In this document: positions 1 through 64,000 of the stretch, piece by piece
Position numbering within the stretch: the first letter of the stretch is position 1
Layout of the letters: each line of letters starts with the position of its first letter
DNA from: Halopiger goleimassiliensis
GTDB lineage: Archaea > Halobacteriota > Halobacteria > Halobacteriales > Natrialbaceae
Length of the DNA stretch: 64,000 nucleotides
Reading direction: 5' to 3'
Assembly (NCBI RefSeq): GCF_000455345.1
Contig: NZ_HG315690.1
Location: 1,687,360-1,751,359 of the forward strand
The notes under the pieces: generated by a model
Told to the model about the DNA's origin: nothing
The model's database searches: none
The model's input: only the letters and a program-made list of their open reading frames with translations
Made by a program: the position numbers and the translations under genes

Positions 1-33
1 TTGATATTGGACTGTCCCCACCGGAAGGACACG

Positions 34-660
34 ATGATGCTGCCGACCCACGCGCTCGCCGGGATGGTCCTGGCGGTGCCGCTGGTCGCCACGGCCCCGG
101 AGCTCACCCCGATCGGCCTGATCGCCGGCTTGCTCGGCGGCGTCGTTCCCGATCTGGATCTGTACACCGGTCATCGCAAGACCCTCCACTTTCCCGTCTA
201 CTACAGCCTCGTCGCCGCCGTTGGAACCGTCACGGCGCTCGCGGTGCCGACGACGCTGACGGTCGCCGCCGCGCTCTTCTTCCTCGCTGCGGCGCTGCAC
301 TGCGTGACAGACGTGTTCGGGAGCGGCCTCGAGTTACGGCCGTGGGAAGGAAAGTCGGAGCGAGCGGTGTACGACCACTACCGCGAGACGTGGATCCGGC
401 CCCGTCGCGCGGTCCGATACGACGGTTCGCCGATCGATCTGTTGCTGTCGATCGCGCTGGCGACGCCGTTGCTCGTGGTTTTCGAGGGCGGGCTTCGGAT
501 ACTCGTCCTCGGAGCACTCGCCGTCGGATTCGTCTACACTGTACTCAGACGCGCTCTCGCCGACGTCGCGGCCACCGTCGTTTCACTGCTCCCTGCGAGC
601 GTACTGCCGTACGTCCCGCCGCGGTATCTCGACGAACCCCCCTCCGACCGGTCGGTCTGA
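34..660 (+). CDS. Membrane-bound metal-dependent hydrolase, DUF457/YdjM-like
   Basis: About 208 residues with several hydrophobic segments. The start THALAG, the PDLD motif near residue 50, the following HRKTLHF and the HCVTDVFG segment near residue 100 supply the His/Asp residues expected of the DUF457 (YdjM/LexA-regulated) membrane hydrolase family. Substrate is unknown; the likely location is the cytoplasmic membrane with the metal site near one face. I chose the ATG at 34 because the family begins at about MxxPTHAL. The frame is open to the window edge, so an upstream start cannot be excluded; the ATG at 37 is an equal alternative. Confidence 0.75.
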   Translation: MMLPTHALAGMVLAVPLVATAPELTPIGLIAGLLGGVVPDLDLYTGHRKTLHFPVYYSLVAAVGTVTALAVPTTLTVAAALFFLAAALHCVTDVFGSGLELRPWEGKSERAVYDHYRETWIRPRRAVRYDGSPIDLLLSIALATPLLVVFEGGLRILVLGALAVGFVYTVLRRALADVAATVVSLLPASVLPYVPPRYLDEPPSDRSV

Positions 661-762
661 TCGGGGGTTCGCATCGAGCAGTCGGCTTTCGACGGCTCCC
701 TCGCACTGAGCAGGACCCCGATCCCGAGAGGCCAACAGTGTCGGAGACTCTTTCGAAGATCA

Positions 763-783
763 CGAGACGGCGAAGCCGTCTCG
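763..783. repeat. Short perfect hairpin with 3-nt loop
   Basis: Nine-bp perfect arms CGAGACGGC / GCCGTCTCG around the loop GAA, in the non-coding stretch 661-896. Its shape (8-11 bp arms, trinucleotide loop) matches hairpins found inside trpB (60749-60883) and rtcB (25569-25624). It may act as a transcription terminator for the gene ending at 660 or be a small insertion; nothing here separates the two. Confidence 0.5.
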
Positions 784-810
784 AACGACGTCACGTCCAC
801 AGCCCACCAG

Positions 811-858
811 GTGAACCGCCTCGGGGTCAAGCTCCCGGGGCATTCGCCTTGACCGCCT
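811..858 (-). repeat. Solo TnpB-element scar, copy 1 (48 bp)
   Basis: Read on the minus strand it starts AGGCGGTCAAGG and ends GGTTCAC. The start matches the left end of the tnpB element at 51598-53045 and the end matches that element's right end; between them lies one copy of the CCTCGGGG-type hairpin with one extra base. The flank on the left-end side is TTTAC (plus 859-863), like the TCTAC next to the full element. Non-coding context downstream of the gene at 897-1097. Likely a minimal derivative without any gene. Confidence 0.75.
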
Positions 859-896
859 GTAAAGCCGAAAGACGACCGTCGACGTGCTGCTCAGTT

Positions 897-1097
897 TCAA
901 TCGCTGTGTGGACGGTGGTCGAGGATGCCTCTGGGATTGAACAGGTACACGCCGGCCAGCAACAGCGCCGTTAGGACGACGAGCAGTCGTGCGATCGTCT
1001 CGAGCGACGTCGGGTCGGTCGGATCGAGGGTGATCGAGATCAGTCCGGCGACGGCGATCCAGAGAACGGCGACGATCACCCGCTGACGGTCGGTCAT
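897..1097 (-). CDS. Small two-helix membrane protein, unknown function
   Basis: A 66-residue protein with two hydrophobic stretches (about residues 7-23 and 36-52) separated by a short polar loop containing DPTDPTS. It begins at an ATG directly after a 58-bp gap from the gene ending at 1156 on the same strand, so it may be cotranscribed with the Fe-S protein gene. No domain recognised. The acidic loop and the codon use fit a haloarchaeal gene. Confidence 0.55.
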   Translation of the reverse strand: MTDRQRVIVAVLWIAVAGLISITLDPTDPTSLETIARLLVVLTALLLAGVYLFNPRGILDHRPHSD

Positions 1098-1155
1098 ACA
1101 CGGCCCTTCGTGGCCAGCGATAAGAAATGTGCGAGTTGCCGCGCTCCTGGGTCGA

Positions 1156-2544
1156 TCAGTACAGCCCGCCGTCGACCGTCGACTCGTCGAGGACGTTCTT
1201 CCGGTTGTCGACCATGCCGACCTCGTCGTAGGCCACCGGCCCTTCGACCTGTTCGGCGTTGGGTCCGGGCTCGTTGCCGATGTACATCACGTTCGGGTTC
1301 GTGTTGAACTCCTCGAGTAGCCTGAACTGCGAGGAGTTGTCGCCGTACTCGCCCTCGAGGAGCCGTTCGGCGTCCTCCTCGGTCAGTCCGTCCTCGTCCT
1401 CGCCGGCCGGGTCCTGTTCTCCCGCGACGATGGCCATCGCCTCCTGGAGGTCCTCGTCGTCGGGGTCGTCCTCCCGGGCGCGTGCCAGCGTCACGTTCTC
1501 GAGGTAGGACTGGGGGTCGCTCTCGGGATCGTTCATGTCGCCGAACTGGATCGCGCCGGGCGGGCAAGCGTCCTCACAGGCCGTGGTGCCGACCATCTCC
1601 TCGCCCATGTTCCCGTCCTGGCGCGCCGGATCGAAGACGCACTTCTCCATGACGCCCTGCGGGCCGGTCCCGCTGACCCATCGGTCGCGTTCGTCGTACA
1701 TCATCTCGTCGCCCAGCTCCTCCTCGACGTCCACTTCCGGTTCGTCCCACGAGAAGTAGTTGACGCCGTAGGGGCAGGCGACCTGGCAGTACCGGCAGCC
1801 GATACAGACGTCGTAGTCGGTCAGCACGAGGCCGTCCTTCTCGCGGGTGTGACGGGCCGTCGTCGGACAGACTTTCTCACACGGCGCGTCGGTACAGTGC
1901 TGGCACGGGCGGATGAGGTAGTTGAAGTCGCGGGTTCCGGGATCCTCCTCCGGATCGGGAGATTCGACGATGCCGTCCTCGTAGGCGATGATGTACATCC
2001 AGTTCGCCCCGAGGTTCCAGTTGTGCTCGGCGTTACACGCGACGACGCAAGAGAGACACCCGTCACAGACCTCAAGATCGAGGGTCATCCCCCACTGCGT
2101 ACCGTCGTCGTCTTCCTCCTCGCCATGGTCCTGAACCGCGGCCGACGGATCCGGATTGCCGTCGTCCGCCGCCGTCAGCGCGCCGAGTCCGAGGAAGCCG
2201 GCTCCGGCCCCCATCTTCTTCATCGTCTCGCGGCGGGTCTCCTGGTCGGCACCGAACTTCGAGAGCGCCTCCCCGAGTCGTCCCCCCTCGCGGGCGGCTT
2301 CGATCTCCTCGGCCATCGGGCGGTCGTCCTCGCCGAACTCCTCGAGCACCTCCTCGTGGTACCGGTCGTAAAACTCCTCGTCGGAGAGTTCGCCCTTCGT
2401 CACCCGCATCGCGTCCTTGGCCATCTCCATCCCGAGATCCGCGTCGTAGTCGCCGTCCTCGAGTAGCTCGCGATAGTTCTCCTCGGCCTCGGGTCCGAGC
2501 GGGTGGAACGCCTCGTCGTCACCGCCGCGGTCGTCGTGGCTCAT
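1156..2544 (-). CDS. 4Fe-4S dicluster-type iron-sulfur subunit (DmsB/PsrB/NrfC-like)
   Basis: A 462-residue protein. From about residue 155 it holds the cysteine motifs of CISM electron-transfer subunits: CDGCLSCVVAC, CQHCTDAPCEKVC, CIGCRYCQVAC and CEDACPPGA. These normally bind four clusters and pass electrons between a quinone-facing membrane subunit and a molybdopterin enzyme. In one motif the expected K-C-x2-C reads K-C-V-F-D, so one ligand is Asp and a 3Fe-4S cluster is possible. An acidic N-terminal domain of about 100 residues precedes a twin-arginine-like stretch (RRETMKK near residue 104, then a Gly/Ala-rich hydrophobic run). No catalytic or NrfD-type subunit gene lies in the window, so the partner is unknown. 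Confidence 0.8.
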   Translation of the reverse strand: MSHDDRGGDDEAFHPLGPEAEENYRELLEDGDYDADLGMEMAKDAMRVTKGELSDEEFYDRYHEEVLEEFGEDDRPMAEEIEAAREGGRLGEALSKFGADQETRRETMKKMGAGAGFLGLGALTAADDGNPDPSAAVQDHGEEEDDDGTQWGMTLDLEVCDGCLSCVVACNAEHNWNLGANWMYIIAYEDGIVESPDPEEDPGTRDFNYLIRPCQHCTDAPCEKVCPTTARHTREKDGLVLTDYDVCIGCRYCQVACPYGVNYFSWDEPEVDVEEELGDEMMYDERDRWVSGTGPQGVMEKCVFDPARQDGNMGEEMVGTTACEDACPPGAIQFGDMNDPESDPQSYLENVTLARAREDDPDDEDLQEAMAIVAGEQDPAGEDEDGLTEEDAERLLEGEYGDNSSQFRLLEEFNTNPNVMYIGNEPGPNAEQVEGPVAYDEVGMVDNRKNVLDESTVDGGLY

Positions 2545-2753
2545 CGACTGCGGTCACCCCGATCGAATCGGGTACGATCGATCGAATACATACTCGCTCA
2601 CCAACAGCCGTGCCAACCACTCACTGCCGGTTAAGAACGATCCCTGCGCACGACGGCCACGCCGGTGCGGGATCCCGATTTTCGACCCACGAACTCCGCG
2701 CACCCCCTCGAGCACGCGCTGTGCGGTGCTCGGCGGTCGGTTCGCGGAAAAAG

Positions 2754-2838
2754 CGCCGAGAGGGAGATTTGAACTCCCGAGTCCGTGAGGACAGCAGATT
2801 TCGAATCTGCCGCCTTGGCCGGGCTAGGCTATCTCGGC
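2754..2838 (-). tRNA. tRNA-Ser (CGA)
   Basis: Class II tRNA. Acceptor arms GCCGAGA / TCTCGGC pair perfectly, the T-arm contains GTTCAAATC, a long variable arm is present, and the anticodon stem GCAGA/TCTGC encloses loop TTCGAAA, giving anticodon CGA. About 85 nt; the CCA is not encoded. A TATA-like GTAAAAG on the minus strand at 2862-2870 lies about 28 nt upstream of the 5' end and is the probable promoter. Confidence 0.93.
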
Positions 2839-3002
2839 TCATCGAATCGTAGTACGGAGACGCTTTTACCCGTTTCGATTTTTCCGCCGTCTGTGATCCG
2901 TTGCCGACGTTCGAACGGAACGACCGTCGCGGTCGACGTCACTCGTGCCGTCCCCGGCTGACGGTCGCGTACAGATCACGACGAGCGGTGGCTCGAGGGC
3001 GC

Positions 3003-3737
3003 TCAGTCCACCTCGACCGGTAGATCAGGATCCTCGAGCGTGACGACCGGCGGGTCGAACCGCGTTGTCAGCGCGTGGACGTCGACGCCCGCCTCGACGG
3101 CCGTCGACAGCAGGTCGGCGAAGTCGGGATCGACCGAACGAAACGGCCGAACGACCGCGGCGTCGGGACGTTGCACGACGAAGACGACGTGACACTCCCG
3201 CTCGGGACCGACGAGCGACGTGAGGTGCCGAAGGTGGCGACGCCCCCGTTCGGTCGGCCGATCGGGGAACTTCGAGACGCCGTCGACGACCCAGGTGTTC
3301 GATTTGACCTCCACGTAGGCGTCGGCTCCCGACGGCGACCGCAGTCGGAAGTCGGTCCGCCCGCCCTCGGGAAGGGACGGCTCGCGCGACTCGAGGCGAT
3401 AGCCCTCGAACTGCGGCACGAGCCCGTCGGCGACGCAGCGGTCGAAGATTTCGTTCGGCAGGGTGGCGTCGACGGTCACCCAGGTTCCGTCGGCCGAAAT
3501 CGCGATCGCGTCGAAGTCCGTCTTGCGATCTTCGTCGTCGGCCGGGCGACAGAGTACCGTCCGGCCGGCCTCGAGCGTCGTTTCCAGCCCGCCGGTGTTG
3601 CGCAGGTACGCCCGCCGCTGCTGGCCGTCGACGTCGACCAGCAGCGTAAAGCGGTTCGAACGCTCGAGGACGGTCCCTCGCTGCAGAGTCGCCTCGTACC
3701 GGGCCACGACGTCGCGGGAATCCGATCGGCCGTCCAT
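3003..3737 (-). CDS. sfsA: SfsA family protein (DNA/RNA nuclease SfsA)
   Basis: A 244-residue protein with the whole SfsA fold. An N-terminal OB-like part (RFTLLVDVDG, CRPADDEDRKTDFDAIAI) is followed by GRTDFRLRSPSGADAYVEVKSNT, which carries the PD-(D/E)xK nuclease-like D...E.K residues, then FPDRPTERGRRHLRHL and FVVQRPDA, both hallmarks of the family. The bacterial relative was named for sugar fermentation stimulation; a nucleic-acid role is more likely from the fold. I chose ATG 3737 (MDGRSDSRDVV) over an in-frame ATG nine codons upstream because the family starts close to the OB region. Confidence 0.85.
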   Translation of the reverse strand: MDGRSDSRDVVARYEATLQRGTVLERSNRFTLLVDVDGQQRRAYLRNTGGLETTLEAGRTVLCRPADDEDRKTDFDAIAISADGTWVTVDATLPNEIFDRCVADGLVPQFEGYRLESREPSLPEGGRTDFRLRSPSGADAYVEVKSNTWVVDGVSKFPDRPTERGRRHLRHLTSLVGPERECHVVFVVQRPDAAVVRPFRSVDPDFADLLSTAVEAGVDVHALTTRFDPPVVTLEDPDLPVEVD

Positions 3738-3845
3738 ACTGTTTCCTGCACAGAGGTGACCCAAATCCGTATCGCTCGAGAACGACGGACAGTTTTCCTG
3801 TCCGCTCCAGGAGGATCGACTCGGTCCGTCTCGAGTACGCGAGCG

Positions 3846-6536
3846 TCACCCCGTGTTCTTCATTCCGGCGGCGATCCCCTTCACCGTGAGTCGCAACGTT
3901 CGCTCCTCGAGATCCGTCCGGTGGCTGCGGTCGAGCAGCGTGGTCTGCAGTAAGTTCAGCGGGTCGACGTACGGGTTGCGCCGCTCGAGGTGTTCCTCGA
4001 GCCAGTCGCGCGTGTGCAGCGTCTCACGGTTTCCGATGTCGGTGACCAACTCGACGGCGCGGTCGTACTCCCCCGCGAGTCGCGGGAAAAACCGCTCCTC
4101 GAGGTCGTCCTCGGCGAGGGCCGCGTAGTGGGCCGCGATCTCGAGGTCGGTTTTGGACAGCGACAGCGCGGCGTTGTCGAGCGTCGTACGGAAGAAGGGC
4201 CACTCCTCGTACATCTCCCGGAGGGTCTCCATCGAGCCGCCCTCCGAGAGGTAGGCGTCGATGCCGGTCGCCAGCGCGTACCAGCCCGGGAGGATACACC
4301 GCGACTGCGTCCAGGAGAAGACCCACGGGATCGCCCGCAGATCCTCGACGGTGCGCTCGCCGCTCCGTGAGGCCGGCCGCGACCCGAGATTCAGATCCTC
4401 GATGACCGTGATCGGCGTCGCCTGCTCGAAGTACGCGACGAAGCCGTCGCTCTCGAGGAGGTCCCGATACTCCCGCCTGGCCGCGTCGGCCATCGTCTCC
4501 ATGGCCTCGAACCACTCCTCGGGGACGTCCTCGGTGGGCTGTTCCAGGGCGTACAGCCGCGCCCGTAGCTGGGCGTTGAGCATCTGTTCGATGTTGCGCT
4601 CGGCGATGCGTGGGTTGGCGTACTTCTCGGCGATGGCCTCGCCCTGTTCGGTGAACTTGACCTGGCCCGTCACCGTCGAGTTCGGCAGGGCAAGCAGGGC
4701 CTCGTTCATGGGGCCGCCACCCCGCGAGATGGAGCCACCGCGGCCGTGGAACAGCCGCATCGTCACGTCGTGTTCGTCGCAGATCTCCCCCAGGCGGCGC
4801 TGGTTCTTGTACAGCGACCAGTTCGCGGCGAGGAAGCCGTTCTCCTTGTTCGAGTCCGAGTAGCCGAGCATGATCTCCTGGGTCCGGCCACGGGTCTCGA
4901 GCGCCTGGCTGTAGGCCTCGTTCTCGAACAGCGTGCCCATGATCCGCCGGGCTCCGGAGAGGGCGTACTCGGTCTCGAGCAGCGGCACGATGTCGATGCC
5001 GCAGTGTTCGGGCAGGGAGACGACGCCGCCCTGATCGGCGAGGAAGAGGACCTCGAGCACGTGACTCGGCTCGTTGTTCATCGAGATGGCGTACGTATCG
5101 ATGGCCTCGACGCCGTACTCGTCCTGCCAGTCGCCGAGCCGATCGAACAACTCGAGGACGCGCGCCGTCTCCTCGGAGAGCTCCTCGGTGTCCTCGAGGT
5201 CGATTATCGGGTCGTCCTGGAGCACGGCGTCGGTCAACAGTTCGACCCGTTCGTCCTCCGAGAGGGCACGGTACTCGATGCCCTCGCGCTCGAGCGCCTC
5301 GGCGATCGCGTCGGTGTGTTTCTGCCGGTGCTGGCGAAGGTCGAGGCTGGCCAGCGAGAAGCCGAAGGTCGCGACCTGCCGCCGGATCGGGTCGACGTGG
5401 GCCTCGACGACGCTCTCGGCGTCGTTGTTCCGCAAGCTTTGGGCGATGACCGCGAGGTCAGCGAGCAGGTCGTCGGCGTCGTCGTACCCTCCGGGCCGAA
5501 CGTCGTCGACGCGATCGAGCCGTTCGCGCATGAGTTTGAGCTTCTGACGATAGGGCTCGTCCGGGTAGCGCTCCTCGGCCGTCCGTGCGCTTCCCGGCAG
5601 CCGTTCACGGTCGGCCTCGAGAGAGGCTGCAAACTCCGAGCCGGCCTCGATTCGGGAGCCGTCCTGGCTCAACACACCAGAGAGGCGCTTCAACTGGTCG
5701 CGGTACTTCTCGAGGACGACCTCGCGCTGGCGTGCCAGTGTCGCCTCCGTCACCTCCGGCGTGACGTAGGGGTTGCCGTCCCGGTCGCTGCCCGCCCACG
5801 AGCGGAACTCGAACAGCTTCGGGATCTCGAAGTCGCCCTCGACTTCCGCCTCGATGGCCTCGGCCAACTCGTCGTAGACCTCGCCGACGACGTCGAACAG
5901 CGTGTTCTCGAGGTACCACTGGACGTTTCGCGCCTCGTCTTCGGGCTCCGGTTGGCGATTGCGCACCTGTGGCGTCTGCCAGAGGCTCGTCACCTCGGCG
6001 TCGACGTCGCGCCAAACCTGTCCGGCCTCCTTCTCGGTGAGCAGTCGCTCGTCCAGGGTCTCGAGGTGGGAAGCGATGGTCCGAAGCTTCGCCTTGACCG
6101 TCTTGCGCCGGGCTTCCGTCGGGTGAGCGGTGAACGTCGGTTCGATGAGGACGTCCTCGAGCACCTGCCGAACGATCTCGGGGTCGGCCTCGCCGAGTTC
6201 TGCTGCCGCGGCTTCGAGGCTGTCCTCGAGCGTCCCCTCGTGTGAGGCCTGCCGGATCGTCCGAACCCGCTCGCGTTCCTCCGCGAGGTTGATCAACTCG
6301 AAGTAGGTCGTAAACGCCCGGGCGACGATCCGCTGGGTCTCCGGCGACAACCCCTCGAGTTCCGACGCCAGCGGCTCCCGGGAGTCGATCTCGCCCGATC
6401 GGTAATCGATGGCCGTTCGTCGACAGGACTCGACGGTCTCGAACGCGGCGCGCGAAGTCTGAGCCTCGAGCACGTCGCCCAGCAACGCGCCGAGTTCGCG
6501 GACGTCCTGTCGGACCTCCCTGTTGTGAAGGTGCAT
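3846..6536 (-). CDS. ppc: Phosphoenolpyruvate carboxylase
   Basis: An 896-residue bacterial-type PEPC that makes oxaloacetate from PEP and bicarbonate, feeding the TCA cycle. Diagnostic segments: FTAHPTEARRKTVK (catalytic His region), LGYSDSNKENG, FHGRGGSISRGGGP (glycine loop), EQGEAIAEKYANP, SWTQSRCILPGWYA, and the C-terminal LTVKGIAAGMKNTG that closes the active site. Full length, no frameshift. I chose ATG 6536 (MHLHNREVRQDVRE) because homologues begin there; the nine codons upstream look unlike the family. Transcribed divergently from the MaoC gene at 6729. Confidence 0.96.
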   Translation of the reverse strand: MHLHNREVRQDVRELGALLGDVLEAQTSRAAFETVESCRRTAIDYRSGEIDSREPLASELEGLSPETQRIVARAFTTYFELINLAEERERVRTIRQASHEGTLEDSLEAAAAELGEADPEIVRQVLEDVLIEPTFTAHPTEARRKTVKAKLRTIASHLETLDERLLTEKEAGQVWRDVDAEVTSLWQTPQVRNRQPEPEDEARNVQWYLENTLFDVVGEVYDELAEAIEAEVEGDFEIPKLFEFRSWAGSDRDGNPYVTPEVTEATLARQREVVLEKYRDQLKRLSGVLSQDGSRIEAGSEFAASLEADRERLPGSARTAEERYPDEPYRQKLKLMRERLDRVDDVRPGGYDDADDLLADLAVIAQSLRNNDAESVVEAHVDPIRRQVATFGFSLASLDLRQHRQKHTDAIAEALEREGIEYRALSEDERVELLTDAVLQDDPIIDLEDTEELSEETARVLELFDRLGDWQDEYGVEAIDTYAISMNNEPSHVLEVLFLADQGGVVSLPEHCGIDIVPLLETEYALSGARRIMGTLFENEAYSQALETRGRTQEIMLGYSDSNKENGFLAANWSLYKNQRRLGEICDEHDVTMRLFHGRGGSISRGGGPMNEALLALPNSTVTGQVKFTEQGEAIAEKYANPRIAERNIEQMLNAQLRARLYALEQPTEDVPEEWFEAMETMADAARREYRDLLESDGFVAYFEQATPITVIEDLNLGSRPASRSGERTVEDLRAIPWVFSWTQSRCILPGWYALATGIDAYLSEGGSMETLREMYEEWPFFRTTLDNAALSLSKTDLEIAAHYAALAEDDLEERFFPRLAGEYDRAVELVTDIGNRETLHTRDWLEEHLERRNPYVDPLNLLQTTLLDRSHRTDLEERTLRLTVKGIAAGMKNTG

Positions 6537-6728
6537 ACCAAGCCGCACTCGTTTCACCCTCAAAAATCCCCATGTAGTCTCCTCAGCCCCTCACGTATTA
6601 GAATTCGTTATTTAACGAGTGAACGTAATCGAGTTACAACCGACTCCGGCGAGCCGTCGTCGACACCGATGCCGAAACCGGTTCGTCTACCAACACTTTC
6701 TTGCGTACACGTCACCCACCACGGCCGT

Positions 6729-7178
6729 ATGCGGTACTACGAAGATATCGAAATCGGTGAGACGTCCGAGAGCGGCGAGTACGAGGTAACGAAAGACGAA
6801 ATCCTCGAGTTCGCCGAGCGGTACGATCCGCAGCCGTTCCACACGGACGAGGAGGCTGCGGCCGACTCGGCGTTCGGCGAACTCGTGGCGTCGGGCTGGC
6901 ACACGTCTTCGATCTGCATGCGGCTGCTGGTCGACGGAATACTCGACGATCAGGCGTCTATGGGCGCACGCGGCGTCGACGAACTCCGATGGCACCGCCC
7001 GGTCACGCCCGGGGATCGGCTCACCGTCCGAACCGAGGTACTCGACAAGCGCGTCTCCGAAAGCGACCCGACACGCGGCCACGTTCGAAGTCGACTCGAG
7101 GGGTACAACCAGGACGACGACCTCGTCATCTCCTGGATCAGCCTGGGTATGATCGAGCGGCGGAACCCGGACGCGTAG
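6729..7178 (+). CDS. MaoC-like hydratase / dehydratase (hot-dog fold)
   Basis: A 149-residue single-domain MaoC protein. MRYYEDIEIGE is the usual opening of the family, and DPQPFHTDEEAA followed by FGELVASGWHT gives the conserved Asp/His hydratase motif of (R)-specific enoyl-CoA hydratases. Likely acts on a CoA thioester in the cytoplasm; no neighbouring acyl-CoA genes point to a substrate. Start at ATG 6729 is set by family alignment. The 192-bp divergent space to ppc holds the inverted repeat TCGTTA-TT-TAACGA near 6609-6622, a possible operator. Confidence 0.85.
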   Translation: MRYYEDIEIGETSESGEYEVTKDEILEFAERYDPQPFHTDEEAAADSAFGELVASGWHTSSICMRLLVDGILDDQASMGARGVDELRWHRPVTPGDRLTVRTEVLDKRVSESDPTRGHVRSRLEGYNQDDDLVISWISLGMIERRNPDA

Positions 7179-7270
7179 TTCCGGTCGAGCCGTCGCGAGG
7201 GCGACTGATCCCTACTCGCGACCCGTACCGTGTAGCGGGACTTAAGCCGTCGTCGTCCGAACGAGGGGGC

Positions 7271-8191
7271 ATGTCCCTCGTCCTGCCGAGCGAACTCGTC
7301 GTCGATCGATTTCTGCCGACGGTTCGGGCGATGCTGGCAACGCGACTCGCCGAGCGCGGCATGACACAACAGGAGATCGCGGCCAACCTCGGCGTCACGC
7401 AGGCAGCCGTAAGCAAGTACGTCAGCGGCGAGAGCGGCGGCGACGATCGCTTCCGCGACGATCCGGAGACGGTCGCCACCGTCGACCGGATCGCGGACGG
7501 ACTGGCCAGCGGCGAGATGGACGGCTACGAGGCGCTCTCGGAACTGCTCTCGCTCGTTCGGAGCCTCGAGGATCGCGGCCCGATCTGTGAACTCCACGAA
7601 GAGGAGATGCCGGACCTCCGCGGACTGGGCTGTGATCTGTGCGTTCGCGGTCTCGACCCCGACGTCCGCGCCGAGCGCGACGTCCTGGCGGACGTCCGGA
7701 CGGCTGCGCGAACCCTCGCGTCGATCCCCGAGATGGCGGCAGTCGTCCCGAACGTCGGTACCAACATCGGGATGGCGCTGCCCGACCCCCGCGACGAGAC
7801 CGACGTCGCCGCGATTCCGGGCCGCATCTACGCGATCGGCGGCCGCATCGAAATCCCCGCCAACCCCGAGTTCGGTGCCTCGAAACACGTCGCGACGGCC
7901 GTCCTCGCCGCCACCGACGTCGATCCGTCGGTGCGCGGGGCCGTCAACATCGCCACCGACGACGCACTCCTCGAGGCTGCTCGTGAACGCGGGATCGACC
8001 CCCTCGAGTTCGACGCCGACTACGAGGACCGCGGGGCTCACCTCCGCGAGCGGTTCGCCGAGCGCGGCGGCGTCCCGCGCGTGGCCTACCACCGTGGCGC
8101 GTTCGGTATCGAACCGGCGACCTACGTTTTCGGGACCGACGCGGAGGCGGCGGTCGAGCGCGTTCGAGAACTGGTCACCACCGCGATCTAA
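7271..8191 (+). CDS. HTH regulator with C-terminal ThiN domain (ThiR-like thiamine regulator)
   Basis: A 306-residue protein. Residues about 20-55 form a helix-turn-helix (RLAERGMTQQEIAANLGVTQAAVSKYVSG); a small Cys-containing linker (CELHEEEM...GLGCDLCVRG) follows; the last 170 residues are a thiamine-phosphate synthase ThiN domain (VPNVGTNIGMALPDP, IPGRIYAIGGRI, GVPRVAYHRGAFGIEPATYVFG). In archaea stand-alone HTH-ThiN proteins sense thiamine phosphate and repress thiamine genes (ThiR). No thi biosynthesis gene or ThiD domain is present here, which favours regulation over catalysis. ATG 7271 gives the full HTH. Confidence 0.85.
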   Translation: MSLVLPSELVVDRFLPTVRAMLATRLAERGMTQQEIAANLGVTQAAVSKYVSGESGGDDRFRDDPETVATVDRIADGLASGEMDGYEALSELLSLVRSLEDRGPICELHEEEMPDLRGLGCDLCVRGLDPDVRAERDVLADVRTAARTLASIPEMAAVVPNVGTNIGMALPDPRDETDVAAIPGRIYAIGGRIEIPANPEFGASKHVATAVLAATDVDPSVRGAVNIATDDALLEAARERGIDPLEFDADYEDRGAHLRERFAERGGVPRVAYHRGAFGIEPATYVFGTDAEAAVERVRELVTTAI

Positions 8192-8242
8192 CCGGGTGAT
8201 CGCTCGCGGTTCGGCCGTGACTCGAGGGAATGCTACCAGAGC

Positions 8243-8250
8243 TATTATTT
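8243..8250 (+). promoter_or_regulatory. TATA box of leaderless promoter for the 8277 lipoprotein gene
   Basis: TATTATTT in an otherwise GC-rich stretch, centred about 30 nt before the ATG at 8277. This spacing puts transcription start at or next to the start codon, the normal haloarchaeal arrangement, and supports the chosen start. Confidence 0.55.
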
Positions 8251-8276
8251 CCTTGAACTGTGTGCGGTGGGGTATA

Positions 8277-9488
8277 ATGGCTGATCGGCAGACGCAGACG
8301 CGTCGACGGTGGCTCGGTACCTGTGCGACGCTCGCTGGTGCAACTGCGCTCGCGGGGTGTACCCAGAGCGAGGAGACGAACGGGAACGGCACCGGCAACG
8401 GGACCGGGGGGAACGACGACGGGACGGAGGCGGTCGGCGAGGACTGGCCGATGTACGGCGTCGACCTGCAGAACACGGCCTATCATCCGACTGTGACTAA
8501 TCCAGACGGTAACGAATTGACAAAACGTTCAATTTCTGCAATTGATGGACGAAGTCCCTATCCTGTCGCCGTCGCTGACGGGGTCGTCTACGTATCGAGT
8601 ACTGCGGGGAAAACGTATGCAATAGACACTGAGACGGAAGATGTTCTCTGGGAGAAAGAGGGGTATGGATCGCCGACAATCCATGGAGAAACGGTATACG
8701 GCCCAACCGCTGATGGACTACTCTATAGCTACGATGTCGAAACGGGAGAGCGATGGGAATCCGATGAAATCGAGTCAGTGATCGGGTTGGGTGCACCGAT
8801 TCCGACTGACAACGGCATTTACGTTGCATCTCAAGAGGAGATTTGGCAGTTCGAACGTGAAACCGGAGCATACACGGATGTACTTACCACTCCATCGTTC
8901 GTCGGTGGTTCTTCTGAGCAACCGGCATACCAGGACGGTATCATTTATATCGCTCGGTCGTCAGAATTACACGCAGTAAACGTCGAATCTCCCGAAATCG
9001 AGTGGACGTTCGAATCCGATAATGAGGGAATTATGACGGATAGTAACCCGGCCGTCAGTGATGGACTAGTTTTCGTGGGTACGCGAGAACACCAAGTACA
9101 TGCAGTCGATATTGAGTCCGGAGACGAAGTCTGGACAGTCGATACCGATTCCGATGTGGAGACAAGTCCGGCGGTCGCAAACGGGTTCGTCTATATCGGC
9201 GATAACGATCGAGTCATTGCTATCGATATCGACGAAGGTACCATTGAATGGGTAGCAGACGATGCGGTCTCAGGCGAACCCTATGATATCGTAGTCGCAA
9301 ATGATGTCTGTTACGCGACTACTCTTTTTGGAGTTTACGCGCTTGACTCGAGATCTGGAGAACTAGACTGGCAGTATACAGTGGATGACTCCCTCGAGGG
9401 TGGTTTTACTGCGTCCGCTACGGTGTCCGATGGAACGGTATACGTCCCAGCAAATGATGACACACTGTACGCGATCGAAGACGCTTAG
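8277..9488 (+). CDS. PQQ-like beta-propeller lipoprotein, copy A
   Basis: A 403-residue Tat lipoprotein: RRRWLGTCATLAGATALAGC holds a twin-arginine motif and a lipobox ending in Cys, followed by an NGTGNGTG linker. The rest is a PQQ-type propeller with repeated blades of the type GVVYVSS...YAIDTETEDVLWE, each with a V(Y)AxD...GxxxW core. Probably anchored outside the cell membrane; ligand unknown. The first 75 codons are nearly identical in DNA to the second copy at 10062, but from about 8500 the base composition drops clearly (many AAT, ATT, GAA, ACA codons) while copy B stays GC-rich. Confidence 0.85.
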   Translation: MADRQTQTRRRWLGTCATLAGATALAGCTQSEETNGNGTGNGTGGNDDGTEAVGEDWPMYGVDLQNTAYHPTVTNPDGNELTKRSISAIDGRSPYPVAVADGVVYVSSTAGKTYAIDTETEDVLWEKEGYGSPTIHGETVYGPTADGLLYSYDVETGERWESDEIESVIGLGAPIPTDNGIYVASQEEIWQFERETGAYTDVLTTPSFVGGSSEQPAYQDGIIYIARSSELHAVNVESPEIEWTFESDNEGIMTDSNPAVSDGLVFVGTREHQVHAVDIESGDEVWTVDTDSDVETSPAVANGFVYIGDNDRVIAIDIDEGTIEWVADDAVSGEPYDIVVANDVCYATTLFGVYALDSRSGELDWQYTVDDSLEGGFTASATVSDGTVYVPANDDTLYAIEDA

Positions 9489-9545
9489 CTGACGAGCTAT
9501 TTGTGAATCTCTGAAAACAAACGGTAGCCGAGAAACGGACGGAGG

Positions 9546-9818
9546 CTACAGACAGTCTTCCTCTGGTTCGAGGTCCCCTGTGAAGTTCGGTCCGATATCG
9601 CCCCAGAGCGGTGAACAGAGATTACCCGGTGCGTCGCTGCCGTGCTGATTGTCGCCGACGCCGGGTGCGCCCTTCGGAAGGAACTGCGGCGCGGGGACGA
9701 CGACCATGATCGTCTGGCCGTTCTCGTAGCTGACCGGATTGGTCGATCCCAATTTGTGTTCACCGCCGTCGGGGGTCTCGAGCATGACATCCGTGTCCTC
9801 CCAGACGTTACCCTCTGA
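9546..9818 (-). pseudogene. Remnant of a secreted protein gene (C-terminal part only)
   Basis: An open frame of about 90 codons, bounded upstream by an in-frame TGA at 9819-9821. It encodes SEGNVWEDTDVMLETPDGG..., PAPQFLPKGAPGVGDNQ and a C-terminal LCSPLWGDIGPNFTGDLEPEEDC. The composition (Gly/Pro/Asn-rich, two Cys near the end) looks like the tail of a secreted haloarchaeal protein, perhaps of the SipW-signal/TasA-like group. No start region or signal peptide precedes it. An ATG at 9785 could make a 79-residue product, but a decayed 3' fragment is more likely. It lies between the two propeller genes in opposite orientation. Confidence 0.45.
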
Positions 9819-10030
9819 TCACGGTTTTTAGACGCCGACCCGCAAGGAAGTCGAGACGACCGTCACCCGCTGTCCGAGCCACTGGGTACGTCGATCCGGT
9901 TGACAGCCATCTGCGAGGAGTAATCGATCGGAGAGTCGGTTACTCGACGCTGGATTCGAAAATCGCTCCGCGAGGACGACCCGGATAATATTCTTCACCC
10001 TATTTAAGCAGAACTTCCTTCTATAGGAAT

Positions 10031-10037
10031 TATTTAG
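10031..10037 (+). promoter_or_regulatory. TATA box of leaderless promoter for the 10062 lipoprotein gene
   Basis: TATTTAG centred 28 nt before the ATG at 10062, within the AT-rich run 9990-10045. A second TATA-like TATTTAAG at 10001-10008 would give a leader of about 30 nt. Confidence 0.5.
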
Positions 10038-10061
10038 TTGAGGTGATTGTTGGGAGATACT

Positions 10062-11270
10062 ATGGACGAACGACGGAGACAGACGCGACGGCGCTGGCTC
10101 GGCACGTGTGCGGGCGTCGCCGGGATCGCCGTCCTCGCGGGGTGTTCCGAGAGCGACGAGACGAGCGAAAACGGCACCGGCAACGGGACCGAGGGGAACG
10201 GCGACGGGACGGAAGCGGTCGGCGAGGACTGGCCGATGTACGGCGTCGACCTGCAGAACGCCTCTTATCATCCGACTGCGACGAATCCGGACGGTAACGA
10301 AATAACGAGACGAGCGATATTCGATCTGAACGGCTTCACTCTCGAACCAGTCCTCGTTCTCGATGGGATCCTGTACAGCAATAGCAGCGATGGGAAGATA
10401 TACGCAGTAGACGACGAGGGAGAGACGGTCTGGGAGACCGAGAAGTCCGGATTTCTGAGCGCCGCTGACGGCATGATTTACGGCCCGACTGATGACGTTC
10501 GCATCCACGGATACGACGCGGAGACCGGCGACCACTGGCAATCGGACGTGATCGAACCCGCTAACGGACTCGCTCGTCCGCTCCCGACACCGAGCGGGAT
10601 CCTAATTCCCAACTCTGAGAGGATCTGGCGGGTCGATCCCGAAACCGGAGAGTACACGAAAGTCCTCGATATGCCAGCGTACATCGGTGGCTCTTCCTAT
10701 TGGCCGGCATTTCACGACGAAACGTTGTACACCAGTCGATCATCGGAACTCCACGCGGTAAACGTCGAAGCCGGCGAAATCGAGTGGACGTTCGAGCCCG
10801 AAAACGAGGGGAAACTATCCGAAAGCAACCCCGCCGTCGCGAACGGCTCGGTATACGTGACTAACTACAATCGACAACTGCACTCGGTCGACGCCGACTC
10901 CGGCGAGGAAGAGTGGACGGTTTCGACCGAGACGAGAGCCGACGCGAGTCCAGCCGTTGCGGACGGGCTCGTGTATCTGGCCGAGCGAAGCCGCGTGATA
11001 GCCGTCGACGCCGACGAGGGAGCTATCGAGTGGGAAATGGGTGACGAACTTTCGGGCGTCCCCCACGATATCGTCGTTGCAGGAGACGTGTGTTACGTCA
11101 CTTCGAGACGCGGAATCTGGGCGTACGACGCGGCTACCGGTGAACTCGAGTGGAAGTTAGACTTCGAGTTCGAGAGCGACGTGCAATTTACCGCACCGCC
11201 GACGATTCACGACGGGACGGTCTACGTTCCCTCCCGGGACGAGACGCTCTACGCCCTCGAGGACGCCTAG
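10062..11270 (+). CDS. PQQ-like beta-propeller lipoprotein, copy B
   Basis: A 402-residue paralogue of the protein at 8277. Twin-arginine plus lipobox segment RRRWLGTCAGVAGIAVLAGC, an NGTGNGTEG linker, then propeller blades (GILYSNSSDGKIYAVDDEGETVWE, GLVYLAERSRVIAVDADEG, GTVYVPSRDETLYALEDA). GC-rich codon use typical of the window. I chose ATG 10062 (MDERRRQTRRRWLG) over an in-frame start five codons upstream because it places the RR motif as in copy A and fits the TATA box at 10031. Likely a cell-surface scaffold or binding protein; no cofactor can be assigned. Confidence 0.85.
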   Translation: MDERRRQTRRRWLGTCAGVAGIAVLAGCSESDETSENGTGNGTEGNGDGTEAVGEDWPMYGVDLQNASYHPTATNPDGNEITRRAIFDLNGFTLEPVLVLDGILYSNSSDGKIYAVDDEGETVWETEKSGFLSAADGMIYGPTDDVRIHGYDAETGDHWQSDVIEPANGLARPLPTPSGILIPNSERIWRVDPETGEYTKVLDMPAYIGGSSYWPAFHDETLYTSRSSELHAVNVEAGEIEWTFEPENEGKLSESNPAVANGSVYVTNYNRQLHSVDADSGEEEWTVSTETRADASPAVADGLVYLAERSRVIAVDADEGAIEWEMGDELSGVPHDIVVAGDVCYVTSRRGIWAYDAATGELEWKLDFEFESDVQFTAPPTIHDGTVYVPSRDETLYALEDA

Positions 11271-11440
11271 CTGACGGCCAGTCCGGGCAAGACGCCGGCG
11301 GCGCAGTTTCATCGGCCTACAGCTACGGTTCGCTCTCCGAGACGTTGGTGGTGCGGCGATTGGGTCCCGTTCCGTGTGCTCACATCCCACCGACGGGTCA
11401 AACCACGGGACCTTTAGGGCTACCGATCGACGGTCCCGCT

Positions 11441-11629
11441 ATGGGTTTTGGAAGCTACGACGAGTCCGAGCAACAGCACCAGAGCAGGGAGAGTGACGGC
11501 GACGAGGACGCCGCCGTCAACGTCCACGAGAACGACTACGACGGCTCCGTCACTGTCGAGTCCGATGCCTCGACGGACGACCTGCTCGGCCAACTCCAGG
11601 AAATCAAGGAATCGAGCGACGAGGAGTAA
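11441..11629 (+). CDS. Small acidic protein, DUF5786 family
   Basis: A 62-residue, highly acidic protein opening MGFGSYDESEQQ, the signature of the short haloarchaeal DUF5786 family, and ending DLLGQLQEIKESSDEE. No transmembrane segment or catalytic motif; function unknown. The TTTAG at 11412-11416 lies about 28 nt before the ATG and acts as a plausible leaderless promoter, which supports 11441 rather than the longer upstream reading frame. Confidence 0.8.
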   Translation: MGFGSYDESEQQHQSRESDGDEDAAVNVHENDYDGSVTVESDASTDDLLGQLQEIKESSDEE

Positions 11630-11710
11630 CCGTCCCCGCAATCACGACTCGAGCAGCGCGCTACGGCCGTCTCGTCTATCGATTTCTCACGAGTCGTTCG
11701 ACCCGCCGGA

Positions 11711-11833
11711 TCAGAACAGTCCGCCCAGCAGCCGGAGCGGAATGCCGACCGCGAAGATCGCGATCAGTGCGCCCGCTGCCAGCAATACGGGGAGGGGCAG
11801 TTGTTCCTCCTCGAACTCGAAGAGCCAGTCCAT
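11711..11833 (-). CDS. Very small single-helix membrane protein
   Basis: A 40-codon frame, ATG at 11833 to TGA at 11711. The product starts MDWLFEFEEEQLPLP and continues into one hydrophobic helix (VLLAAGALIAIFAVGIPLRLLGGLF). An amphipathic acidic start followed by a single membrane span is common among small haloarchaeal proteins. Third-position GC is high over the whole frame. It converges with the DUF5786 gene. Function unknown. Confidence 0.55.
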   Translation of the reverse strand: MDWLFEFEEEQLPLPVLLAAGALIAIFAVGIPLRLLGGLF

Positions 11834-11966
11834 ACGCGAGAGTATCGAACGGTCCCCACGTAACCTTGTCGTTCCTGCGAGTCGCAACCGATAACGCTTT
11901 CGACCGTTTGCCGGGTCGCGAAGCGACTCGAACTATTATGATGGCTCGGTGTCACTGTCAGCACCG

Positions 11967-12071
11967 ATGAGTGAACGCGACGACTGCGGGGACAGGGAGA
12001 CGGCGAGAGTACCGTTTCGCCTCTCTGAATCGATCGAAGAATCACCGGCGGCCACGATCGAACGGTCGTGA
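11967..12071 (+). CDS. Possible 34-residue small protein
   Basis: ATG at 11967 to TGA at 12069-12071. The product is polar (MSERDDCGDRETARVPF...) without recognisable domain. The main support is a TATA-like CTATTATGA at 11932-11940 about 30 nt before the ATG, the only AT-rich spot in this 363-bp region. The same promoter could instead serve the HTH gene at 12197 through a leader. Nothing else is seen in 11834-12196. Confidence 0.3.
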   Translation: MSERDDCGDRETARVPFRLSESIEESPAATIERS

Positions 12072-12196
12072 ACAGCGTTCAGCGCCGTGCAGAGTCCACT
12101 CGATGGTGCGCCTGTCTCGTTCGGACGGCCGCGACCGCTGGGACCGAGCACCGACGGACTGCCGTCGAACCGGCCCTCATTCCCTCGAGGCGAGCC

Positions 12197-12544
12197 GTGA
12201 GTGAGGAGTCGTCGCTCGAAACGGTCGTCGACCTGCTCGACGACGAGTACGCCCGCGCGATACTCACAGCGATCCGAACCGACCCCATGTCCGCGAACGA
12301 ACTCTCCGAGCACTGTGACGGCTCGTTCTCGACGATCTGGCGGCGTCTCGAGCGCCTCGAGGAGGCAGGCCTGGTCGCCGAACGGACCCGTCCACGATCG
12401 GACGGCAACCACGATACGGTGTACGCCGCGACCGTCGAAGAGGTGCGACTGCGCCTCGACGACGACGGCTTCTCCCTCGAGATCGACCGTTGCGACGAGG
12501 ACGCGGCCGACCGTCTGCAACGTCTGTGGAGTGAGTTCCCATGA
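12197..12544 (+). CDS. Winged helix-turn-helix regulator (ArsR-like)
   Basis: A 115-residue wHTH protein starting at a GTG (MSEESSLETVVDLLDDEYARAIL). The DNA-binding region is MSANELSEHCDGSFSTIWRRLERLEEAGLVAERTR, with a recognition helix around FSTIWRRLERL, followed by a wing and a short acidic dimerisation tail. Its TGA overlaps the ATG of the membrane protein at 12541 (ATGA), so the two are translationally coupled. The same arrangement, wHTH plus small membrane protein, occurs at 29735-30437. Confidence 0.75.
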   Translation: MSEESSLETVVDLLDDEYARAILTAIRTDPMSANELSEHCDGSFSTIWRRLERLEEAGLVAERTRPRSDGNHDTVYAATVEEVRLRLDDDGFSLEIDRCDEDAADRLQRLWSEFP

Positions 12545-12858
12545 TCGACGCGTTCGACGTTCGGCCGATCGAACTCGCGATCGGTGTGCTCGCACTCGGC
12601 GCGACGATCGTCGGCCTCTACATCGGTTATCAGGCCATCGTCGCGCTACGCCGGTACGAGGATCGCTCGATGTGGTATCTCGCGGTCGGTCTCCTGCTCC
12701 TGACCGCGGTCACGTACTCGCTGTCGTTTCTGGCGACAGTGTTGATCAACTTGCGACTGCTGTCGCTGCCCCAGCAGGACTGGCTCTGGCTGGGCATTCA
12801 CGTCTCCCAGTTTACCGGACTGGCGTTGATCGCCTACGCGCTGCACCGCCGTCCCTGA
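12541..12858 (+). CDS. Small four-helix membrane protein (DUF7521-like)
   Basis: A 105-residue protein with about four hydrophobic helices (ELAIGVLALGATIVGLYIGYQAIV, WYLAVGLLLLTAVTYSLSF, LATVLINLRLL, LGIHVSQFTGLALIAYAL). It overlaps the upstream wHTH gene by 4 nt, which suggests a one-operon sensor/regulator pair in which the membrane protein could affect the regulator. Ligand unknown. It ends 66 bp before the convergent rpsB. Confidence 0.7.
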   Translation: MIDAFDVRPIELAIGVLALGATIVGLYIGYQAIVALRRYEDRSMWYLAVGLLLLTAVTYSLSFLATVLINLRLLSLPQQDWLWLGIHVSQFTGLALIAYALHRRP

Positions 12859-12923
12859 TCGATAGCGGCCGCGACGCTGGTGGGTAGCTACCGGACGGAA
12901 ACTGCAGGAAAAACTCGACCCGT

Positions 12924-13730
12924 TCAGACCGTACTCTCGAAGTCCTCGAGCGAGTACGAGGGTTCGGCACCGCGCCGATCGAGGACCTCGTTGGCGAGCA
13001 GCCAGTAGACGACCGAGAGGGCCTTGCGACCCTTGTTGTTCGTCGGGACGACGAGGTCGACGTTGCTGACCTGGTTGTTCGAGTCACACATCGCGATGAC
13101 CGGAATGCCCACCGTGATGGCCTCCTTGACGGCCTGGGCGTCGCCGATCGGGTCCGTGACGACGACGACGTCGGGTTCGATGTAGCCGTCGTACTTGGGG
13201 TTGGTCAGCGTGCCCGGGATGAACCGCCCGGTGCGGGCTCGAGCGCCCACGGCCTCGGCGAACTTCTCGGCCGGGAACCGACCGTACTGGCGCGAGGACG
13301 TGACCAGGATCTGTTCGGGGTCGTAGTTGGCGAGGAAGTCCGCGGCCGTACGAATGCGCTGGTCGGTCTTGGAGACGTCCAGCACGTAGAGGCCGTCGGT
13401 CCGGACGCGGTGGATGAACCGCTCCATGTCGTTGGTCTTCTGCTGGGTACCGATGTGGACACCGGCACCGAGGTAGTCCTCGACGGGGATCAGCAGGTCG
13501 GCCTCCTCGTCGGACATCACGTCGTCGTCGAGGGCGGGTCCCGCGTCTTCCTCCTCGTCAGCGGCTGGTTCTGCCTCGGCGTCGGCCTCCTCGGCCTCGG
13601 CGTCGGTGGACTGTTCGTCGACCGGCTCGACGTCCTCCTCGGCGGCGGGGCCAGCCCCTTCGGCTGGCTCCTCGTCGATTTCCTCCTCGGCGGCGTCGAG
13701 CCCTTCCTGGGTTGCGTTGTCGTCTGTCAT
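12924..13730 (-). CDS. rpsB: 30S ribosomal protein uS2
   Basis: A 268-residue uS2. A haloarchaeal acidic extension of about 70 residues (runs of Glu/Asp/Ala) precedes the conserved core, which includes [74 protein letters not shown] and [27 protein letters not shown]. Last gene of the large rps13-to-rpsB operon; overlaps the enolase gene by 4 nt. Confidence 0.96.
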
Positions 13731-14932
13731 GTCGCGTCGTCTGCGATTCTGATGAGCTCGTTGAGCTTGGCGGTTCGCTCGCCGCCGACCGCGCCCGTCT
13801 TGATGAACGGGGCGTCGGTCGCGACGGCGAGGTGTGCGATCGTCGTATCCTCGGTCTCGCCCGAGCGGTGGGAGACGACCGAGTCGTAGCCGTTCTCGGT
13901 GGCGAGTTCGATCGCGTCGAAGGCGTCGGTCAGCGTCCCGATCTGGTTGGGCTTGATCAGGATGCTGTTTGCCGCGCCGCGATCGATCCCCTCACGCAGC
14001 CGATCGGTGTTGGTGACGAACAGGTCGTCACCGCAGATCAGCGTCCGATCGCCGACCTGGTCGGTCAGCTCCGCGAAGGCGTCGTAATCGTCCTCGTCGA
14101 GGGGGTCCTCGACGTAGACCAGATCGTACTCGTCGACGAGGTCGGCGATGTACTCGATCTGTTCGTCGGTATCGCGGCTGGCGTCGCTGTACTCGTACGT
14201 GCCTGAGTCGGCGTCGTACAGTTCGGCACCGGCGACGTCCAGTCCGAAGGCGACTTCGAAGCCGACCTCGTCTTCGACCTGCGAGACCGCCTCGTCGACG
14301 ATCTCGAAGGCCTCCGCGTCGTCGATCGACGGTGCCCACGCGCCCTCGTCGCCCTTCCCCGAGGGTACGTCGCGTTCCTCGAGCAGGTCGGCGACGGCCG
14401 CGTGTGCGGCGGCGTTGGCGAACACCGCGTCCTGGACGTTCGGCGCGCCGACGGGCGCGACGAGGAACTCCTGAATGTCCGTCGCGTCGGCGGCGTGTTC
14501 GCCGCCACCGACGACGTTGCCGAGCGGGATCGGGAAGTTCTCGCCGCGGAAGGTGCCGCCGAGATGCTGGAACAGCGGCGCACCGAGAACGTCCGCGCCG
14601 GCCTTCGCGGCGGCCATCGAGATGGCGACCGCGCTGTTGGCACCGATCTCGGAGAAGTCGTCGGTGCCGTCAGCGGCGTGCAGGATGGCGTCGACTTCCC
14701 GCTGGTTGCCGGCGTAGGCCTCGCCGACCAGTCGTGGGACGGCGTGTTCGCGGGCGGCGGCGATCGCCTCGCTCGGTGGTCGCTCGATGGCCTCGTACTC
14801 GCCGGTACTGGCACCGCTCGGCGCTGCGGCGCGACCGAACCCGCCGCTTTCGGTCAGCACGTCGGCCTCGACCGTGGGGTTGCCACGCGAGTCGAGGATC
14901 CGGCGGAGTCGGACGTCGGTGATCAGCGTCAT
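13727..14932 (-). CDS. eno: Enolase
   Basis: A 401-residue phosphopyruvate hydratase converting 2-phosphoglycerate to PEP. Seen: [16 protein letters not shown] at the N-terminus, GASTGEYEA, the acidic Mg ligands in [22 protein letters not shown] and [10 protein letters not shown], the catalytic lysine in [10 protein letters not shown], and [18 protein letters not shown]. Sits between rpoK and rpsB with 4-nt overlaps on both sides, the usual archaeal placement of eno inside a ribosomal/RNAP operon. Confidence 0.97.
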
Positions 14933-15108
14933 TCGTGTCCTCGTTTGACCGTGAACGGGAGCGCACCCGCGTCGTACTCCTCGGCGGCGATCAGGATCGG
15001 CTCGGACTGGTCCGTCTCGATCAACACCGGTGCCCCGTGGGACACCTGCAGCGCTCGCGCGCCGAGGATCCGTGCTTTCTCGTAGCGGTTGTGCTGTTGC
15101 TGTTGCAT
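14929..15108 (-). CDS. rpoK: DNA-directed RNA polymerase subunit K (Rpb6-like)
   Basis: A 59-residue subunit, [30 protein letters not shown]..., with the RpoK/Rpb6/omega core ([34 protein letters not shown]). It helps assemble RNA polymerase by clamping the large subunit. I chose ATG 15108 because the core begins there; longer upstream reading has no similarity to the family. It follows rpoN by 1 nt and overlaps eno by 4 nt. Confidence 0.95.
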
Positions 15109-15109
15109 G

Positions 15110-15304
15110 TTACTGGTACGGAGAGACGACGTCGACGAGGTCGGTGTGACTGACGAGCATGCGCCGACAGCAGTAGCGCTCGACGCCGAGGTCGTCGAGG
15201 ACTTCGGCAGGGTCCTCGTCGCCCTCGTTGGCTCGCTCGTCGAACTCCTCCCAGTGTTCGCCGACGACGCTGCCACAGGTGAAACACCGAACCGGTACCA
15301 TCAT
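15110..15304 (-). CDS. rpoN: DNA-directed RNA polymerase subunit N (Rpb10-like)
   Basis: A 64-residue subunit with the zinc site of Rpb10: CFTCG near the N-terminus and the paired CC in [24 protein letters not shown] is diagnostic. It binds the RpoD/RpoL platform in polymerase assembly. Start at MM (15304 or 15301) is equivalent; homologues commonly begin MMVPVRC. Confidence 0.95.
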
Positions 15305-15316
15305 ACTTGAATCACC

Positions 15317-15715
15317 TCAGCGGTAGGACTTCTGGTAGCGCGCCCGAGCGCCCGGGCCGCCCCACTTTTTCGGTTCGGACTGGCGAACGTCGTTGACCAG
15401 CAGCGAGCGATCGAACTCCATGAACGCGTCGCGGAGTTCGGCGTCGTTCGTGTGCTGGACGATCCCGCGCGCGATGGCGGTGCGGACGGCGTCCGCCTGG
15501 CCGCTGATGCCGCCGCCGTCGACGCGCACGTCGACGTCCATCTCGTTGCGCAGGTCCTCGCCGGCGATGCGGAACGGCTCGAGCATCTTGAGCCGCGACA
15601 TCTCGGGCTCGACCAGTTCGACCGGCTTGGAGTTGATTCGCACGCGACCCTCGCCCTCGCGCACGGTGGCGCGAGCGACGGCCGTCTTCTTCTTGCCGCT
15701 CGTGTTGGTTACCAT
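15317..15715 (-). CDS. rpsI: 30S ribosomal protein uS9
   Basis: A 132-residue uS9 with [25 protein letters not shown] at the start, [20 protein letters not shown] in the middle and the C-terminal tail [17 protein letters not shown], whose last residues contact P-site tRNA. It overlaps the uL13 gene by 7 nt. Confidence 0.96.
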
Positions 15716-16158
15716 GTGACGTTAGCACCCAGTTGTTCGGAGACTTCGCCCAGGTGGACGAAGCGGATGTTCGAAAGCCGATCCAGCGACGTTCCCTCGA
15801 GAACCTCCGCGTCGCGCTCGTCGTCGTCCTCGTAGGGGTTGCCGACGTAGATGCGGACGTTCTCGAACGCCTCGCGACCGCGTTTCTTCTTGTACGGCAG
15901 CATGCCGCGGACGGAGCGCTTGAAGATCGTGTCCGGACGACGCGGGTAGTTGGGCCCGCTGTCCGAACCGAGCTGGAGCCGCGTCCGGTAGGTCTCGAAG
16001 ACGTCCTCCTTGTCGCCCGTGATGACGGCGTCTTCGGCGTTGACGACGGCGACGCGTTCGCCCTCGAGGGCGCGCTGGGCGACCTCGCTGGCGACGCGGC
16101 CGAGGATACAGTCGCGGGCGTCGACGACGACGTCCGCGTCGAACTCTGCGATACTCAT
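15709..16158 (-). CDS. rplM: 50S ribosomal protein uL13
   Basis: A 149-residue uL13. Conserved segments [83 protein letters not shown]. Within the operon order eL18-uL13-uS9, with 4-nt and 7-nt overlaps to its neighbours. Confidence 0.96.
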
Positions 16159-16508
16159 GCGATCACCCGTACGTCGGAGCCTTCGGGGTTCTCTTCGAGC
16201 AGTTGCTCGAGCGGTACCGACTCGCCGACCTGTTCGATCTTCGTCTCGGCGGACGACGAGAAGTCGACGGCCGCGACGGTTACCGACTTCTGCAGTGCGC
16301 CCGAACCCAGCACCTTGCCGGGAACGACGACGGTCTCTTCTTCGCGTGCGTATCGCTCGATCCGTCCCAGGTTCACCTCTGCGTGGTTCGCCCGGGGCTT
16401 CTCGAGTCGATCCGCGACGTCACGCCAGACGTCGGCGTCCGTCTCGCGGGACGTCGACTTCAACTCGGCGATGAGGTCGTTGAGCCTCGGATTGGTCTTG
16501 CTACTCAT
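16155..16508 (-). CDS. rpl18e: 50S ribosomal protein eL18
   Basis: A 117-residue eL18 ([22 protein letters not shown]..., [47 protein letters not shown]). Archaeal/eukaryotic-type 60S protein. A tRNA-Leu gene separates it from rpoD upstream, so processing of that tRNA probably splits the polycistronic transcript. Confidence 0.95.
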
Positions 16509-16643
16509 TGGTTAGCCTCCAAATGTCGAATACGGTGAGCGGGGCTCACCGGAGTGGAATCGAAATCGTCAGTCCGTCGATCGACGCGAGTCGGGATCCG
16601 GACGGATCCGTCGCTCGGCGTGCGATCGTCGCGACAGAAGTGA

Positions 16644-16728
16644 TGCAGGGAGCAGGATTTGAACCTGCGGACTCCTACGAGACAGCGCCCTGAACGCTGC
16701 GCCGTTGGCCTGACTTGGCTATCCCTGC
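16644..16728 (-). tRNA. tRNA-Leu (CAG)
   Basis: Class II tRNA of about 85 nt. Acceptor arms GCAGGGA / TCCCTGC, T-arm with GGTTCAAATCC, a long variable arm, and anticodon stem CAGCG/CGCTG around loop TTCAGGG give anticodon CAG. It lies inside the ribosomal/RNAP operon between rpoD and rpl18e on the same strand. Confidence 0.93.
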
Positions 16729-16852
16729 TCGCACTTCCGTCTATCCGTCGCCCCTTCAAACCCCTTTCGATTCCAGTGAACGACCGTCCGGCGGTCTCGT
16801 AGCTGACGGCACCGGCGGACGGATCGGTGGGTCGGGGGCGTCGGGTCATGGT

Positions 16853-17602
16853 CTATAGCTGTACTGCGTCTTCGAGTTCGGTCGCGCGTGCTTCGATCGT
16901 GTCGGCGGCTCGCGTGACCAGCTCCTCGACGGTGAAGGAGCCGTCCGTCTCGACGTGGAAGACGAAGGCGTTTGGTACGTCCTCGACGGCCACCTCCTGG
17001 TCGGGGTAGCGGTTCGCGAGGTCGTGGTCGAACTCGCTCGTCGGAACGAGTTCGCCGTCGTCCTCGATCACGCCGCGAACGATCTGAGCCTCCCGCTCCT
17101 CGAACTCGGGGACGTCGCCGACGACCTCCACGCGCTGGAGGTGTCGGTAGCCGACCGCGACGCCGCCCTGGTGTTTCGCGTGGTTCTTTCCGCGTCCCAG
17201 GGTCGCGTCGGCCTCGGCCTCGAGGCGCTGTCCGTCCTTGAGGTCGATGATCGGGACGTTCTCCTCGGCGGGCTGGACGAGCTCGTCGCTCGACTCCAGA
17301 TCGCCCGAGTAGGCGGTGGCCGGCCCTTCGACGTCGATCGAGAGCGTGACGACGTCGTCCTCGTCGAACTCGCCTTCCGGGGGGGTCGTCAGCGGGACGA
17401 GCCCGAGTCGGAGGGCGAGTTGCTCGTCGAACATGACCGACGAGTTCTCGACGAACCGGACGGTATCGATCGCCATCGTCGGCACGTCGGCGAGCATGGC
17501 CCGCCGGATGCCGTTGGCGAACGCGGGCGTCACGCCACGGACGAGAAACCGCGCCTCGTGGTCGTCGCGTTCGACGAACTCGACGTCGTACTCCTCACTC
17601 AT
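16853..17602 (-). CDS. rpoD: DNA-directed RNA polymerase subunit D (Rpb3-like)
   Basis: A 249-residue alpha-like subunit: [53 protein letters not shown] is the dimerisation core and the C-terminal half completes the alpha-type fold. Many archaeal RpoD proteins carry a ferredoxin-like domain with cysteines; I see no cysteine in this one, so the Fe-S cluster is absent, as in other haloarchaea. It lies between rps11 and tRNA-Leu. Confidence 0.95.
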
Positions 17603-17605
17603 GGT

Positions 17606-17995
17606 CTAGTAGCCGCCCTTGCCTTTGGGTGCGCGCGATCCGTCGTGCGGGATCGGCGTCACGTCCTCGATGCGACCGATCTCGATGCCCGAGCGGGCCA
17701 GCGCGCGGATCGTCGCCTGCGCGCCCGGTCCGGGGGACTTCTGGAGGTTACCGCCGGGACCGCGCACGCGGACGTGAAGTCCGGTGATGCCCGCGGCCTT
17801 GACCTCCTCGGCGACCGACTCGGCCATCTGCATGGCCGCGTACGGCGACGCCTCGTCGCGGTTCTGCTTGACCGCCGTCCCGCCGGAGGACTTGGCGATC
17901 GTCTCCGCGCCCGTGAGGTCGGTCACGGTCATGATGGTGTTGTTGAACGATGCGTGCACGTGGGCGATGCCCCACTTTTCGTCGTCCTGACTCAT
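17606..17995 (-). CDS. rpsK: 30S ribosomal protein uS11
   Basis: A 129-residue uS11 with [51 protein letters not shown] and the basic C-terminus [18 protein letters not shown]. Platform protein of the small subunit. Three nt separate it from the uS4 and rpoD genes. Confidence 0.96.
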
Positions 17996-17998
17996 GGT

Positions 17999-18520
17999 TT
18001 ACTGACCCTCCGCGCGTTCGGGGTGGAGTTCGTCCGCCAGCGGGCTGTTCTCGTCGAACGCGACGAGGTCCTCCTCGTCGACGTCGACGACGTACGAGGG
18101 AACCTTGTGACGCTGGTCACCCACCAGGATGTGTCCGTGGGTGATGAACTGACGGGCCTGCTGGGTCGTGTTCGCCAGCCCCTTCCGGTAGACGACCGTC
18201 TGGAGGCGGCGCTCGAGGATGTCCTCGATCTCGAGCGACAGGATGTCGCCGAGTTCGTCGGCCTCGTCGAGGATGCCGACGCGCTTGAGTCGACCGAGGA
18301 ACTCGTCGGCCCGTTGCTGGACGGTCTCGTCGTCCTGGGCCTGACCGAGCAGGTCGCGGGCCTCGCGCCGGTAGGAGCGAAGTTCGGACTGGGCCCGCCA
18401 GAGCTCTTCTTTGTTCTTGAGCCCGTAGCGGTCGATCAGGGAGTGTTCGTCGGCGATGCGTTCACCCTGGTAGGGGTGATTCGGGGTCTCGTACAGCTTG
18501 GTCTTCGTTCCGAGCGGCAT
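17999..18520 (-). CDS. rpsD: 30S ribosomal protein uS4
   Basis: A 173-residue uS4 of archaeal type: [20 protein letters not shown] at the start, [25 protein letters not shown], and the S4 RNA-binding domain [45 protein letters not shown]. Primary 16S rRNA-binding protein. Its ATG overlaps the uS13 stop by 1 nt. Confidence 0.96.
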
Positions 18521-19035
18521 TACTCACCACCCTCCTCGCCGCCTTCTTCGGCTTCTTCGCGGATCTCTTCGACGTTGACCCCGATGGTGCCCTCCGTACG
18601 GCCGGTGGACTTGGTTCGCTGGCCGCGAACCTTCTGGCCGCGCTTGTGGCGGACACCCTTGTAGGAGTCGATCATCTTCATCCGGTTGATGTCGTGCTGG
18701 CGGGTCAACTCGAGATCGTTGCCGATCTCGTGGGTCGTTTCGCCGGTGTAGAAGTCCTTCTGGCGGTTGTTGAGCCAGTCGGGGACTTCGTCGGCGTAGT
18801 TCTCTACGAGTTCGACGACCTCGTCGATGACGTCCTCGTCGAGCGCACCGAACGTGGCCGTTCGGTCGACGCCCGCCTCCTCGGCGATGATCCGGGCGGT
18901 CCGTCGACCGACGCCGGAAAGTTCCGAGAGCGAGCGCTCGACGGACTTCGTCCCGTCCAGGTCGGTCTGACCGATCCGGACGAAGTACTGAAGATCGTCG
19001 TCGTCCGCTTGTTCTTGGGGTGCTTCCTCGCTCAT
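18520..19035 (-). CDS. rpsM: 30S ribosomal protein uS13
   Basis: A 171-residue uS13: [40 protein letters not shown] (helix-hairpin-helix region), then [32 protein letters not shown], which contacts 16S rRNA and tRNA, and an acidic tail. First gene of the operon. ATG 19035 (MSEEAPQEQ) gives the normal length; upstream in-frame codons lack family similarity. A CTTTGCAA on the minus strand near 19065-19072 is a possible TATA element. Confidence 0.96.
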
Positions 19036-19131
19036 GTGTTGGGTATGTGTGTCTGGTCTGCGCGCGTTGCAAAGCGACTGACGGAAAACGTCAGCCCCGC
19101 TGCCGGGTGTCCGGCAGCGTCGTGAATCCGA

Positions 19132-19214
19132 CGTCGTGGCGGGGATTCGAACCCCGGAGGCTTGACGCCACATGGTTAGCAACCATGCGCCTTGGGCCGC
19201 TTGGCTACCACGAC
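19132..19214 (-). tRNA. tRNA-Ser (GCT)
   Basis: Class II tRNA of 83 nt. Acceptor arms GTCGTGG / CCACGAC, T-arm GGGGTTCGAATCCCC, long variable arm, and anticodon stem CATGG/CCATG around TTGCTAA give anticodon GCT. It lies directly upstream of the rps13 operon on the same strand and may share its transcript. Confidence 0.93.
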
Positions 19215-19430
19215 ACCGTGTCGTTCTATCGTCGCCCTTCCGGACTCGGGGACTGGGTCCCCTACACGTATCGCACCAGAACCTACCGGGGTCGACTACT
19301 TAAGCGCAACGAAAGACCCCGACGGGACGGGTACCTCGAGCAGGGGATCGACGGAACCGCTGCCACGAACGGGGAACCCTTCACTGGGACGACAACATTT
19401 AGCCCCCGGGGGTCCGTAGGCAGTCACCGA

Positions 19431-20414
19431 GTGCAACGTTCACGCCTGCTCGTCCGTCTACTGGTCGTGGCCTGTGCAATCGTCGCCGTCGCGATAGCCG
19501 CGGCGACCATCCAGTCCCCGATCGATCCCGCCGGAGAGGGTAGCGGCAGCGCCGGCGACGATACGCCCGGCGACGCGCCGGTGTCGTCGCCGACGACGGA
19601 CTTCGGGGGACCGCTCGAGGGAAGCGGCGTGCCAACGTTTCTCGAGTACCTGGGCTACCTGCTGATCGCCGTTATCGCGATCGTGATCGTCTGGTATCTG
19701 GTGAAACACAGACGACAAGCGCTCACCCTCATCGCCGCCTGCGTGGTCGTCTCGCTACTGCTCCTCCTGGCCGGCGAGGCCCTCGAGTTGACGGTCGAGC
19801 CCAGAGCCAACCCGCCCATGGAGGGTGGTGGACTTCCCGGAAACGGCACCGGAACGGAGGACGGAAGCCAGAACGCCGACGACGTGTTCTCGGCACCGGT
19901 CAGCCCGTTGCTCGTCGCTCTTGGTATCGTCGCCGTGATCGTCATCGGTGGACTGCTCCTCACGCGCGATGACGACGCGGAGACGGCCGGTGCGGACGAC
20001 GACCGGACGCCGACGACGACGTCCGAAAGCGCACAGGCCGTCGGCTCCGCCGCCGGCCGCGCCGCCGACCGACTCGCGGCAGGTACCGACGCCGACAACG
20101 AGATCTATCGGGCGTGGTGGGAGATGACGGACTCGCTCGAGGTCGACAACCCCGAGTCGAGTACGCCCGGCGAGTTCGCCGCGGCCGCCGTCGACGCCGG
20201 ACTCGACCGCGAGGACGTCGCCGATCTGACGGCGCTGTTCGAGGAGGTGCGATACGGGACCACCGACGTGACTCCCGAACTGGAACGGGAGGCGGAGACG
20301 GTGTTCCGACGGATCGAGCGACAGTACTCGGCCGACGACGTCGAGGACGGCCGGTTCGACCACGTCGCACGCGAGGACCCGTCCGGTCGGTCTAACCTCG
20401 GGGGTGAGCCGTGA
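19431..20414 (+). CDS. Membrane protein with C-terminal DUF4129 domain
   Basis: A 327-residue protein. An N-terminal hydrophobic segment (LLVRLLVVACAIVAVAIAAATI) is followed by three more membrane helices (FLEYLGYLLIAVIAIVIVWYLV; TLIAACVVVSLLLLLAGEA; LLVALGIVAVIVIGGLLL) and then a soluble DUF4129-type domain (EIYRAWWEMTDSLEVDNPESSTPGEFAAAAVDAGLDREDVADLTALFEEVRYG). It starts at GTG 19431; an ACATTTAG about 30 nt upstream fits a leaderless promoter. DUF4129 genes often travel with DUF58 and MoxR ATPase genes for surface-protein maturation; DUF58 is directly downstream, but no MoxR gene is present here. Confidence 0.75.
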   Translation: MQRSRLLVRLLVVACAIVAVAIAAATIQSPIDPAGEGSGSAGDDTPGDAPVSSPTTDFGGPLEGSGVPTFLEYLGYLLIAVIAIVIVWYLVKHRRQALTLIAACVVVSLLLLLAGEALELTVEPRANPPMEGGGLPGNGTGTEDGSQNADDVFSAPVSPLLVALGIVAVIVIGGLLLTRDDDAETAGADDDRTPTTTSESAQAVGSAAGRAADRLAAGTDADNEIYRAWWEMTDSLEVDNPESSTPGEFAAAAVDAGLDREDVADLTALFEEVRYGTTDVTPELEREAETVFRRIERQYSADDVEDGRFDHVAREDPSGRSNLGGEP

Positions 20415-22414
20415 TGAACCGCTGGCGGGTGGCGCTCGTACTCGGGGTCCTCGCGTTTTCCGGGGCCACCGCCGCGTTCTTCGGCGTCTGGGAGCTGACC
20501 GTGGGCCAGGCGCTGGTCACCGTCGTCGGCGTCGTGGCCCTGTTGGTCGCGATCAGCGCGCTCTCCGGGCGCAGCGGGGGTCGGCAACTCGGGCGGCCCC
20601 CGGAGCCGGAACGACGGCGAACCGTCCCCGTCCCCGGCGACTCGTTTCACGACGCCCTCGAGTCGTTCACGGGTACCGATATGACGTACTTCCGTCCCGG
20701 AAACCGGGCTCCAGAGGGACTCCAGGCGGCCGCCGTCGCCGTTCTCACGCGGTTCGAGGGCGACTCCGAGGAGACGGCGGCCGAACGGATCGAGGACGGT
20801 ACCTGGACCGACGATCCGATCGCGGCCGCGTTTCTCTCCGAGTCGGTCGAGTTGCCGACCCGATCGGTTCGCGATCGGCTCGCGTCGTTCGTCGGTCGGG
20901 CAGCAACTGGCCGATCCTCCCGGTCCGAGGGAATCCGCCATACGGTCGCCGCGATTCGAGCAGTCGCCGGCGGGGCGGCCGAGGATCGACGGATCGATCC
21001 CGACTCGCTGGCGGTGACCAACGACGCCGAACGCGGATCGGCCGTCGCCGGAGACGAGTCCTCGGGTCGACGCCGAACCACGACCGTCGAGACCACTGGG
21101 ACCGATTCCCGCGCCCGCCGCGCGACCGGCTACTGGAACGGAATCGGCGTCGTCGCGCTCTCGGCGGTCGGGATCGGCGCGCTGGCCAGTTCCCCCGCCG
21201 TCGTGCTCGCGGGGGTCGTCGGCGTCGGCTACGCGGGATTCGCCCGGACGTTCGACCCGCCCGAACCGGAACTCTCGCTCGAGCGATCGCTGAGCGACGA
21301 GACGCCCGACCCCGGCGACGAGATCGACGTCACCCTGACTGTGACCAACGAGGGCGACGGCCTCGTCCCGGACCTGCGCCTCGTCGACGGCGTCCCGCCA
21401 GGACTCCTGGTGACCGAGGGCTCGAGTCGGCTCGGCACCGCGCTCCGGCCGGGGGAGTCCGTCACGCTCGAGTACACGGTCACCGCGGGCCACGGCAGCC
21501 ACGAGTTCGATCCAGCGCTCGTGATCGCACGCGACCTCTCGCGGTCGACCGAACGGGAGTACCTCGTCGAGTGCGGGACGGCGCTCACCTGCGAGCCCGA
21601 ACTCCAGGCGATTCCCTCGCGGGTGCCGTTGCGCACGTCTGCCGTCTCGCTGTCCGGCCGTCTGACGACCGCCGAAGCGGGTGCGGGGACGACGTTTCAC
21701 TCCGTCCGCGAGTACCGGCCGTCTGATCCGCTCTCGCGGGTCGACTGGAACCGGCGGGCGAAAACCGGCGAGTTCGCCACCCTCGAGTTCCACGAGGAAC
21801 GGGCGGCTCGCGTAGTCGTCCTCGTCGACGCCCGGAAACGTGCCTACCTCGCCCCCACGCCGGACGGCACCCACGCGGTCGACCGGTCGGTCGCTGCCGC
21901 CGGACGGATCGCCGCGACCCTGCTCGAGGGGGGCGATACCGTCGGGCTCGCTGGCCTCGGTGGCGGCGATCGTAACGGACCGGACGGCCTCGGAACCGAT
22001 CCGTGCTGGCTCGCGCCCGGGTCAGGTCGCGACCACGAGATTCGCTTCCGGGAACTGCTCGCGACCCATCCCCAGTTCGAGACGGTCGCACCCGATCAGT
22101 CGATACTCTGGCGCGGACAACTCGAGACGATCCGCCGACGGCTCGACTCCGACACCCAGATCGTGTTCCTCACGCCGCTTTGCGATCCCACCGGGGCCGA
22201 CATCGCCCGCCGACTCGAGGCGTGGGGCCACCCCGTCACGGTCGTCAGTCCGGATCCGACGGCCGATCGGACCGCCGGACAGGCCCTCGCGGGGGTCGCC
22301 CGACGGCTCCGGTGTGTCGACCTGCGCCGTGCCGGCATTCCCGTGATCGACTGGCCGACCGACGAGACGATCGACGACGTCTTCGCCAGGCACGAGGCGA
22401 GTGATCGGCTGTGA
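20414..22414 (+). CDS. DUF58 domain-containing membrane protein
   Basis: A 666-residue protein. Two N-terminal helices (WRVALVLGVLAFSGATAAFFGVW; VTVVGVVALLVAISAL), a soluble segment, another helical hairpin, a CARF/DUF11-like beta domain (LSDETPDPGDEIDVTLTVTNEGDGLVPDLRLVDGVPPGL) and then the DUF58 core (YRPSDPLSRVDWNRRAKTGEFATLEFHEERAARVVVLVDAR) with a vWA-like fold. It overlaps the upstream stop by 1 nt; ATG 20414 is preferred over the GTG one codon earlier. Likely part of a membrane complex with its two neighbours. Confidence 0.85.
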   Translation: MNRWRVALVLGVLAFSGATAAFFGVWELTVGQALVTVVGVVALLVAISALSGRSGGRQLGRPPEPERRRTVPVPGDSFHDALESFTGTDMTYFRPGNRAPEGLQAAAVAVLTRFEGDSEETAAERIEDGTWTDDPIAAAFLSESVELPTRSVRDRLASFVGRAATGRSSRSEGIRHTVAAIRAVAGGAAEDRRIDPDSLAVTNDAERGSAVAGDESSGRRRTTTVETTGTDSRARRATGYWNGIGVVALSAVGIGALASSPAVVLAGVVGVGYAGFARTFDPPEPELSLERSLSDETPDPGDEIDVTLTVTNEGDGLVPDLRLVDGVPPGLLVTEGSSRLGTALRPGESVTLEYTVTAGHGSHEFDPALVIARDLSRSTEREYLVECGTALTCEPELQAIPSRVPLRTSAVSLSGRLTTAEAGAGTTFHSVREYRPSDPLSRVDWNRRAKTGEFATLEFHEERAARVVVLVDARKRAYLAPTPDGTHAVDRSVAAAGRIAATLLEGGDTVGLAGLGGGDRNGPDGLGTDPCWLAPGSGRDHEIRFRELLATHPQFETVAPDQSILWRGQLETIRRRLDSDTQIVFLTPLCDPTGADIARRLEAWGHPVTVVSPDPTADRTAGQALAGVARRLRCVDLRRAGIPVIDWPTDETIDDVFARHEASDRL

Positions 22415-22968
22415 GCGACGCGCTCGAGGGCGTGGAACTCACCCACCGCCCGACCGTCGCCTCGAGCGCCGGCGCGGTCGTCGCCGTCTTGTTCGCGGCC
22501 GCCGTTGCTGCGACCGGATCGATCGGCGGCGGCGCGCTTGCCGCGACCGGCGGGGTGATTCTGGCGGGCGGACTCGTTCGGGGCCACCGATCGGCGGTCG
22601 ACCTCGGGGGCTTCGTCGCCTTCGGCGGCGTCGTCGTCGCCGGTCTCGAGTCGGGGTACGTCGAGCCAACGCTCGTGGGAACCGTCGGGACGGTCGTCGC
22701 CTGGGACGTCGGCCACGGCGCGATCGACCTCGGCGAACAACTCGGTCAGGAGTCGCCGACGCTCCGCCTCGAGGCGGTCCTGGCGTGCTCGAGTCTGCTC
22801 GTGGGGCTGCTGGCGGCGACGATCGGCTACGCGCTGTACGTGTTCGGTCCCGCTACCGGCCCCGTCGGCGCGCTGGTCCTGTTCCTGGCCGCGGCGGCCC
22901 TGCTGACGATCGGACTCGGAATGGGGCGCGAACGCGGCCGCTCCCGCCGCAGGCGACGGAGCCCGTAA
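22411..22968 (+). CDS. Polytopic membrane protein of the DUF58 operon (DUF7519-like)
   Basis: A 185-residue protein starting at a GTG that overlaps the DUF58 stop by 4 nt. About six hydrophobic segments (AVVAVLFAAAVAATGSIGGG; LAATGGVILAGGLV; LGGFVAFGGVVVAGLES; LVGTVGTVVAWDV; LACSSLLVGLLAATIGYALYVF; VGALVLFLAAAALLTIGLGMG) and a very basic C-terminus. Third member of the DUF4129-DUF58 operon. Function unknown. Confidence 0.7.
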   Translation: MSDALEGVELTHRPTVASSAGAVVAVLFAAAVAATGSIGGGALAATGGVILAGGLVRGHRSAVDLGGFVAFGGVVVAGLESGYVEPTLVGTVGTVVAWDVGHGAIDLGEQLGQESPTLRLEAVLACSSLLVGLLAATIGYALYVFGPATGPVGALVLFLAAAALLTIGLGMGRERGRSRRRRRSP

Positions 22969-23012
22969 TCGCGCCCGTCACATTGTCGTCGAACGCCGCA
23001 CAGAAGAGTGTG

Positions 23013-24029
23013 TCAGGGCTCCGCGTGCTCCTCGAGGTACTTCTCGTTGAGTTCCCACTCGCCGTCGCCGTTCCTGACCATGTACTCGCCGTAGTAGGGA
23101 ACCCGATCGGCGACGACCGCGCGGAACGCCTCGCGGATCTCGGGCTTGGTCATCTCGCCCATCGGCTTGAGGTCGTCGTTGCGATTGAGACAGCCCTTGA
23201 GGAAGCCGTCGTGGGTGACGCGGACGCGATGGCAGTTCGCGCAGAACGTCGGATTTTCGACGGGGTCGACGATCTCGACCATACCGACGTGCGGCGATGC
23301 GGCGGGGTCGCCGTCGATCTCGGCGTCCTCGGCGGCGATCCAGTAGCGGCGTCGGTCGTGCATCTCGCGGTGTTCGATCGCGACGGCTTGCTCGGCGAGC
23401 CAGTCGTGGACGCGGTCGATGTCGACGTTCCACTCCGGCCGCCCCGTCAGTTCGGGCATGTACTGGATCAACTGCAACTGGAGGCCCTCGTTCTCCGCGA
23501 CGTGGTCGACCATCTCCGGCACGTAGCCGGCCGTGTGCTCGAAGACGACCATGTTGAGTTTGACCGGATCCAGGCCGGCCTCGAGCGCTGCGTCGACGCC
23601 CTCGAGAACCTTGTCGTAGGCACCGCTCTGGGTGACCGCGGCGAACTGCTCGCGGTCTAAAGCGTCCTGGGAGACGTTGACCCGCTCGAGGCCGGCGTCG
23701 ACGAGGTCCTCGGCGCGGCCGGGGAGGAAGGTTCCGTTGGTGGTCATCGAGACCTCCATCGAGTCGGGCGTCCGGGCGACGATCTCCTCTAGGTCGTCCC
23801 GAAGCATCGGTTCGCCGCCGGTGAATTTGACGGCGTCGACGTCGAACTCGGCGGCGACCTCCAGAAAGCGGACGACGTCGTCGGTTCCCATCTCGTCGTC
23901 CTGGGGGTCCATCGGTCCTCGGGTGTCCCCCAGCCCCTCGTTGTGACAGTAGACGCAGTCGAAGTTACACCGATCGGTGAGCGAGACGCGGACCCCGGTC
24001 ACCTCGCGCCCGAACTCGTCGGTGAGCAT
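23013..24029 (-). CDS. moaA: GTP 3',8-cyclase MoaA
   Basis: A 338-residue radical SAM enzyme for the first step of molybdenum cofactor synthesis, making 3',8-cyclo-GTP from GTP. The N-terminal cluster motif is CNFDCVYC (Cx3Cx2C), followed by [17 protein letters not shown]. The C-terminal auxiliary cluster is [19 protein letters not shown] (Cx2C...C). The GTP-binding basic residues around HRVRV are present. No other moa/moe gene lies nearby. It converges with the DUF58 operon and is divergent from the gene at 24169. Confidence 0.95.
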
Positions 24030-24168
24030 GTCACTCCGTTGCAGGTGGATCCGCTTAAACGCGCGGGGTATCCCGCGGGTTCCGTAACCGATTTCGGTTT
24101 CCCGCCGGGGTCAGCGCCCGTGATCGGCTGGGGGAAAACATACCACCTCGAGTCACGAACCCCGAGGT

Positions 24169-24393
24169 ATGGACGAGGACATGCTCGACGATCAGCGTCG
24201 GCTCGTAGAGCTGATCGAGTCGGAGGGCTGGGACGTCACCGACCTCGAGATCTCGGCGTACGACAGCCCCTGGTCCGACGAGGACGATCCGGAGGCGTCG
24301 GTGACGATTACGGCCCGGAAGCCCTACGAAACCGAGGACGATGGGGACGACGGCGCGGACGAGGACGACGAGAACCCGTTCCGGCTGAAGTGA
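24169..24393 (+). CDS. Small acidic protein, unknown function
   Basis: A 74-residue, strongly acidic protein (MDEDMLDDQRRLVELIESEGWDVTDLEISAYDS..., ending NPFRLK). The N-terminal half could form one helix plus a strand; the C-terminal half is an Asp/Glu-rich tail. No known domain seen. The TGA stop is supplied by the first bases of a 47-bp mobile scar (24390-24436). Removing the scar gives AAG-TAA at the same place, so the protein is unchanged. Confidence 0.65.
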   Translation: MDEDMLDDQRRLVELIESEGWDVTDLEISAYDSPWSDEDDPEASVTITARKPYETEDDGDDGADEDDENPFRLK

Positions 24394-24436
24394 ACCGCCT
24401 CGGGGTCAAGCCCCGGGGCATTCGCCTTGACCGCCT
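24390..24436 (-). repeat. Solo TnpB-element scar, copy 2 (47 bp)
   Basis: On the minus strand it starts AGGCGGTCAAGGCG, contains a hairpin with arms CCCGGGG-like around CTTGA, and ends GGTTCAC. It is almost identical to copy 1 (811-858). Left end and right end match those of the tnpB element at 51598-53045. It is flanked by TTTAC on the left-end side. It sits between two convergent genes, overlapping the stop of the upstream one and ending 10 bp before the stop of vapC. Confidence 0.8.
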
Positions 24437-24446
24437 GTAAATGGGA

Positions 24447-24818
24447 TTAGGTCAGTTCCTCGAGTTCGATACGCTCCGAGTACCCGTCGTAGTCCGATTC
24501 GCTGGAAGCGATCGGGTCGTCGTCGGACGTAACGAGATGGAGCGCGTCGAGGGGCGTGAACCCGTCGTCTTCGACGTAGCTCGCCGCGGCGAGGATATCT
24601 TCGGTATCGCCACGGATCTCGACGAGGGCTCGAGCAGCTGTTACCGTTCGAAGGACGTCCCACTCGTTTCGGTACGCTACGAGCATCAGTTCGATCAACG
24701 TCACCCGTCCGGTCCAGAGTTCGTCTTGCCGATCCCGATACACGTGTTCGGCAGCTTCCCGAAGCCAGCCGTCGTCTTTGATGAGGGCGAGCAGAAAGTC
24801 GGTTTCCGCGTAGGTCAT
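24447..24818 (-). CDS. PIN-domain toxin (VapC-like ribonuclease)
   Basis: A 123-residue PIN protein. Acidic active-site candidates are D7 in YAETDFLLALIKDD, E43 in VTLIELMLVAY, D93 in GFTPLDALHLV and D109 in the SDYDGYSE segment, as expected for a Mg-dependent PIN endoribonuclease. Targets are usually tRNA or rRNA. It overlaps the antitoxin gene by 4 nt (antitoxin first), the standard type II toxin-antitoxin arrangement. Confidence 0.82.
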   Translation of the reverse strand: MTYAETDFLLALIKDDGWLREAAEHVYRDRQDELWTGRVTLIELMLVAYRNEWDVLRTVTAARALVEIRGDTEDILAAASYVEDDGFTPLDALHLVTSDDDPIASSESDYDGYSERIELEELT

Positions 24819-25039
24819 TGGCCTGCCTCCTCGAGTGCCTCCTCCAATGCGCTCTCTTTGAGGGCTCGAGCCGATTCGTCGCTTTTCCGGGCCTCTTCGC
24901 GGAGCGCTTCCAGTGGGTCCTCGGGGACCGGAACGAGTACGAGTCGATCCCCTCGATCGATGAGTTCGAACTCCTCGCCGAACTCCTCCCGCATCGCTTT
25001 CGGGAGGTAGATACGCCCGTCGTCAGTACTGACGCGCAT
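24815..25039 (-). CDS. AbrB/SpoVT-type antitoxin (VapB-like)
   Basis: A 74-residue protein with an N-terminal swapped-hairpin domain (MRVSTDDGRIYLPKAMREEFGEEFELIDRGDRLVLVPV) and a C-terminal acidic helical toxin-binding tail. It should bind its own promoter and neutralise the PIN toxin. I chose ATG 25039 rather than an in-frame ATG nine codons upstream: the domain begins there and a TATA-like ATAATGT on the minus strand (25063-25069) lies about 27 nt before it. Confidence 0.82.
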   Translation of the reverse strand: MRVSTDDGRIYLPKAMREEFGEEFELIDRGDRLVLVPVPEDPLEALREEARKSDESARALKESALEEALEEAGQ

Positions 25040-25136
25040 ATAGACGATTAGATGCCAAAAAGACATTATCCTTCCGCCGGCTGGTCTACAGTGTCGTCAT
25101 AGAGTTGTTTTGGAAAGAACAGTCGTATTTGCCAAA

Positions 25137-26648
25137 TCACCCCTTGATGTTACAGACCGGGAACGTGCGTGCCACCTTGTCGCCGATGCCGAGCGCGTCC
25201 GAAACGCGGACCACCTCGTCGACGTCCTTGTAGACGCCCGGAGCCTCCTCGGCGACCGTCGCGCCCGACTGCGCTTTGACGTAGATCTGATCCTGCTCCT
25301 CGAGTTCCTGCTGGACGTCGCCGCCCCAGTACTCGTTTTTCGCCTGCGTACGGCTCATCAGCCGGCCGGCACCGTGGGCCGTCGAGCCGAAGGTCAGGTC
25401 CATCGAGTTCTCGCCGCCCCGGAGGACGTAGCTGCCCGCGCCCATGCTGCCGGGGATGATGACCGGTTGGCCGACGTCGCGGTACGCCTTCGGTACCTCG
25501 GGGTGGCCCGCGGGGAACGCGCGCGTCGCGCCCTTGCGGTGGACGTAGAGTTCGCGCTCCTCGCGATCGACGGCTTCGCCGTCTCGCACCGGTCGGCCCT
25601 CGGGCCCGACCCCCACGGTGTGGGTCTCCTTCTTCGCGATGTTGTGCGCGACGTCGTACAGGAGGTGCATGTCCATCTCCTCCCACGAGCGGTCGAAGAC
25701 GCGCTCGAAGACCTTCCGCGTGCGGTGCATGATCAGCTGGCGGTTGACCCACGCGAAGTTGATCGCCGCGTTCATCGCCGCGTAGTAGTCCTCGGCGAGT
25801 TGCGACCCCGCGGGGGCAGCGGCCAGTTCCTTGTCCGGCAACTGGTTCAGCAGGCCCTGGTGTTGCTGTTCGATCTGTCGCAGGTAGTCGTTACAGGTCT
25901 GGTGACCCAGCCCGCGGGAACCGCAGTGGATCAGGACGACGATCTGGTCCTCCTCGAGGCCGAACGCGTCGCCGACAGTCTCGTCGAAGACGTCGGTCAC
26001 GCGCTGGACCTCGAGGAAGTGATTGCCCGACCCCAGCGAGCCGATCTGGTTCTTCCCGCGGTCCTTGGCTTTCTGGCTGATCCTGTCGGCGTCGGCACCC
26101 GGCCGGACGCCCTCGTCCTCGCAGTGGGCCAGGTCCTCCTCGACGGCGTGACCGTGCTCTAAGGCCCAGTCGACGCCACGCTCCAGGATCTCGTCGACGG
26201 TGTCGACGCCGGCCTCGACGATGCCGCCGCCGCCCAGACCTGACGGAATGTTTTCAAATAGCGAATCGACGAGTTCCTCTTCCGTCCCCTGGAGCTCGTC
26301 GTAGGTCAGATTCGTCCGCATCATCCGGACCCCACAATTTATATCATATCCGACAGCTCCCGGCGAGATACAGCCCGTCTCGGCGTCGAGTGCTCCGACC
26401 CCGCCGACGGGGAAGCCGTACCCCTGGTGGCCGTCGGGCATGCAGATCGCGTAGTTGGTGATGCCCGGCAGATGGGTCGTGTTCGTGATCTGCTCGAGCG
26501 TCTTGTCCTCCTTGATCTCCTCGAGCAGCGCCTCGCTGGCCAGCACCCGCGCCGGGGCGCGCATCGCCCCCTCCTGTGGGATCTCCCAGACGTACTCACG
26601 CACCCGCTCGAGGGTGACGTCGCCGGCGTCGAACGTACGATCGCTCAT
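25137..26648 (-). CDS. rtcB: RNA-splicing ligase RtcB (tRNA ligase)
   Basis: A 503-residue GTP/Mn-dependent ligase joining 2',3'-cyclic phosphate and 5'-OH ends of spliced tRNA halves. Seen: PDGHQGYGFPVGGV, GAVGYDINCGVRMM with the metal-binding Cys (about residue 105), SLGSGNHFLEVQ, VLIHCGSRGLGHQ, AHNIAK, HRKGATRAFPAGHP, the GSMGAGSYVLRG loop and GSTAHGAGRLMSR with the guanylylated His. Between HNIAK and HRKGA it has about 16 more residues than archaeal homologues I recall, in hairpin-rich DNA. The codons around DINCGV are AT-rich. The helper archease is encoded at 27295-27720. Confidence 0.96.
   Translation of the reverse strand: MSDRTFDAGDVTLERVREYVWEIPQEGAMRAPARVLASEALLEEIKEDKTLEQITNTTHLPGITNYAICMPDGHQGYGFPVGGVGALDAETGCISPGAVGYDINCGVRMMRTNLTYDELQGTEEELVDSLFENIPSGLGGGGIVEAGVDTVDEILERGVDWALEHGHAVEEDLAHCEDEGVRPGADADRISQKAKDRGKNQIGSLGSGNHFLEVQRVTDVFDETVGDAFGLEEDQIVVLIHCGSRGLGHQTCNDYLRQIEQQHQGLLNQLPDKELAAAPAGSQLAEDYYAAMNAAINFAWVNRQLIMHRTRKVFERVFDRSWEEMDMHLLYDVAHNIAKKETHTVGVGPEGRPVRDGEAVDREERELYVHRKGATRAFPAGHPEVPKAYRDVGQPVIIPGSMGAGSYVLRGGENSMDLTFGSTAHGAGRLMSRTQAKNEYWGGDVQQELEEQDQIYVKAQSGATVAEEAPGVYKDVDEVVRVSDALGIGDKVARTFPVCNIKG
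25569..25624. repeat. Three consecutive triloop hairpins inside rtcB
   Basis: Plus-strand hairpins, each with a 3-nt loop: GACGGC-TTC-GCCGTC (25569-25583); GGTCGGCCC-TCG-GGGCCCGACC-like with one mismatch in nine pairs (25591-25611); CCCAC-GGT-GTGGG (25612-25624). They code for the extra segment VGVGPEGRPVRDGEAVD of RtcB. The likeness to the hairpins in trpB suggests an in-frame insertion. Confidence 0.5.
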
Positions 26649-26784
26649 ACCAATGGATCGACTCCGGACGGTCAAAGAAGTTCGTCTCTTCGGTCGACGT
26701 CGCCTCGTCCCGCCAGTTCGATCGTCGGGGCGTCGGGGCTGCATCGAGCGGCACCTATTCCTTTCTCGGGCGAGAACGTTCAGT

Positions 26785-27138
26785 ATGCTCGACAGTCTCG
26801 TCGTGTTCGTCGTGAGCCTCTTGATCGGTGCGCTGGGGATCCACGTCGGTGCCCTGCTGATCGCCAACGTGAGCGACTACTCCTACGCCGTATACACTGC
26901 CCTCTTTGGAGCGATCGTCTGGAGCGTCGTCGGTTTCCTCTTCGGCTGGCTCCCGTTTCTCGGGCCGGCGATCGTCCTGCTCGCATATCTGGGGGTCATC
27001 AAACGCCGATACCCGGGCGGCTGGATCGACGCCGCCGGCATCACACTCGTCGCCTGGATCGCCGTCCTCGGCGTACTCTATCTCCTCGCGAGCGCCGAGT
27101 TGACGACGTTCGACGCTATCGGCGTCCCCGGAACGTGA
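26785..27138 (+). CDS. Small polytopic membrane protein
   Basis: A 117-residue protein with four hydrophobic helices (LVVFVVSLLIGALGIHVGALLI; YTALFGAIVWSVVGFLF; LGPAIVLLAYLGVI; AAGITLVAWIAVLGVLYLLA). Arranged divergently from rtcB and convergent with the archease gene. Function unknown; the rtcB-archease neighbourhood may be incidental. ATG 26785 opens directly into the first helix. Confidence 0.65.
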   Translation: MLDSLVVFVVSLLIGALGIHVGALLIANVSDYSYAVYTALFGAIVWSVVGFLFGWLPFLGPAIVLLAYLGVIKRRYPGGWIDAAGITLVAWIAVLGVLYLLASAELTTFDAIGVPGT

Positions 27139-27294
27139 TTCCGAGCGCGCGGCGATAACCCCGCCACGAGCAGTCCACTTCGGGACGACCGACTCCGCCC
27201 GTTCACCTCGACCTCGAGGCGCTCGAGTCGATCGTCTAGCGAGGCGAATCGCGGCCAGATGCGCTGGCTCGTCGTCTCCCGGTTTCGGCTCGTC

Positions 27295-27720
27295 TCAGAC
27301 GTCGAACACGACGTACGCTTCCCAGCCGTCGTCGACCCGCTCGAGTCGCATCTCGGAGTAAGTGATCGCCTTGATCTCGCGAGCGGCGACCGCCGAGAGC
27401 GGTACGCCGCGAGCGGTAGCCTCGAGGGTCCACGCGGCCGACTCGTCGTCGGGTCGGTCGATCCGGTCGATCCGGTGATCGACCGGCAGTTCCACCCGGA
27501 CGTCACGGAGATACACGAGTTCGTCGAGGTAGTCGAACAGCAGCGCTTCGCGGCTCTCGGCCGCGACCGACAGGGAGAAGCGCTCGCCCTCGTCGGCGGG
27601 GACGTCCTCGCAGGACGCGGCGACGAAACCGTCCGCGACCGCGGCGAAGACCGACTCGAGGTCGTCGCCCGTGGCCTCGACGGCGACGTCGGCGGTGTGA
27701 TCGCGGAGTTCGAATCCCAT
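27295..27720 (-). CDS. Archease
   Basis: A 141-residue archease, the small protein that speeds RtcB guanylylation and multiple turnover. MGFELRDHTADVAVEATGDDLESVFAAVADGF at the start, the acidic metal residues of the family (D8-H9...D12 region and the C-terminal ITYSEMRL...AYVVFDV strand) are visible. Encoded near rtcB but on separate transcripts (one gene between). The full family length is present. Confidence 0.92.
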   Translation of the reverse strand: MGFELRDHTADVAVEATGDDLESVFAAVADGFVAASCEDVPADEGERFSLSVAAESREALLFDYLDELVYLRDVRVELPVDHRIDRIDRPDDESAAWTLEATARGVPLSAVAAREIKAITYSEMRLERVDDGWEAYVVFDV

Positions 27721-27827
27721 TCGGTCGAGCCGTTCGACCGCCGCAGCCGTATGTCCGTCGGAATCGCGACGACGGCATCGCCTTTCTCTCCGACGTCTGA
27801 CGTTATCGAGCGGGGGTTGCCGGTGGA

Positions 27828-27835
27828 ATTATATT
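27828..27835 (+). promoter_or_regulatory. TATA box that fixes the start of the GNAT gene
   Basis: ATTATATT centred 28 nt before the GTG at 27859. Of three in-frame candidates (GTG 27853, GTG 27859, later codons) this spacing favours 27859. Confidence 0.55.
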
Positions 27836-27858
27836 GACGACGATAGTACGGTGTGGTA

Positions 27859-28338
27859 GTGAGCGTCAACATCGACAGTCGCGTCGTTACCCCGGGCAGT
27901 GACGACTTCGTCGAGGAGGCGTGGGAACTCAAAGAGACGATCAACCGCCGGGAAGACGTACTCAAACAGCGGTACGACTTCTTTACCGACGCGTATCGTC
28001 GATCGACGGTCTACTGTTACCTCCAAGACGGCGACCTCATCGGCTTCGCGGCGGTCCGACGCGACGGCTACATCCTCTTTCTGGCGGTCGATCCCGAACA
28101 CCGGGGCGAAGGGATCGGCAAGAAACTCGTCGCTCGCGTGGCCGACGATCACGAGACGATCACTTGCCACGCGCGGACGAGCAACGAGAACGCCCTCCAG
28201 TTCTACGAACACCTCGGCTTCGAGATCAAACGCCGCATCGACGACTACTACGAGGACGGCGGCGACGCCTACTACCTGAAACTCGGTGCCGACGTCGGGA
28301 TCACCGACCGACTCTCCGATCTGATCCGCCGGTCCTGA
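27859..28338 (+). CDS. GNAT family N-acetyltransferase (RimI-like)
   Basis: A 159-residue GNAT enzyme. Acetyl-CoA-binding motif A is ILFLAVDPEHRGEGIGKKLVARVADDH (R/Q-x-x-G-x-G/A pattern RGEGIG), followed by motif B ENALQFYEHLGFEIKRRIDDYYEDGGDAYYLKL, close to RimI-type protein N-terminal acetyltransferases, though the substrate is not certain. Starts at GTG 27859, supported by the TATA box at 27828. Confidence 0.85.
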   Translation: MSVNIDSRVVTPGSDDFVEEAWELKETINRREDVLKQRYDFFTDAYRRSTVYCYLQDGDLIGFAAVRRDGYILFLAVDPEHRGEGIGKKLVARVADDHETITCHARTSNENALQFYEHLGFEIKRRIDDYYEDGGDAYYLKLGADVGITDRLSDLIRRS

Positions 28339-28433
28339 CGACCGTTGAGAGCGGATCGGAGCCGCCGAGAACCGCGTCGGACCGAGTTCCTCGAGGCGAA
28401 CAGTATTTGTTCCTCTCACTCACAGACACGTGC

Positions 28434-29621
28434 ATGAACGTCGATCCCGATCTGTCGCCCCTTCGGGACGCGCTCGAGACCGAGGACGTGGACGGCTACC
28501 TGATCGACGACGACGCGTCGGATTCGGACCAGCGCTACGTCTCCGGCTTTACCGCCCCGGATCCCTACCAGACGCTCGTCACGGACGACGGCGTCCACCT
28601 GCTGGTTTCGGGCCTCGAGTACGGCCGCGCGAAATCGAACGCCAACGCCGACTCGGTCACCCGGCGGGCCGCCTACGACTACCAGGAACTGGTCGGCGAG
28701 TGCGGCCCCTACGAGGGGAAGATCCGGACGATCGAGGCGTTTCTGGCGGACCACGGCGTCGACGGGGTCGCCGTCCCCCGCAGTTTCCCGACTGGTACCG
28801 CCGACGGCCTGCGCGAGCGCGGCGTCTCGGTGACCGTCGAATCGGAGGGGATCGTCGAGGACGTTCGCGCGACGAAGACCGACTGGGAGCGCGAACAGAT
28901 CCGCACCTCTCAGCGGGCCAACGAGGCGGCGATGGCCCGCGCGGAGGAACTGATCGCGAACGCCGACATCGAGGACGGGACGCTCGTCCACGACGGCGAA
29001 CCGCTGACGAGCGAGCGGGTAAAGGAGGCCATCGAGATCACGCTGTTGCGACACGGCTGTAGTCTCGACGACACCATCGTCGCCTGTGCGGCTGACGCCG
29101 CGGATCCCCACGACCGCGGGAGCGGCCCGCTCGAGGCGGACGAGTTGATCGTGATCGACATCTTCCCCCGGGACAAGGAGACGGGCTACTTCGCGGACAT
29201 GACCCGCACGTTCGCCCGCGGCGACCCCGGCGAGGAGGCGACCCGTCGGTACGAGGTCACCCGGGAGGCCTACGAGGCCGGCCTCGAGGCCGTCGAACCC
29301 GGGGCGACGGGCGCACAGGTCCACGACGCAGTCTGTGACGTGATCGAAGACGCGGGCTACGAGAGCCTGCGCAGCGATCCGAGCACGGACACCGGCTTCA
29401 TCCACAGCACGGGCCACGGCGTCGGCCTGGATATCCACGAACAACCCAGCCTCTCGCCCGCCGGCGAGGAACTACAGCCGGGCCACGTGGTGACGATCGA
29501 ACCTGGCATCTACGATCCGGCGGTCGGCGGCGTCCGCATCGAGGATCTGGTCGTCGTCACCGAGGACGGATTCGAGAACCTGACCGACTACCGCGTCGGC
29601 CTCGAACCCGTCGCCGACTGA
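28434..29621 (+). CDS. M24 family metallopeptidase (Xaa-Pro peptidase-like)
   Basis: A 395-residue protein. An N-terminal creatinase-like domain (about residues 1-130) precedes a pita-bread catalytic domain with all five metal ligands: two Asp in IVIDIFPRD...GYFADMTRTF, His in HSTGHGVGLDIHEQP, and two Glu in TIEPGIYDP and GVRIEDLVVV. Cleaves X-Pro bonds of small peptides in the cytoplasm. TATTTGTTC-like AT-rich DNA near 28403 may be the promoter. Confidence 0.92.
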   Translation: MNVDPDLSPLRDALETEDVDGYLIDDDASDSDQRYVSGFTAPDPYQTLVTDDGVHLLVSGLEYGRAKSNANADSVTRRAAYDYQELVGECGPYEGKIRTIEAFLADHGVDGVAVPRSFPTGTADGLRERGVSVTVESEGIVEDVRATKTDWEREQIRTSQRANEAAMARAEELIANADIEDGTLVHDGEPLTSERVKEAIEITLLRHGCSLDDTIVACAADAADPHDRGSGPLEADELIVIDIFPRDKETGYFADMTRTFARGDPGEEATRRYEVTREAYEAGLEAVEPGATGAQVHDAVCDVIEDAGYESLRSDPSTDTGFIHSTGHGVGLDIHEQPSLSPAGEELQPGHVVTIEPGIYDPAVGGVRIEDLVVVTEDGFENLTDYRVGLEPVAD

Positions 29622-29734
29622 CGCACACTGCGCCCCGAGGGATCCAGTAGGAGTCCGTCGAGCGAGTCAGTACTGTGACGGGGCGTATCGCCGTCCCGGA
29701 ATTTATTTTTTGCCTTGATCCGAGTTCTACCTGT

Positions 29735-30034
29735 ATGCGCCAGCTCCTGTGGTGGCTCATCGGCGGTTCGCGGGGCGGTCACAACCGCCTCCGGATCGTC
29801 CGAACGCTACAGGAGCGTCCCATGAACAGGAACCAGTTGGCCGAGGAACTCGATCTGAACTACAAGACGGTCCAACACCACCTCGAGGTCCTCGAGGAGA
29901 ACGACGTCGTCACCACCCAGGGAGACAACTACGGCCAGCTGTACTTCCTGTCCGACCGCATGGAAGAGAACCTCGATATCCTCGAGGAGATCGTCGAGCG
30001 AGCGGACATCGACCCGACCGACCATGACACGTGA
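29735..30034 (+). CDS. Winged HTH regulator (ArsR-like)
   Basis: A 99-residue wHTH: NRLRIVRTLQERPMNRNQLAEELDLNYKTVQHHLEVLEENDVVTTQGDNYGQLYFLSDRMEENLDILEEIVERA. The recognition helix is YKTVQHHLEVLEEN. ATG 29735 gives MRQLLWWLIGGSRGG and lies about 28 nt after a TTTATTTTTT TATA-like run (29702-29711). It overlaps the next gene by 11 nt, so the regulator and the membrane protein are probably made together. Confidence 0.8.
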   Translation: MRQLLWWLIGGSRGGHNRLRIVRTLQERPMNRNQLAEELDLNYKTVQHHLEVLEENDVVTTQGDNYGQLYFLSDRMEENLDILEEIVERADIDPTDHDT

Positions 30035-30437
30035 TCTCAGTCCACTGGCGAAAACGGCCCTCGTCACCGCCATCGCGGCGGCGCTGGGCCTGGCGAGTAC
30101 CGTCGTCTTGCCGAGCGTCCCGCTCCCGCCGCGGGCCCCGCTCGAGGTCGTCCACCTGTTGATTCAGGCCGAACTGTTCGTCACGACGTTCAACCTCGTC
30201 CTCCTGTTCGCGCTGACGTGGTCGTACGTCTCCCTCTACCAGGACCTGCCGAACAAGTACAGCCTGAGTCTCGTCGTGTTGAGCCTCGCGCTGGTGCTGT
30301 ACGCGCTCACCTCGAACCCGCTCGTGCAGTTGCTGTTCGGCTTTCCGCCAGTGAGCGACATCGGCCCGTTCGGATTCATTCCCGACGTGTTCGTCGGATT
30401 CGCTATCGTCGTGCTGTTCTACCAGAGCCAGACCTGA
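30024..30437 (+). CDS. Small four-helix membrane protein paired with wHTH
   Basis: A 137-residue protein with four hydrophobic helices (ALVTAIAAALGLASTVVL; LLIQAELFVTTFNLVLLFALTWSYVSLY; LSLVVLSLALVLYALTSNPLVQLLFGF; IPDVFVGFAIVVLFYQ). It starts within the preceding regulator gene. This is the same gene logic as 12197-12858. Possible membrane sensor for the regulator; ligand unknown. Confidence 0.7.
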   Translation: MTRDLSPLAKTALVTAIAAALGLASTVVLPSVPLPPRAPLEVVHLLIQAELFVTTFNLVLLFALTWSYVSLYQDLPNKYSLSLVVLSLALVLYALTSNPLVQLLFGFPPVSDIGPFGFIPDVFVGFAIVVLFYQSQT

Positions 30438-30539
30438 ACGCCGGTGGCAGGTCCTGCGGATCGGTCTCGATCACGTTCGTGACCGCACGGATGGTCGGCA
30501 GGGTCGGACGGTTCTCGCCACGGGTGCGGCGCTGCACTG

Positions 30540-31634
30540 TCAGGGGGCCGGTCGGGTCCCCAGGGTGAGTTCGACCGATTCACGCTCGCCGTCGCGGATC
30601 ACCGTCACTGTCACGGTTTCGCCCGGACTGGTCTCGAGCGCGAGGTAACTCGAGAGGTCCTCGAGCGACCTGATGTCGGCGTCGTCCAGCGCGACGATGA
30701 CGTCGCCGCCCGTCGGAACCCGCGTCCCGGCGACGAGCGCGGTTCCGGCACTCGGTTGCAGGACGCCGTCGGACGGCCCTCCGGACCGGACGCGTTCGAC
30801 GATCACCCCGCGAGGCTCCTCGAGGGCGTTGGCCTCGGCGACCGCGGGCGTGACGGTCGCGAGCGAGACGCCCATGTACGCGTGGTCGTACTCGCCGGTC
30901 TCGATGAGCGAGGGAACGACCCGCTGGGCAAGCGGAGCCGAGATGCCGAAGGCGATGTTGTCGCCAGTCCCGGAGTTGATGACGGCGATCACCTCGCCGT
31001 CCAGCGAGACGATCGGGCCGCCACTGTTGCCGGGGTTCGCTGCGGCGTCGGTCTGGACCGCGTCCGGGATGTCGTACCCGAGTGAACTCGTGAGCGATCG
31101 GTTGATACCGCTGACGACCCCCGTCGTGAGCGTGCCGTCGAGGCCGTACGGGTTGCCGATGACGAGGACCTCCTCGCCGACGACCGGATCGCCGTCGATG
31201 AACGGTAGCGGGGCTGCGTACTCCGGTCGATCGTCGATCTCGACCGCGGCGAGGTCGCTGTAGACGTCGGTGCCGAGGACGGTCCCAGAGCGCCACTCGC
31301 CGTTTCGAAAGCGGACGTCGAGTTCGGTCGCGTCGCCGACGACGTGGGCGTTCGTCACGAGGTGTGACTCGTCGTAGACGAACCCCGTCCCCTGCCCGGA
31401 CGTCGTCTCCATCTGGGTGACCGAATCGACGGTCTCCTCGTAGACGGCGGCGTAATCGCCGTTCGCCGGGGGATCGCGCTGACCAGTGTCGTCGGACTGT
31501 TCGGCCGACGACTCCCCGGACTCGTCGCCCGTTTCGTCGTCAGCCTGGGGGGTCGTACACCCGGCGAGAACGCCCGTCGCTGCGACGCCGATCGCCTGCA
31601 GCACCTGTCGTCGGGAACGTCGTTCTCGAGGCAT
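30540..31634 (-). CDS. HtrA/DegP-like serine protease, Tat lipoprotein
   Basis: A 364-residue protein. RRSRRQVLQAIGVAATGVLAGC is a Tat signal with lipobox, followed by a Glu/Asp/Ser linker. The trypsin-like domain has His in LVTNAHVVGDA, Asp in YSDLAAVEI and Ser in NPGNSGGPIVSLDG. The C-terminal PDZ domain (GVIVERVRSGGPSDGVLQPS...GGDVIVALDDADIRSLEDLSSYL) binds substrate tails. Likely quality control outside the membrane. I chose ATG 31634 because it puts the RR motif near the N-terminus; an in-frame ATG 18 codons upstream would bury it. Confidence 0.9.
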   Translation of the reverse strand: MPRERRSRRQVLQAIGVAATGVLAGCTTPQADDETGDESGESSAEQSDDTGQRDPPANGDYAAVYEETVDSVTQMETTSGQGTGFVYDESHLVTNAHVVGDATELDVRFRNGEWRSGTVLGTDVYSDLAAVEIDDRPEYAAPLPFIDGDPVVGEEVLVIGNPYGLDGTLTTGVVSGINRSLTSSLGYDIPDAVQTDAAANPGNSGGPIVSLDGEVIAVINSGTGDNIAFGISAPLAQRVVPSLIETGEYDHAYMGVSLATVTPAVAEANALEEPRGVIVERVRSGGPSDGVLQPSAGTALVAGTRVPTGGDVIVALDDADIRSLEDLSSYLALETSPGETVTVTVIRDGERESVELTLGTRPAP

Positions 31635-31742
31635 TTGATCGAACGTTGCCACCGGTGGTACCTGTGTCTTTGCCGAGTTTCGTCCCAACTGATGGCCAAC
31701 TAAGACCCAAATTCGATCCGGTCACCGAGGCGGTACTACGAC

Positions 31743-32783
31743 TCATCCGAGCGCGATCCGCTCGCCGGCCTCGAGTCCGCTCCGAAGCGCCGCGTGGAGT
31801 CGTCCCTCGCCGGCGACCCAGTCGCCGAGACAGTGCAGTCCCGCGTCCGCCGCCGTCTCGATCGGCCCCGTCGCGACGCCGGCTTCGGGAATCGCGTGGT
31901 GCCAGACGTGATGATCCGTCCAGTCCGGGTTCCCCAGTCGGTCGTCCTCGAGCAGATCAGCCGTCAGCGCCGTGAGTTCGTCCAGACAGTCGTCCGGCGA
32001 GTCGTCGGCCCGTTCGACCGACCACTCGTGGTTGGCCTGGACGACCAGCACCGATTCGCCAGCAGGGACGTGGCCCGGTTTGCACGCCTCGCGGGCGATC
32101 CAGCCGATCTCGTGGTTCTTGTCGGTGTTGACCAGCGCGTAGTATGGGCGCTCGAGTTCGAACGGGTAGTGGAAGACGCCCGTCCAGATCGTCCGGAAAG
32201 GTACGTCCGTGACGGCCTCGACGAGGTGGTCGCGAACCCTGTCGTCCCAGTCGGCCGACTCGAGGAGCGACGCGGTCTCGGGCGCGGGCGGGCTCACGAG
32301 GACGGCGTCGAACGGCCCCCAGCGATCGCCGTCGGCATCCTCGAGCGTCCAGGTGTCCTGGCGGTCGTTTCGGACGATAGTCTCGACGCGGGTTTCGGGA
32401 TACATCTCCGCGTCCGTCCGCGTGAACAGCCGTGACGCGAGGCGATCGAGTCCTCCGCGGAAGGTCCACTTGTGGTCGTCGGCGTCGCGGCCCTCCGACA
32501 CCGTTCCCTCGGCGTCGAAGGTCCAGACCGGGTCCGTGACGTCGACCAGTCCGTCGGTCTCGAGGGTGGCGGTCACCAGGTCCTCGATCCGCGGGTCGTC
32601 CGACGTGAGGTAGTTCGCCCCGTAGTCGTAGACCACGTCGCCACGGCGCTCGGTCGCCGCGCGTCCGCCCACGCTCGCCGACGCCTCGAGGACGGTGACG
32701 TTTGCGTCCGGGAGCGTCTCCGAGAGGGCGAACGCGGCGGCTCCGGTAGCGACCCCGGCCCCGACCGCTCCGATCCGAACCAT
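31743..32783 (-). CDS. FAD-dependent amine oxidase/renalase-like oxidoreductase
   Basis: A 346-residue flavoprotein. The N-terminal dinucleotide motif is present as IGAVGAGVATGAAAFAL, followed by VTVLEASASVGGRAATERR, which is the ExxxxxGGRA signature, and DYGANYLTSDDP. The C-terminal GLHCLGDWVAGEGRLHAALRSGLEAGERIA is the second FAD contact. Resembles renalase-type NAD(P)/FAD proteins. Substrate unknown. ATG 32783 starts exactly at the Rossmann strand and replaces an in-frame upstream ATG. Confidence 0.82.
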   Translation of the reverse strand: MVRIGAVGAGVATGAAAFALSETLPDANVTVLEASASVGGRAATERRGDVVYDYGANYLTSDDPRIEDLVTATLETDGLVDVTDPVWTFDAEGTVSEGRDADDHKWTFRGGLDRLASRLFTRTDAEMYPETRVETIVRNDRQDTWTLEDADGDRWGPFDAVLVSPPAPETASLLESADWDDRVRDHLVEAVTDVPFRTIWTGVFHYPFELERPYYALVNTDKNHEIGWIAREACKPGHVPAGESVLVVQANHEWSVERADDSPDDCLDELTALTADLLEDDRLGNPDWTDHHVWHHAIPEAGVATGPIETAADAGLHCLGDWVAGEGRLHAALRSGLEAGERIALG

Positions 32784-33026
32784 ACCGATCACTGGGTACG
32801 CTCGAACCAAGAATGCCGTGGGGATCCGTGGATGCTGAGACCCCGACAGCCGGGACGGTCGGACGTGGGGAACCGTCCGTCAGCCCGCGACTCGCGTCGA
32901 CGATCTCGAGGTGCGGTATCGACTCACACCCGATGCTGTGAATTCGACGCGGCTCGAGCCACGAGCGAGTCGATTCGACCCCGACCCGCCCGTCCGGGCA
33001 CTCGAGCGCCCCAGAGGGCGACGATT

Positions 33027-33055
33027 CGAATTTCGAAATAGTATTTCGAGATTCG
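33027..33055. promoter_or_regulatory. 29-bp palindrome upstream of carB, candidate operator
   Basis: Arms of 14 nt around a central G at 33041: the left arm contains GAATTTCGAAATA, the right TATTTCGAGATTC; 13 of 14 positions are complementary. It ends 53 nt before the carB ATG and just upstream of the probable TATA element CTTATTAC (33071-33078). The rest of the 324-bp divergent space 32784-33107 shows nothing else I can support. Confidence 0.6.
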
Positions 33056-33107
33056 TACTGTATCGTGGGGCTTATTACGATGTGCGAACTCCGGACGAAC
33101 AAGATCA

Positions 33108-36353
<3,246 letters not shown>

Positions 36354-36417
36354 ATCCTCGTTCTTTCGACCTGGCAGTGTTCAGATAATACCTCGAGTAA
36401 TACTGGAACGGGGAGAA

Positions 36418-36628
36418 CACCACGAAAGCCCCTGCCGTTCTCGGCCGTTCTGACTCGCTGCGCGCGCTCCCTGCGGTCGCGTGCTTACGTCGTCGGAACG
36501 GCCGAGACCGACAGCCCCTTTCAGTCCCGCCCACGGTGGCCTGTCCGTCCAGCCGACACAGGTGGGAATGAACGGGGCTGACGCGCGTGGCGGTAACGCC
36601 GCCACGCATGTCAGGGGCTTTCGTGGTG
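36418..36628. repeat. 211-bp structured element with 17-bp terminal inverted repeats
   Basis: Outer arms CACCACGAAAGCCCCTG (36418-36434) and the exact complement (36612-36628). Three internal hairpins: A, 11-bp perfect stem 36440-36450/36496-36506 with a 45-nt loop; B, 20-position stem 36512-36531/36561-36580 with 17 standard pairs plus one G-T; C, 9-bp stem 36585-36593/36599-36607 with 5-nt loop. Only 4-5 nt link the stems, so the whole block folds as a four-way junction. No coding frame of substance and no clear target-site duplication. Could be a MITE or a structured RNA. It fills most of the 396-bp gap between carB and the TraB gene. Confidence 0.7.
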
Positions 36629-36749
36629 GTTTGATCGTTTCTGTGTGGGACGTATGTAATCTGACCATCACCTTCGACCTCCGCCTCTCTTGTCGGATCG
36701 GTTATCCGAACGTGACCGTTTGAAGCCGGTGGGCCTCGAACCCGTGGGT

Positions 36750-37499
36750 ATGTCGACCCCCGGCTCCGTCACCATCGTTCCCAGCGTCCACTTCTCGCCC
36801 GTCCACCGCAAGCGCGTTCGCGACACGATCCGCGAGGAAGAACCCGACGTCGTCGCCGTCGAACTCGACGAGTACCGGTTCGAGCGCCTCGAGCGCGAGG
36901 CGGGGGCGGATCCGTTCGATCTGGCCCGCGAGTTGCCGCCGCCCGCGGCGATGACCTACACCACCTTGCGAACGATCCAGCGGACCGTCGTCCGGCTGTT
37001 CGGCCTGGACCCCGAGACGACCGACATGGAGGCGGCCATCGAGACGGCCGCCGAACGGGACCTCGAGGTGGCCCTGATCGACGAACCGATCCGGGACACG
37101 GTGGCCGCGCTGTCGGATCGGGTGGGGCTCGACACCCTGCCGAAGCTGGTGCTGCGAGCACAGCAACTCTCGCCCGCCGATCAGGCCAGGGCGACCGAAC
37201 TGATGGCGGTCCCGATGACGGAGATCGAGGACGGCGACGACGTCCAGCCGGCGATCGAGCAGATGCGTACACTACTCCCCGAAGTCGCCGAGGTGATGAT
37301 CGATCGACGGGATCGAACCATGGCCCGGAACCTCCACGCGCTCCGCCAGGACGGCCACGACGTCGTCGCCGTCGTCGGGGCCGGCCACCACAACGGCCTC
37401 GTCAACCACCTCGCGGACCTCGAGGGCGAGACGGTATCGGACGTCACGGTGCCAATTCGGCCGCCGACGCGGAACGTAACCCGCATTCCGATCGAGTGA
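36750..37499 (+). CDS. TraB domain-containing protein
   Basis: A 249-residue TraB-family protein: VTIVPSVHFSPVHRKRVRDTIREEEPDVVAVELDEYRFERLE at the start, and VVAVVGAGHHNGLVNHLADLE near the end, the paired His-containing motifs of TraB/PrgY/GumN proteins. Lacks the C-terminal membrane helices that longer archaeal members carry, so probably soluble. PrgY-type proteins inhibit pheromone peptides; the archaeal role is unknown. I chose ATG 36750 as the family starts directly at the first strand. Confidence 0.8.
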   Translation: MSTPGSVTIVPSVHFSPVHRKRVRDTIREEEPDVVAVELDEYRFERLEREAGADPFDLARELPPPAAMTYTTLRTIQRTVVRLFGLDPETTDMEAAIETAAERDLEVALIDEPIRDTVAALSDRVGLDTLPKLVLRAQQLSPADQARATELMAVPMTEIEDGDDVQPAIEQMRTLLPEVAEVMIDRRDRTMARNLHALRQDGHDVVAVVGAGHHNGLVNHLADLEGETVSDVTVPIRPPTRNVTRIPIE

Positions 37500-37603
37500 G
37501 CCGCGGCCGATCGTCGATTACGCCACGGTGAGTGACGGGTCGGTCTCGAGATCGGAGCGAAACTGCGACGCGGCGTCGCCGACTCGACCCCGCGAGGGGT
37601 GGC

Positions 37604-39274
37604 TCACTCGAGGGCGTACCAGTCGAACCGTTCGACGGCGTACTTGTAGGCAACGAGGGGCGCGACGATGCCGACGGCGAGGACGATCCACGCCGCGGTC
37701 TCGATACCGCCTGCCGACATCGCCGCGGCCTCCGGAAGCGGCGTCGCCGCGAGTATGGCCGCCGAAATTTCGGCGAGCAACGGCGCGGCGTCCGCGTAGA
37801 GGACGGCGGCCGCCCCCGCGGGAACCACGATCGCGGCCGAGTAGACCACGAACGCGGACTTGCTGGGCATCACCGCCTCGCGGTTGTTCGTCACCTTGAC
37901 GCTGCCGAACCGCGGGAACGCGGTCCCGACGCCGACCGCCAGCGCCGGCGAAGCCACCGCGCCGAGTACCGTTCCGGCGACCAACGCGGCGGTCGCCTCG
38001 AGCGAGAGCGGACTGGCGACGCCGGCGACGAGCGCGACGACGGCCGCCAGCGGGACGCCGACGAGCGCGCCGGCGATCATCCGCCCGCGGATCGCGTCCC
38101 GGCCGGGAATCGTCGACGTGAGCACCGCGGGGAGTGCGCGTCCGAGGTCACCGAGCGGATTGAGCGTAAAGAGCACGCCCGCACCCCAGACCACGTACAG
38201 ACAGAGCACGACGGCCACGTACGACGGGAGTCGACCCGTCTGGAGGACGTCCTGAACGAAAAACAGCGCGCCGAACAGGGGGTAGCCGGCGTACGCCAGC
38301 CGGATCGGTGCCCGTCGGGTCCGCCGGATCGCGGTCACGGCGACGGTACGGGCCGGACGCGTAGCGACGAGCGAGAGTACGCTCTCGAGCCGACTCGAGG
38401 ACGACGGATCGGACCGGGAGACGGTGGCGTCGTCGGTACGGGCCGGATCGGCGAACCAGTGGCGGCGAGCGGAGGGAACGGCTGCGGCGACGGCGAGCGC
38501 ACACACGGCCGGCGCTGCGATCAGGGCGGCGATTGCAGCGGTGCTCGAGCCACCGAGGTTCGGGATGGCCAGCAGAAGGAGATGTCCCGGCCAGCCCAGG
38601 GGGCCGTCGCCGAGCAGCGCGAACAGTTGTGCGGTCACGACGTCGAACCATCCGGTGACGATCGATCCGAAGTACACCAGTCCCAGAAGGACGAGCAACG
38701 GCGTTCGGAAGCGGGCGATCGGCTCGTAGACGGTAATCAGGTGACGGAACCAGATCCCGATGAGAAACCCGATGGGAACGGCCGCGACGAGCAGCGCGAG
38801 CGCGAACACCGGCGCGGCGACGACGGGCAGGACCGTCCCAGCACCGGCGGCGAAGGCGGCACCGGCGACGGTGGCCGGGAGCACGACCCAGGGGACAAAC
38901 AGGAGGATTTCGGCACCGATCAGGCCGAGGACAGTGTTCCGAAGCCGCGTCGAGATCAGCAGGAACGCGGGTTTGTCGACCTTCCCGGTGGTCGTCACCG
39001 TTCGGATTGCGGCCATCAACACGAGGAAGAGCCACGCGAGCGCGGCCCCGCCGGTCGCTGCGTCGGCCGCAAAGGCGACGGCCTCCGCGTCGAACTCTCC
39101 GGCCACGACGGCCTCGCCGAGCCGTGGGAGCATGAAGAGCGCGACGACCGTGATCGGTCCGAAGGCGAACACCGCGATAGCGGCGAACATGAGCAACTTC
39201 GTCCGGTCGCCGGCGATGGTCCGGAGCGTGCGACGACACTCGGTGCGAGCGACGGTCGCAGTCGGGCCGGTCAT
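37604..39274 (-). CDS. ABC-2 type exporter permease
   Basis: A 556-residue polytopic membrane protein made of two similar halves, each with about six helices, for example MFAAIAVFAFGPITVVALFML, GGAALAWLFLVLMAAI, VVAAPVFALALLVAAVPIGFLIGIWF, then a soluble loop near residues 280-310 and a second helix set. Encoded divergently to the ABC ATPase at 39503, with which it most likely forms an exporter. Substrate unknown. Rich in Ala/Val/Leu, as is normal for halophile permeases. Confidence 0.78.
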   Translation of the reverse strand: MTGPTATVARTECRRTLRTIAGDRTKLLMFAAIAVFAFGPITVVALFMLPRLGEAVVAGEFDAEAVAFAADAATGGAALAWLFLVLMAAIRTVTTTGKVDKPAFLLISTRLRNTVLGLIGAEILLFVPWVVLPATVAGAAFAAGAGTVLPVVAAPVFALALLVAAVPIGFLIGIWFRHLITVYEPIARFRTPLLVLLGLVYFGSIVTGWFDVVTAQLFALLGDGPLGWPGHLLLLAIPNLGGSSTAAIAALIAAPAVCALAVAAAVPSARRHWFADPARTDDATVSRSDPSSSSRLESVLSLVATRPARTVAVTAIRRTRRAPIRLAYAGYPLFGALFFVQDVLQTGRLPSYVAVVLCLYVVWGAGVLFTLNPLGDLGRALPAVLTSTIPGRDAIRGRMIAGALVGVPLAAVVALVAGVASPLSLEATAALVAGTVLGAVASPALAVGVGTAFPRFGSVKVTNNREAVMPSKSAFVVYSAAIVVPAGAAAVLYADAAPLLAEISAAILAATPLPEAAAMSAGGIETAAWIVLAVGIVAPLVAYKYAVERFDWYALE

Positions 39275-39502
39275 GGTCGATCACCGCCGATCGTCCGACT
39301 GCGGTCGCGGCGTTCGGGAGCGGATTCCATATCCGATAGCGCGTGACGACGCCAGTAAACGTTTTGGATCAGTGTCACTAGCTCGAATCGCGTTCCGGTT
39401 CGCCCTGCCGAACCGAATCGGTTCGATCGGGGCGACGGTTCCGGACGACACCTCCTGACAACGAAGTAATGACTTTAACTGCTGGGGCTCGAAACGGACG
39501 GT

Positions 39503-40312
39503 ATGGCTTTCGCCCATACGGACGACCCCGCTATCGAGACCGAGGGGTTAACGAAGCGATACGGCGAGACGACGGCCGTCGCCGACCTCGATCTCGAGGT
39601 CGAATCCGGTACCGTCTACGGCTTCCTCGGCCCTAACGGCGCGGGGAAGACGACGACGATGCGGATGCTGACGACGCTCACCCGTCCGACGTCGGGGACC
39701 GGTCGCGTCGCCGGCCACCCGATCACCGACCGGGAGGCCGTGACGCCCCACATCGGCTACCTGCCCGAAGAGCCGCCGATCTACGACGAACTCAGCGGCC
39801 GGGAACAGCTCGAGTACGCCGCCGGCATCCGCGACCTGCCGGAAGAGGAAGTCGGCGACCGCATCGAATCGCTGCTCGAGCGGTTCGATCTGCTCGAAGA
39901 CGCCGACAAGCGCATCGAGGACTACTCCAAAGGGATGCGACAGAAGGTCGGCGTCATTCAGGCGGTGTTGCACGAACCCGCGGTCGTCTTCCTCGACGAG
40001 CCGACGAGCGGGCTCGACCCCCGCGCCGCGCGGACGATGCGAAATACGATCGCCGAACTCGCCGACCGCGAGATGACGGTCTTCCTCTCGACGCACATCC
40101 TCCCGGTCGTGGACGAGCTGGCCGACGAGATCGGCGTTCTCCACGACGGCCGACTCGTCGCGGAGGGCGATCCGGAGACGCTGAAATCCCGCGCCGAGAC
40201 GGGCGACGCGCGCAGTCTCGAGGACGCGTTCCTCGAGGTCACCCGGGAAACGCCCACGGAAGGCTCCGAGCAAAGCGTCGGCGACGTCGCGGCGAACTCC
40301 ACGCTCGAGTAA
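39503..40312 (+). CDS. ABC transporter ATP-binding protein (exporter type)
   Basis: A 269-residue ATPase: Walker A GPNGAGKTTTMRML, signature DYSKGMRQKVGVIQAVLHEPAVVFLDEPTSGLDP (signature and Walker B with catalytic Glu), and the H-loop in FLSTHILPVVDELA. The C-terminal extension and the ABC-2 like arrangement fit export rather than uptake. A TATA-like CTTTAACT centred about 28 nt before the ATG lies at 39473-39480. Partner permease at 37604-39274 on the other strand. Confidence 0.9.
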   Translation: MAFAHTDDPAIETEGLTKRYGETTAVADLDLEVESGTVYGFLGPNGAGKTTTMRMLTTLTRPTSGTGRVAGHPITDREAVTPHIGYLPEEPPIYDELSGREQLEYAAGIRDLPEEEVGDRIESLLERFDLLEDADKRIEDYSKGMRQKVGVIQAVLHEPAVVFLDEPTSGLDPRAARTMRNTIAELADREMTVFLSTHILPVVDELADEIGVLHDGRLVAEGDPETLKSRAETGDARSLEDAFLEVTRETPTEGSEQSVGDVAANSTLE

Positions 40313-40371
40313 GCGGGAGCCGTTTTCCTCGTCGGGTAAGGTACACGTGACTGGCTGTCGATGCCCCGAGT

Positions 40372-41187
40372 ATGAGCCCCTCGCTTCCACGCCCCTCCAC
40401 CGCCGGAATCGGGGCCGGATTCGTCGGTGGCCTCGTCAACGCCGCAGTGGTGATCGGACTCTACGTCCGGGGCGACTATCCGTTGCTCGAGTCGACGAGC
40501 GGGACCGCCGTCCTCGCCCTGACGGCCTTCTGCATCGGATTCGTCCCACTGGTGGTGTCGAGAGACACTGGCCTCATCAGTCCCGCCGCTGGCTTCCTCG
40601 CAGTACTTTCAGGGACGATCTGGCTCGAGGTGACCTCGCCCGATCCGAGGTGGGGGCAGTTGAACGAGTACGTGATCGTGGACGGACCGACCCACGTCAG
40701 CAGCTACGCGAACACGTGGTACGTCTGGCTCGCGCTGACGGCGCTCGTGGCCGCCGTCGAGTTCGGCCTCCGACGACGCTACGCCGTCGGAGTCGACCGG
40801 CTCCGAAACCTGCCGAAGGGTCCGCTCTCGCGGGTGGATCGGCTCGAGATCGTACTGGGGGCGGCGACCCTCCTCGCCGTCGCGGCGACGGTGCTGGTGG
40901 TCCGGGCCGGAATCCGGCCGCCGGCAGCGGCCGGGATCGTCTTCGCGTTCACCTTCGCCAGCACGGCGATCCCCCTGTGGGCCCTGTTCGAGGACGGGGC
41001 GATCGCCCCGCTGGCGCTGTTTGTCGCGCTGGTGGCGTACTTCCTCGTCTACGAGGTGTTCGTCTCGACTGACAGTCCAGTCCACATCCTCCTGTTCGGT
41101 CCATACGCGGTCGTCTTTGCCGTCGTCTGGCTCCTCGAGCGGTCGCTCAGACGACGGTTCGACGCCGTCCGACGCGGTCACGCGTGA
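40372..41187 (+). CDS. Polytopic membrane protein, unknown function
   Basis: A 271-residue protein with about eight hydrophobic helices (AGFVGGLVNAAVVIGLYV; TAVLALTAFCIGFVPLVVS; AAGFLAVLSGTIWLEV; VWLALTALVAAVEFGL; VLGAATLLAVAATVLVV; AAGIVFAFTFASTAIPLWALF; LALFVALVAYFLVYEVF; LFGPYAVVFAVVWLLER). Downstream of the ABC ATPase by 59 bp, so it may belong to the same unit. No recognisable family. Confidence 0.65.
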   Translation: MSPSLPRPSTAGIGAGFVGGLVNAAVVIGLYVRGDYPLLESTSGTAVLALTAFCIGFVPLVVSRDTGLISPAAGFLAVLSGTIWLEVTSPDPRWGQLNEYVIVDGPTHVSSYANTWYVWLALTALVAAVEFGLRRRYAVGVDRLRNLPKGPLSRVDRLEIVLGAATLLAVAATVLVVRAGIRPPAAAGIVFAFTFASTAIPLWALFEDGAIAPLALFVALVAYFLVYEVFVSTDSPVHILLFGPYAVVFAVVWLLERSLRRRFDAVRRGHA

Positions 41188-41301
41188 TCGTGTAAGGATC
41201 CCGTTCGATGGCTCGAGCCGTCGCGCGTCGATCCATCGAGCGATCCGACGCGGAAGATGTTCGGGAGAGCAGTTAACGGGGGAGGCTGACGACTGCCGAA
41301 C

Positions 41302-42366
41302 ATGAATTTAGGTTCGCCTAAAACAAAGAGTGGGATCGAAACGACAGCGACGCGACGTGGATATCTCCGACTCGCTGGCGGAGCAGGCATCGCCGGGCTC
41401 GCGGGGTGTACGGCCTTCGGGGGCGGACCCGACGAACTGACGGTCGGCTACAAACCGTTGTTCCCGTTCCTGCAGGCGCTGCTACTGGACGAACGTGACC
41501 AGTACGACGCGCTCGACGTCGACGTCGAGACGGAGAACTTCGGCAACACCGGGTTGACGATCATGCAGTCGTTCGGTAGGGGCGACCTCGACGTCGCGTT
41601 CGTCGGCATCACGCCGGCGATCGTGATGCAGGACCGGGGACTGCCGGGGAAGGTCGTCGCGGCGAACAACGTCAACGGGTTCACGTTCGTCGCCCACGAC
41701 TTGTTCGGGGAGTACTGGACCGAACACGACGGCGGCCCCGCCGCGTTCGAGGCGTTCGAAGCGGAGCGTGGCCGACCGGTCGAGTTCGCGACGCCGCCCG
41801 AAAGCAGCGTCGCGTACGTCCTCTTACACCACTGGCTCGAGTCGGAGGTCGGCTACTCGCCAGAAGACGTGTCGACGACCCCGATGAGCGGTGCCGGCCC
41901 CGTCCGTCAGGCACTGGTCTCGGGCGAGGCCGACGCGACCTGCATCATGGAGCCGGTTCGGACGCAGTTGCGCCGTGCCGACGCGCCGCTGACCCGCCTC
42001 GCCTGGGCGGGGGAGTTCATGTCGGGCCAGCCCGGCGGCGTCATGGTCATGCACGAGCGACTCCGCGAGGAGTATCCCGACCTCGCGGCCGAGATCGTCG
42101 AGTTGCACGCGGAGGCGACCGCGTTCGTCACTGAGAACCCCGACGACGCCGCAGAAGTCGTCAGCGACGCCATCGGCCCGGAAGCCCTTCCCCCGGAAGC
42201 GGCCCAGGAAGCGCTGGAATCGCCCGCGGCGAACTTCGTGACGGACCCGCGGGAGATCGTCGACGACACGCCGCTGTTTTGCGACGCGATGGCCGACCTC
42301 GAGCGTACCGACAGTCGGATCGACCCCGACGACGTGTTCGATTTCGGGCCGTACGACGCGGTATGA
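41302..42366 (+). CDS. ABC transporter substrate-binding lipoprotein (SsuA/NMT1-like)
   Basis: A 354-residue Tat lipoprotein: RRGYLRLAGGAGIAGLAGC with lipobox after an 18-residue N-region, then a periplasmic-binding fold (DELTVGYKPLFPFLQALLLDERDQYD, NTGLTIMQSFGRGDLDVAFVGITPAIVM, SGAGPVRQALVSGEADATCIMEPVRTQL) of the nitrate/sulfonate/taurine class. Substrate not determinable. ATG 41302 is the only in-frame start before the signal. The first codons overlap a TTTAGG...CCTAAA palindrome, and a GTTAAC near 41270 may be the TATA element. The permease follows 12 bp later. Confidence 0.85.
   Translation: MNLGSPKTKSGIETTATRRGYLRLAGGAGIAGLAGCTAFGGGPDELTVGYKPLFPFLQALLLDERDQYDALDVDVETENFGNTGLTIMQSFGRGDLDVAFVGITPAIVMQDRGLPGKVVAANNVNGFTFVAHDLFGEYWTEHDGGPAAFEAFEAERGRPVEFATPPESSVAYVLLHHWLESEVGYSPEDVSTTPMSGAGPVRQALVSGEADATCIMEPVRTQLRRADAPLTRLAWAGEFMSGQPGGVMVMHERLREEYPDLAAEIVELHAEATAFVTENPDDAAEVVSDAIGPEALPPEAAQEALESPAANFVTDPREIVDDTPLFCDAMADLERTDSRIDPDDVFDFGPYDAV
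41307..41322. promoter_or_regulatory. DtxR/IdeR-like inverted repeat inside the start of the lipoprotein gene
   Basis: Six-bp perfect arms TTTAGG / CCTAAA around TTCG, starting 5 nt after the A of the ATG at 41302. With a leaderless transcript this lies directly downstream of the transcription start, a normal place for a repressor site. The TTAGG...CCTAA core is shared with iron/manganese-dependent DtxR-family operators. Confidence 0.5.
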
Positions 42367-42378
42367 CGGTGCAACGCC

Positions 42379-43245
42379 ATGCACGGCGCACCAGGCTCGA
42401 CGGACGAGCGCAACGACGAGGCACCGACGACGCACGACGGCGAGACGGCAGCGGGAGGTACGGGTCACCCCGAAGCGACGCCGACGGACGGCCGGATCGA
42501 CGTCGACTGGCGGCGACTCGCCACCGGTCTCGCGGGAACGCTCGCATTTCTCGTCGTGTGGGCGGCAGCAGCGAGTACCCAGCCGTCGTACCTCATGCCG
42601 TCGCCGACGGCGGTCACGGCCGCGTTTCTCGCCGAACTCGAGAGCGGGCGCATGCTCGCGAGCCTCGGACAGAGCGCGATCCACTACGTACCTGGGGTCG
42701 TCCTCGGGACGAGCCTCGGGACGGGACTCGGGATCACGATGGCGTGGTATCGGCCGGTCGACGACCTGTTCCGGCCGGTGGTGCGAATCCTCCGGCCGAT
42801 CCCGCCGATCGCGTGGATCGCCGTCGCGATCGTCTGGGTCGGCATCGGGCACGCCGGCGCGACGTTCGTGGTCGCCGTCGGGACGTTCTGGATCAGCTAC
42901 TACAACGCCTACGCCGGCGTCGAAGGCGTCCCGCAGGAGCAACTCGACGCCGCCGCAGTCCTCGTGGCGAACGACCGTACCGTCCTGCGATCCGTGGTAC
43001 TGCCGAACGCCACGCCGGCGATCCTCACCGGAGTCAGAACCAGCGTCGGTCGCGGCTGGATGACCGTCGTCGCCGCGGAACTGTTCGGCGCGCCCGGCGT
43101 CGGCTACGAGATCATCACGAGCGCGCAGAACCTGGCGCTGGCGGTCACGATGAGCTACATGCTGCTGATCAGCGGCGTCTTCATCGCGATGGACGGGACG
43201 TTCCGGTGGCTGCAACGGCGACTGGTCCGGCGACGGAGGTGGTGA
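42379..43245 (+). CDS. ABC transporter permease (SsuC/TauC-like)
   Basis: A 288-residue permease. A polar N-terminus of about 50 residues precedes six helices; LIVVWAAAAS-type first helix, then FRPVVRILRPIPPIAWIAVAIVWVGIGHAGATFVVAVGTFW and the cytoplasmic EAA-like loop QEQLDAAAVLVANDRTVLRSVVLPNATPAILTGVRTSVGRGW that docks with an ATPase. Same operon as the binding protein. No cognate ATPase gene is adjacent; the ATPase must be supplied from elsewhere. Confidence 0.85.
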   Translation: MHGAPGSTDERNDEAPTTHDGETAAGGTGHPEATPTDGRIDVDWRRLATGLAGTLAFLVVWAAAASTQPSYLMPSPTAVTAAFLAELESGRMLASLGQSAIHYVPGVVLGTSLGTGLGITMAWYRPVDDLFRPVVRILRPIPPIAWIAVAIVWVGIGHAGATFVVAVGTFWISYYNAYAGVEGVPQEQLDAAAVLVANDRTVLRSVVLPNATPAILTGVRTSVGRGWMTVVAAELFGAPGVGYEIITSAQNLALAVTMSYMLLISGVFIAMDGTFRWLQRRLVRRRRW

Positions 43246-43249
43246 TCGC

Positions 43250-44110
43250 GTGACGGTTCGATCGTCGGCCGCCGGCGGCCTCGCGGCGATACGGTCACGC
43301 ATCGGGCCGCTTCGGCCTCGACTCGTCCTGGCTCTCCTGTCGTTCGCCGCGCTGGCCGGGACCTGGATCGTCACCCGCCGGACGCACTCCGGCGTCCGTC
43401 CGGCGCTCGTCGTCGCGAACTGGGGACTCGTGCTGACCCTGGGCGCGCTCCTCGGCGGCGTCGGCTGGCGGCTCTTCCTCTACCCGGATCGCCGGCCGGA
43501 CGACGACGCCAGTCGGTCGTTCGTCGAACGCCGCTACGCACTGCTCGAGTGGTCGATCGTGCTGGGTTCGATCGCCAGCGTCCTCGTCGTCGCCGTCCGA
43601 TCGGCCGGTAGTCCCGCTGTCGACGCGAGTGTGGTCCTCGTACTCACGCTCGCGAGCGTGCCGGTCGTGATCGCCGTCGGGCGCATCGGCACGTCGACGA
43701 CGGCCCGGTGGTGGCGGTTCGTCGCCCTCCTGCTCGGGGTCGGCGCGCTCTCGGCGCTGGCCCTCGAGAACGTCCGGCAGGTGAACGGAACGGCGATCGA
43801 CGCTGTGGTCCGGATCGGGCACCTCGGTGCGGTTTCCGTCTGGCTCGGCGGCGCGCTGTGGCACAACCTCATCGTCGTCGGAGTCGTGCGTCGGTTTCCC
43901 CACGGCCGGGAGTCGCTCCGCGCGCAGACGCTGGCGTTCCGCCGGGTCGTCGCCGTCTTGCTGGTCGTCGTCGCACTCACTGGCGTCGTACAGGCCGCTC
44001 GAGCGTTCGGTACCGCGCCCGCCTTCTATCTCGGGACCAGTACCGGGTTGCTGGTCGGCGCGAAACTGGCTATCGTCCTCGCGTTGAGTTACGTCGCGGC
44101 CTCCGCGTAG
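43250..44110 (+). CDS. CopD-like membrane protein
   Basis: A 286-residue polytopic protein with about eight helices starting at GTG 43250, four nt after the permease stop. The segment AIDAVVRIGHLGAVSVWLGGALWHNLIVVGVVRRF, with its two His, resembles the CopD domain of copper-resistance/haem-binding membrane proteins; the weaker N-terminal half shares the helix pattern. It sits in the operon where an ATPase would be expected. A role in metal or haem handling is inference. Confidence 0.6.
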   Translation: MTVRSSAAGGLAAIRSRIGPLRPRLVLALLSFAALAGTWIVTRRTHSGVRPALVVANWGLVLTLGALLGGVGWRLFLYPDRRPDDDASRSFVERRYALLEWSIVLGSIASVLVVAVRSAGSPAVDASVVLVLTLASVPVVIAVGRIGTSTTARWWRFVALLLGVGALSALALENVRQVNGTAIDAVVRIGHLGAVSVWLGGALWHNLIVVGVVRRFPHGRESLRAQTLAFRRVVAVLLVVVALTGVVQAARAFGTAPAFYLGTSTGLLVGAKLAIVLALSYVAASA

Positions 44111-44186
44111 GCACTCACTGCAGGCCGTTCGTCACCCTCGATCCCGAGTCCGACACCCTAAAGCGGTCGGACTCTGTGGTTCGGAT

Positions 44187-46676
44187 ATGGAGTATCACGA
44201 GGCGGCGGACTTTCTCTTCGGGCTCCAGCGGTTTCGGCTGAAGCCCGGGACGGAGTCGACGGCGCGGCTGCTCGCCTCCCTCGAGAACCCCCACGAGGGC
44301 ATCGACTGCGTCCAGGTCGCCGGCTCCAACGGCAAAGGGAGCACGGCCCGGATGCTCGAGCGAACGCTGCGGGAAGCCGGACTCTCCGTGGGACTGTACA
44401 CGTCGCCACACCTCGAGGACCTTCGCGAACGGATCCGCGTCGACGGCCGCAAGATCCCTCGCGCTGCAGTCTGTGAATTCGTCGAGTCGGTCCGCGGGTT
44501 CGTGACCGACGAGGGGGCCGACGGCGACGCGCCGACGTTCTTCGAGGGGATGACCGCGCTGGCGCTGTGGTACTTCGCCCGGGAGGACGTCGACGTCGCC
44601 GTCCTCGAGGTCGGCATCGGCGGCAAGTACGACGCTACGAGCGTCGTCGACCCTGTCGCGAGCGCGGTCACCACCGTCACCTTGGAGCACACGGGCATCC
44701 TCGGCGAGACCGAGGCCGAGATCGCCCACGACAAGGCCCACGTCGCCCCGGTGGACGCACCGCTCGTGACCGGCGTGACCGACGAGACGCTCGCAGCGAT
44801 CCGTGAGGTCGCCGGGGACGTCGTGACGGTCGGCACCGCCGGGAACGACAGCGGGACGGAGCCGGACGTGACCGTGAACTACGGCGGGCGGACGAACCAC
44901 ACCGAAGCCGCCGTCTCGATCGACGCCGGGGACTGGGACCTCGAGACGCGGATCCCGCTGCCCGGTGCCCACCAGGCGACGAACGCGGGGATCGCCGCCG
45001 TCCTCGCGAGACAGGTCGCCGACGTCACGGACCAGGACCTCGCTCGCGGCCTCCGGAGCGCGTACTGGCCGGGTCGCTTCGAGGTGATGGACACCGATCC
45101 GCTGGTCGTCCTCGACGGGGCGCACAACCCCGGCGCTTGCGAGACGCTCGCCGAGACGCTGTCGACCTACGACTACGACGACCTCCACCTCGTCTTCGGG
45201 GCGATGCACGACAAGGACCACCGCGAGATGGCCGCCGCACTGCCCGCGGCCGAGACGGTCGTCGCGAGCGAACCGACCCTCGAGCGCGCCGAAGACCCCG
45301 CGGTCCTCGCCCGGGTCTTCGAGGACGCCGGCGTTCCGACCGTCGAGCGAATTCCGGCGGTCCAGGACGCCCTCGAGCACGCGCTCGAGCGGGCCGACAC
45401 CGACGACTGCGTGCTCGTCACCGGATCGCTGTTCGCGGTCGCGGAAGCCCGCTCGCGCTGGACGAGCGCGGACGTTCCAAAGCGGATCCGAAACCTCTCG
45501 GACGCCCAGGAGACCCTCGAGGGAGCGAACGTCCCCGCGCGGGAGGTGGGCCGCCTCGGCGGCGACGCCGTCCACCGCGTCGTGAAGACGAACCTGCAAC
45601 CCCACCAGGCCGACGTACTGGAGGCGGAACTGCTGCGGGTCGGCGGCGAGTGCGCGGTCGCCGACTACCGCGACGACGACGAGCGGATCGACGCGGTCCT
45701 GATGGGGACGCTCGCGCAGTTCGAGCGCCTCACCGACGCGCTCGCGGGTCGGTCCGGCGGCCTCGAGACGGTGGCCCGCGAGCTTCGGGCGACGCTCGAT
45801 CTCGGGGACGATACCGAGGCCATCTCCTCCGAAACCGCCAGCAGTAGCGACGGCGGCAGTACGTACCCCTGGCACGATCGCACGGCCGTCATGGGGATCC
45901 TCAACGTCACGCCCGACAGCTTCCACGATGGGGGCGCGTACGACGCCCTCGAGGACGCCCTCGAGCGGGCGGAGGCGATGGTCGAGGCCGGCGTGGACGT
46001 GATCGACGTCGGCGGCGAGTCGACCCGGCCGGGTGCGGACCCGGTCCCTGTCGAGGAGGAGATCGACCGCGTCGTCCCCGTCGTCGAACGGCTGGCCGAC
46101 CTCGAGGTGCCGATCTCGGTCGACACCCGCAAGGCCGCCGTCGCCGACGCCGCCCTCGAGGCCGGCGCAGACATCGTCAACGACGTCTCCGGGCTCGAGG
46201 ACCCCGAGATGCGGTTCGTCGTCGCCGACCACGACGCGGGGCTGATCGTCATGCACAGCATCGACGCCCCCGTGATTCCCGACCGCGAGGTCGAGTACGA
46301 CGACGTCGTCGAGGACGTGATCGACGAACTCGCCGAACGGGTCCTGCTCGCGGAGAAGGCGGGCGTCGATCGCGAGAAGATCGTCGTCGATCCCGGCATC
46401 GGCTTCGGGAAGTCCGCCGCCGAGAGCTTCGAGATTCTCGGCCGACTCGAGGAGTTCCGCGCGCTCGGCTGTCCGGTCCTCTTCGGTCACTCGCACAAAT
46501 CGATGTTCGACCACGTCGATCGCGAGGCCGGCGAACGGCTGGCCCCGACCGTCGCGGCGACGGCCCTCGCCGCCGATCGCGGCGCGGACGTCGTCCGCGT
46601 CCACGACGTGCCCGAGAACGTCGCCGCGGTTCGGGCGGCGCTGGCCGCTCGAGATCCGGATCGGTTCGAGTGGTGA
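44187..46676 (+). CDS. Bifunctional folylpolyglutamate synthase / dihydropteroate synthase (FolC-FolP)
   Basis: An 829-residue fusion. The N-terminal half is FolC: GSNGKGSTARMLERTL (P-loop), FEGMTALALWYFAREDVDVAVLEVGIGG, VVLDGAHNP. The C-terminal part from about residue 560 is dihydropteroate synthase: MGILNVTPDSFHDGG, DVGGESTRPGADPV, SVDTRKAAVADAAL, DIVNDVSGL, VVDPGIGFGKS and LFGHSHKSMFD. Thus one protein makes dihydropteroate and adds glutamates in the folate path. A middle region of about 80 residues (residues 430-540, KRIRNLSDAQETLEG...) links the enzymes. This fusion is known from haloarchaea. Confidence 0.94.
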   Translation: MEYHEAADFLFGLQRFRLKPGTESTARLLASLENPHEGIDCVQVAGSNGKGSTARMLERTLREAGLSVGLYTSPHLEDLRERIRVDGRKIPRAAVCEFVESVRGFVTDEGADGDAPTFFEGMTALALWYFAREDVDVAVLEVGIGGKYDATSVVDPVASAVTTVTLEHTGILGETEAEIAHDKAHVAPVDAPLVTGVTDETLAAIREVAGDVVTVGTAGNDSGTEPDVTVNYGGRTNHTEAAVSIDAGDWDLETRIPLPGAHQATNAGIAAVLARQVADVTDQDLARGLRSAYWPGRFEVMDTDPLVVLDGAHNPGACETLAETLSTYDYDDLHLVFGAMHDKDHREMAAALPAAETVVASEPTLERAEDPAVLARVFEDAGVPTVERIPAVQDALEHALERADTDDCVLVTGSLFAVAEARSRWTSADVPKRIRNLSDAQETLEGANVPAREVGRLGGDAVHRVVKTNLQPHQADVLEAELLRVGGECAVADYRDDDERIDAVLMGTLAQFERLTDALAGRSGGLETVARELRATLDLGDDTEAISSETASSSDGGSTYPWHDRTAVMGILNVTPDSFHDGGAYDALEDALERAEAMVEAGVDVIDVGGESTRPGADPVPVEEEIDRVVPVVERLADLEVPISVDTRKAAVADAALEAGADIVNDVSGLEDPEMRFVVADHDAGLIVMHSIDAPVIPDREVEYDDVVEDVIDELAERVLLAEKAGVDREKIVVDPGIGFGKSAAESFEILGRLEEFRALGCPVLFGHSHKSMFDHVDREAGERLAPTVAATALAADRGADVVRVHDVPENVAAVRAALAARDPDRFEW

Positions 46677-46793
46677 CCGAGGCGTCCCCGACTTCTCGGC
46701 CGCGACGGTGACGATCCGGTCCCGGAATCGGTCGCGCGGTAGTCACCTGCCGGCCCACGCTTCAACCGTCCACGTGTCGTACGGCCGACGACA

Positions 46794-47603
46794 ATGACTG
46801 CGAACCACGACAGCGAGTCCGGTACCGATCTCCCGATCGACGAGATCGATCGCCTCGAGGACGTCGACGTCGAGGAACCGCTCGAGACGGCCGCGTCGAT
46901 GGCGACCGACGCCGGGAAGGCGGGCCTGCTCCCGCTGGCCAGCGGCGGCCTGTTGCTGATCTCCGCGGTCAGATCGGTCGTCCGGGGCAAGTTGCGCGCC
47001 ATCCCGGTCGGACTCGCAGGATTCGCGCTGGTCCGGTACGGCCTCCGCAAGCGACGCTCGAGCGCGGACGAGGCGTCGACGTTCGAGCCGTCCACTGAGG
47101 GGATCGACGGCGGCACCGAGGGGAAGGAGGTCTCCGACGGGGCCGCGACGGCGACCGGCCATCCCGAGAACGTCGACATCGACGAGACCGGCGACATCCC
47201 CGACGAGGCCGAGTTGAGCGAGGACGACGGCGGCTCGCGGATCGAGTTCGTCGAGGACGAACCCGGCGACCGCGAGTTGCCCCACGACGAACCCGAACTC
47301 GAGGAGTCCGACGAGGACCCTCGCCGCGACGAGACCGGGTCGGACGACGACACGACCGAGATCGACCTCTCGCAGTCGTCGATGGCCGAAGAGGCGAGCG
47401 AGGCCGCCGGCCCGAGTCCCGGACAGGCCCAGCCGACCCAGACCGACGCCACCGAACCCGAAGAGACCCCCGAGGAGGACGCCTCTGACATGAAGGTCGA
47501 ACCGGACGAGGACGACGATGACGTCGAAGCCGCCGAAGCCGACGATGACGTCGACGCCGACGGGACCGACGAAGAGGACGACGCCGAGGACGAAGCGACG
47601 TAA
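46794..47603 (+). CDS. Acidic protein with one helical hairpin, unknown function
   Basis: A 269-residue protein. Residues about 35-85 contain two hydrophobic stretches (GLLPLASGGLLLISAVRSVV; AIPVGLAGFALVRYGLRKR) and the remaining 180 residues are a low-complexity tail of Glu, Asp, Thr and Pro (SEDDGGSRIEFVEDEP; DEDDDDVEAAEADDD). Probably membrane-attached with a disordered cytoplasmic tail. No known domain seen. Confidence 0.6.
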   Translation: MTANHDSESGTDLPIDEIDRLEDVDVEEPLETAASMATDAGKAGLLPLASGGLLLISAVRSVVRGKLRAIPVGLAGFALVRYGLRKRRSSADEASTFEPSTEGIDGGTEGKEVSDGAATATGHPENVDIDETGDIPDEAELSEDDGGSRIEFVEDEPGDRELPHDEPELEESDEDPRRDETGSDDDTTEIDLSQSSMAEEASEAAGPSPGQAQPTQTDATEPEETPEEDASDMKVEPDEDDDDVEAAEADDDVDADGTDEEDDAEDEAT

Positions 47604-47624
47604 CGAGCGTTCCCCCGATCACTC

Positions 47625-48386
47625 GTGTCCGCAGGGCCACTCGGGCTCGTTCCGGCCGATCCGCTGGGCTTGCTCCGGCGCGGCCTCCATCGCCCCGGGA
47701 AGATCCCCCGCTACCTGTTCGGGCTGCTCGTCCCGTCCTCGCGCTGGGGACCGGAGTGGCGACGACGCGACGGGGTCGTCACGTTCGAACCCGGCGGCTA
47801 CGCTGCGAGTCCGCGTACCCGACCCGAGTTCGCGGCGAACCTCGCCCACGAAGTCTCGGGGCTGTGGGCACTGCTGGACGATCTCGAGGCGCACGACCTC
47901 GATCGATCGCTCGAGGTCGGCTGTGGCTACGGCCGCCTCTCGCCGTGGCTCGCCACGCGTTCCGACTGGCACGTCGCTCTCGACCCGGACGGGCGAGCGC
48001 TCGCGAACGCTACCGAACAGTACCGCGAGTGGGAACTCGAGTTCGTTCGCGGCCGCGCGGAGACCCTCCCGTGTCCGGACGACGCGTTCGACCTCGTCGT
48101 CACCTGGACGGTGCTCCAGCACGTCCCCGACGGGACGATCGGGGCGGCGACGAGCGAACTCCGGCGGGTACTCTCCCCGGACGGTCACCTCGTCTGCTGT
48201 GAACGGGTCGAACCGCCGGCAGACGACCACATCTGGCCGCGATCGATCGAGGAGTACGACCGGCTTCTCGCACCGCTGTCGCTCGTCGAGGTTCGCGACC
48301 GGCCGGTCGAACCGACCTGGAGCGACGCGATGCCGACCGACGAACCGTCGGAACGACTGCTGGCGTTTCGCGGACCGGACGGTTAG
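47625..48386 (+). CDS. Class I SAM-dependent methyltransferase
   Basis: A 253-residue methyltransferase of the type 11 group: SAM motif I LDRSLEVGCGYGRLSPWLA, acidic end of strand 2 VALDPDGRALANA, motif LPCPDDAFDLVVTWTVLQHVPD, and LRRVLSPDGHLVCCERV. Starts at GTG 47625. Six bp upstream of the glycosidase gene at 48393, so the two are likely cotranscribed. Substrate unknown; the pair suggests a glycan or osmolyte role (inference). Confidence 0.85.
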   Translation: MSAGPLGLVPADPLGLLRRGLHRPGKIPRYLFGLLVPSSRWGPEWRRRDGVVTFEPGGYAASPRTRPEFAANLAHEVSGLWALLDDLEAHDLDRSLEVGCGYGRLSPWLATRSDWHVALDPDGRALANATEQYREWELEFVRGRAETLPCPDDAFDLVVTWTVLQHVPDGTIGAATSELRRVLSPDGHLVCCERVEPPADDHIWPRSIEEYDRLLAPLSLVEVRDRPVEPTWSDAMPTDEPSERLLAFRGPDG

Positions 48387-48392
48387 CCGACG

Positions 48393-49478
48393 ATGACCGA
48401 CCTCGAGACGACCCGCTACTACGCCCGCGAACTGCGCCGTCGGCTAGCCCACTACGTCGAGAAGCGACGAGAGGGGTACCGGGATCGAGGGCCGCTCGAG
48501 CGGGCCGCGTCCGACATCCTCGCCGAGCGGGCCGACCGCGGCTTCGAGGCGGGCGGGCACTTCCGCGGGATCTGGCCGCGTGACCTCTGCTTCGCCGCTC
48601 GAGGGCTATGCGCGGCCGGCTACGGGGAGGTCGTCGGCGAGACCGCGGCGTGGCTGGTCGAGCAGATCGAGGACGTCTTCTACACCGACTTCCACGACCG
48701 GTTCCACGCCGCGACGCCGGCCGAGGGAGTCGACACCTTTCCCGCCCTGGTGCTCCTGCTCGCCGAAACCGATCGACTCGACGATCACCCCGGGACCCTC
48801 CGGGACCTCGCCGCGTTACACCGCGAGAAGTTCGTCGACGCGGAGAACGGCCTCGTCACCGGCAGCGGAAGTTCCTGGTGGGATTCGGCCGCCGCCCCCC
48901 GGGAGACGTACGACACGGCGACGTGGCTCGCCGCGATCGAACGTCTCGAGGCCCACGGCATCGAGACGGTCGTGACAGGCGAGTCCGAGCGGGTTCGAGA
49001 GGCCCTGTTCGATCGACTCTGGAACGGGTCGTACTTCGACGAGCGCCGCGACTCGTCGGTGCTGGCCTGTGACGCCAACGTCGTCCCGCTGTATCTCGGT
49101 CTTCTGGACGACGACCGCGCGGCCGCGGTCGTCGACTCCCTCGAGCGGCTCGCGACGCCCTACGGCCCGCGGATGCGCGACCGTCCGTTCTCCCCAGGGG
49201 AGGTCCATCCCTTCTTCCTCCTCCACCGGGACTACCACTATCACGTCTGGCCCTGGAACAGCCTCATGTACGCCATCGGGCTTCGCCGGTACGGGTACGA
49301 CGCGCGGGCCCGCCGGGAGATGGACCGCCTCGTGGGGCTGCTCGCTCCCTACGGAAACTTCCTCGAGGTCTGTACGCTCGAGGGCACTCCGTACGTGAAA
49401 TGCGGCTACGCGAGCGCCGAGGATTTCACCGTCGCCGCGGCGCTGTGGACGGAGTACCGGACCGAGTGGGAGCGCTAA
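48393..49478 (+). CDS. Six-hairpin (alpha/alpha) glycosidase-like protein
   Basis: A 361-residue helical protein. GGHFRGIWPRDLCFAARGLCAAG, VDTFPALVLLLAE, GLVTGSGSSWWDSAAAPRETYDTATWLAAIERL, FLLHRDYHYHVWPWNSLMYAIGLRRYG and TLEGTPYVKCGYASAEDFTVAAAL match the alpha/alpha six-barrel of glycogen-debranching/glucoamylase-type enzymes, with candidate catalytic acids in WPRD and E(D) near the end. Cytoplasmic, no signal peptide. Substrate cannot be fixed. Confidence 0.72.
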   Translation: MTDLETTRYYARELRRRLAHYVEKRREGYRDRGPLERAASDILAERADRGFEAGGHFRGIWPRDLCFAARGLCAAGYGEVVGETAAWLVEQIEDVFYTDFHDRFHAATPAEGVDTFPALVLLLAETDRLDDHPGTLRDLAALHREKFVDAENGLVTGSGSSWWDSAAAPRETYDTATWLAAIERLEAHGIETVVTGESERVREALFDRLWNGSYFDERRDSSVLACDANVVPLYLGLLDDDRAAAVVDSLERLATPYGPRMRDRPFSPGEVHPFFLLHRDYHYHVWPWNSLMYAIGLRRYGYDARARREMDRLVGLLAPYGNFLEVCTLEGTPYVKCGYASAEDFTVAAALWTEYRTEWER

Positions 49479-49575
49479 TCGCGGGACGGCCGGCCGTCGG
49501 TCGGCAGGTTCCGGGCCAACCCTCTTTTCGGGGAGGGATGTAGGGAGGCGAAACGCGCCCGTTCTGAGCGAACCC

Positions 49576-51291
49576 ATGAGTGAAACACCGCAACGCGAAC
49601 GGCCGAGCATCGATCCGGAGTACGACCACCGGCGGGAGGACAGCGTCGACGAGGCGGAACTCGAGTCGCTGCTGGCGGACTACGCGCTCGCTCGGGACGA
49701 CCACGAGAACGCCCCGGCGTTCGTCATCCGGCCGGACGACGTCCAGGAGGTGCTGACGCTGTTGCGCGAGGAGTCGGGGTTCGATCACCTCTCGTGTATC
49801 ACCCCACAGGAGTACGAGGACCGCTACGAGTCGATCCTCCACCTGACGAAGTACGATCAACGCCAGCACGAGGTGACGCTGGTCGTTCAGCTCCCACAGG
49901 ACGACCCGGTCTGTCAAAGCGCAGAACCCGTCTATCGGACCGCGGACTGGCACGAGCGCGAGGCCTACGATCTGGTCGGCATCGAGTACGAGGGCCACCC
50001 GGACCTCCGGCGGATCCTGCTGCCCGACTCCTGGCAGGGCCACCCGCTCGCGCTCGACTACGACCAGCAGAAACCCCAGATCGTCGAATTCGCCGAACAC
50101 CGGAACCCGCTCGAGCCGGATCGACGCGTGGAGGCCGACCCGGACGCCGACGAGCCCGTACCGGAGTCGGACACGATGTTGCTCAACATCGGCCCACACC
50201 ACCCGGCGACCCACGGCGTGTTGCACCTGAAGACGATCCTCGACGGCGAGACGGTCGCCGACGTCGACCCCGACGTGGGTTATCTCCACCGCTGCGAGGA
50301 GCAGATGTGCCAGAACGGCACCTACCGCCACCAGATCATCCCCTACGCCGATCGGTGGGACTACACCTCGAACCTGCCCAACGAGTGGGCCGTCGCTCGT
50401 GCGATCGAGGACATCGCGGACATCGAGGTCCCGCCGTACGCCCAGGTGCTGCGGACGATGTCGACCGAACTCGCGCGGATGCTCGGCCACTTCCTCGCGC
50501 TGGGAACGTTCGCGCTGGACGTCTACGGGGAGTTCACCGCCATCTTCCAATATGCCTTCCGCGACCGCGAGGTCGTCCAGGACATCATGGAGGACCTGAC
50601 CGGCCAGCGGATGATGTTCTACTACTTCCGGCTGGGCGGGGTCGCCTGGGACCTGCCCGAACCCCGCGAGGAGTTCATCGAGAAAACGCGGGACTTCCTC
50701 GACGAACTCCCCGCGAAACTCGACGAGTACCACGACCTCGTCGTCACCAACGAGATCTTCCGCCTGCGAACGGTCGACACCGGCGTCCTCGAGCCCGAGG
50801 TAGCCAAATCCTACGGCTGTACGGGTCCGGTCGCCCGCGCGTCGGGCATCGACTACGACCTGCGACGCGACGATCCCTACGGCTACTACGAACACCTCGA
50901 CTGGGACGTCGTCACGCGGGACGGCTGTGACAACCACGCGCGCGTCCTCGTCCGCATGGAGGAGATCGAGGAGTCCGCGAAGATCGTCCAGCAGTGTCTC
51001 GACCTGCTCGAGGACTGGCCCGAATCCGAGCGCACCGTCCAGAGCAACGTCCCGCGGACGCTCAAACCCGACGCGGGCGTCGAAACCTACCGCGCGGTCG
51101 AAATCGCGAAGGGCGAACTCGGCATCTACGTCCGTTCCGACGGCTCGAACTCGCCGGCCCGGTTCAAGATCCGCAGCCCCTGTTACCACAACCTCTCGGC
51201 GCTGCCCGAGATGGCCGAAGGCGAGTACGTCCCCGACCTGATCGCCTCGCTGGGCAGCCTGGACATCGTCCTCGGGAGCGTCGACCGGTAG
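49576..51291 (+). CDS. NADH-quinone oxidoreductase subunit CD-like protein
   Basis: A 571-residue NuoC-NuoD fusion: the first 190 residues are the 30-kDa subunit (YRTADWHEREAYDLVGIEYEGHPDLRRILLPDSWQGHPL), and the rest the 49-kDa subunit (LNIGPHHPATHGVLHLKTILDGE, DVGYLHRCEEQMCQNGTYRHQIIPYADRWDY, RMMFYYFRLGGVAWDLP, FKIRSPCYHNLSALPEM, GSLDIVLGSVDR). The quinone-site residues are kept. No nuoA, B, H or other subunit genes are beside it, so it is an extra or displaced copy. Confidence 0.88.
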   Translation: MSETPQRERPSIDPEYDHRREDSVDEAELESLLADYALARDDHENAPAFVIRPDDVQEVLTLLREESGFDHLSCITPQEYEDRYESILHLTKYDQRQHEVTLVVQLPQDDPVCQSAEPVYRTADWHEREAYDLVGIEYEGHPDLRRILLPDSWQGHPLALDYDQQKPQIVEFAEHRNPLEPDRRVEADPDADEPVPESDTMLLNIGPHHPATHGVLHLKTILDGETVADVDPDVGYLHRCEEQMCQNGTYRHQIIPYADRWDYTSNLPNEWAVARAIEDIADIEVPPYAQVLRTMSTELARMLGHFLALGTFALDVYGEFTAIFQYAFRDREVVQDIMEDLTGQRMMFYYFRLGGVAWDLPEPREEFIEKTRDFLDELPAKLDEYHDLVVTNEIFRLRTVDTGVLEPEVAKSYGCTGPVARASGIDYDLRRDDPYGYYEHLDWDVVTRDGCDNHARVLVRMEEIEESAKIVQQCLDLLEDWPESERTVQSNVPRTLKPDAGVETYRAVEIAKGELGIYVRSDGSNSPARFKIRSPCYHNLSALPEMAEGEYVPDLIASLGSLDIVLGSVDR

Positions 51292-51405
51292 ACAGTTTCC
51301 GGACCCGTCGCGAGAACGGTCGGTTCGCTTCGTTCTCGTGACCGATCGTGTCGGCTCGAAGACGTCGGCCTGGTTCGGGCCGGCGACTCGCCGCTCGAGC
51401 CCCGG

Positions 51406-51597
51406 TTACCTGTCGTCGGCCACGCCGTCGCCGCCCTCCGCGAGGTAGGCGATGCAGTGATCGCGGGCCGCCTCGATGTGGTCGACGGTCTCGCCCGAGG
51501 CTTCGTCGGCCAGTCCGTCGAGTTTCTCGGCCAGTTGCTCGATCCGGTCGGCCTTCGGATCCGGGTCGCGCTGGGTCAGGTCGCCGTCCTGTTCCTC
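51406..51597 (-). pseudogene. 3' half of a small gene split by the tnpB element (DUF7553-like)
   Basis: Sixty-three codons, EEQDGDLTQRDPDPKADRIEQLAEKLDGLADEASGETVDHIEAARDHCIAYLAEGGDGVADDR in segments, stop at 51406. Joined to the 5' half (53046-53171) after removing 51598-53045, the frame is continuous at 105 codons. The whole resembles the short haloarchaeal DUF7553 helical proteins (a helix with KLxGLxDEAxGETxDHIExAR). Function unknown. An ATG at 51663 inside tnpB could start an 85-residue hybrid. Confidence 0.75.
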
Positions 51598-51750
51598 GTG
51601 AACCGCCTCGGGGTCAAGCCCCGAGGCTTCCCGTGGATTAGTCGGACACGCCTCGGATATCATCGGGATGATGCCCTCTCGCGGTATCCGAGGTCACGGT
51701 CGGGGCGTCCACGGCCCCCGATGCCTGCCGTCGCACCGTCCGCACTTGGG
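51598..51750 (-). ncRNA. Predicted omega RNA (TnpB guide RNA)
   Basis: By analogy with TnpB systems, and with the sense-overlapping RNAs known from haloarchaeal IS1341-type elements, an RNA should cover the 3' end of tnpB and the right-end hairpin, ending in the guide taken from flanking DNA just below 51598. The hairpin 51606-51626 and the terminal GGTTCAC are seen; the 5' border near 51750 is a guess from usual lengths. Confidence 0.5.
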
Positions 51751-52915
51751 GAAGGCTGTTGAGAGCAGGCACAGTCCAGTCTTGATGCTTCTCGATGCCT
51801 TTCACGGCGATGTTGACGCTCGCACTTCGGTCGGCGTGGTCCTGATGCTGGCACGACCGACACTTGAACCGCTTTTTGTTGCGGTTCGCTCGCTCCGTGT
51901 GTCCACACATCGGACACTGCTGACTCGTGTATTCTGGGTTAATCCACGCCGTTGGCACGCCCTCGAAAGCGGCTTTGTACGAGGCGTAGTCTTGGAGTGT
52001 ACGGAACGGCAAGTGGTGCAAGCGTCGGTTCATCCGCGTACCGTAGTCGATACTGTCGCGCATCTCCTTGAGGTCTTCAAAGACGATGCACGGTTTCTCG
52101 AACTGGTGGCTCCACGCCACGATGTGGCGGCTCACCTTGTGGAGTCGGTCACGGACGAACCGCTCTTCCCGTCCTTCCAGCGTGTCGTGTATACTCGGTT
52201 TCTGGGCGTTCTGCACCCGCTTTCGCATCGTGAAGTAGCGGTGACGCTCGAACTTGATTTCGGGGAACTGGATGACCAGCGTGTCCTCGACGCCATCTGC
52301 TGACAGCGCCGACAGTGCCACGTTGTCTTCGTTCACGTCCACGCCGATGACCGTCCGAGAGTCCTGTTTCTCTCGGACGGGACGCTCGGTATTCGTGACG
52401 GTGATGTGCAACTCGGGCGTTCCATCATGGAACAGGGCTTCTGCAGTTCCAATGATCCACTCGTCGCCAGCGAGTGCGGCCCGCAGAATGTCAAGATGGG
52501 TGTCATCGCCCTCCAACACTCCTGTGACGTGCTTGTACGGTTTGGCACTGATGCGGAACTCGATAGTGCCGTCGTCACAGAGCGTGAGGTTGTAGCCTTC
52601 CTCGTAGTTGGCTCGAAGCGGGTACGTGCCGTCTTTGGTGTGACTCGGCAGGCCGAAGTCATCGTGCTCGTGGTAGTTCTCCATCGCGCCGAGTGCTTTC
52701 GCAACGACTCGCTGTGTGGTGTTTTTCACGAGAGCGGCGTCGTCGGCCACGCGGTCGGGGATTTCATCCCAGTCCACGCCTTGCTTGGCAAGACGGATGG
52801 TTTCGTTGTACGCCCACCGCGATTCGAGCGTGGCGTCGTACAGCAGACTCTCGTTGTCACTCTGGATGTTCAGTTGGAAATCCAGCGTCTTCACGAGCGC
52901 CTGTGCATCGGTCAT
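51638..52915 (-). CDS. tnpB: RNA-guided endonuclease TnpB
   Basis: A 425-residue TnpB. RuvC residues are all present: D193 in IGVDVNEDNVALSAL, E280 in CIVFEDLKEMRDS and D362 in DHADRSASVNI. The zinc ribbon is C334-x2-C337 and C352-x2-C355 (CPMCGH...KCRSC). N-terminal OrfB helix-turn-helix-like part (LDFQLNIQSDNESLLYDATLESRWAYNETIRLAK). It should cut DNA next to the TAM as directed by the omega RNA and so help keep the element after loss. No frameshift; likely active. Short C-terminal tail past the zinc ribbon. Confidence 0.93.
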   Translation of the reverse strand: MTDAQALVKTLDFQLNIQSDNESLLYDATLESRWAYNETIRLAKQGVDWDEIPDRVADDAALVKNTTQRVVAKALGAMENYHEHDDFGLPSHTKDGTYPLRANYEEGYNLTLCDDGTIEFRISAKPYKHVTGVLEGDDTHLDILRAALAGDEWIIGTAEALFHDGTPELHITVTNTERPVREKQDSRTVIGVDVNEDNVALSALSADGVEDTLVIQFPEIKFERHRYFTMRKRVQNAQKPSIHDTLEGREERFVRDRLHKVSRHIVAWSHQFEKPCIVFEDLKEMRDSIDYGTRMNRRLHHLPFRTLQDYASYKAAFEGVPTAWINPEYTSQQCPMCGHTERANRNKKRFKCRSCQHQDHADRSASVNIAVKGIEKHQDWTVPALNSLPQVRTVRRQASGAVDAPTVTSDTARGHHPDDIRGVSD

Positions 52916-53045
52916 CTGCCTCGTCCCAGAGTAGTAGTGCGCCGTGCTTGAATGTCAGCCATCCACGGTGAAAGTAAAGCACTCACCCGAGCGTACGGCC
53001 TTCACCCTCGGGGTCAAGCCCCGAGGCACTCGGCCTGTTCCGCCT

Positions 53046-53171
53046 GTAGACGCCCGCGGTGATCGAGTTCAACTGGGTATCGATCGGTCGGTCCGCGGAC
53101 TCGGTCGCCGCCTGGAGCCGTTCGCGCACGCGTTTGAGGTGCTCGTCGGGGGACGAATCGTCGGCACTCAT
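53046..53171 (-). pseudogene. 5' half of the small gene split by the tnpB element
   Basis: ATG at 53171; 42 codons, MSADDSSPDEHLKRVRERLQ... to SITAGVY, whose last two codons GTC-TAC form the TCTAC flank of the element. Read-through into the element would add RRNRPSASGLDPEGEGRTLG and stop at 52983. With the 3' half (51406-51597) it makes a 105-residue helical protein. The insertion probably removes function. Confidence 0.75.
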
Positions 53172-53361
53172 ACGTCGATCCACGGGCCGAACGCGGAAGT
53201 GAGCGGCCCCTGAATACGGCACCCGACCCGCGACCGAAACGGCGAAACTCGCCACTTGTCTCCGGGACGACACACTCTCCGTCGTAGAAGCCGGACAGAA
53301 TTGCATCTATCTGCGACGGAATCGACAACAGTTAACTGCGACCGTCACTCGAGTCCGGACC

Positions 53362-53535
53362 ATGTCGAGCGATGGCTGGCGGCCACCCATCGATGGCGTG
53401 ACGGATCGCTGGCGGCTACTCCTCGGTGGCGTCGCGGATCGCTGGCGGGGCCTCGAGCGTGACTGCCAGAGCGTCCTCGTCGGGGCGACGATCCTCGGGC
53501 TCGTCGGTCTCCTCGACGTTCCGATTCCCTGGTGA
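53362..53535 (+). CDS. Small membrane-anchored protein upstream of YeiH transporter
   Basis: A 57-residue frame (ATG 53362, TGA 53533-53535). A Trp/Arg-rich amphipathic start with the repeated unit DRWR (GVTDRWRLLLGGVADRWRGLE) is followed by one hydrophobic helix (SVLVGATILGLVGLLDVPIPW). It ends 4 bp before the ATG of the transporter at 53540, so it is probably cotranslated and could be an accessory subunit. A GTTAAC at 53332 fits a TATA position. Confidence 0.55.
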   Translation: MSSDGWRPPIDGVTDRWRLLLGGVADRWRGLERDCQSVLVGATILGLVGLLDVPIPW

Positions 53536-53539
53536 CGCG

Positions 53540-54523
53540 ATGCAGAACCGTCGACTGCTGCCCGGCTTGGTCGCGCTTTCGATTGGTGCACTTCTCACGC
53601 GGGGGGTCGCCGATGCGGTCGGCGTCAATTCCCTCCTGCTCGCGATCGCACTCGGCGTCGTCGCGACGAACGTCGTCGGAATCCCCGAGCGCCTCGAGCC
53701 CGGCATCGCGACCCACAAGCTGTGGCTGGGCGCGGGGATCGTGCTCATGGGTGGCTCCATCTCGCTCGAGACCGTCCTCTCGGTCGGCGGGCGCGTCTTG
53801 CTGGTCGTCGTCGGCGTGACCGCGACGACGCTGTTGGTCGTCGAACTCCTCGCGCGGAACGTGTTCGCCCTGGCCGACCGGATGGGATCGCTGCTCGCGG
53901 CCGGGGCGAGCATCTGTGGCGTCTCGGCGGTGGTCGCCGTCGCTGGTTCGATTCGGGCACGCGAGGACCAGATCGCCTACGCGGCCGGGACGGTGTTGCT
54001 GTTCGACGCGCTCACGATCGTCGTCTATCCGATCGTCGGCGACCTGCTGGACCTCTCGGGGACGATCTTCGGTACCTGGGCCGGCGTCAGCATGTTCTCG
54101 ACGGGGCCCGTCGTCGCCGTCGGCTTCGCCCACTCGGAGGTCGCCGGCCAGTGGGCGACGATGACGAAGCTCTCGCGTAACGCCCTCATCGGCGTCGTCG
54201 TCCTCGTCTACGCGAGTTACTACGCCCGGTCGGCCGGCGGGGGTCGTCCCTCTCTCCGGACGCTCTGGGACGAATTCCCGAAGTTCGTCCTCGGCTTTCT
54301 CGCGCTGGCTCTCGTCGCCAGCGCGGGCGTCCTCTCCCCGGCCCAGCAGATCGCCATCGAGAACGCCTATAACTGGCTGTTCGTCCTCGCGTTCGTCGGT
54401 CTCGGCACCGAGATCCGCCTCGAGAACCTCCGTGCTGCCGGGATCACGCCCGCCGTCGTCGTCCTCCTCGCCCTCTTCGTGAGTAGCACGCTCTCGCTTT
54501 CACTGCTTCTCCTGTTGTTCTGA
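53540..54523 (+). CDS. YeiH/UPF0324 family putative sulfate exporter
   Basis: A 327-residue membrane protein with about ten helices. LLLAIALGVVATNVVGIPERLEPGI, GIVLMGGSISL, LLAAGASICGVSAVVAVAGSIRAREDQIAYAAGTVLLFD (the family signature with its SICG loop), and FVGLGTEIRLENLRAAGITPAVVVLLALF. In bacteria the family is regulated with cysteine/sulfur genes; the transported solute here is unknown. ATG 53540 gives the normal length. Confidence 0.85.
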   Translation: MQNRRLLPGLVALSIGALLTRGVADAVGVNSLLLAIALGVVATNVVGIPERLEPGIATHKLWLGAGIVLMGGSISLETVLSVGGRVLLVVVGVTATTLLVVELLARNVFALADRMGSLLAAGASICGVSAVVAVAGSIRAREDQIAYAAGTVLLFDALTIVVYPIVGDLLDLSGTIFGTWAGVSMFSTGPVVAVGFAHSEVAGQWATMTKLSRNALIGVVVLVYASYYARSAGGGRPSLRTLWDEFPKFVLGFLALALVASAGVLSPAQQIAIENAYNWLFVLAFVGLGTEIRLENLRAAGITPAVVVLLALFVSSTLSLSLLLLLF

Positions 54524-54871
54524 CCGGAACGACCGGAAACGACTTCGTGGTACCGTGTGAGGATCCGGCAACATACGTGGCAACGGTCGGTTCGAGATCC
54601 GACTCGAGACGACTCGAGACGGTCACTCGTGAGAATCGGCCGGGTACGGTGTTCGGCGTGACTCACGCCGCGGATTTCGCGGTACGGACCTCGAGCCGTT
54701 CGCCGCCATCAATGCTCGTTCCCGATGGAAATCGGAGGATCGCCGAGAGAGACGTTCGCGGGCGTGAACGACACGCACGCGGTCGTAAGTTTTGCTGACA
54801 TCGGATTCTACACTCGAGAATTGCTGGGTAGAGAGGTCATACAAGTGGTTAGCCGGTACGACGGGGTAGGC
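54524..54871. other. Intergenic region before pstS
   Basis: 348 bp without a supportable gene. A TATA-like ATACAAG at 54840-54846 lies about 28 nt before the pstS ATG and is the likely promoter. A loose TCTAC...GTAGA inverted repeat (54808-54832) is just upstream of it and could be a phosphate-regulation site; I cannot assign it further. The remainder shows nothing clear. Confidence 0.35.
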
Positions 54872-55843
54872 ATGGAACGAGACTACTCGCGACGATCTGT
54901 ACTCGGACTTCTTGGTAGCGGATCGGTTGCTGCGTTGGCTGGCTGTACCTCCGGCTCCGGCACTACTATCGACATCTCCGGCGGGGTTGGCCCGCGAATG
55001 GCGGTCGAAAACTGGGCGGACATCTACGAATCGGAACACGACGTGACGTTCGACATCAACGGCGGCGGAACCGGCGTCGGCGTCTCCGAGGTGCTCGAGG
55101 ATCAGGTCGACATCGCGATGATGGGCCGCGATCCGTTCGACGAAGAGATCGACAGGGGACTGTTCGCCGTCCCGATGCTCATCGACACCGTCGTCGGCTC
55201 GATCAACGAGGCGAACCCGATCATCGACGAGATTCAGGAACGCGGAATGACTCGCGAAACCCTGGAGGCGATCTTCACGAGGGAGATCGAAAACTGGGGC
55301 GAGGTCTACGACGACGTCGACGTCGACGAGGAGATCGTCGTTTACGGCCGATCGGACACCTCCGCCGCGTACAAGCAGTGGGGCGATTTCCTCGGCGGGG
55401 AGGACGACGCCCACTCCGAGAACGAACTGGAGGGCCTCTCGGACGGCAACCACGATGGCGACTCGGCGGTCCAGCAGGCGATCGCCAACGAAGAGAACGC
55501 TATCTCGCTGAACAACATCAACTACGTCTACGACGACAGCGGCGAACTCGAGGGGGCGCTCCGACCCGTCCCGCTGGACCAGGACGGCACCGGCCTCTCC
55601 GAGGAGGAGGACTTCTACGACGACCGCGAGCAGTTCCTCGACGCGGTCGAAGCGGGGAAGTATCCGTTCCCGCCGGCACGGGAGATGTTTCTCGCCGCGA
55701 ACGACCAGTTCGATGACGAGGCCTACGACTTCGTCGAGTGGGTCCTGACGGAGGGACAGGAACACGTCCGCGAGAGCGGCTACGTGCCCCTCGAGGAGGA
55801 CCGCCTCGAGGAGGCACAGCAACGACTCGAGGAGGCACACTGA
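54872..55843 (+). CDS. pstS: Phosphate ABC transporter substrate-binding lipoprotein PstS
   Basis: A 323-residue lipoprotein: SRRSVLGLLGSGSVAALAGC (Tat motif plus lipobox), then a PstS-type fold with GGVGPRMAVENWADIYE, NGGGTGVGVSEVLEDQVDIAMMGRDPFDEEI, and GRSDTSAAYKQWGDFLGG, where the Ser/Thr/Asp/Arg residues would hold phosphate. Binds inorganic phosphate outside the membrane for PstCAB. I chose ATG 54872 (MERDYSRRS), which places the signal correctly; the longer upstream frame would bury it. Confidence 0.93.
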   Translation: MERDYSRRSVLGLLGSGSVAALAGCTSGSGTTIDISGGVGPRMAVENWADIYESEHDVTFDINGGGTGVGVSEVLEDQVDIAMMGRDPFDEEIDRGLFAVPMLIDTVVGSINEANPIIDEIQERGMTRETLEAIFTREIENWGEVYDDVDVDEEIVVYGRSDTSAAYKQWGDFLGGEDDAHSENELEGLSDGNHDGDSAVQQAIANEENAISLNNINYVYDDSGELEGALRPVPLDQDGTGLSEEEDFYDDREQFLDAVEAGKYPFPPAREMFLAANDQFDDEAYDFVEWVLTEGQEHVRESGYVPLEEDRLEEAQQRLEEAH

Positions 55844-55851
55844 ACTGAACG

Positions 55852-56793
55852 ATGGCGGAATCGACGGAATCGACCGATTCGAAACGAGTTCGGAGCCGCC
55901 TCGCGAAGCGACTGCGACGCGATCGGGTCAGCAGCGTCTGGTTCACGGTCGCCGGCTATTTCGCGATCGGAATATTCGTGCTGATCGTCGCGACGATGGT
56001 CTACCAGTCGCTGCCGCTGTTGCGGGAGTTCTCGGTCGTCCAGATGGTGACGTCGTCGAACTGGCACCCCGCCGAAAACCAGTTCGGATTCCTGCCCGCG
56101 ATCGTCGGTACGGTGTACGTGAGCGTCCTCACGATGCTCATGGGGACGCCGATTGCGATCCTCACGGCGATCTACCTCGCCGAGTACGCCGAGGGCCGAA
56201 CGAAGACGATCGTCGGGACGTTCATCGACGTACTCGCGGCTATCCCGAGCGTCATCTTCGGGCTGGTCGCCCTGCTCGTCGTGGTCCCGTTCGTCGGCGA
56301 CTATCTCGCGCCGGCGTTCGGCTCGAGCGCCACCGGACAGGGGATCTTCACCGTCAGCCTGGTGATGTCGATCATCGTCACGCCGTTTATGATCTCGCTG
56401 TCCGTCGAGTCGCTCGAGGCGCTGCCGGACGAACTGCGTGAGACCTCGCTGGGCGTCGGCGCGACCAAGTGGGAGACGATCCGGACGGTGCTGCTCCGGG
56501 CCGCGGGGCCGGGGATCTTCTCGGCGATCCTGCTCGGATTCGGGCGGGTCTTCGGGGCGACGATCGTGCCCGCGATGCTCATCGGGAGCCAGACGCACAT
56601 CCCCGACTCGCCGTTCGCGACGGGTCAGACCCTGCCGACACTGATCGTCAACGACTTCGGCGAACTGATGACCCTCCCGCTGACCCAGTCGGCGCTGATC
56701 TTCGTCGGCGTCATGCTGCTCGTCGTCGTCTGGCTGTTCAACTTCAGCGCCATGCTCGTTCGACGGCGACTCCAGCGGAGGTGGCAGTACTGA
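55852..56793 (+). CDS. pstC: Phosphate ABC transporter permease PstC
   Basis: A 313-residue permease with six helices: GYFAIGIFVLIVATMVYQSLPLL, FLPAIVGTVYVSVLTMLMGTPIAILTAIYLAEYAEG, IDVLAAIPSVIFGLVALLVVVPF, and the EAA loop ALPDELRETSLGVGATKWETIRTVLLRAAGPGIFSAILLGFGRVFGAT. Eight bp after pstS; its TGA overlaps the pstA ATG by 1 nt. Confidence 0.93.
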   Translation: MAESTESTDSKRVRSRLAKRLRRDRVSSVWFTVAGYFAIGIFVLIVATMVYQSLPLLREFSVVQMVTSSNWHPAENQFGFLPAIVGTVYVSVLTMLMGTPIAILTAIYLAEYAEGRTKTIVGTFIDVLAAIPSVIFGLVALLVVVPFVGDYLAPAFGSSATGQGIFTVSLVMSIIVTPFMISLSVESLEALPDELRETSLGVGATKWETIRTVLLRAAGPGIFSAILLGFGRVFGATIVPAMLIGSQTHIPDSPFATGQTLPTLIVNDFGELMTLPLTQSALIFVGVMLLVVVWLFNFSAMLVRRRLQRRWQY

Positions 56794-57653
56794 TGGACCG
56801 CTACACCAAACAGCGCCTCGTCGGCTACCTCGCCCGCGGCGCGACCGCGCTCGTCGTCGGCGTCATGCTGTTCGTCGTCGGCGTGACGATCCTCAGGGGC
56901 GCGCGCATCCTGATCACGGACCCGTCCGTCGTCGTCACGCCACCGGGCACCCAGTACGTTCTCCGGGCGGAGGGTGGGTTCCTCCACGCTATCGTCGGGA
57001 GCATTTACATCGTGGTTCCGGCGACGATCGTCTCGTCGATACTCGCCGTCTCGACGGCAGTGTACCTCCAGAGCGACTACTCGAGCGAGCGGTTTTCGGA
57101 CCTCGCGAACATGTTCCTCAACGTCCTGTGGGGGACGCCCCCGATCGTTTACGGCGTCTTCGTCCTCACCATCATCTTCGCGGTGGGGGCACGACAGAGC
57201 GTACTGTTCGGGGCCATCGCGATCGCGATCTTCCAGTATCCGATCATGACCCGGTACACGGACGAGGCGTTGCGATCCGCGCCGGATACGGTGAAGGAGG
57301 CCTCGTACGGCCTCGGCTCGACCAGGTTCGAAACCGCGCGGATGACGGTTCGCTCGGCGCTTCCGGGCGTCGTCGCCGGCATCATCATGGGCTTCGCCCG
57401 CGGGATCGGCGACGCTGCTACCGTCCTGTTCACCGCCGGCCGGAGTACGAACGTCCCTATCCTGCCCACGGACGGTGCGACGACGCTGCCGATCCTCATC
57501 TACGAGAACGCGACGTCGCCGAACGACGAACTGGTGGCTCAGGCGTACGCGGCGTCGTTCCTGCTGATCGTCGCCGTGCTCGCGTTGATCGGCGTCTCCA
57601 AGCTCCTGGCCGGACGCTACGCACGATACGCGCCTGGAGGTCGGAACTCGTGA
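56793..57653 (+). CDS. pstA: Phosphate ABC transporter permease PstA
   Basis: A 286-residue permease: LARGATALVVGVMLFVVGVTIL, IVGSIYIVVPATIVSSILAVSTAVYLQSDYSSERF, GTPPIVYGVFVLTIIF, and the EAA loop SAPDTVKEASYGLGSTRFETARMTVRSALPGVVAGIIMGFARGIGDAATVLFTAG. ATG 56793 overlaps the pstC stop. Followed by a 23-bp tandem duplication before pstB. Confidence 0.93.
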   Translation: MDRYTKQRLVGYLARGATALVVGVMLFVVGVTILRGARILITDPSVVVTPPGTQYVLRAEGGFLHAIVGSIYIVVPATIVSSILAVSTAVYLQSDYSSERFSDLANMFLNVLWGTPPIVYGVFVLTIIFAVGARQSVLFGAIAIAIFQYPIMTRYTDEALRSAPDTVKEASYGLGSTRFETARMTVRSALPGVVAGIIMGFARGIGDAATVLFTAGRSTNVPILPTDGATTLPILIYENATSPNDELVAQAYAASFLLIVAVLALIGVSKLLAGRYARYAPGGRNS

Positions 57654-57696
57654 CACGAGACGGACGACACCCATGACACAAGGAGGACGACACCCA
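57651..57696 (+). repeat. 23-bp tandem duplication at the pstA-pstB junction
   Basis: Two consecutive 23-bp units (57651-57673 and 57674-57696), each beginning TGACAC and ending GGACGACACCCA; they differ at a few positions, the second having an AGGAGG ribosome-binding-like stretch. The duplication makes an extra ATG (57673) that opens an 8-codon frame, MTQGGRHP, ending in a TGA that overlaps the pstB start (CCATGA). Confidence 0.85.
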
Positions 57697-58592
57697 TGAC
57701 AACCGAGCCAGCACTCACCACGGACGATCTCAGCGTAACGTACACCGGAAACGACGACGTCGAGGCGTTGAAAGGCGTCTCGCTCGAGTTCCCGGAGAAC
57801 CAGCTGACGGCCATCATCGGTCCCTCGGGCTGTGGGAAGTCGACGCTGCTGAAGTCGCTGAACCGGCTCCACGAGATCCAGCCCAACGTCGAGATCGAGG
57901 GCGACGTCTACCTCGGCGACCAGCCGATCTACGACACCGAAGAGCCAGCGCCGGAGATCCGCCGTCGGATCGGCTACGTCCCACAGACGCCGACCGCGTT
58001 GCCGCTGTCGATCTACGAGAACGTCGCCTACGGCGTGAAGATCCACGGCGATTACGCGAGCAAAGACGAACTGGACGATCTCGTCGAGACCTACCTCCGG
58101 AGGGTCAACCTCTGGGACGAGGTGAAAGACAGACTCGATACGCCCGGCGCGGAACTCTCGACCGGACAGATCCAGCGGCTCTGTCTCGCCCGCTCGCTGG
58201 CCGTCGAACCCGACGTGTTGCTGTGTGACGAGGTGACGTCGGCGCTCGATCCCGTCTCGGCCGAACAGGTCGAGAAGACGCTGGTCGATCTCAAGGCGGA
58301 GTACACGATCGTCATGGTCACACACAGCATGGACCAGGCGAGGCGAATCGCCGACGAGGTGGTCTTCCTCTATCTCGGCGAACTCGTCGAGAAAAACGAC
58401 ACGCAGTCGTTCTTCGAGAACCCCGAGAACGAACGGACCAAGCGCTTCGTCGAGGGCGAGACGGTCGTCGATTACGACGCCGCCGAGACCCCGGACGGCG
58501 AAACAGACGACGATACGCCGGACGGTGAATCCGACGCCGACGACTCCCACGCCGAATCCGTGGAGTCCGATCCTATCTCGACAGGTCGGTAA
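57696..58592 (+). CDS. pstB: Phosphate ABC transporter ATP-binding protein PstB
   Basis: A 298-residue ATPase: Walker [21 protein letters not shown] (the NRxHE continuation is typical for PstB), signature [34 protein letters not shown] with Walker B, and [16 protein letters not shown] (H-loop). A Glu/Asp-rich tail of about 45 residues ([15 protein letters not shown]...) follows the domain. Powers phosphate import through PstCA. Start at ATG 57696, preceded by AGGAGG. No phoU follows. Confidence 0.94.
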
Positions 58593-58630
58593 CACCCTAT
58601 TTTCGGTCGCCTCCCTCCTCGCTCGTCGTC

Positions 58631-59995
58631 TCACGTCCACTCGAGGCCGTACTCCGACGCCGTCTCCGTCGCTCGCTCGTCGAACCGGTGGAACGCCATC
58701 GGTGGGAGGTGCGGATGGCGGGCGTCGATCGCCTCCGGGAGGTCCGCGTGGTAGCGGACGTGGGTTTCCACGTCGTAGGGGAACTCGCTCGCGTCGACGC
58801 CGACGAACCCGTGGCCGTCTCGAGCATGCTCGAGGACCTCCCGCCAGCGATCCGCCGACGCCAGGCCCGCCGACTCGACGCCGTGGGAGAACAGCGTCGC
58901 CCGGATCTCGTCGTAGGGGTCCGTTCGGTCGAGGTACTGCTCGAGGAACGCGACGTCGGACTCGGTGTTGAACGCCGACCAGTAGGGGACCGACCCGGTG
59001 CGGATCGTCCACCAGGGTTCGACCAGGGCGAACGACTGGACGAGCAGTCGCTCGACCGGCCGGTCGCGGGCCGCGTACCGCTCCCGGTAGCGGTCGGCGA
59101 CGAACGGGCTCAACTCGCGGGGGTCGTCGAATCGGAGCCGACGGACCTCGTGATTGTGCTCCTCGGCGAACCGATCGACGTCGTCCAGCAACGCGGGCTC
59201 GAACCCCCACTCGGCCTCCGGGATTCGGCCGTCCGGCTCGGCAACGTCCCACTCGCGGACGTCCGCGTCCTGTCGCTCGAGGAAGTCGGCGACCCGCTCG
59301 CCGCCCTCGTAGTACTCTTCGGGGGCGAGGCCGCCGAGACCGCCCACCTGGAAGCTGTGGCGTTCCCCGAGGTCGATCGCGGGCCAGTCGTAGCCACACT
59401 CGAGGGTGACGATCGTTCCCCCGGGCTCGAGGACGCTCTCTATGAACTCCTCGTAGGCCGGTCCCAGCGTCCGCGACTTGGTGCGGAAGTACGCCAGTTT
59501 GCGGACCATCAGCCGGTCCTGGTTGGGGTCGTGCATCTGGTGGAGCGACACCTCGGGGTTGGCCTCGAGGAACGGCTCCGCGTGAGCGGCCCCCCACCGG
59601 GCGTCCCGACGGACGTCGTCCGGGTGGCAGTCCCGGCGGACTGGCACCAGGAAGGTCTGGGGCAGCCACGGAATCCCGAGCAACGCCGCGAGGTAGACGG
59701 CCGCGCCGTTACTCGAGCCGACGACGACGGCGGGATACCCCCGCGTCGGGTACCGGTCGACGACCCACTCCCGGAAGCGTTCGACGTCGACGTCGCCGAG
59801 GTCGTCGGGCGAGACGCCCTCGTTCGCGCCGCCGGTGGTGTACATCGTCGTGCGAGCCGCGCGCGGGAGGTGATTGACCCGTTCGGCGAGCGGCGTCAGT
59901 CGCGGGTCGATCATCCCGAGGGCCGGAAACTCCTCCCCGTGGAGGTAGCTGGACGCCGCGCGGACGAAGACGGTCGTCGAATCGAAGTTCGGCAT
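58631..59995 (-). CDS. Haloarchaeal protein of unknown function, alpha/beta-hydrolase-like region
   Basis: A protein of about 454 residues. [42 protein letters not shown] contains a G-S-S-N-G turn like a nucleophile elbow, but a matching His/Asp pair cannot be assigned with certainty. C-terminal half is rich in aromatic and charged residues ([38 protein letters not shown]). No signal peptide. ATG 59995 ([20 protein letters not shown]) is preferred; ATGs at 60043 and 60079 would add 16 or 28 residues. Converges with pstB. Confidence 0.65.
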
Positions 59996-60268
59996 TCCCG
60001 GCGGGGCGGATTCCCCGCTCGAGAGCAGGCTCGAGGCTCTCATGCCGACGCCGTCGTCACCCCCGGTTCGAGCCGCCACAGTGAGCGATCGCGTCTATTG
60101 AACTGCCGTCGGGAACGAACGAGAACCGCAGCCATCGGTCTGTCGACTCGCACTTCCACGTTCAGGGGGATAAGACGCGGGCCGGCAATGACCGTTGTCG
60201 GGGAGTCTCGATCACTCCGCCCGACGGGGACGGAACGGCTTTATCTCGTCGGTACCTCAACGCAACGT

Positions 60269-60859
60269 ATGTCCGACGGAGAGTTCGAGGGTTACGGTGG
60301 GAGACACGTTCCGGAACCGCTCGAGGAGCCCCTCGACCAGCTCGCGGCCGCCTACGACGAGGTCGCCGCCACGGAGGCGTTCCAGTCCGAGTTCCGCGAC
60401 CTGCTCGAGTCCTTTGCCGGCCGACCGACGCCGCTGTACTACGCGGCCAACCTGAGCGACCGGTACGACGCGGAGATCTACCTCAAGCGCGAGGACCTGC
60501 TCCACGGCGGCGCACACAAGATCAACAACTGTCTCGGGCAGGCGCTGCTCGCCAAGCGCGCCGGCCGGGACCGTCTCATCACCGAGACCGGCGCGGGGCA
60601 ACACGGCGTCGCGACGGCGATGGTCGGCGCGTTGCTCGGCCTCGAGACGGAGATCTACATGGGGAAGAAGGACGTCCAGCGCCAGGAGATGAACGTCTTC
60701 CGGATGCGACTGATGGGTGCAGACGTCAACGAGGTCACCCGCGGCGTTCGGAAGACTCCAGAGGAGTCTTCCGCAGCCCATCAGAAACCGGAGGTTTCTG
60801 AGGACGACGAGGGCCTGGCCGACGCCGTCGACGCCGTCGTCAGAACGCGCGCGTTCTGA
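60269..60859 (+). CDS. trpB: Tryptophan synthase beta chain, N-terminal fragment (gene interrupted)
   Basis: Codes for 196 residues, then TGA. Contains [56 protein letters not shown] with the PLP-binding Lys, [13 protein letters not shown] with the catalytic Glu, and [18 protein letters not shown]. After this normal sequence comes a 20-residue foreign stretch ([20 protein letters not shown]) encoded by two hairpins, nine normal residues (DEGLADAVD), and a second foreign stretch with the in-frame stop. TATA-like TTTATCTC about 28 nt before ATG 60269. No other trp gene is near; another trpB may exist elsewhere. Alone the fragment cannot be active. Confidence 0.8.
60749..60801. repeat. Palindromic insertion 1 in trpB (two hairpins)
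   Basis: Hairpin 1: 11-bp perfect arms CGGAAGACTCC/GGAGTCTTCCG, loop AGA (60749-60773). Linker CAGCCCA (60774-60780). Hairpin 2: 9-bp perfect arms TCAGAAACC/GGTTTCTGA, loop GGA (60781-60801). The insertion adds about 60 bp and keeps the reading frame. Confidence 0.75.
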
Positions 60860-60883
60860 CGGCCCATCAGACGTAGTCTGATG
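60838..60883. repeat. Palindromic insertion 2 in trpB (two hairpins) with stop and restart codons
   Basis: Hairpin 3: 24-bp perfect palindrome with arms CGTCAGAACGCG/CGCGTTCTGACG (60838-60861). It contains the TGA at 60857-60859. Linker GCC (60862-60864). Hairpin 4: 8-bp arms CATCAGAC/GTCTGATG, loop GTA (60865-60883); its last three bases are the ATG of the second fragment. The trpB frame is unchanged across the insertion. Confidence 0.75.
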
Positions 60884-61531
60884 ACCGCGCTCGAGGACTT
60901 CGTCGAGAACGTCGACGACACCCACTATCTCGTGGGCAGCGTCGTCGGCCCCGATCCCTTCCCGCGGATGGTCCGTGACTTCCAGTCGGTCATCGGGGAA
61001 GAGGCCCGCGAGCAGTTCCAGGAACGGACGGGCGAGTTGCCCGACGCCGCGGTCGCCTGCGTCGGCGGCGGGTCGAACGCGATCGGACTCTTTCACGCGT
61101 TCCGCGACGACGACGTGGCGTTCTACGGTGCCGAGGGTGGCGGCAAGGGGCCCGACTCGAGCGAGCACGCCGCGCCGCTGTCGGCCGGCACGGAGGACGT
61201 CATCCACGGGATGAAAACTCGCGTGATCGACGACGACGTCGACGTACACTCCGTCTCGGCGGGACTGGACTACCCCGGCGTCGGCCCCGAGCACGCGATG
61301 TTCCGGGCCGTGGGTCGCTGTGAGTACACCGGGGTCACCGACGACGAGGCGCTGGCCGCGTTCCGCGAACTCAGCGAGACCGAAGGGATCATCCCCGCGC
61401 TCGAGTCCAGTCACGCCGTCGCCCGCGCGATCCAGTTGGCCGAGGACGACGAGCACGAGACGATCCTCGTCAACCTCTCGGGCCGAGGCGACAAGGACAT
61501 GGAGACCGCCGCGTCGAAGTTCGACCTCTAG
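60881..61531 (+). CDS. trpB: Tryptophan synthase beta chain, C-terminal fragment
   Basis: Codes for 216 residues in the same frame as the first part, from an ATG 21 nt after its TGA. After M-T it continues as normal TrpB: ALEDFVENVDDTHYLVGSVVGPDPFPRMVRDFQSVIGEEA, AVACVGGGSNAIGLFHAF (phosphate loop for PLP), AGLDYPGVGPEHAMF, EGIIPALESSHAVA and VNLSGRGDKDM. All core motifs are intact, so decay is recent or a two-piece protein is made by restart. The last 4 nt overlap the convergent HIT gene. Confidence 0.8.
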   Translation: MTALEDFVENVDDTHYLVGSVVGPDPFPRMVRDFQSVIGEEAREQFQERTGELPDAAVACVGGGSNAIGLFHAFRDDDVAFYGAEGGGKGPDSSEHAAPLSAGTEDVIHGMKTRVIDDDVDVHSVSAGLDYPGVGPEHAMFRAVGRCEYTGVTDDEALAAFRELSETEGIIPALESSHAVARAIQLAEDDEHETILVNLSGRGDKDMETAASKFDL

Positions 61532-61938
61532 ATGGCCTCGCGCACGTCGTCAGTCAGCGCCGCCACCTCGTCCTCGACGAGTTGCTTGCGGGGCAGCGAC
61601 AGCGAGACGTCGTCGTCGGTGAACCGCGGCACGAGGTGGACGTGGGCGTGTTCGACCGTCCCCACGAGCGGTCCGGTCGTGTGAAAGACGCTGAAGCCGT
61701 CCGGCTCGAGGACCGACTCGAGACCCGCGGCGACGGTCCGAACGGTGTCGAAGACGGCGGTTCCGGTCTCGTCCTCGCCGGTCAACACTCCCTCCACGTG
61801 CGTCCGCGGTACGACCAGCGTGTGTCCAGCCTCCGCAGGCTGATGATCGAGAAACGCGATCGTTCGCTCGTCCTCGTACAGAACGTGGGCCGATCGATCC
61901 CCTGCCGCGATCCGACAGAACGCACAGTCGTCGTCCAT
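61528..61938 (-). CDS. HIT family nucleotide hydrolase/transferase
   Basis: A 136-residue HIT protein. N-terminal Zn-type Cys pair DCAFCRIAAGDRSAHVLYEDERTIAFLD, GHTLVVPRTHVEGV, and the histidine triad VEHAHVHLVPRF (HxHxH). Cleaves dinucleotide or AMP-linked substrates with a covalent His-AMP. Stand-alone in context. Confidence 0.9.
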   Translation of the reverse strand: MDDDCAFCRIAAGDRSAHVLYEDERTIAFLDHQPAEAGHTLVVPRTHVEGVLTGEDETGTAVFDTVRTVAAGLESVLEPDGFSVFHTTGPLVGTVEHAHVHLVPRFTDDDVSLSLPRKQLVEDEVAALTDDVREAI

Positions 61939-62049
61939 ATGTCAACGTTCGATCGAATCACTAAATAGCTATCTCTGCGTTCGAATTGCCGCTACAACCA
62001 GCGATACAACTGGGGACGAGCCTCCCGGTCACTCGTCGGACAAGCGATC

Positions 62050-63111
62050 TCACAGCAGGCCCGAAGATTCCTGCAGCGTCCGATAGGTCGTTAGATACGC
62101 ATCGCGAACGACGGATTCGTCGTACTCGGCGAACCGCTCGTCGTAGTCGCGGCGCTCGAGGTCGCCGGCCTCGAGGATGGCGTCGCCGAGTTCCTCCTCG
62201 CTGGTGGTCCGAAAGCCGCGGTCCCACCCCTCGACGAGTTCGTGGGCGCTGGACTCGACGTGGTACTCGACGACGCCGACGCACCCCGAGGCGAGCGCCC
62301 ACAGCATCTCCGTGGGGAAGACGCAGTGTTCCGCGGTCTGGACGAAGACGTGTGCGCCGCGGTAGGCGGCGATTCGTTCCTCGAGCGAGCAATCCCCGAC
62401 GAAGGTGATTCGATCCTCGATCCGCAGGTCGCTGGCCAGTCGTTCGTACGCGCCGCGTTCCGGGCCGTCGCCGATCACCGTCGCCGTCCAGTCGCGGGTC
62501 CGGAACTCAGCCAGCGCCAGAAAGAGGCTCTCGAGGTTCGCGTCCGCGTCGAGCCGTCGGGCGTAAACCACGTCGACGGGCTCGCCGGGCTCGACCGACT
62601 GGACGAGGTCGACGTCGATCGGATTCGGGCACACGTCGATGGCGTCCGCGCCGACCCCGAGTTCGCGCACCCAGGTCGCGACCAGTTCCGACGGGACCAC
62701 GATCCGATCGGCCCACTTGCCGGCACGACGCGTCCACCAGCCGTCCGAGACGCCGCCGTCGCCGTACCACTCGAGGACGAGCGGCACCCGGGTGATCGTC
62801 CCGGCGAGGCGCGCCCACAGGACCTGCGTCGGCGGGGTGGCACGGGCGTGAATTACGTCCGGACTCGTCCCGGCGATGGCGACGGGCAGGCGGACGAGAA
62901 ACGAGCGTCTGGCCTCGAGGCTTCCCGAGAGGCCGTGGTAGGTGATCCCCTCGTGCTCGAAGGTTCGGTGGTCGCCGTCCCAGAACCGTGCACAGAAGAC
63001 GTGGATCTCGTGGCCCTGCTCGTGGAGGAGTTCGAGAACCGTGTGCAATCGTTGGTTCGTCTCGGAGTCCGTGTGGTGGACCGTCTCGAACGAGACGAAC
63101 GCGATGCGCAT
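62050..63111 (-). CDS. Glycosyltransferase family 4 (GT-B fold)
   Basis: A 353-residue glycosyltransferase. N-terminal MRIAFVSFETVHHTDSETNQRLHTVLELLHEQGHEIHVFCAR, DRIVVPSELVATWVRELGV, and the donor-binding second half WTATVIGDGPERGAYERLASDLRIEDRITFVGDCSLEERIAAYRGAHVFVQTAEHCVFPTEMLWALASGCVGVVEY, where the usual E-x7-E motif reads with C/F-P-T-E. Likely transfers a sugar from a nucleotide donor in surface glycan or glycolipid synthesis. Single gene, no cluster seen. Confidence 0.85.
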   Translation of the reverse strand: MRIAFVSFETVHHTDSETNQRLHTVLELLHEQGHEIHVFCARFWDGDHRTFEHEGITYHGLSGSLEARRSFLVRLPVAIAGTSPDVIHARATPPTQVLWARLAGTITRVPLVLEWYGDGGVSDGWWTRRAGKWADRIVVPSELVATWVRELGVGADAIDVCPNPIDVDLVQSVEPGEPVDVVYARRLDADANLESLFLALAEFRTRDWTATVIGDGPERGAYERLASDLRIEDRITFVGDCSLEERIAAYRGAHVFVQTAEHCVFPTEMLWALASGCVGVVEYHVESSAHELVEGWDRGFRTTSEEELGDAILEAGDLERRDYDERFAEYDESVVRDAYLTTYRTLQESSGLL

Positions 63112-63295
63112 ACGTCGCGGAACGCAGCGCCAGAATAAAAAATCACTTCTTTCGGCCAGTTCGGACCGGCGATCTGTCGTCGGACCGATACGGTTCTCTC
63201 GAGCGCTCTGGAGTCAGTCCAGCGGCTATGCTGGGATCAATCCACCCCGAACTACGCTCACGAACCGAGTTTCACCCCAGTAGGCCGGGGTTCGA

Positions 63296-63958
63296 TCAGC
63301 CCTCGTCGTCGACCTGTTCGTCGTGGTGATCGGCGCTCGTCTCGTCACCGCCGGCCGTCCTGTCATCGGCGTTCTTCTCGGCCTCGTCGCTGACCTCGAG
63401 CGCAGCCTCGTCGTCGACGAGCGTAACGACGAGGTCCGTCGTCCCGTCCTCGTCTGCGTCGTCTTCACAGTCGAGGGTCACTTCCGACTGGTTGACCGGA
63501 GCGTCCGTTCCGTCGCTGGTCGCTTCCAGGTCGTACGTCCCGTCGTGGAGACCCGCGACGGCGACGGATTCGTTGGCCGGGACGGAGACGGTCACCGTGG
63601 TCCGAATCGTCTGTTGCGTGCCCGTCTCCGTCTGGTTCGTCTCGCTCACGGTCTGGAGTCCAGTCGGGAGGTCGCTCTCAACTGACAGCCCCGACAGGTC
63701 CCCCTCCCACGTCACGTCGAGATCGACCGGCTCCGCGGTCGGGTTCGTAGCGAGTAACAGTCCCGATTCGTTCGTGCAGTAGTCGGCTATCGTGACGCCC
63801 TCCTCGTCCGGATCGGTCGCCTGTCCCGTCCCAGCGCCAGCCGACGCCGCCGTCATTCCGACGGCGACGACCACGGCTACTGCGGCGATCACGATCGGTT
63901 TCGAGCGTCGGCCGATCGACCTCTCCTGGCCCTGGTGCTGGTTCGTTGGGTCCCCCAT
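63296..63958 (-). CDS. Secreted protein of unknown function
   Basis: A 220-residue protein with a basic N-terminus and one hydrophobic segment (KPIVIAAVAVVVAVGMTAASAGAGTG), probably a Sec signal or anchor. The exported part is Thr/Asp/Val-rich and looks beta-stranded (GLLLATNPTAEPVDLDVTWEGDL; TTVTVSVPANESVAVAGLHDGTYDLEAT), with two Cys (DYC and LDC) that could pair. The tail is acidic with two His near the end (ADHHDEQ). No family recognised. The 184-bp gap before it (63112-63295) shows nothing clear. Confidence 0.6.
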   Translation of the reverse strand: MGDPTNQHQGQERSIGRRSKPIVIAAVAVVVAVGMTAASAGAGTGQATDPDEEGVTIADYCTNESGLLLATNPTAEPVDLDVTWEGDLSGLSVESDLPTGLQTVSETNQTETGTQQTIRTTVTVSVPANESVAVAGLHDGTYDLEATSDGTDAPVNQSEVTLDCEDDADEDGTTDLVVTLVDDEAALEVSDEAEKNADDRTAGGDETSADHHDEQVDDEG

Positions 63959-64000
63959 CGTGACAGTACTCGACGCGGGAGGTGCCCTTTGTTATGGTCG

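Follow-up and report, generated by a model that had tools for sequence, protein, structure and literature searches.

Two nearly identical sequences of 48 and 47 bp, 23.6 kb apart on the minus strand of the window (the whole 64,000-nt stretch of Halopiger goleimassiliensis DNA analysed here), raise the question of how units too short to code come to consist of both tips of an insertion element plus one near-terminal palindrome. We regard them as very probably terminal-only remnants ("solos") of IS200/IS605-type elements, produced by a repeat-mediated deletion from one hairpin to the other. The window holds both solos, here termed W1 and W2, together with one full element:

811 to 858, minus strand: solo (terminal-only) W1, 48 bp, composed of left tip AGGCGGTCAAGGCGAATG directly after TTTAC, hairpin CCCCGGGAGCTTGACCCCGAGG and right tip CGGTTCAC (from sequence, genome search and end alignment)
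859 to 863, minus strand: target TTTAC of W1 (GTAAA on the plus strand)
24390 to 24436, minus strand: solo W2, 47 bp, composed of left tip AGGCGGTCAAGGCGAATG directly after TTTAC, chimeric hairpin CCCCGGGGCTTGACCCCGAGG and right tip CGGTTCAC (from sequence and relatives)
24437 to 24441, minus strand: target TTTAC of W2 (GTAAA on the plus strand)
51598 to 53045, minus strand: full tnpB-only IS200/IS605-type (IS1341-type) element, 1448 bp (read from sequence)
51598 to 51605, minus strand: right tip CGGTTCAC of the full element (from sequence)
51606 to 51626, minus strand: right-end hairpin of the full element, with a guide-like GGGAAG just 5′ of it on its strand
51638 to 52915, minus strand: tnpB, 425 aa, with a Cas12f1-like TNB domain and without internal stop
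53006 to 53026, minus strand: left-end hairpin, of the same sequence as the right-end hairpin and offset from it by 1400 bp
53027 to 53045, minus strand: left tip AGGCGGAACAGGCCGAGTG of the full element, 19 nt
53046 to 53050, minus strand: target TCTAC of the full element (GTAGA on the plus strand)

Both solos lie where the initial annotation placed them and have the lengths it gave. In dinucleotide shuffles, the expectation was 0.00 both for the left-tip 25-mer, which was found twice, and for a 21-mer comprising the right tip and half of the hairpin, which was found three times. Terminal inverted repeats (the MITE criterion) were looked for within the 47–48 bp sequences, and none were seen. 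The left tip of either solo, flanked by TTTAC, measures 18 nt; the 48 bp of W1 reflect one extra base, an A, in its chimeric hairpin (CCCCGGGAGCTTGA) and not a 19-nt tip. W2 lies where a small gene has its stop codon (window 24388–24393); the element provides a TGA after the last codon AAG, so the end of the protein is unchanged. In a relative (G108), W2 is absent from the corresponding site, although the sequence at the joint itself has diverged; a search for a relative carrying both flanks of W1 found none.

Read along the minus strand, the full element follows TCTAC and runs from AGGCGGAACAGGCCGAGTG through the hairpin CCTCGGGGCTTGACCCCGAGG, tnpB, GGGAAG and the same hairpin again to CGGTTCAC. 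Direct reading of the sequence bore out the identical 21-bp hairpins (CCTCGGGGTCAAGCCCCGAGG, at 51606–51626 and 53006–53026) at an offset of exactly 1400 bp. The encoded TnpB matches Pfam PF07282 (E 7.7e-18) and has TnpB/Cas12f among its PDB relatives. The ~530-bp tnpA part of the element's 2.0-kb relatives is absent from the window copy, and one profile search found no Y1 transposase, and likewise no RAYT/Y1 gene, in this genome. Given that Y1 TnpA was not found here yet is present in relatives of 2.0–2.5 kb (PF01797, E 5e-38), the window copy is a non-autonomous derivative. As it lacks the tnpA part and the genome search detected no Y1 gene, present-day movement is expected neither of it nor of the solos. 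The element breaks a conserved short gene (..NSITAGVY/EEQDGDLTQ..), the site being uninterrupted in three other genomes (G067, G073 and G133).

The solos had been taken to share the TTTAC flank of this element and to derive from it. The full element, however, is flanked by TCTAC and belongs to a TCTAC/GAGTG subtype, whereas W1 and W2 are of the TTTAC/GAATG subtype; because of this difference, the window's element is not their parent. Guide/cleavage-site pairing of IS200/IS605 elements (IS608) predicts that the target covaries with the 5-mer before the left hairpin. Such covariation was observed among the fetched loci (TCTAC with GAGTG in 108, TTTAC with GAATG in 31, and a single crossed combination each way), and the right foot GGAAG accompanied TTCAC in 36 cases. 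Sequence searches of the 3.9-Mb genome (G000), providing the genome-wide count of solo versus full copies that the initial annotation had suggested, returned five solos, one full element of this family and six tnpB genes. The three further solos (C1:1932462, 2937633 and 2188398) are of the window element's subtype. A full copy of the TTTAC/GAATG subtype was not found by searching this genome, and its other tnpB copies (L016, L019 and others) were ruled out as parents of W1 and W2 on account of their different hairpins.

Three observations argue for a repeat-mediated deletion in place, namely the 15–21 bases shared by the two hairpins of an element, the chimeric nature of the product and the existence of full and solo alleles. 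As to the second, full elements of the GAATG type (L024, L038, L110 and others) carry CCCCGGGG-CTTGA-CCCCGGGG as their left and CCTCGGGG-CTTGA-CCCCGAGG as their right hairpin, and GAATG solos, W1 and W2 included, read CCCCGGGG-CTTGA-CCCCGAGG, i.e. the 5′ arm of the left-end hairpin followed by the 3′ arm of the right-end one, with a mismatched stem. The composition originally proposed for the solos (left tip, one hairpin, right tip) holds in outline, but the hairpin is this chimera rather than the 21-mer of the full element, and the left tip is that of another subtype. Non-consensus left hairpins of full elements were self-paired in 13 of 13 cases, all with CCCCGAGG as the 3′ arm of the right hairpin; solos with non-consensus arms were self-paired in 0 of 17, and 16 of these 17 carried CCCCGAGG (Fisher p 8e-9 for self-pairing of full left ends versus solos, calculated over all fetched copies with kinship ignored). 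Since the solo search patterns admitted self-paired solos with CCCCGGGG or CCACGGGG, their absence is not a selection effect. A chimera predicted from one full element (L032 in G018, left hairpin CCACGGGG..CCCCGTGG) was found as a solo (L182) in the same genome, and chimeric solos of this subtype are also present in G045 and G012. Within a given genome, full and solo copies likewise have matching right tails, namely TGGTTCAC in both G095 and G097, TACTTCAC in G029 and, on the AAGCGGTATAGG type of G113, CGGTTCAC.

Shared sites were located through joined-flank searches in sister genomes, with one comparison genome per species; comparing the flanks of 141 elements pairwise gave almost no shared sites. 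When the joined flanks of nine solos from three close Natrinema genomes were searched across the genus, one site (G100:C65:23010) proved to hold a solo in G100, nothing in G101 and a full 2081-bp element in G099, all at the identical nucleotide and within flanks 95–96% identical over 600 bp on each side. The empty allele is a perfect flank join (CACCGTCTAC followed directly by ACGTACGG). The full allele has an open 459-codon tnpB frame and the tips AGGCGGAGCAGGCCGAGTG and CGGTTCAC; a three-base loss from its left hairpin explains why it had escaped the pattern search. At a second site, in another Natrialbaceae genus (g3), G125 carries a full element of 2008 bp, and G128, with flanks 94–97% identical, carries a solo at the same nucleotide and with the same tips, itself bearing a 50–60 bp insert within its hairpin; the sequence of G129 is continuous across the joint. 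The fetched DNA contains ~1400 TCTAC motifs per Mb, which extrapolates to ~6000 per genome; the odds that both members of a pair hit the same nucleotide independently are thus of the order of 1 in 6000, and coincidence at the shared sites is unlikely. The initial annotation had held that its proposal would fall if solos were never allelic to full elements; these two full/solo pairs show otherwise and, along with the chimeric hairpins, uphold its central idea that deletion between the end hairpins leaves one hairpin and the tips.

It counts against the deletion reading that most solo sites examined in relatives were empty rather than full, with just two full/solo pairs found. One solo (L127) is common to three genomes, another (L125) occurs in two with the third empty, and a further one (L137) is present, intact or decayed, in four, with one genome empty. 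Two candidate pairs were discarded: the G097 counterpart of L118 (G095), considered as a full/partial pair, contains an insert of unrelated sequence, and at the site of L174 (G135), where a full allele was supposed, G140 has an unrelated stretch of 410 bp flanked by two TCTAC motifs. The left and right flanks of this same solo (L174, G135:C2:563279; compared with L332 in G140) follow different TCTACs, 410 bp apart in G140, as if recombination between two copies had deleted the intervening DNA. At L130 (G099:C7:140221), one TCTAC is followed by a tandem of two different solos, and the relative G116 is without the element. The flanks of the solo site L320 (G126:C1:110922) are 96% identical to those in G136:C50 across two genera (g3 and g5), which suggests that the surrounding DNA may have been transferred recently between them.

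We propose that a full element, carrying tnpB alone or together with tnpA, inserts 3′ of T(C/T)TAC without target duplication and later loses everything between its near-terminal hairpins, these having 15–21 identical bases in common; left tip, one hairpin and right tip remain, and a crossover within the hairpin gives a chimera wherever the two hairpins differ. The route could be slippage or single-strand annealing at the hairpins and not necessarily RadA crossing-over, and we consider the former more likely than a RadA-dependent event because the repeat is short and palindromic. Nor need the deletion involve the Y1 transposase, given that none was found in this genome. We infer that W1 and W2 were themselves once full elements at the places where they now lie. 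Every such deletion takes away the GGAAG before the right hairpin and spares the left guide, so a solo retains the left and right cleavage sites, the left guide and one hairpin. Because the right-end guide is lost and only the left one is kept, solos are probably immobile and not excisable.

The alternative that survives best regards the solos as mobile miniature elements that TnpA moves in trans; on this view W1, W2 and most other copies inserted as solos and are not local deletions. Sister species indeed mostly show an empty, perfectly joined site where a solo stands, but insertion of a full element followed by deletion predicts such empty sites equally. The near identity of W1 and W2 at 23.6 kb from each other, when searches of the genome gave no full copy of their subtype, would suit this alternative, as would the tandem solos in G099 and six strain-specific terminal-only insertions in Haloquadratum (PMC3119063). 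No full copy of the AGATAAGC subtype was seen within Natrialbaceae, where G083, G094 and G124 have it as solos; solo-rich subtypes do, however, have full copies in other haloarchaeal families, and the AGATNARC subtype, taken up as a solo-dominated proof of mobility, was set aside because its 19 full left ends mean that it is not solo-only. Mobile solos are also difficult to reconcile with the missing right-end guide GGAAG, with mismatched chimeric stems left unrepaired in 17 of 17 solos and with the failure to find a Y1 transposase in this genome. We consider this alternative unlikely and, more unlikely still, that TnpA in trans still mobilises a solo which has one chimeric hairpin and lacks the right-end guide; if it did, the minimal IS200/IS605 transposable unit would be ~47 nt with one hairpin.

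Solos might also result from aberrant repair, in which TnpA excises the element, TnpB cuts the rejoined site and the repair, templated by the sister copy, jumps between hairpins. This route would yield the same chimera, and tnpB is open, encodes a TNB domain and is carried by most full elements of the family. Yet a TnpB-less 369-bp element has been deleted as well (solos L159 and L160 in G029), and so has the non-coding PATE HqIRS46 (PMC3119063); element-encoded TnpB is thus not needed, and we hold this route to be very improbable. It is scarcely conceivable that the 47–48 bp units, although short, palindromic and mostly unannotated in plasmid records, are unrelated REP-like palindromic repeats that converged on element ends, as each subtype agrees with its own full elements in tips, target, guide and tail, and sites common to full and solo copies refute this reading.

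Hairpin-to-hairpin deletion, our preferred explanation, appears to be frequent, to judge from the counts of its products. Among the matches listed for a left-end pattern in 125 family genomes, 67 of which had a match, there were 77 solos and 73 other left ends, one of the latter being a solo with a mutated tail. Across 392 genomes of the class, the matches listed comprised 43 solos versus 36 left ends for one subtype and 30 solos versus 19 full left ends for AGATNARC, i.e. ~1.2–1.6 solos per full element in two subtypes across haloarchaea. Internal deletions with other breakpoints are rare: copies of 229–645 bp in length numbered 8 versus 88 solos. The solo query matched at 80% coverage in at least 106 plasmid records, haloarchaeal among all matches listed, and no copy was found in phage records.

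Several variants accompany these elements. A family of 366–369 bp, without a tnpB-sized frame and with solos of its own (L073, L120, L126, L134 and L159), has the left tip AG..ACAGCGAGAGTG and the tail TACTTCAC, and is a PATE-like family in Natrialbaceae. A small repeat of ~50–60 bp lies inside element hairpins, always between GGGG and CTTGA (L331/L349 in G128, L234 in G116, L045 in G020), and a similar piece is found near window 750–800; it forms two stem-loops, with stems that vary from copy to copy while remaining paired around an invariant TGATGACGAGA. Like SMR-A of Haloquadratum, it occupies hairpins, at about half the size of SMR-A. In one solo (L033, G027:C1:2711711), the hairpin unit is tandemly duplicated (37-bp unit), apparently by slippage at AGGCGGTTCA, which is common to left and right tips.

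The initial annotation had thought this fate undescribed for IS200/IS605-type elements. Dyall-Smith et al. (2011, PMC3119063), however, had reported that in Haloquadratum walsbyi the IS1341-type ISHwa23 shrank from 1500 bp to 52 bp through core deletion across a near-terminal palindrome of 19 bp. The same study described four HqIRS46 sites at which one strain has the complete element and the other just its termini, found its six strain-specific ISHwa23 insertions all to be terminal-only, which it read as perhaps indicating mobility, and proposed repeat-mediated deletion as a defence, leaving mobilisation of terminal-only copies undecided. The fate of the solos is therefore known since 2011, and ours are further examples in other genera; descriptions of chimeric hairpins, empty/solo/full sites, guide loss or breadth of distribution were not found in the limited open-access literature. 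The present data show removal of TnpB/IS605 elements by hairpin deletion, reported once in Haloquadratum, to be a general decay route in haloarchaea, with solos about as common as full copies. The chimeric hairpin serves as a marker separating solos from the ends of complete elements, sites with all three alleles are now available, and the question raised in 2011 about the mobility of such stubs is sharpened by the left guide being retained and the right one lost.

Compared with known systems, the elements resemble IS200/IS605 (divergent tnpA/tnpB) in the Y1 tnpA plus tnpB of the 2.0–2.5 kb relatives, a TnpB with RuvC/TNB domain, subterminal hairpins, a guide at the 5′ hairpin foot matching the cleavage site, a fixed 5-nt left target and the lack of terminal repeats or duplications; unlike tnpA-bearing members, the window copy is tnpB-only, and a Y1 gene was not found in its genome. 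With REP/REPIN sequences and their RAYTs, the solos share short palindromes related to Y1-transposon ends, but here no RAYT/Y1 gene was found in the genome, copies are few and full progenitors are known. As in solo LTRs, deletion between terminal direct repeats leaves one repeat at the site, although the repeats here are hairpins of 21 bp lying within the ends of a DNA element that transposes as a single strand, the tips outside them are retained and no target is duplicated. The closest likeness is to the terminal-only PATEs of Haloquadratum: IS605/IS1341-type elements whose 19–22 bp near-terminal palindromes act as direct repeats, which lose the core and one palindrome (52 bp remain there), show complete/terminal-only alleles between strains, do not duplicate their target and have hairpins also struck by small mobile repeats. 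Correspondingly, precise empty sites without target duplication were found here (perfect joins in G101 and others), and derivation from a complete element at the same site was found for the family at two sites. Distinct from Haloquadratum are the sequences, the length of 47–48 bp and the genera, along with the chimeric hairpins, the empty/solo/full site and the class-wide frequency.

Follow-up and report, generated by a model that had tools for sequence, protein, structure and literature searches.

Analysis of a 64,000-nucleotide stretch of the Halopiger goleimassiliensis genome (hereafter the window; contig NZ_HG315690.1, positions 1,687,360 to 1,751,359) identifies positions 36418-36628, very probably, as the core of a 300-bp archaeal IS6-type (ISH14-like) MITE, a core made of nested, strand-symmetric palindromes that undergo inversion. 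The IS6-type MITE is a known kind of element; a core whose nested palindromes are strand-symmetric, covary, and invert was not found described in the literature searched (mainly open-access, ISFinder not included) and may tentatively be considered new. In the proposed history, an IS6-type transposase acting in trans would have inserted the element between carB and a TraB-family gene, making the TTCGACCT duplication. The core is a nested palindrome, with a conserved 17-bp inverted repeat around a central hairpin, likewise conserved, and two hairpin arms that are heterologous to each other. The arms would have been kept matching, most likely, because one strand of a stem served as template for the other when the extruded hairpin was replicated or repaired. 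The inverted repeats also serve as inversion endpoints, such that the core flips between related species. The family is a natural system, in organisms with laboratory genetics, for direct measurement of palindrome repair, hairpin-bounded inversion, and MITE movement.

Fold and extent of the element in the window

A first-pass annotation of the sequence had described 36418-36628 as a compact four-way junction with pairing far beyond chance, and the fold is confirmed in all four of its helices. The outer stem pairs CACCACGAAAGCCCCTG (36418-36434) with CAGGGGCTTTCGTGGTG (36612-36628) at 17/17 positions. It encloses a first hairpin inside 36435-36511 that includes an 11-bp helix, a central hairpin in which CAGCCCCTTTCAGTCCCGCC (36512-36531) and GGTGGGAATGAACGGGGCTG (36561-36580) are paired at 18/20 positions, and a third hairpin of 9 bp between GCGTGGCGG (36585-36593) and CCGCCACGC (36599-36607). 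The minimum free energy of the interval is -83.6 kcal/mol as DNA (shuffles -46.5 +/- 3.5, z -10.7) and -143.3 as RNA (shuffles -90.4 +/- 4.4, z -12.1), a stability reached by 0/200 shuffles. The structure of the annotated interval stands, whereas its extent does not: the element is larger, occupying 36373-36672 plus target duplications.

The whole 300-bp element lies between carB, which ends at 36353, and the TraB-family gene, which starts at 36750. It is bounded by an 8-bp target-site duplication, TTCGACCT, with the left copy (36365-36372) identical at 8/8 positions to the right copy (36673-36680), which directly follows the mirror-image end; TTCGACCT is the sole 8-mer common to both 90-nt flanks. 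The left terminus, GGCAGTGTTCAGATA (36373-36387, plus strand), is an IS6-type end matching the consensus GGCCGTGTTCAGATA at 14/15 positions, and this end sequence is also carried by 697-bp IS6-type elements with an intact transposase, such as L271. The right terminus (36658-36672, minus strand), reading GGTGATGGTCAGATT inward, is a degraded IS6-type end (10/15 to consensus); this degradation counts against the assignment, as does the lack of a recognisable duplication in most old copies. Inside the termini, the left outer spacer (36388-36417) reaches to the 17-bp stem and has a length fixed across copies, together with a conserved outer box that keeps its register among them (about -45 to -33); the right outer spacer covers 36629-36657. 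The 17-bp stem is a conserved subterminal inverted repeat, its left half on the plus strand and its right half on the minus strand, and the positions of the left half are mostly at least 90% conserved (72 flanks). Within it lie arm 1 (36435-36511), a variable-stem hairpin with internal CTCGCTGCG...GTGCTTACGTCG, the sequence-conserved central hairpin (36512-36580), and a short third hairpin, GCGTGGCGG-TAACG-CCGCCACGC (36585-36607). This third hairpin makes the window copy atypical, as most complete copies have a third arm of about 75-85 nt in its place. Similar hairpins occur in L073 and L074 of genome G017; as a separate dispersed repeat, the hairpin is not supported, with one copy each in the own genome and G017. 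A 102-aa frame and others cross the element, but none is gene-like by context and all are mechanical ORFs only; the element is short and without a transposase gene, as a MITE is. Only two congeners (G017, G057) were seen to have the carB-traB gene order; in both, the element is absent and the sequence too diverged for a clean empty site.

The 17-bp repeat was considered as the terminal repeat and dropped in that role after flank analysis, which put the real ends 44-45 bp further out. One identity offered by the annotation, a MITE with 17-bp terminal inverted repeats, accordingly survives in part: the IS6-type ends, the 8-bp duplication, and the repeat family bear out a MITE, whereas the 17-bp stem is subterminal, 44-45 bp inside the true ends. 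A matching transposase gene with CACCACGAAAG ends, for which the annotation had suggested a search, was not found, nor were long pairs of such repeats in the own genome or G017.

A dispersed family with IS6-type ends

The element is multicopy and dispersed, and related places are numerous in the own genome, where the 15-nt inner repeat has 21 matches within one mismatch as against 1 for a control pattern. The copy number, derived from searches, is high; the case in which the annotated structure would be a single unconserved copy without covariation is not what was found, since copies are many and covariation (see below) is strong. A comparison set of 76 distinct complete copies was assembled, nearly all from Natrialbaceae. 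Copies are frequent in a few genomes of this family (G000, G017, G058, G113, and G005) and rare or absent in others, and a GTDB genome scan found them in Natronococcus, Haloterrigena, Natribaculum, Natronolimnohabitans, Natronorubrum, and Salinadaptatus. Beyond Natrialbaceae, repeat matches are near background. Two plasmid-borne sets of more distant relatives, from Halobacterium sp. DL1 and Halobaculum sp. XH14, have a side arm and one half of the central hairpin in addition to the repeat CCTCGAAAGCCCCCG; in XH14, about 220 nt are enclosed by the central hairpin. Viral contigs and phage records held no match to the element, and a literature search with the repeat's own sequences returned nothing relevant, haloarchaeal repeat papers treating general classes only.

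A typical copy comprises, in order, a 44-45 bp outer segment, the 17-bp repeat CACCACGAAAGCCCCTG, arm 1, the central hairpin CAGCCCCTTTCATTCCCACCC...GGGTGGGAATGAAAGGGGCTG, arm 3, the inverted 17-bp repeat, and a second 44-45 bp outer segment. Over the 76 copies, the outer stem and the central hairpin hardly vary, while the side arms, of about 75-85 nt with conserved internal CTCGCTGCG...GTGCTTACGTCG and in some cases further small hairpins, differ in every copy. Several arm types can be distinguished, among them A (TCCGGTCGA...GTCTTCCCGGA) and B (CTCGACCNTCC...GGGATCGA). Arms within one element are less alike than arms of different elements (mean identity 0.33 vs 0.46, permutation P 5e-5, 22 elements). 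Among elements with both sides classed, none combines A with A or B with B. Two equal arms would form one hairpin of about 250 bp; since long perfect palindromes are unstable, loss of such copies is a sufficient explanation for the unlike arms of each element. In L073 and L079, both of G017, a nearly identical 138-nt arm is held in common and the other arms are different, which suggests that single arms may be exchanged between copies. The arms of L058 (2559-2990), L072, L075, and L076 hold arrays of small perfect hairpins with different sequences and constant linkers (GTTCG...CGTGATGAC...CGAACCACG), a second level of the variable-stem, constant-joint design.

At a constant distance of about 45 nt outward from the 17-bp repeat, the flanks of these copies have in common a box, GnnGTGTTCAGA, which in the window starts at 36373. 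A box score of at least 10 is reached by 27.6% of ends (1.6% when shuffled), with a modal position of -45, and an 8/8 duplication in the same offset range is present in 6/76 copies (control mean 0.12, maximum 3 in 300 shuffles). Searches with the box led to elements of 688-698 bp on a plasmid of G057 and in G058. The ORF of one of these gives a hit to NF033587, a transposase model for the IS6 family (E 6.9e-29), which stays under the cut-off since the ORF is truncated. A genome search with NF033587 then gave L271, a 697-bp element with an uninterrupted 213-aa frame (170.5 bits, cut-off 125), ends GGCGGTGTTCAGATA and GATCGTGTTCAAATA, and an exact 8/8 duplication, GTTTCAGG. The MITE has an 8-bp target duplication as in its parent IS and terminal inverted repeats as in the autonomous IS. 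ISH14 itself is 696 bp long, its relatives 696-698 bp, with GG ends and an 8-bp duplication (PMC6807381). The element is filed here as an archaeal IS6-type MITE because its ends and 8-bp duplication match those of L271-type and ISH14-type elements, although membership of the archaeal elements in the IS6/IS26 family is itself disputed (PMC6807381). No intact IS6 transposase was found in the own genome, only a fragment; the mobilising enzyme would therefore have been lost or have come from elsewhere, and the window copy is probably immobile now. This only remnant, L274 (G000:C1:2645263-2645415 with flanks), belongs to a 254-bp derivative shortened by deletion, which has GGTGGTGTTAAGTTAGGA and GGTCGTGTTAACTTAAGC at its ends and is flanked by an exact 8-bp duplication, AACTAAGC.

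Several described repeats invite comparison. The archaeal IS6-type IS (ISH14, ISH29, and the ISHarch12-14 group; PMC6807381, Table 5) have in common with the element GG-type termini, TGTTCAGATA-like ends, and the 8-bp duplication, but are about 697 bp long and encode a transposase of about 211 aa, whereas the window element is 300 bp long, has no transposase, and shares the ends alone. MITEHarch3, named as an IS6-family MITE (PMC6807381) and filed under that family in ISFinder, is likewise transposase-less, and its name suggests a haloarchaeal host; the comparison covers its family listing and its name. The MITEs and short mobile repeats (SMRs) of Haloquadratum walsbyi (PMC3119063) are, like the element, short, non-coding, furnished with inverted repeats, and moved in trans or by unknown means; those families are described by terminal repeats and high identity, whereas in the present family the arm sequence has fully diverged with pairing kept. 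REPIN- and BIME-type bacterial repeats are also dispersed intergenic palindromes (PMC3116915, PMC3733652); unlike these, the element is not tied to a tyrosine transposase, is much larger, and has ends with an 8-bp duplication.

Arm pairing and inversion of the core

Pairing was assessed over the first nine stem positions of 48 side arms (432 cells). Standard pairs make up 91.9% of cells, compared with 62.0% in shuffled controls, which leave shared ancestry in, and at most 41.4% in slid controls, which, like the pair types, depend little on ancestry. Changes on both sides were found at 8/9 stem pairs, with a covariation score of 0.680 vs 0.152, so that the stem covariation looked for in related copies proved strong, and all four Watson-Crick types occur at several stem positions. 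Compensatory base change is what normally proves that an RNA is functional; here such change is strong, yet is better explained by DNA-level processes. A structured non-coding RNA from the intergenic region, its four-way junction selected as RNA, had been among the identities suggested at first. The great stability of the RNA fold and the strong compensatory change in arm stems would agree with it, as would the fact that different genera retain elements at shared loci. Covariation in an RNA stem should, however, proceed by way of G-U pairs, and these are nearly absent (G-U or U-G in only 5/432 cells). A selected RNA should also tolerate G-U on one strand, whereas mismatches are balanced in every orientation tested: over all stems there are 41 G-T and 55 A-C mismatches, with no excess variance between copies, and with copies oriented by arm type 38 and 30. 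The near absence of G-U and this G-T/A-C balance tell the DNA-level case from the RNA case. In addition, the Rfam scan of the window gave tRNAs only (genes at 2754-2838, 16644-16728, and 19132-19214), element orientation has no bias to gene strand, many copies occupy the space between a pair of divergent promoters and fall outside either transcript, and a flip of the core at orthologous loci would destroy any promoter-RNA arrangement. An RNA is, on these grounds, extremely improbable; the nested palindromes mimic a conserved RNA, and no RNA is needed to explain them. Arm stems differ in each copy yet remain complementary and show no strand preference, and for this reason arm pairing, as read from the compared copies, is maintained at the DNA level. 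The mismatch balance fits a process or constraint acting alike on both DNA strands. The third of the first suggestions, a cruciform DNA site, gains from this pairing and from the use of the stems as inversion endpoints, described next, a support that lies at the level of sequence evolution.

Inversion was examined in 18 pairs in which both flanks are orthologous and copies occupy one locus in two species; the pairs are non-independent, as some loci give several. For the sequence enclosed by the 17-bp repeats, the inverted alignment is the better one in 9 pairs and the direct one in 5, with 4 undecided, the 9/18 inversion calls resting partly on modest score differences and arm exchange being mixed with inversion at some loci. 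Two inversion cases are unambiguous. Between L102 and L206, which adjoin uvrB in two congeners, identity is 250/269 inverted and 201/278 direct, and the central loop is identical only when inverted. Between L052 and L205, identity is 224/269 inverted and 194/289 direct. The right outer flanks are collinear in both pairs (39/45 and 44/45, respectively). Comparison of orthologous loci shows, at this level, that the core flips between related species with the inverted repeats as endpoints. Simple inversion does not explain a further feature of the best inversion pairs, the replacement of one 45-nt outer flank. In L102/L206, L052/L205, and L115/L198, of the two outer 45-nt segments, one is almost identical and the second about at chance in ungapped comparison; gaps may account for part of this difference.

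Core inversion between defined inverted repeats at orthologous loci, together with the fact that the 17-bp repeats are the most conserved part, is what would be expected of a site-specific invertible switch, in which a dedicated recombinase acting at these repeats flips the core and so regulates the neighbouring genes. Such a switch is nonetheless very unlikely. The polarity of the central hairpin is random relative to arm order (8/7/6/4), and in L052/L205 inversion of the core is accompanied by a separate flip of a single arm (69/81 identical on the same strand vs 47/87), both of which indicate that unrelated inner stems also act as endpoints; moreover, no promoter is evident in the core, and none of the elements was seen to have a dedicated recombinase beside it. 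Because several unrelated stems act as endpoints, the data speak for a general mechanism of inversion at hairpins, which may be recombination, annealing, or template switching, over one dedicated recombinase. Hairpin-associated small inversions occur in plastid genomes, where loop segments flip between the stems of an inverted repeat. The loop flip is alike here, but is nested at three levels and in an archaeal mobile repeat.

Placement beside genes

Genes next to the copies were called by a simple rule (acidic open frames) and not from annotation; on this basis, 28/83 facing start codons are at a distance of 90-94 nt from the 17-bp repeat, several divergent pairs having a distance near 92 on either side, and facing stops lie mostly from 44 nt outward of it. 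Such clustering might reflect adoption of the element by the host, with the cruciform or its binding protein being useful, for example as a topological insulator between promoters, and the structure kept by selection. Orthologous loci in different genera do keep copies, and arms are always of unlike type, so that a junction is preserved and a single long hairpin avoided. The spacing also follows, however, from a unit with 44-45-bp ends entering minimal intergenic space, and avoidance of equal arms follows equally from the instability of long perfect palindromes. With a patchy distribution (the rqcH copy is present in only 2/30 species examined) and neighbouring genes without common function, host use is improbable. 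A related reading, doubtful as well, would make the core a maintained DNA four-way junction in which each stem is an independent inversion endpoint and the strands are continually re-matched because the extruded junction is used, for example by a junction-specific protein in mobility or as an insulator between divergent promoters.

For an IS6-type MITE, the placement can be read in either of two ways: IS6-type insertion favours DNA by the transcription complex, or compact intergenic regions retain only those insertions that fall exactly at the promoter edge. The rqcH promoter, GAGCGACACGTCTTTTTGAC, is identical whether the element is present or not, and its distance from the end of the element is equal in both copies. 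In the flanks of the 76 elements, facing-gene starts lie 92 +/- 2 nt from the inner repeat in about one third, as if insertion had targeted the upstream edge of the promoter complex.
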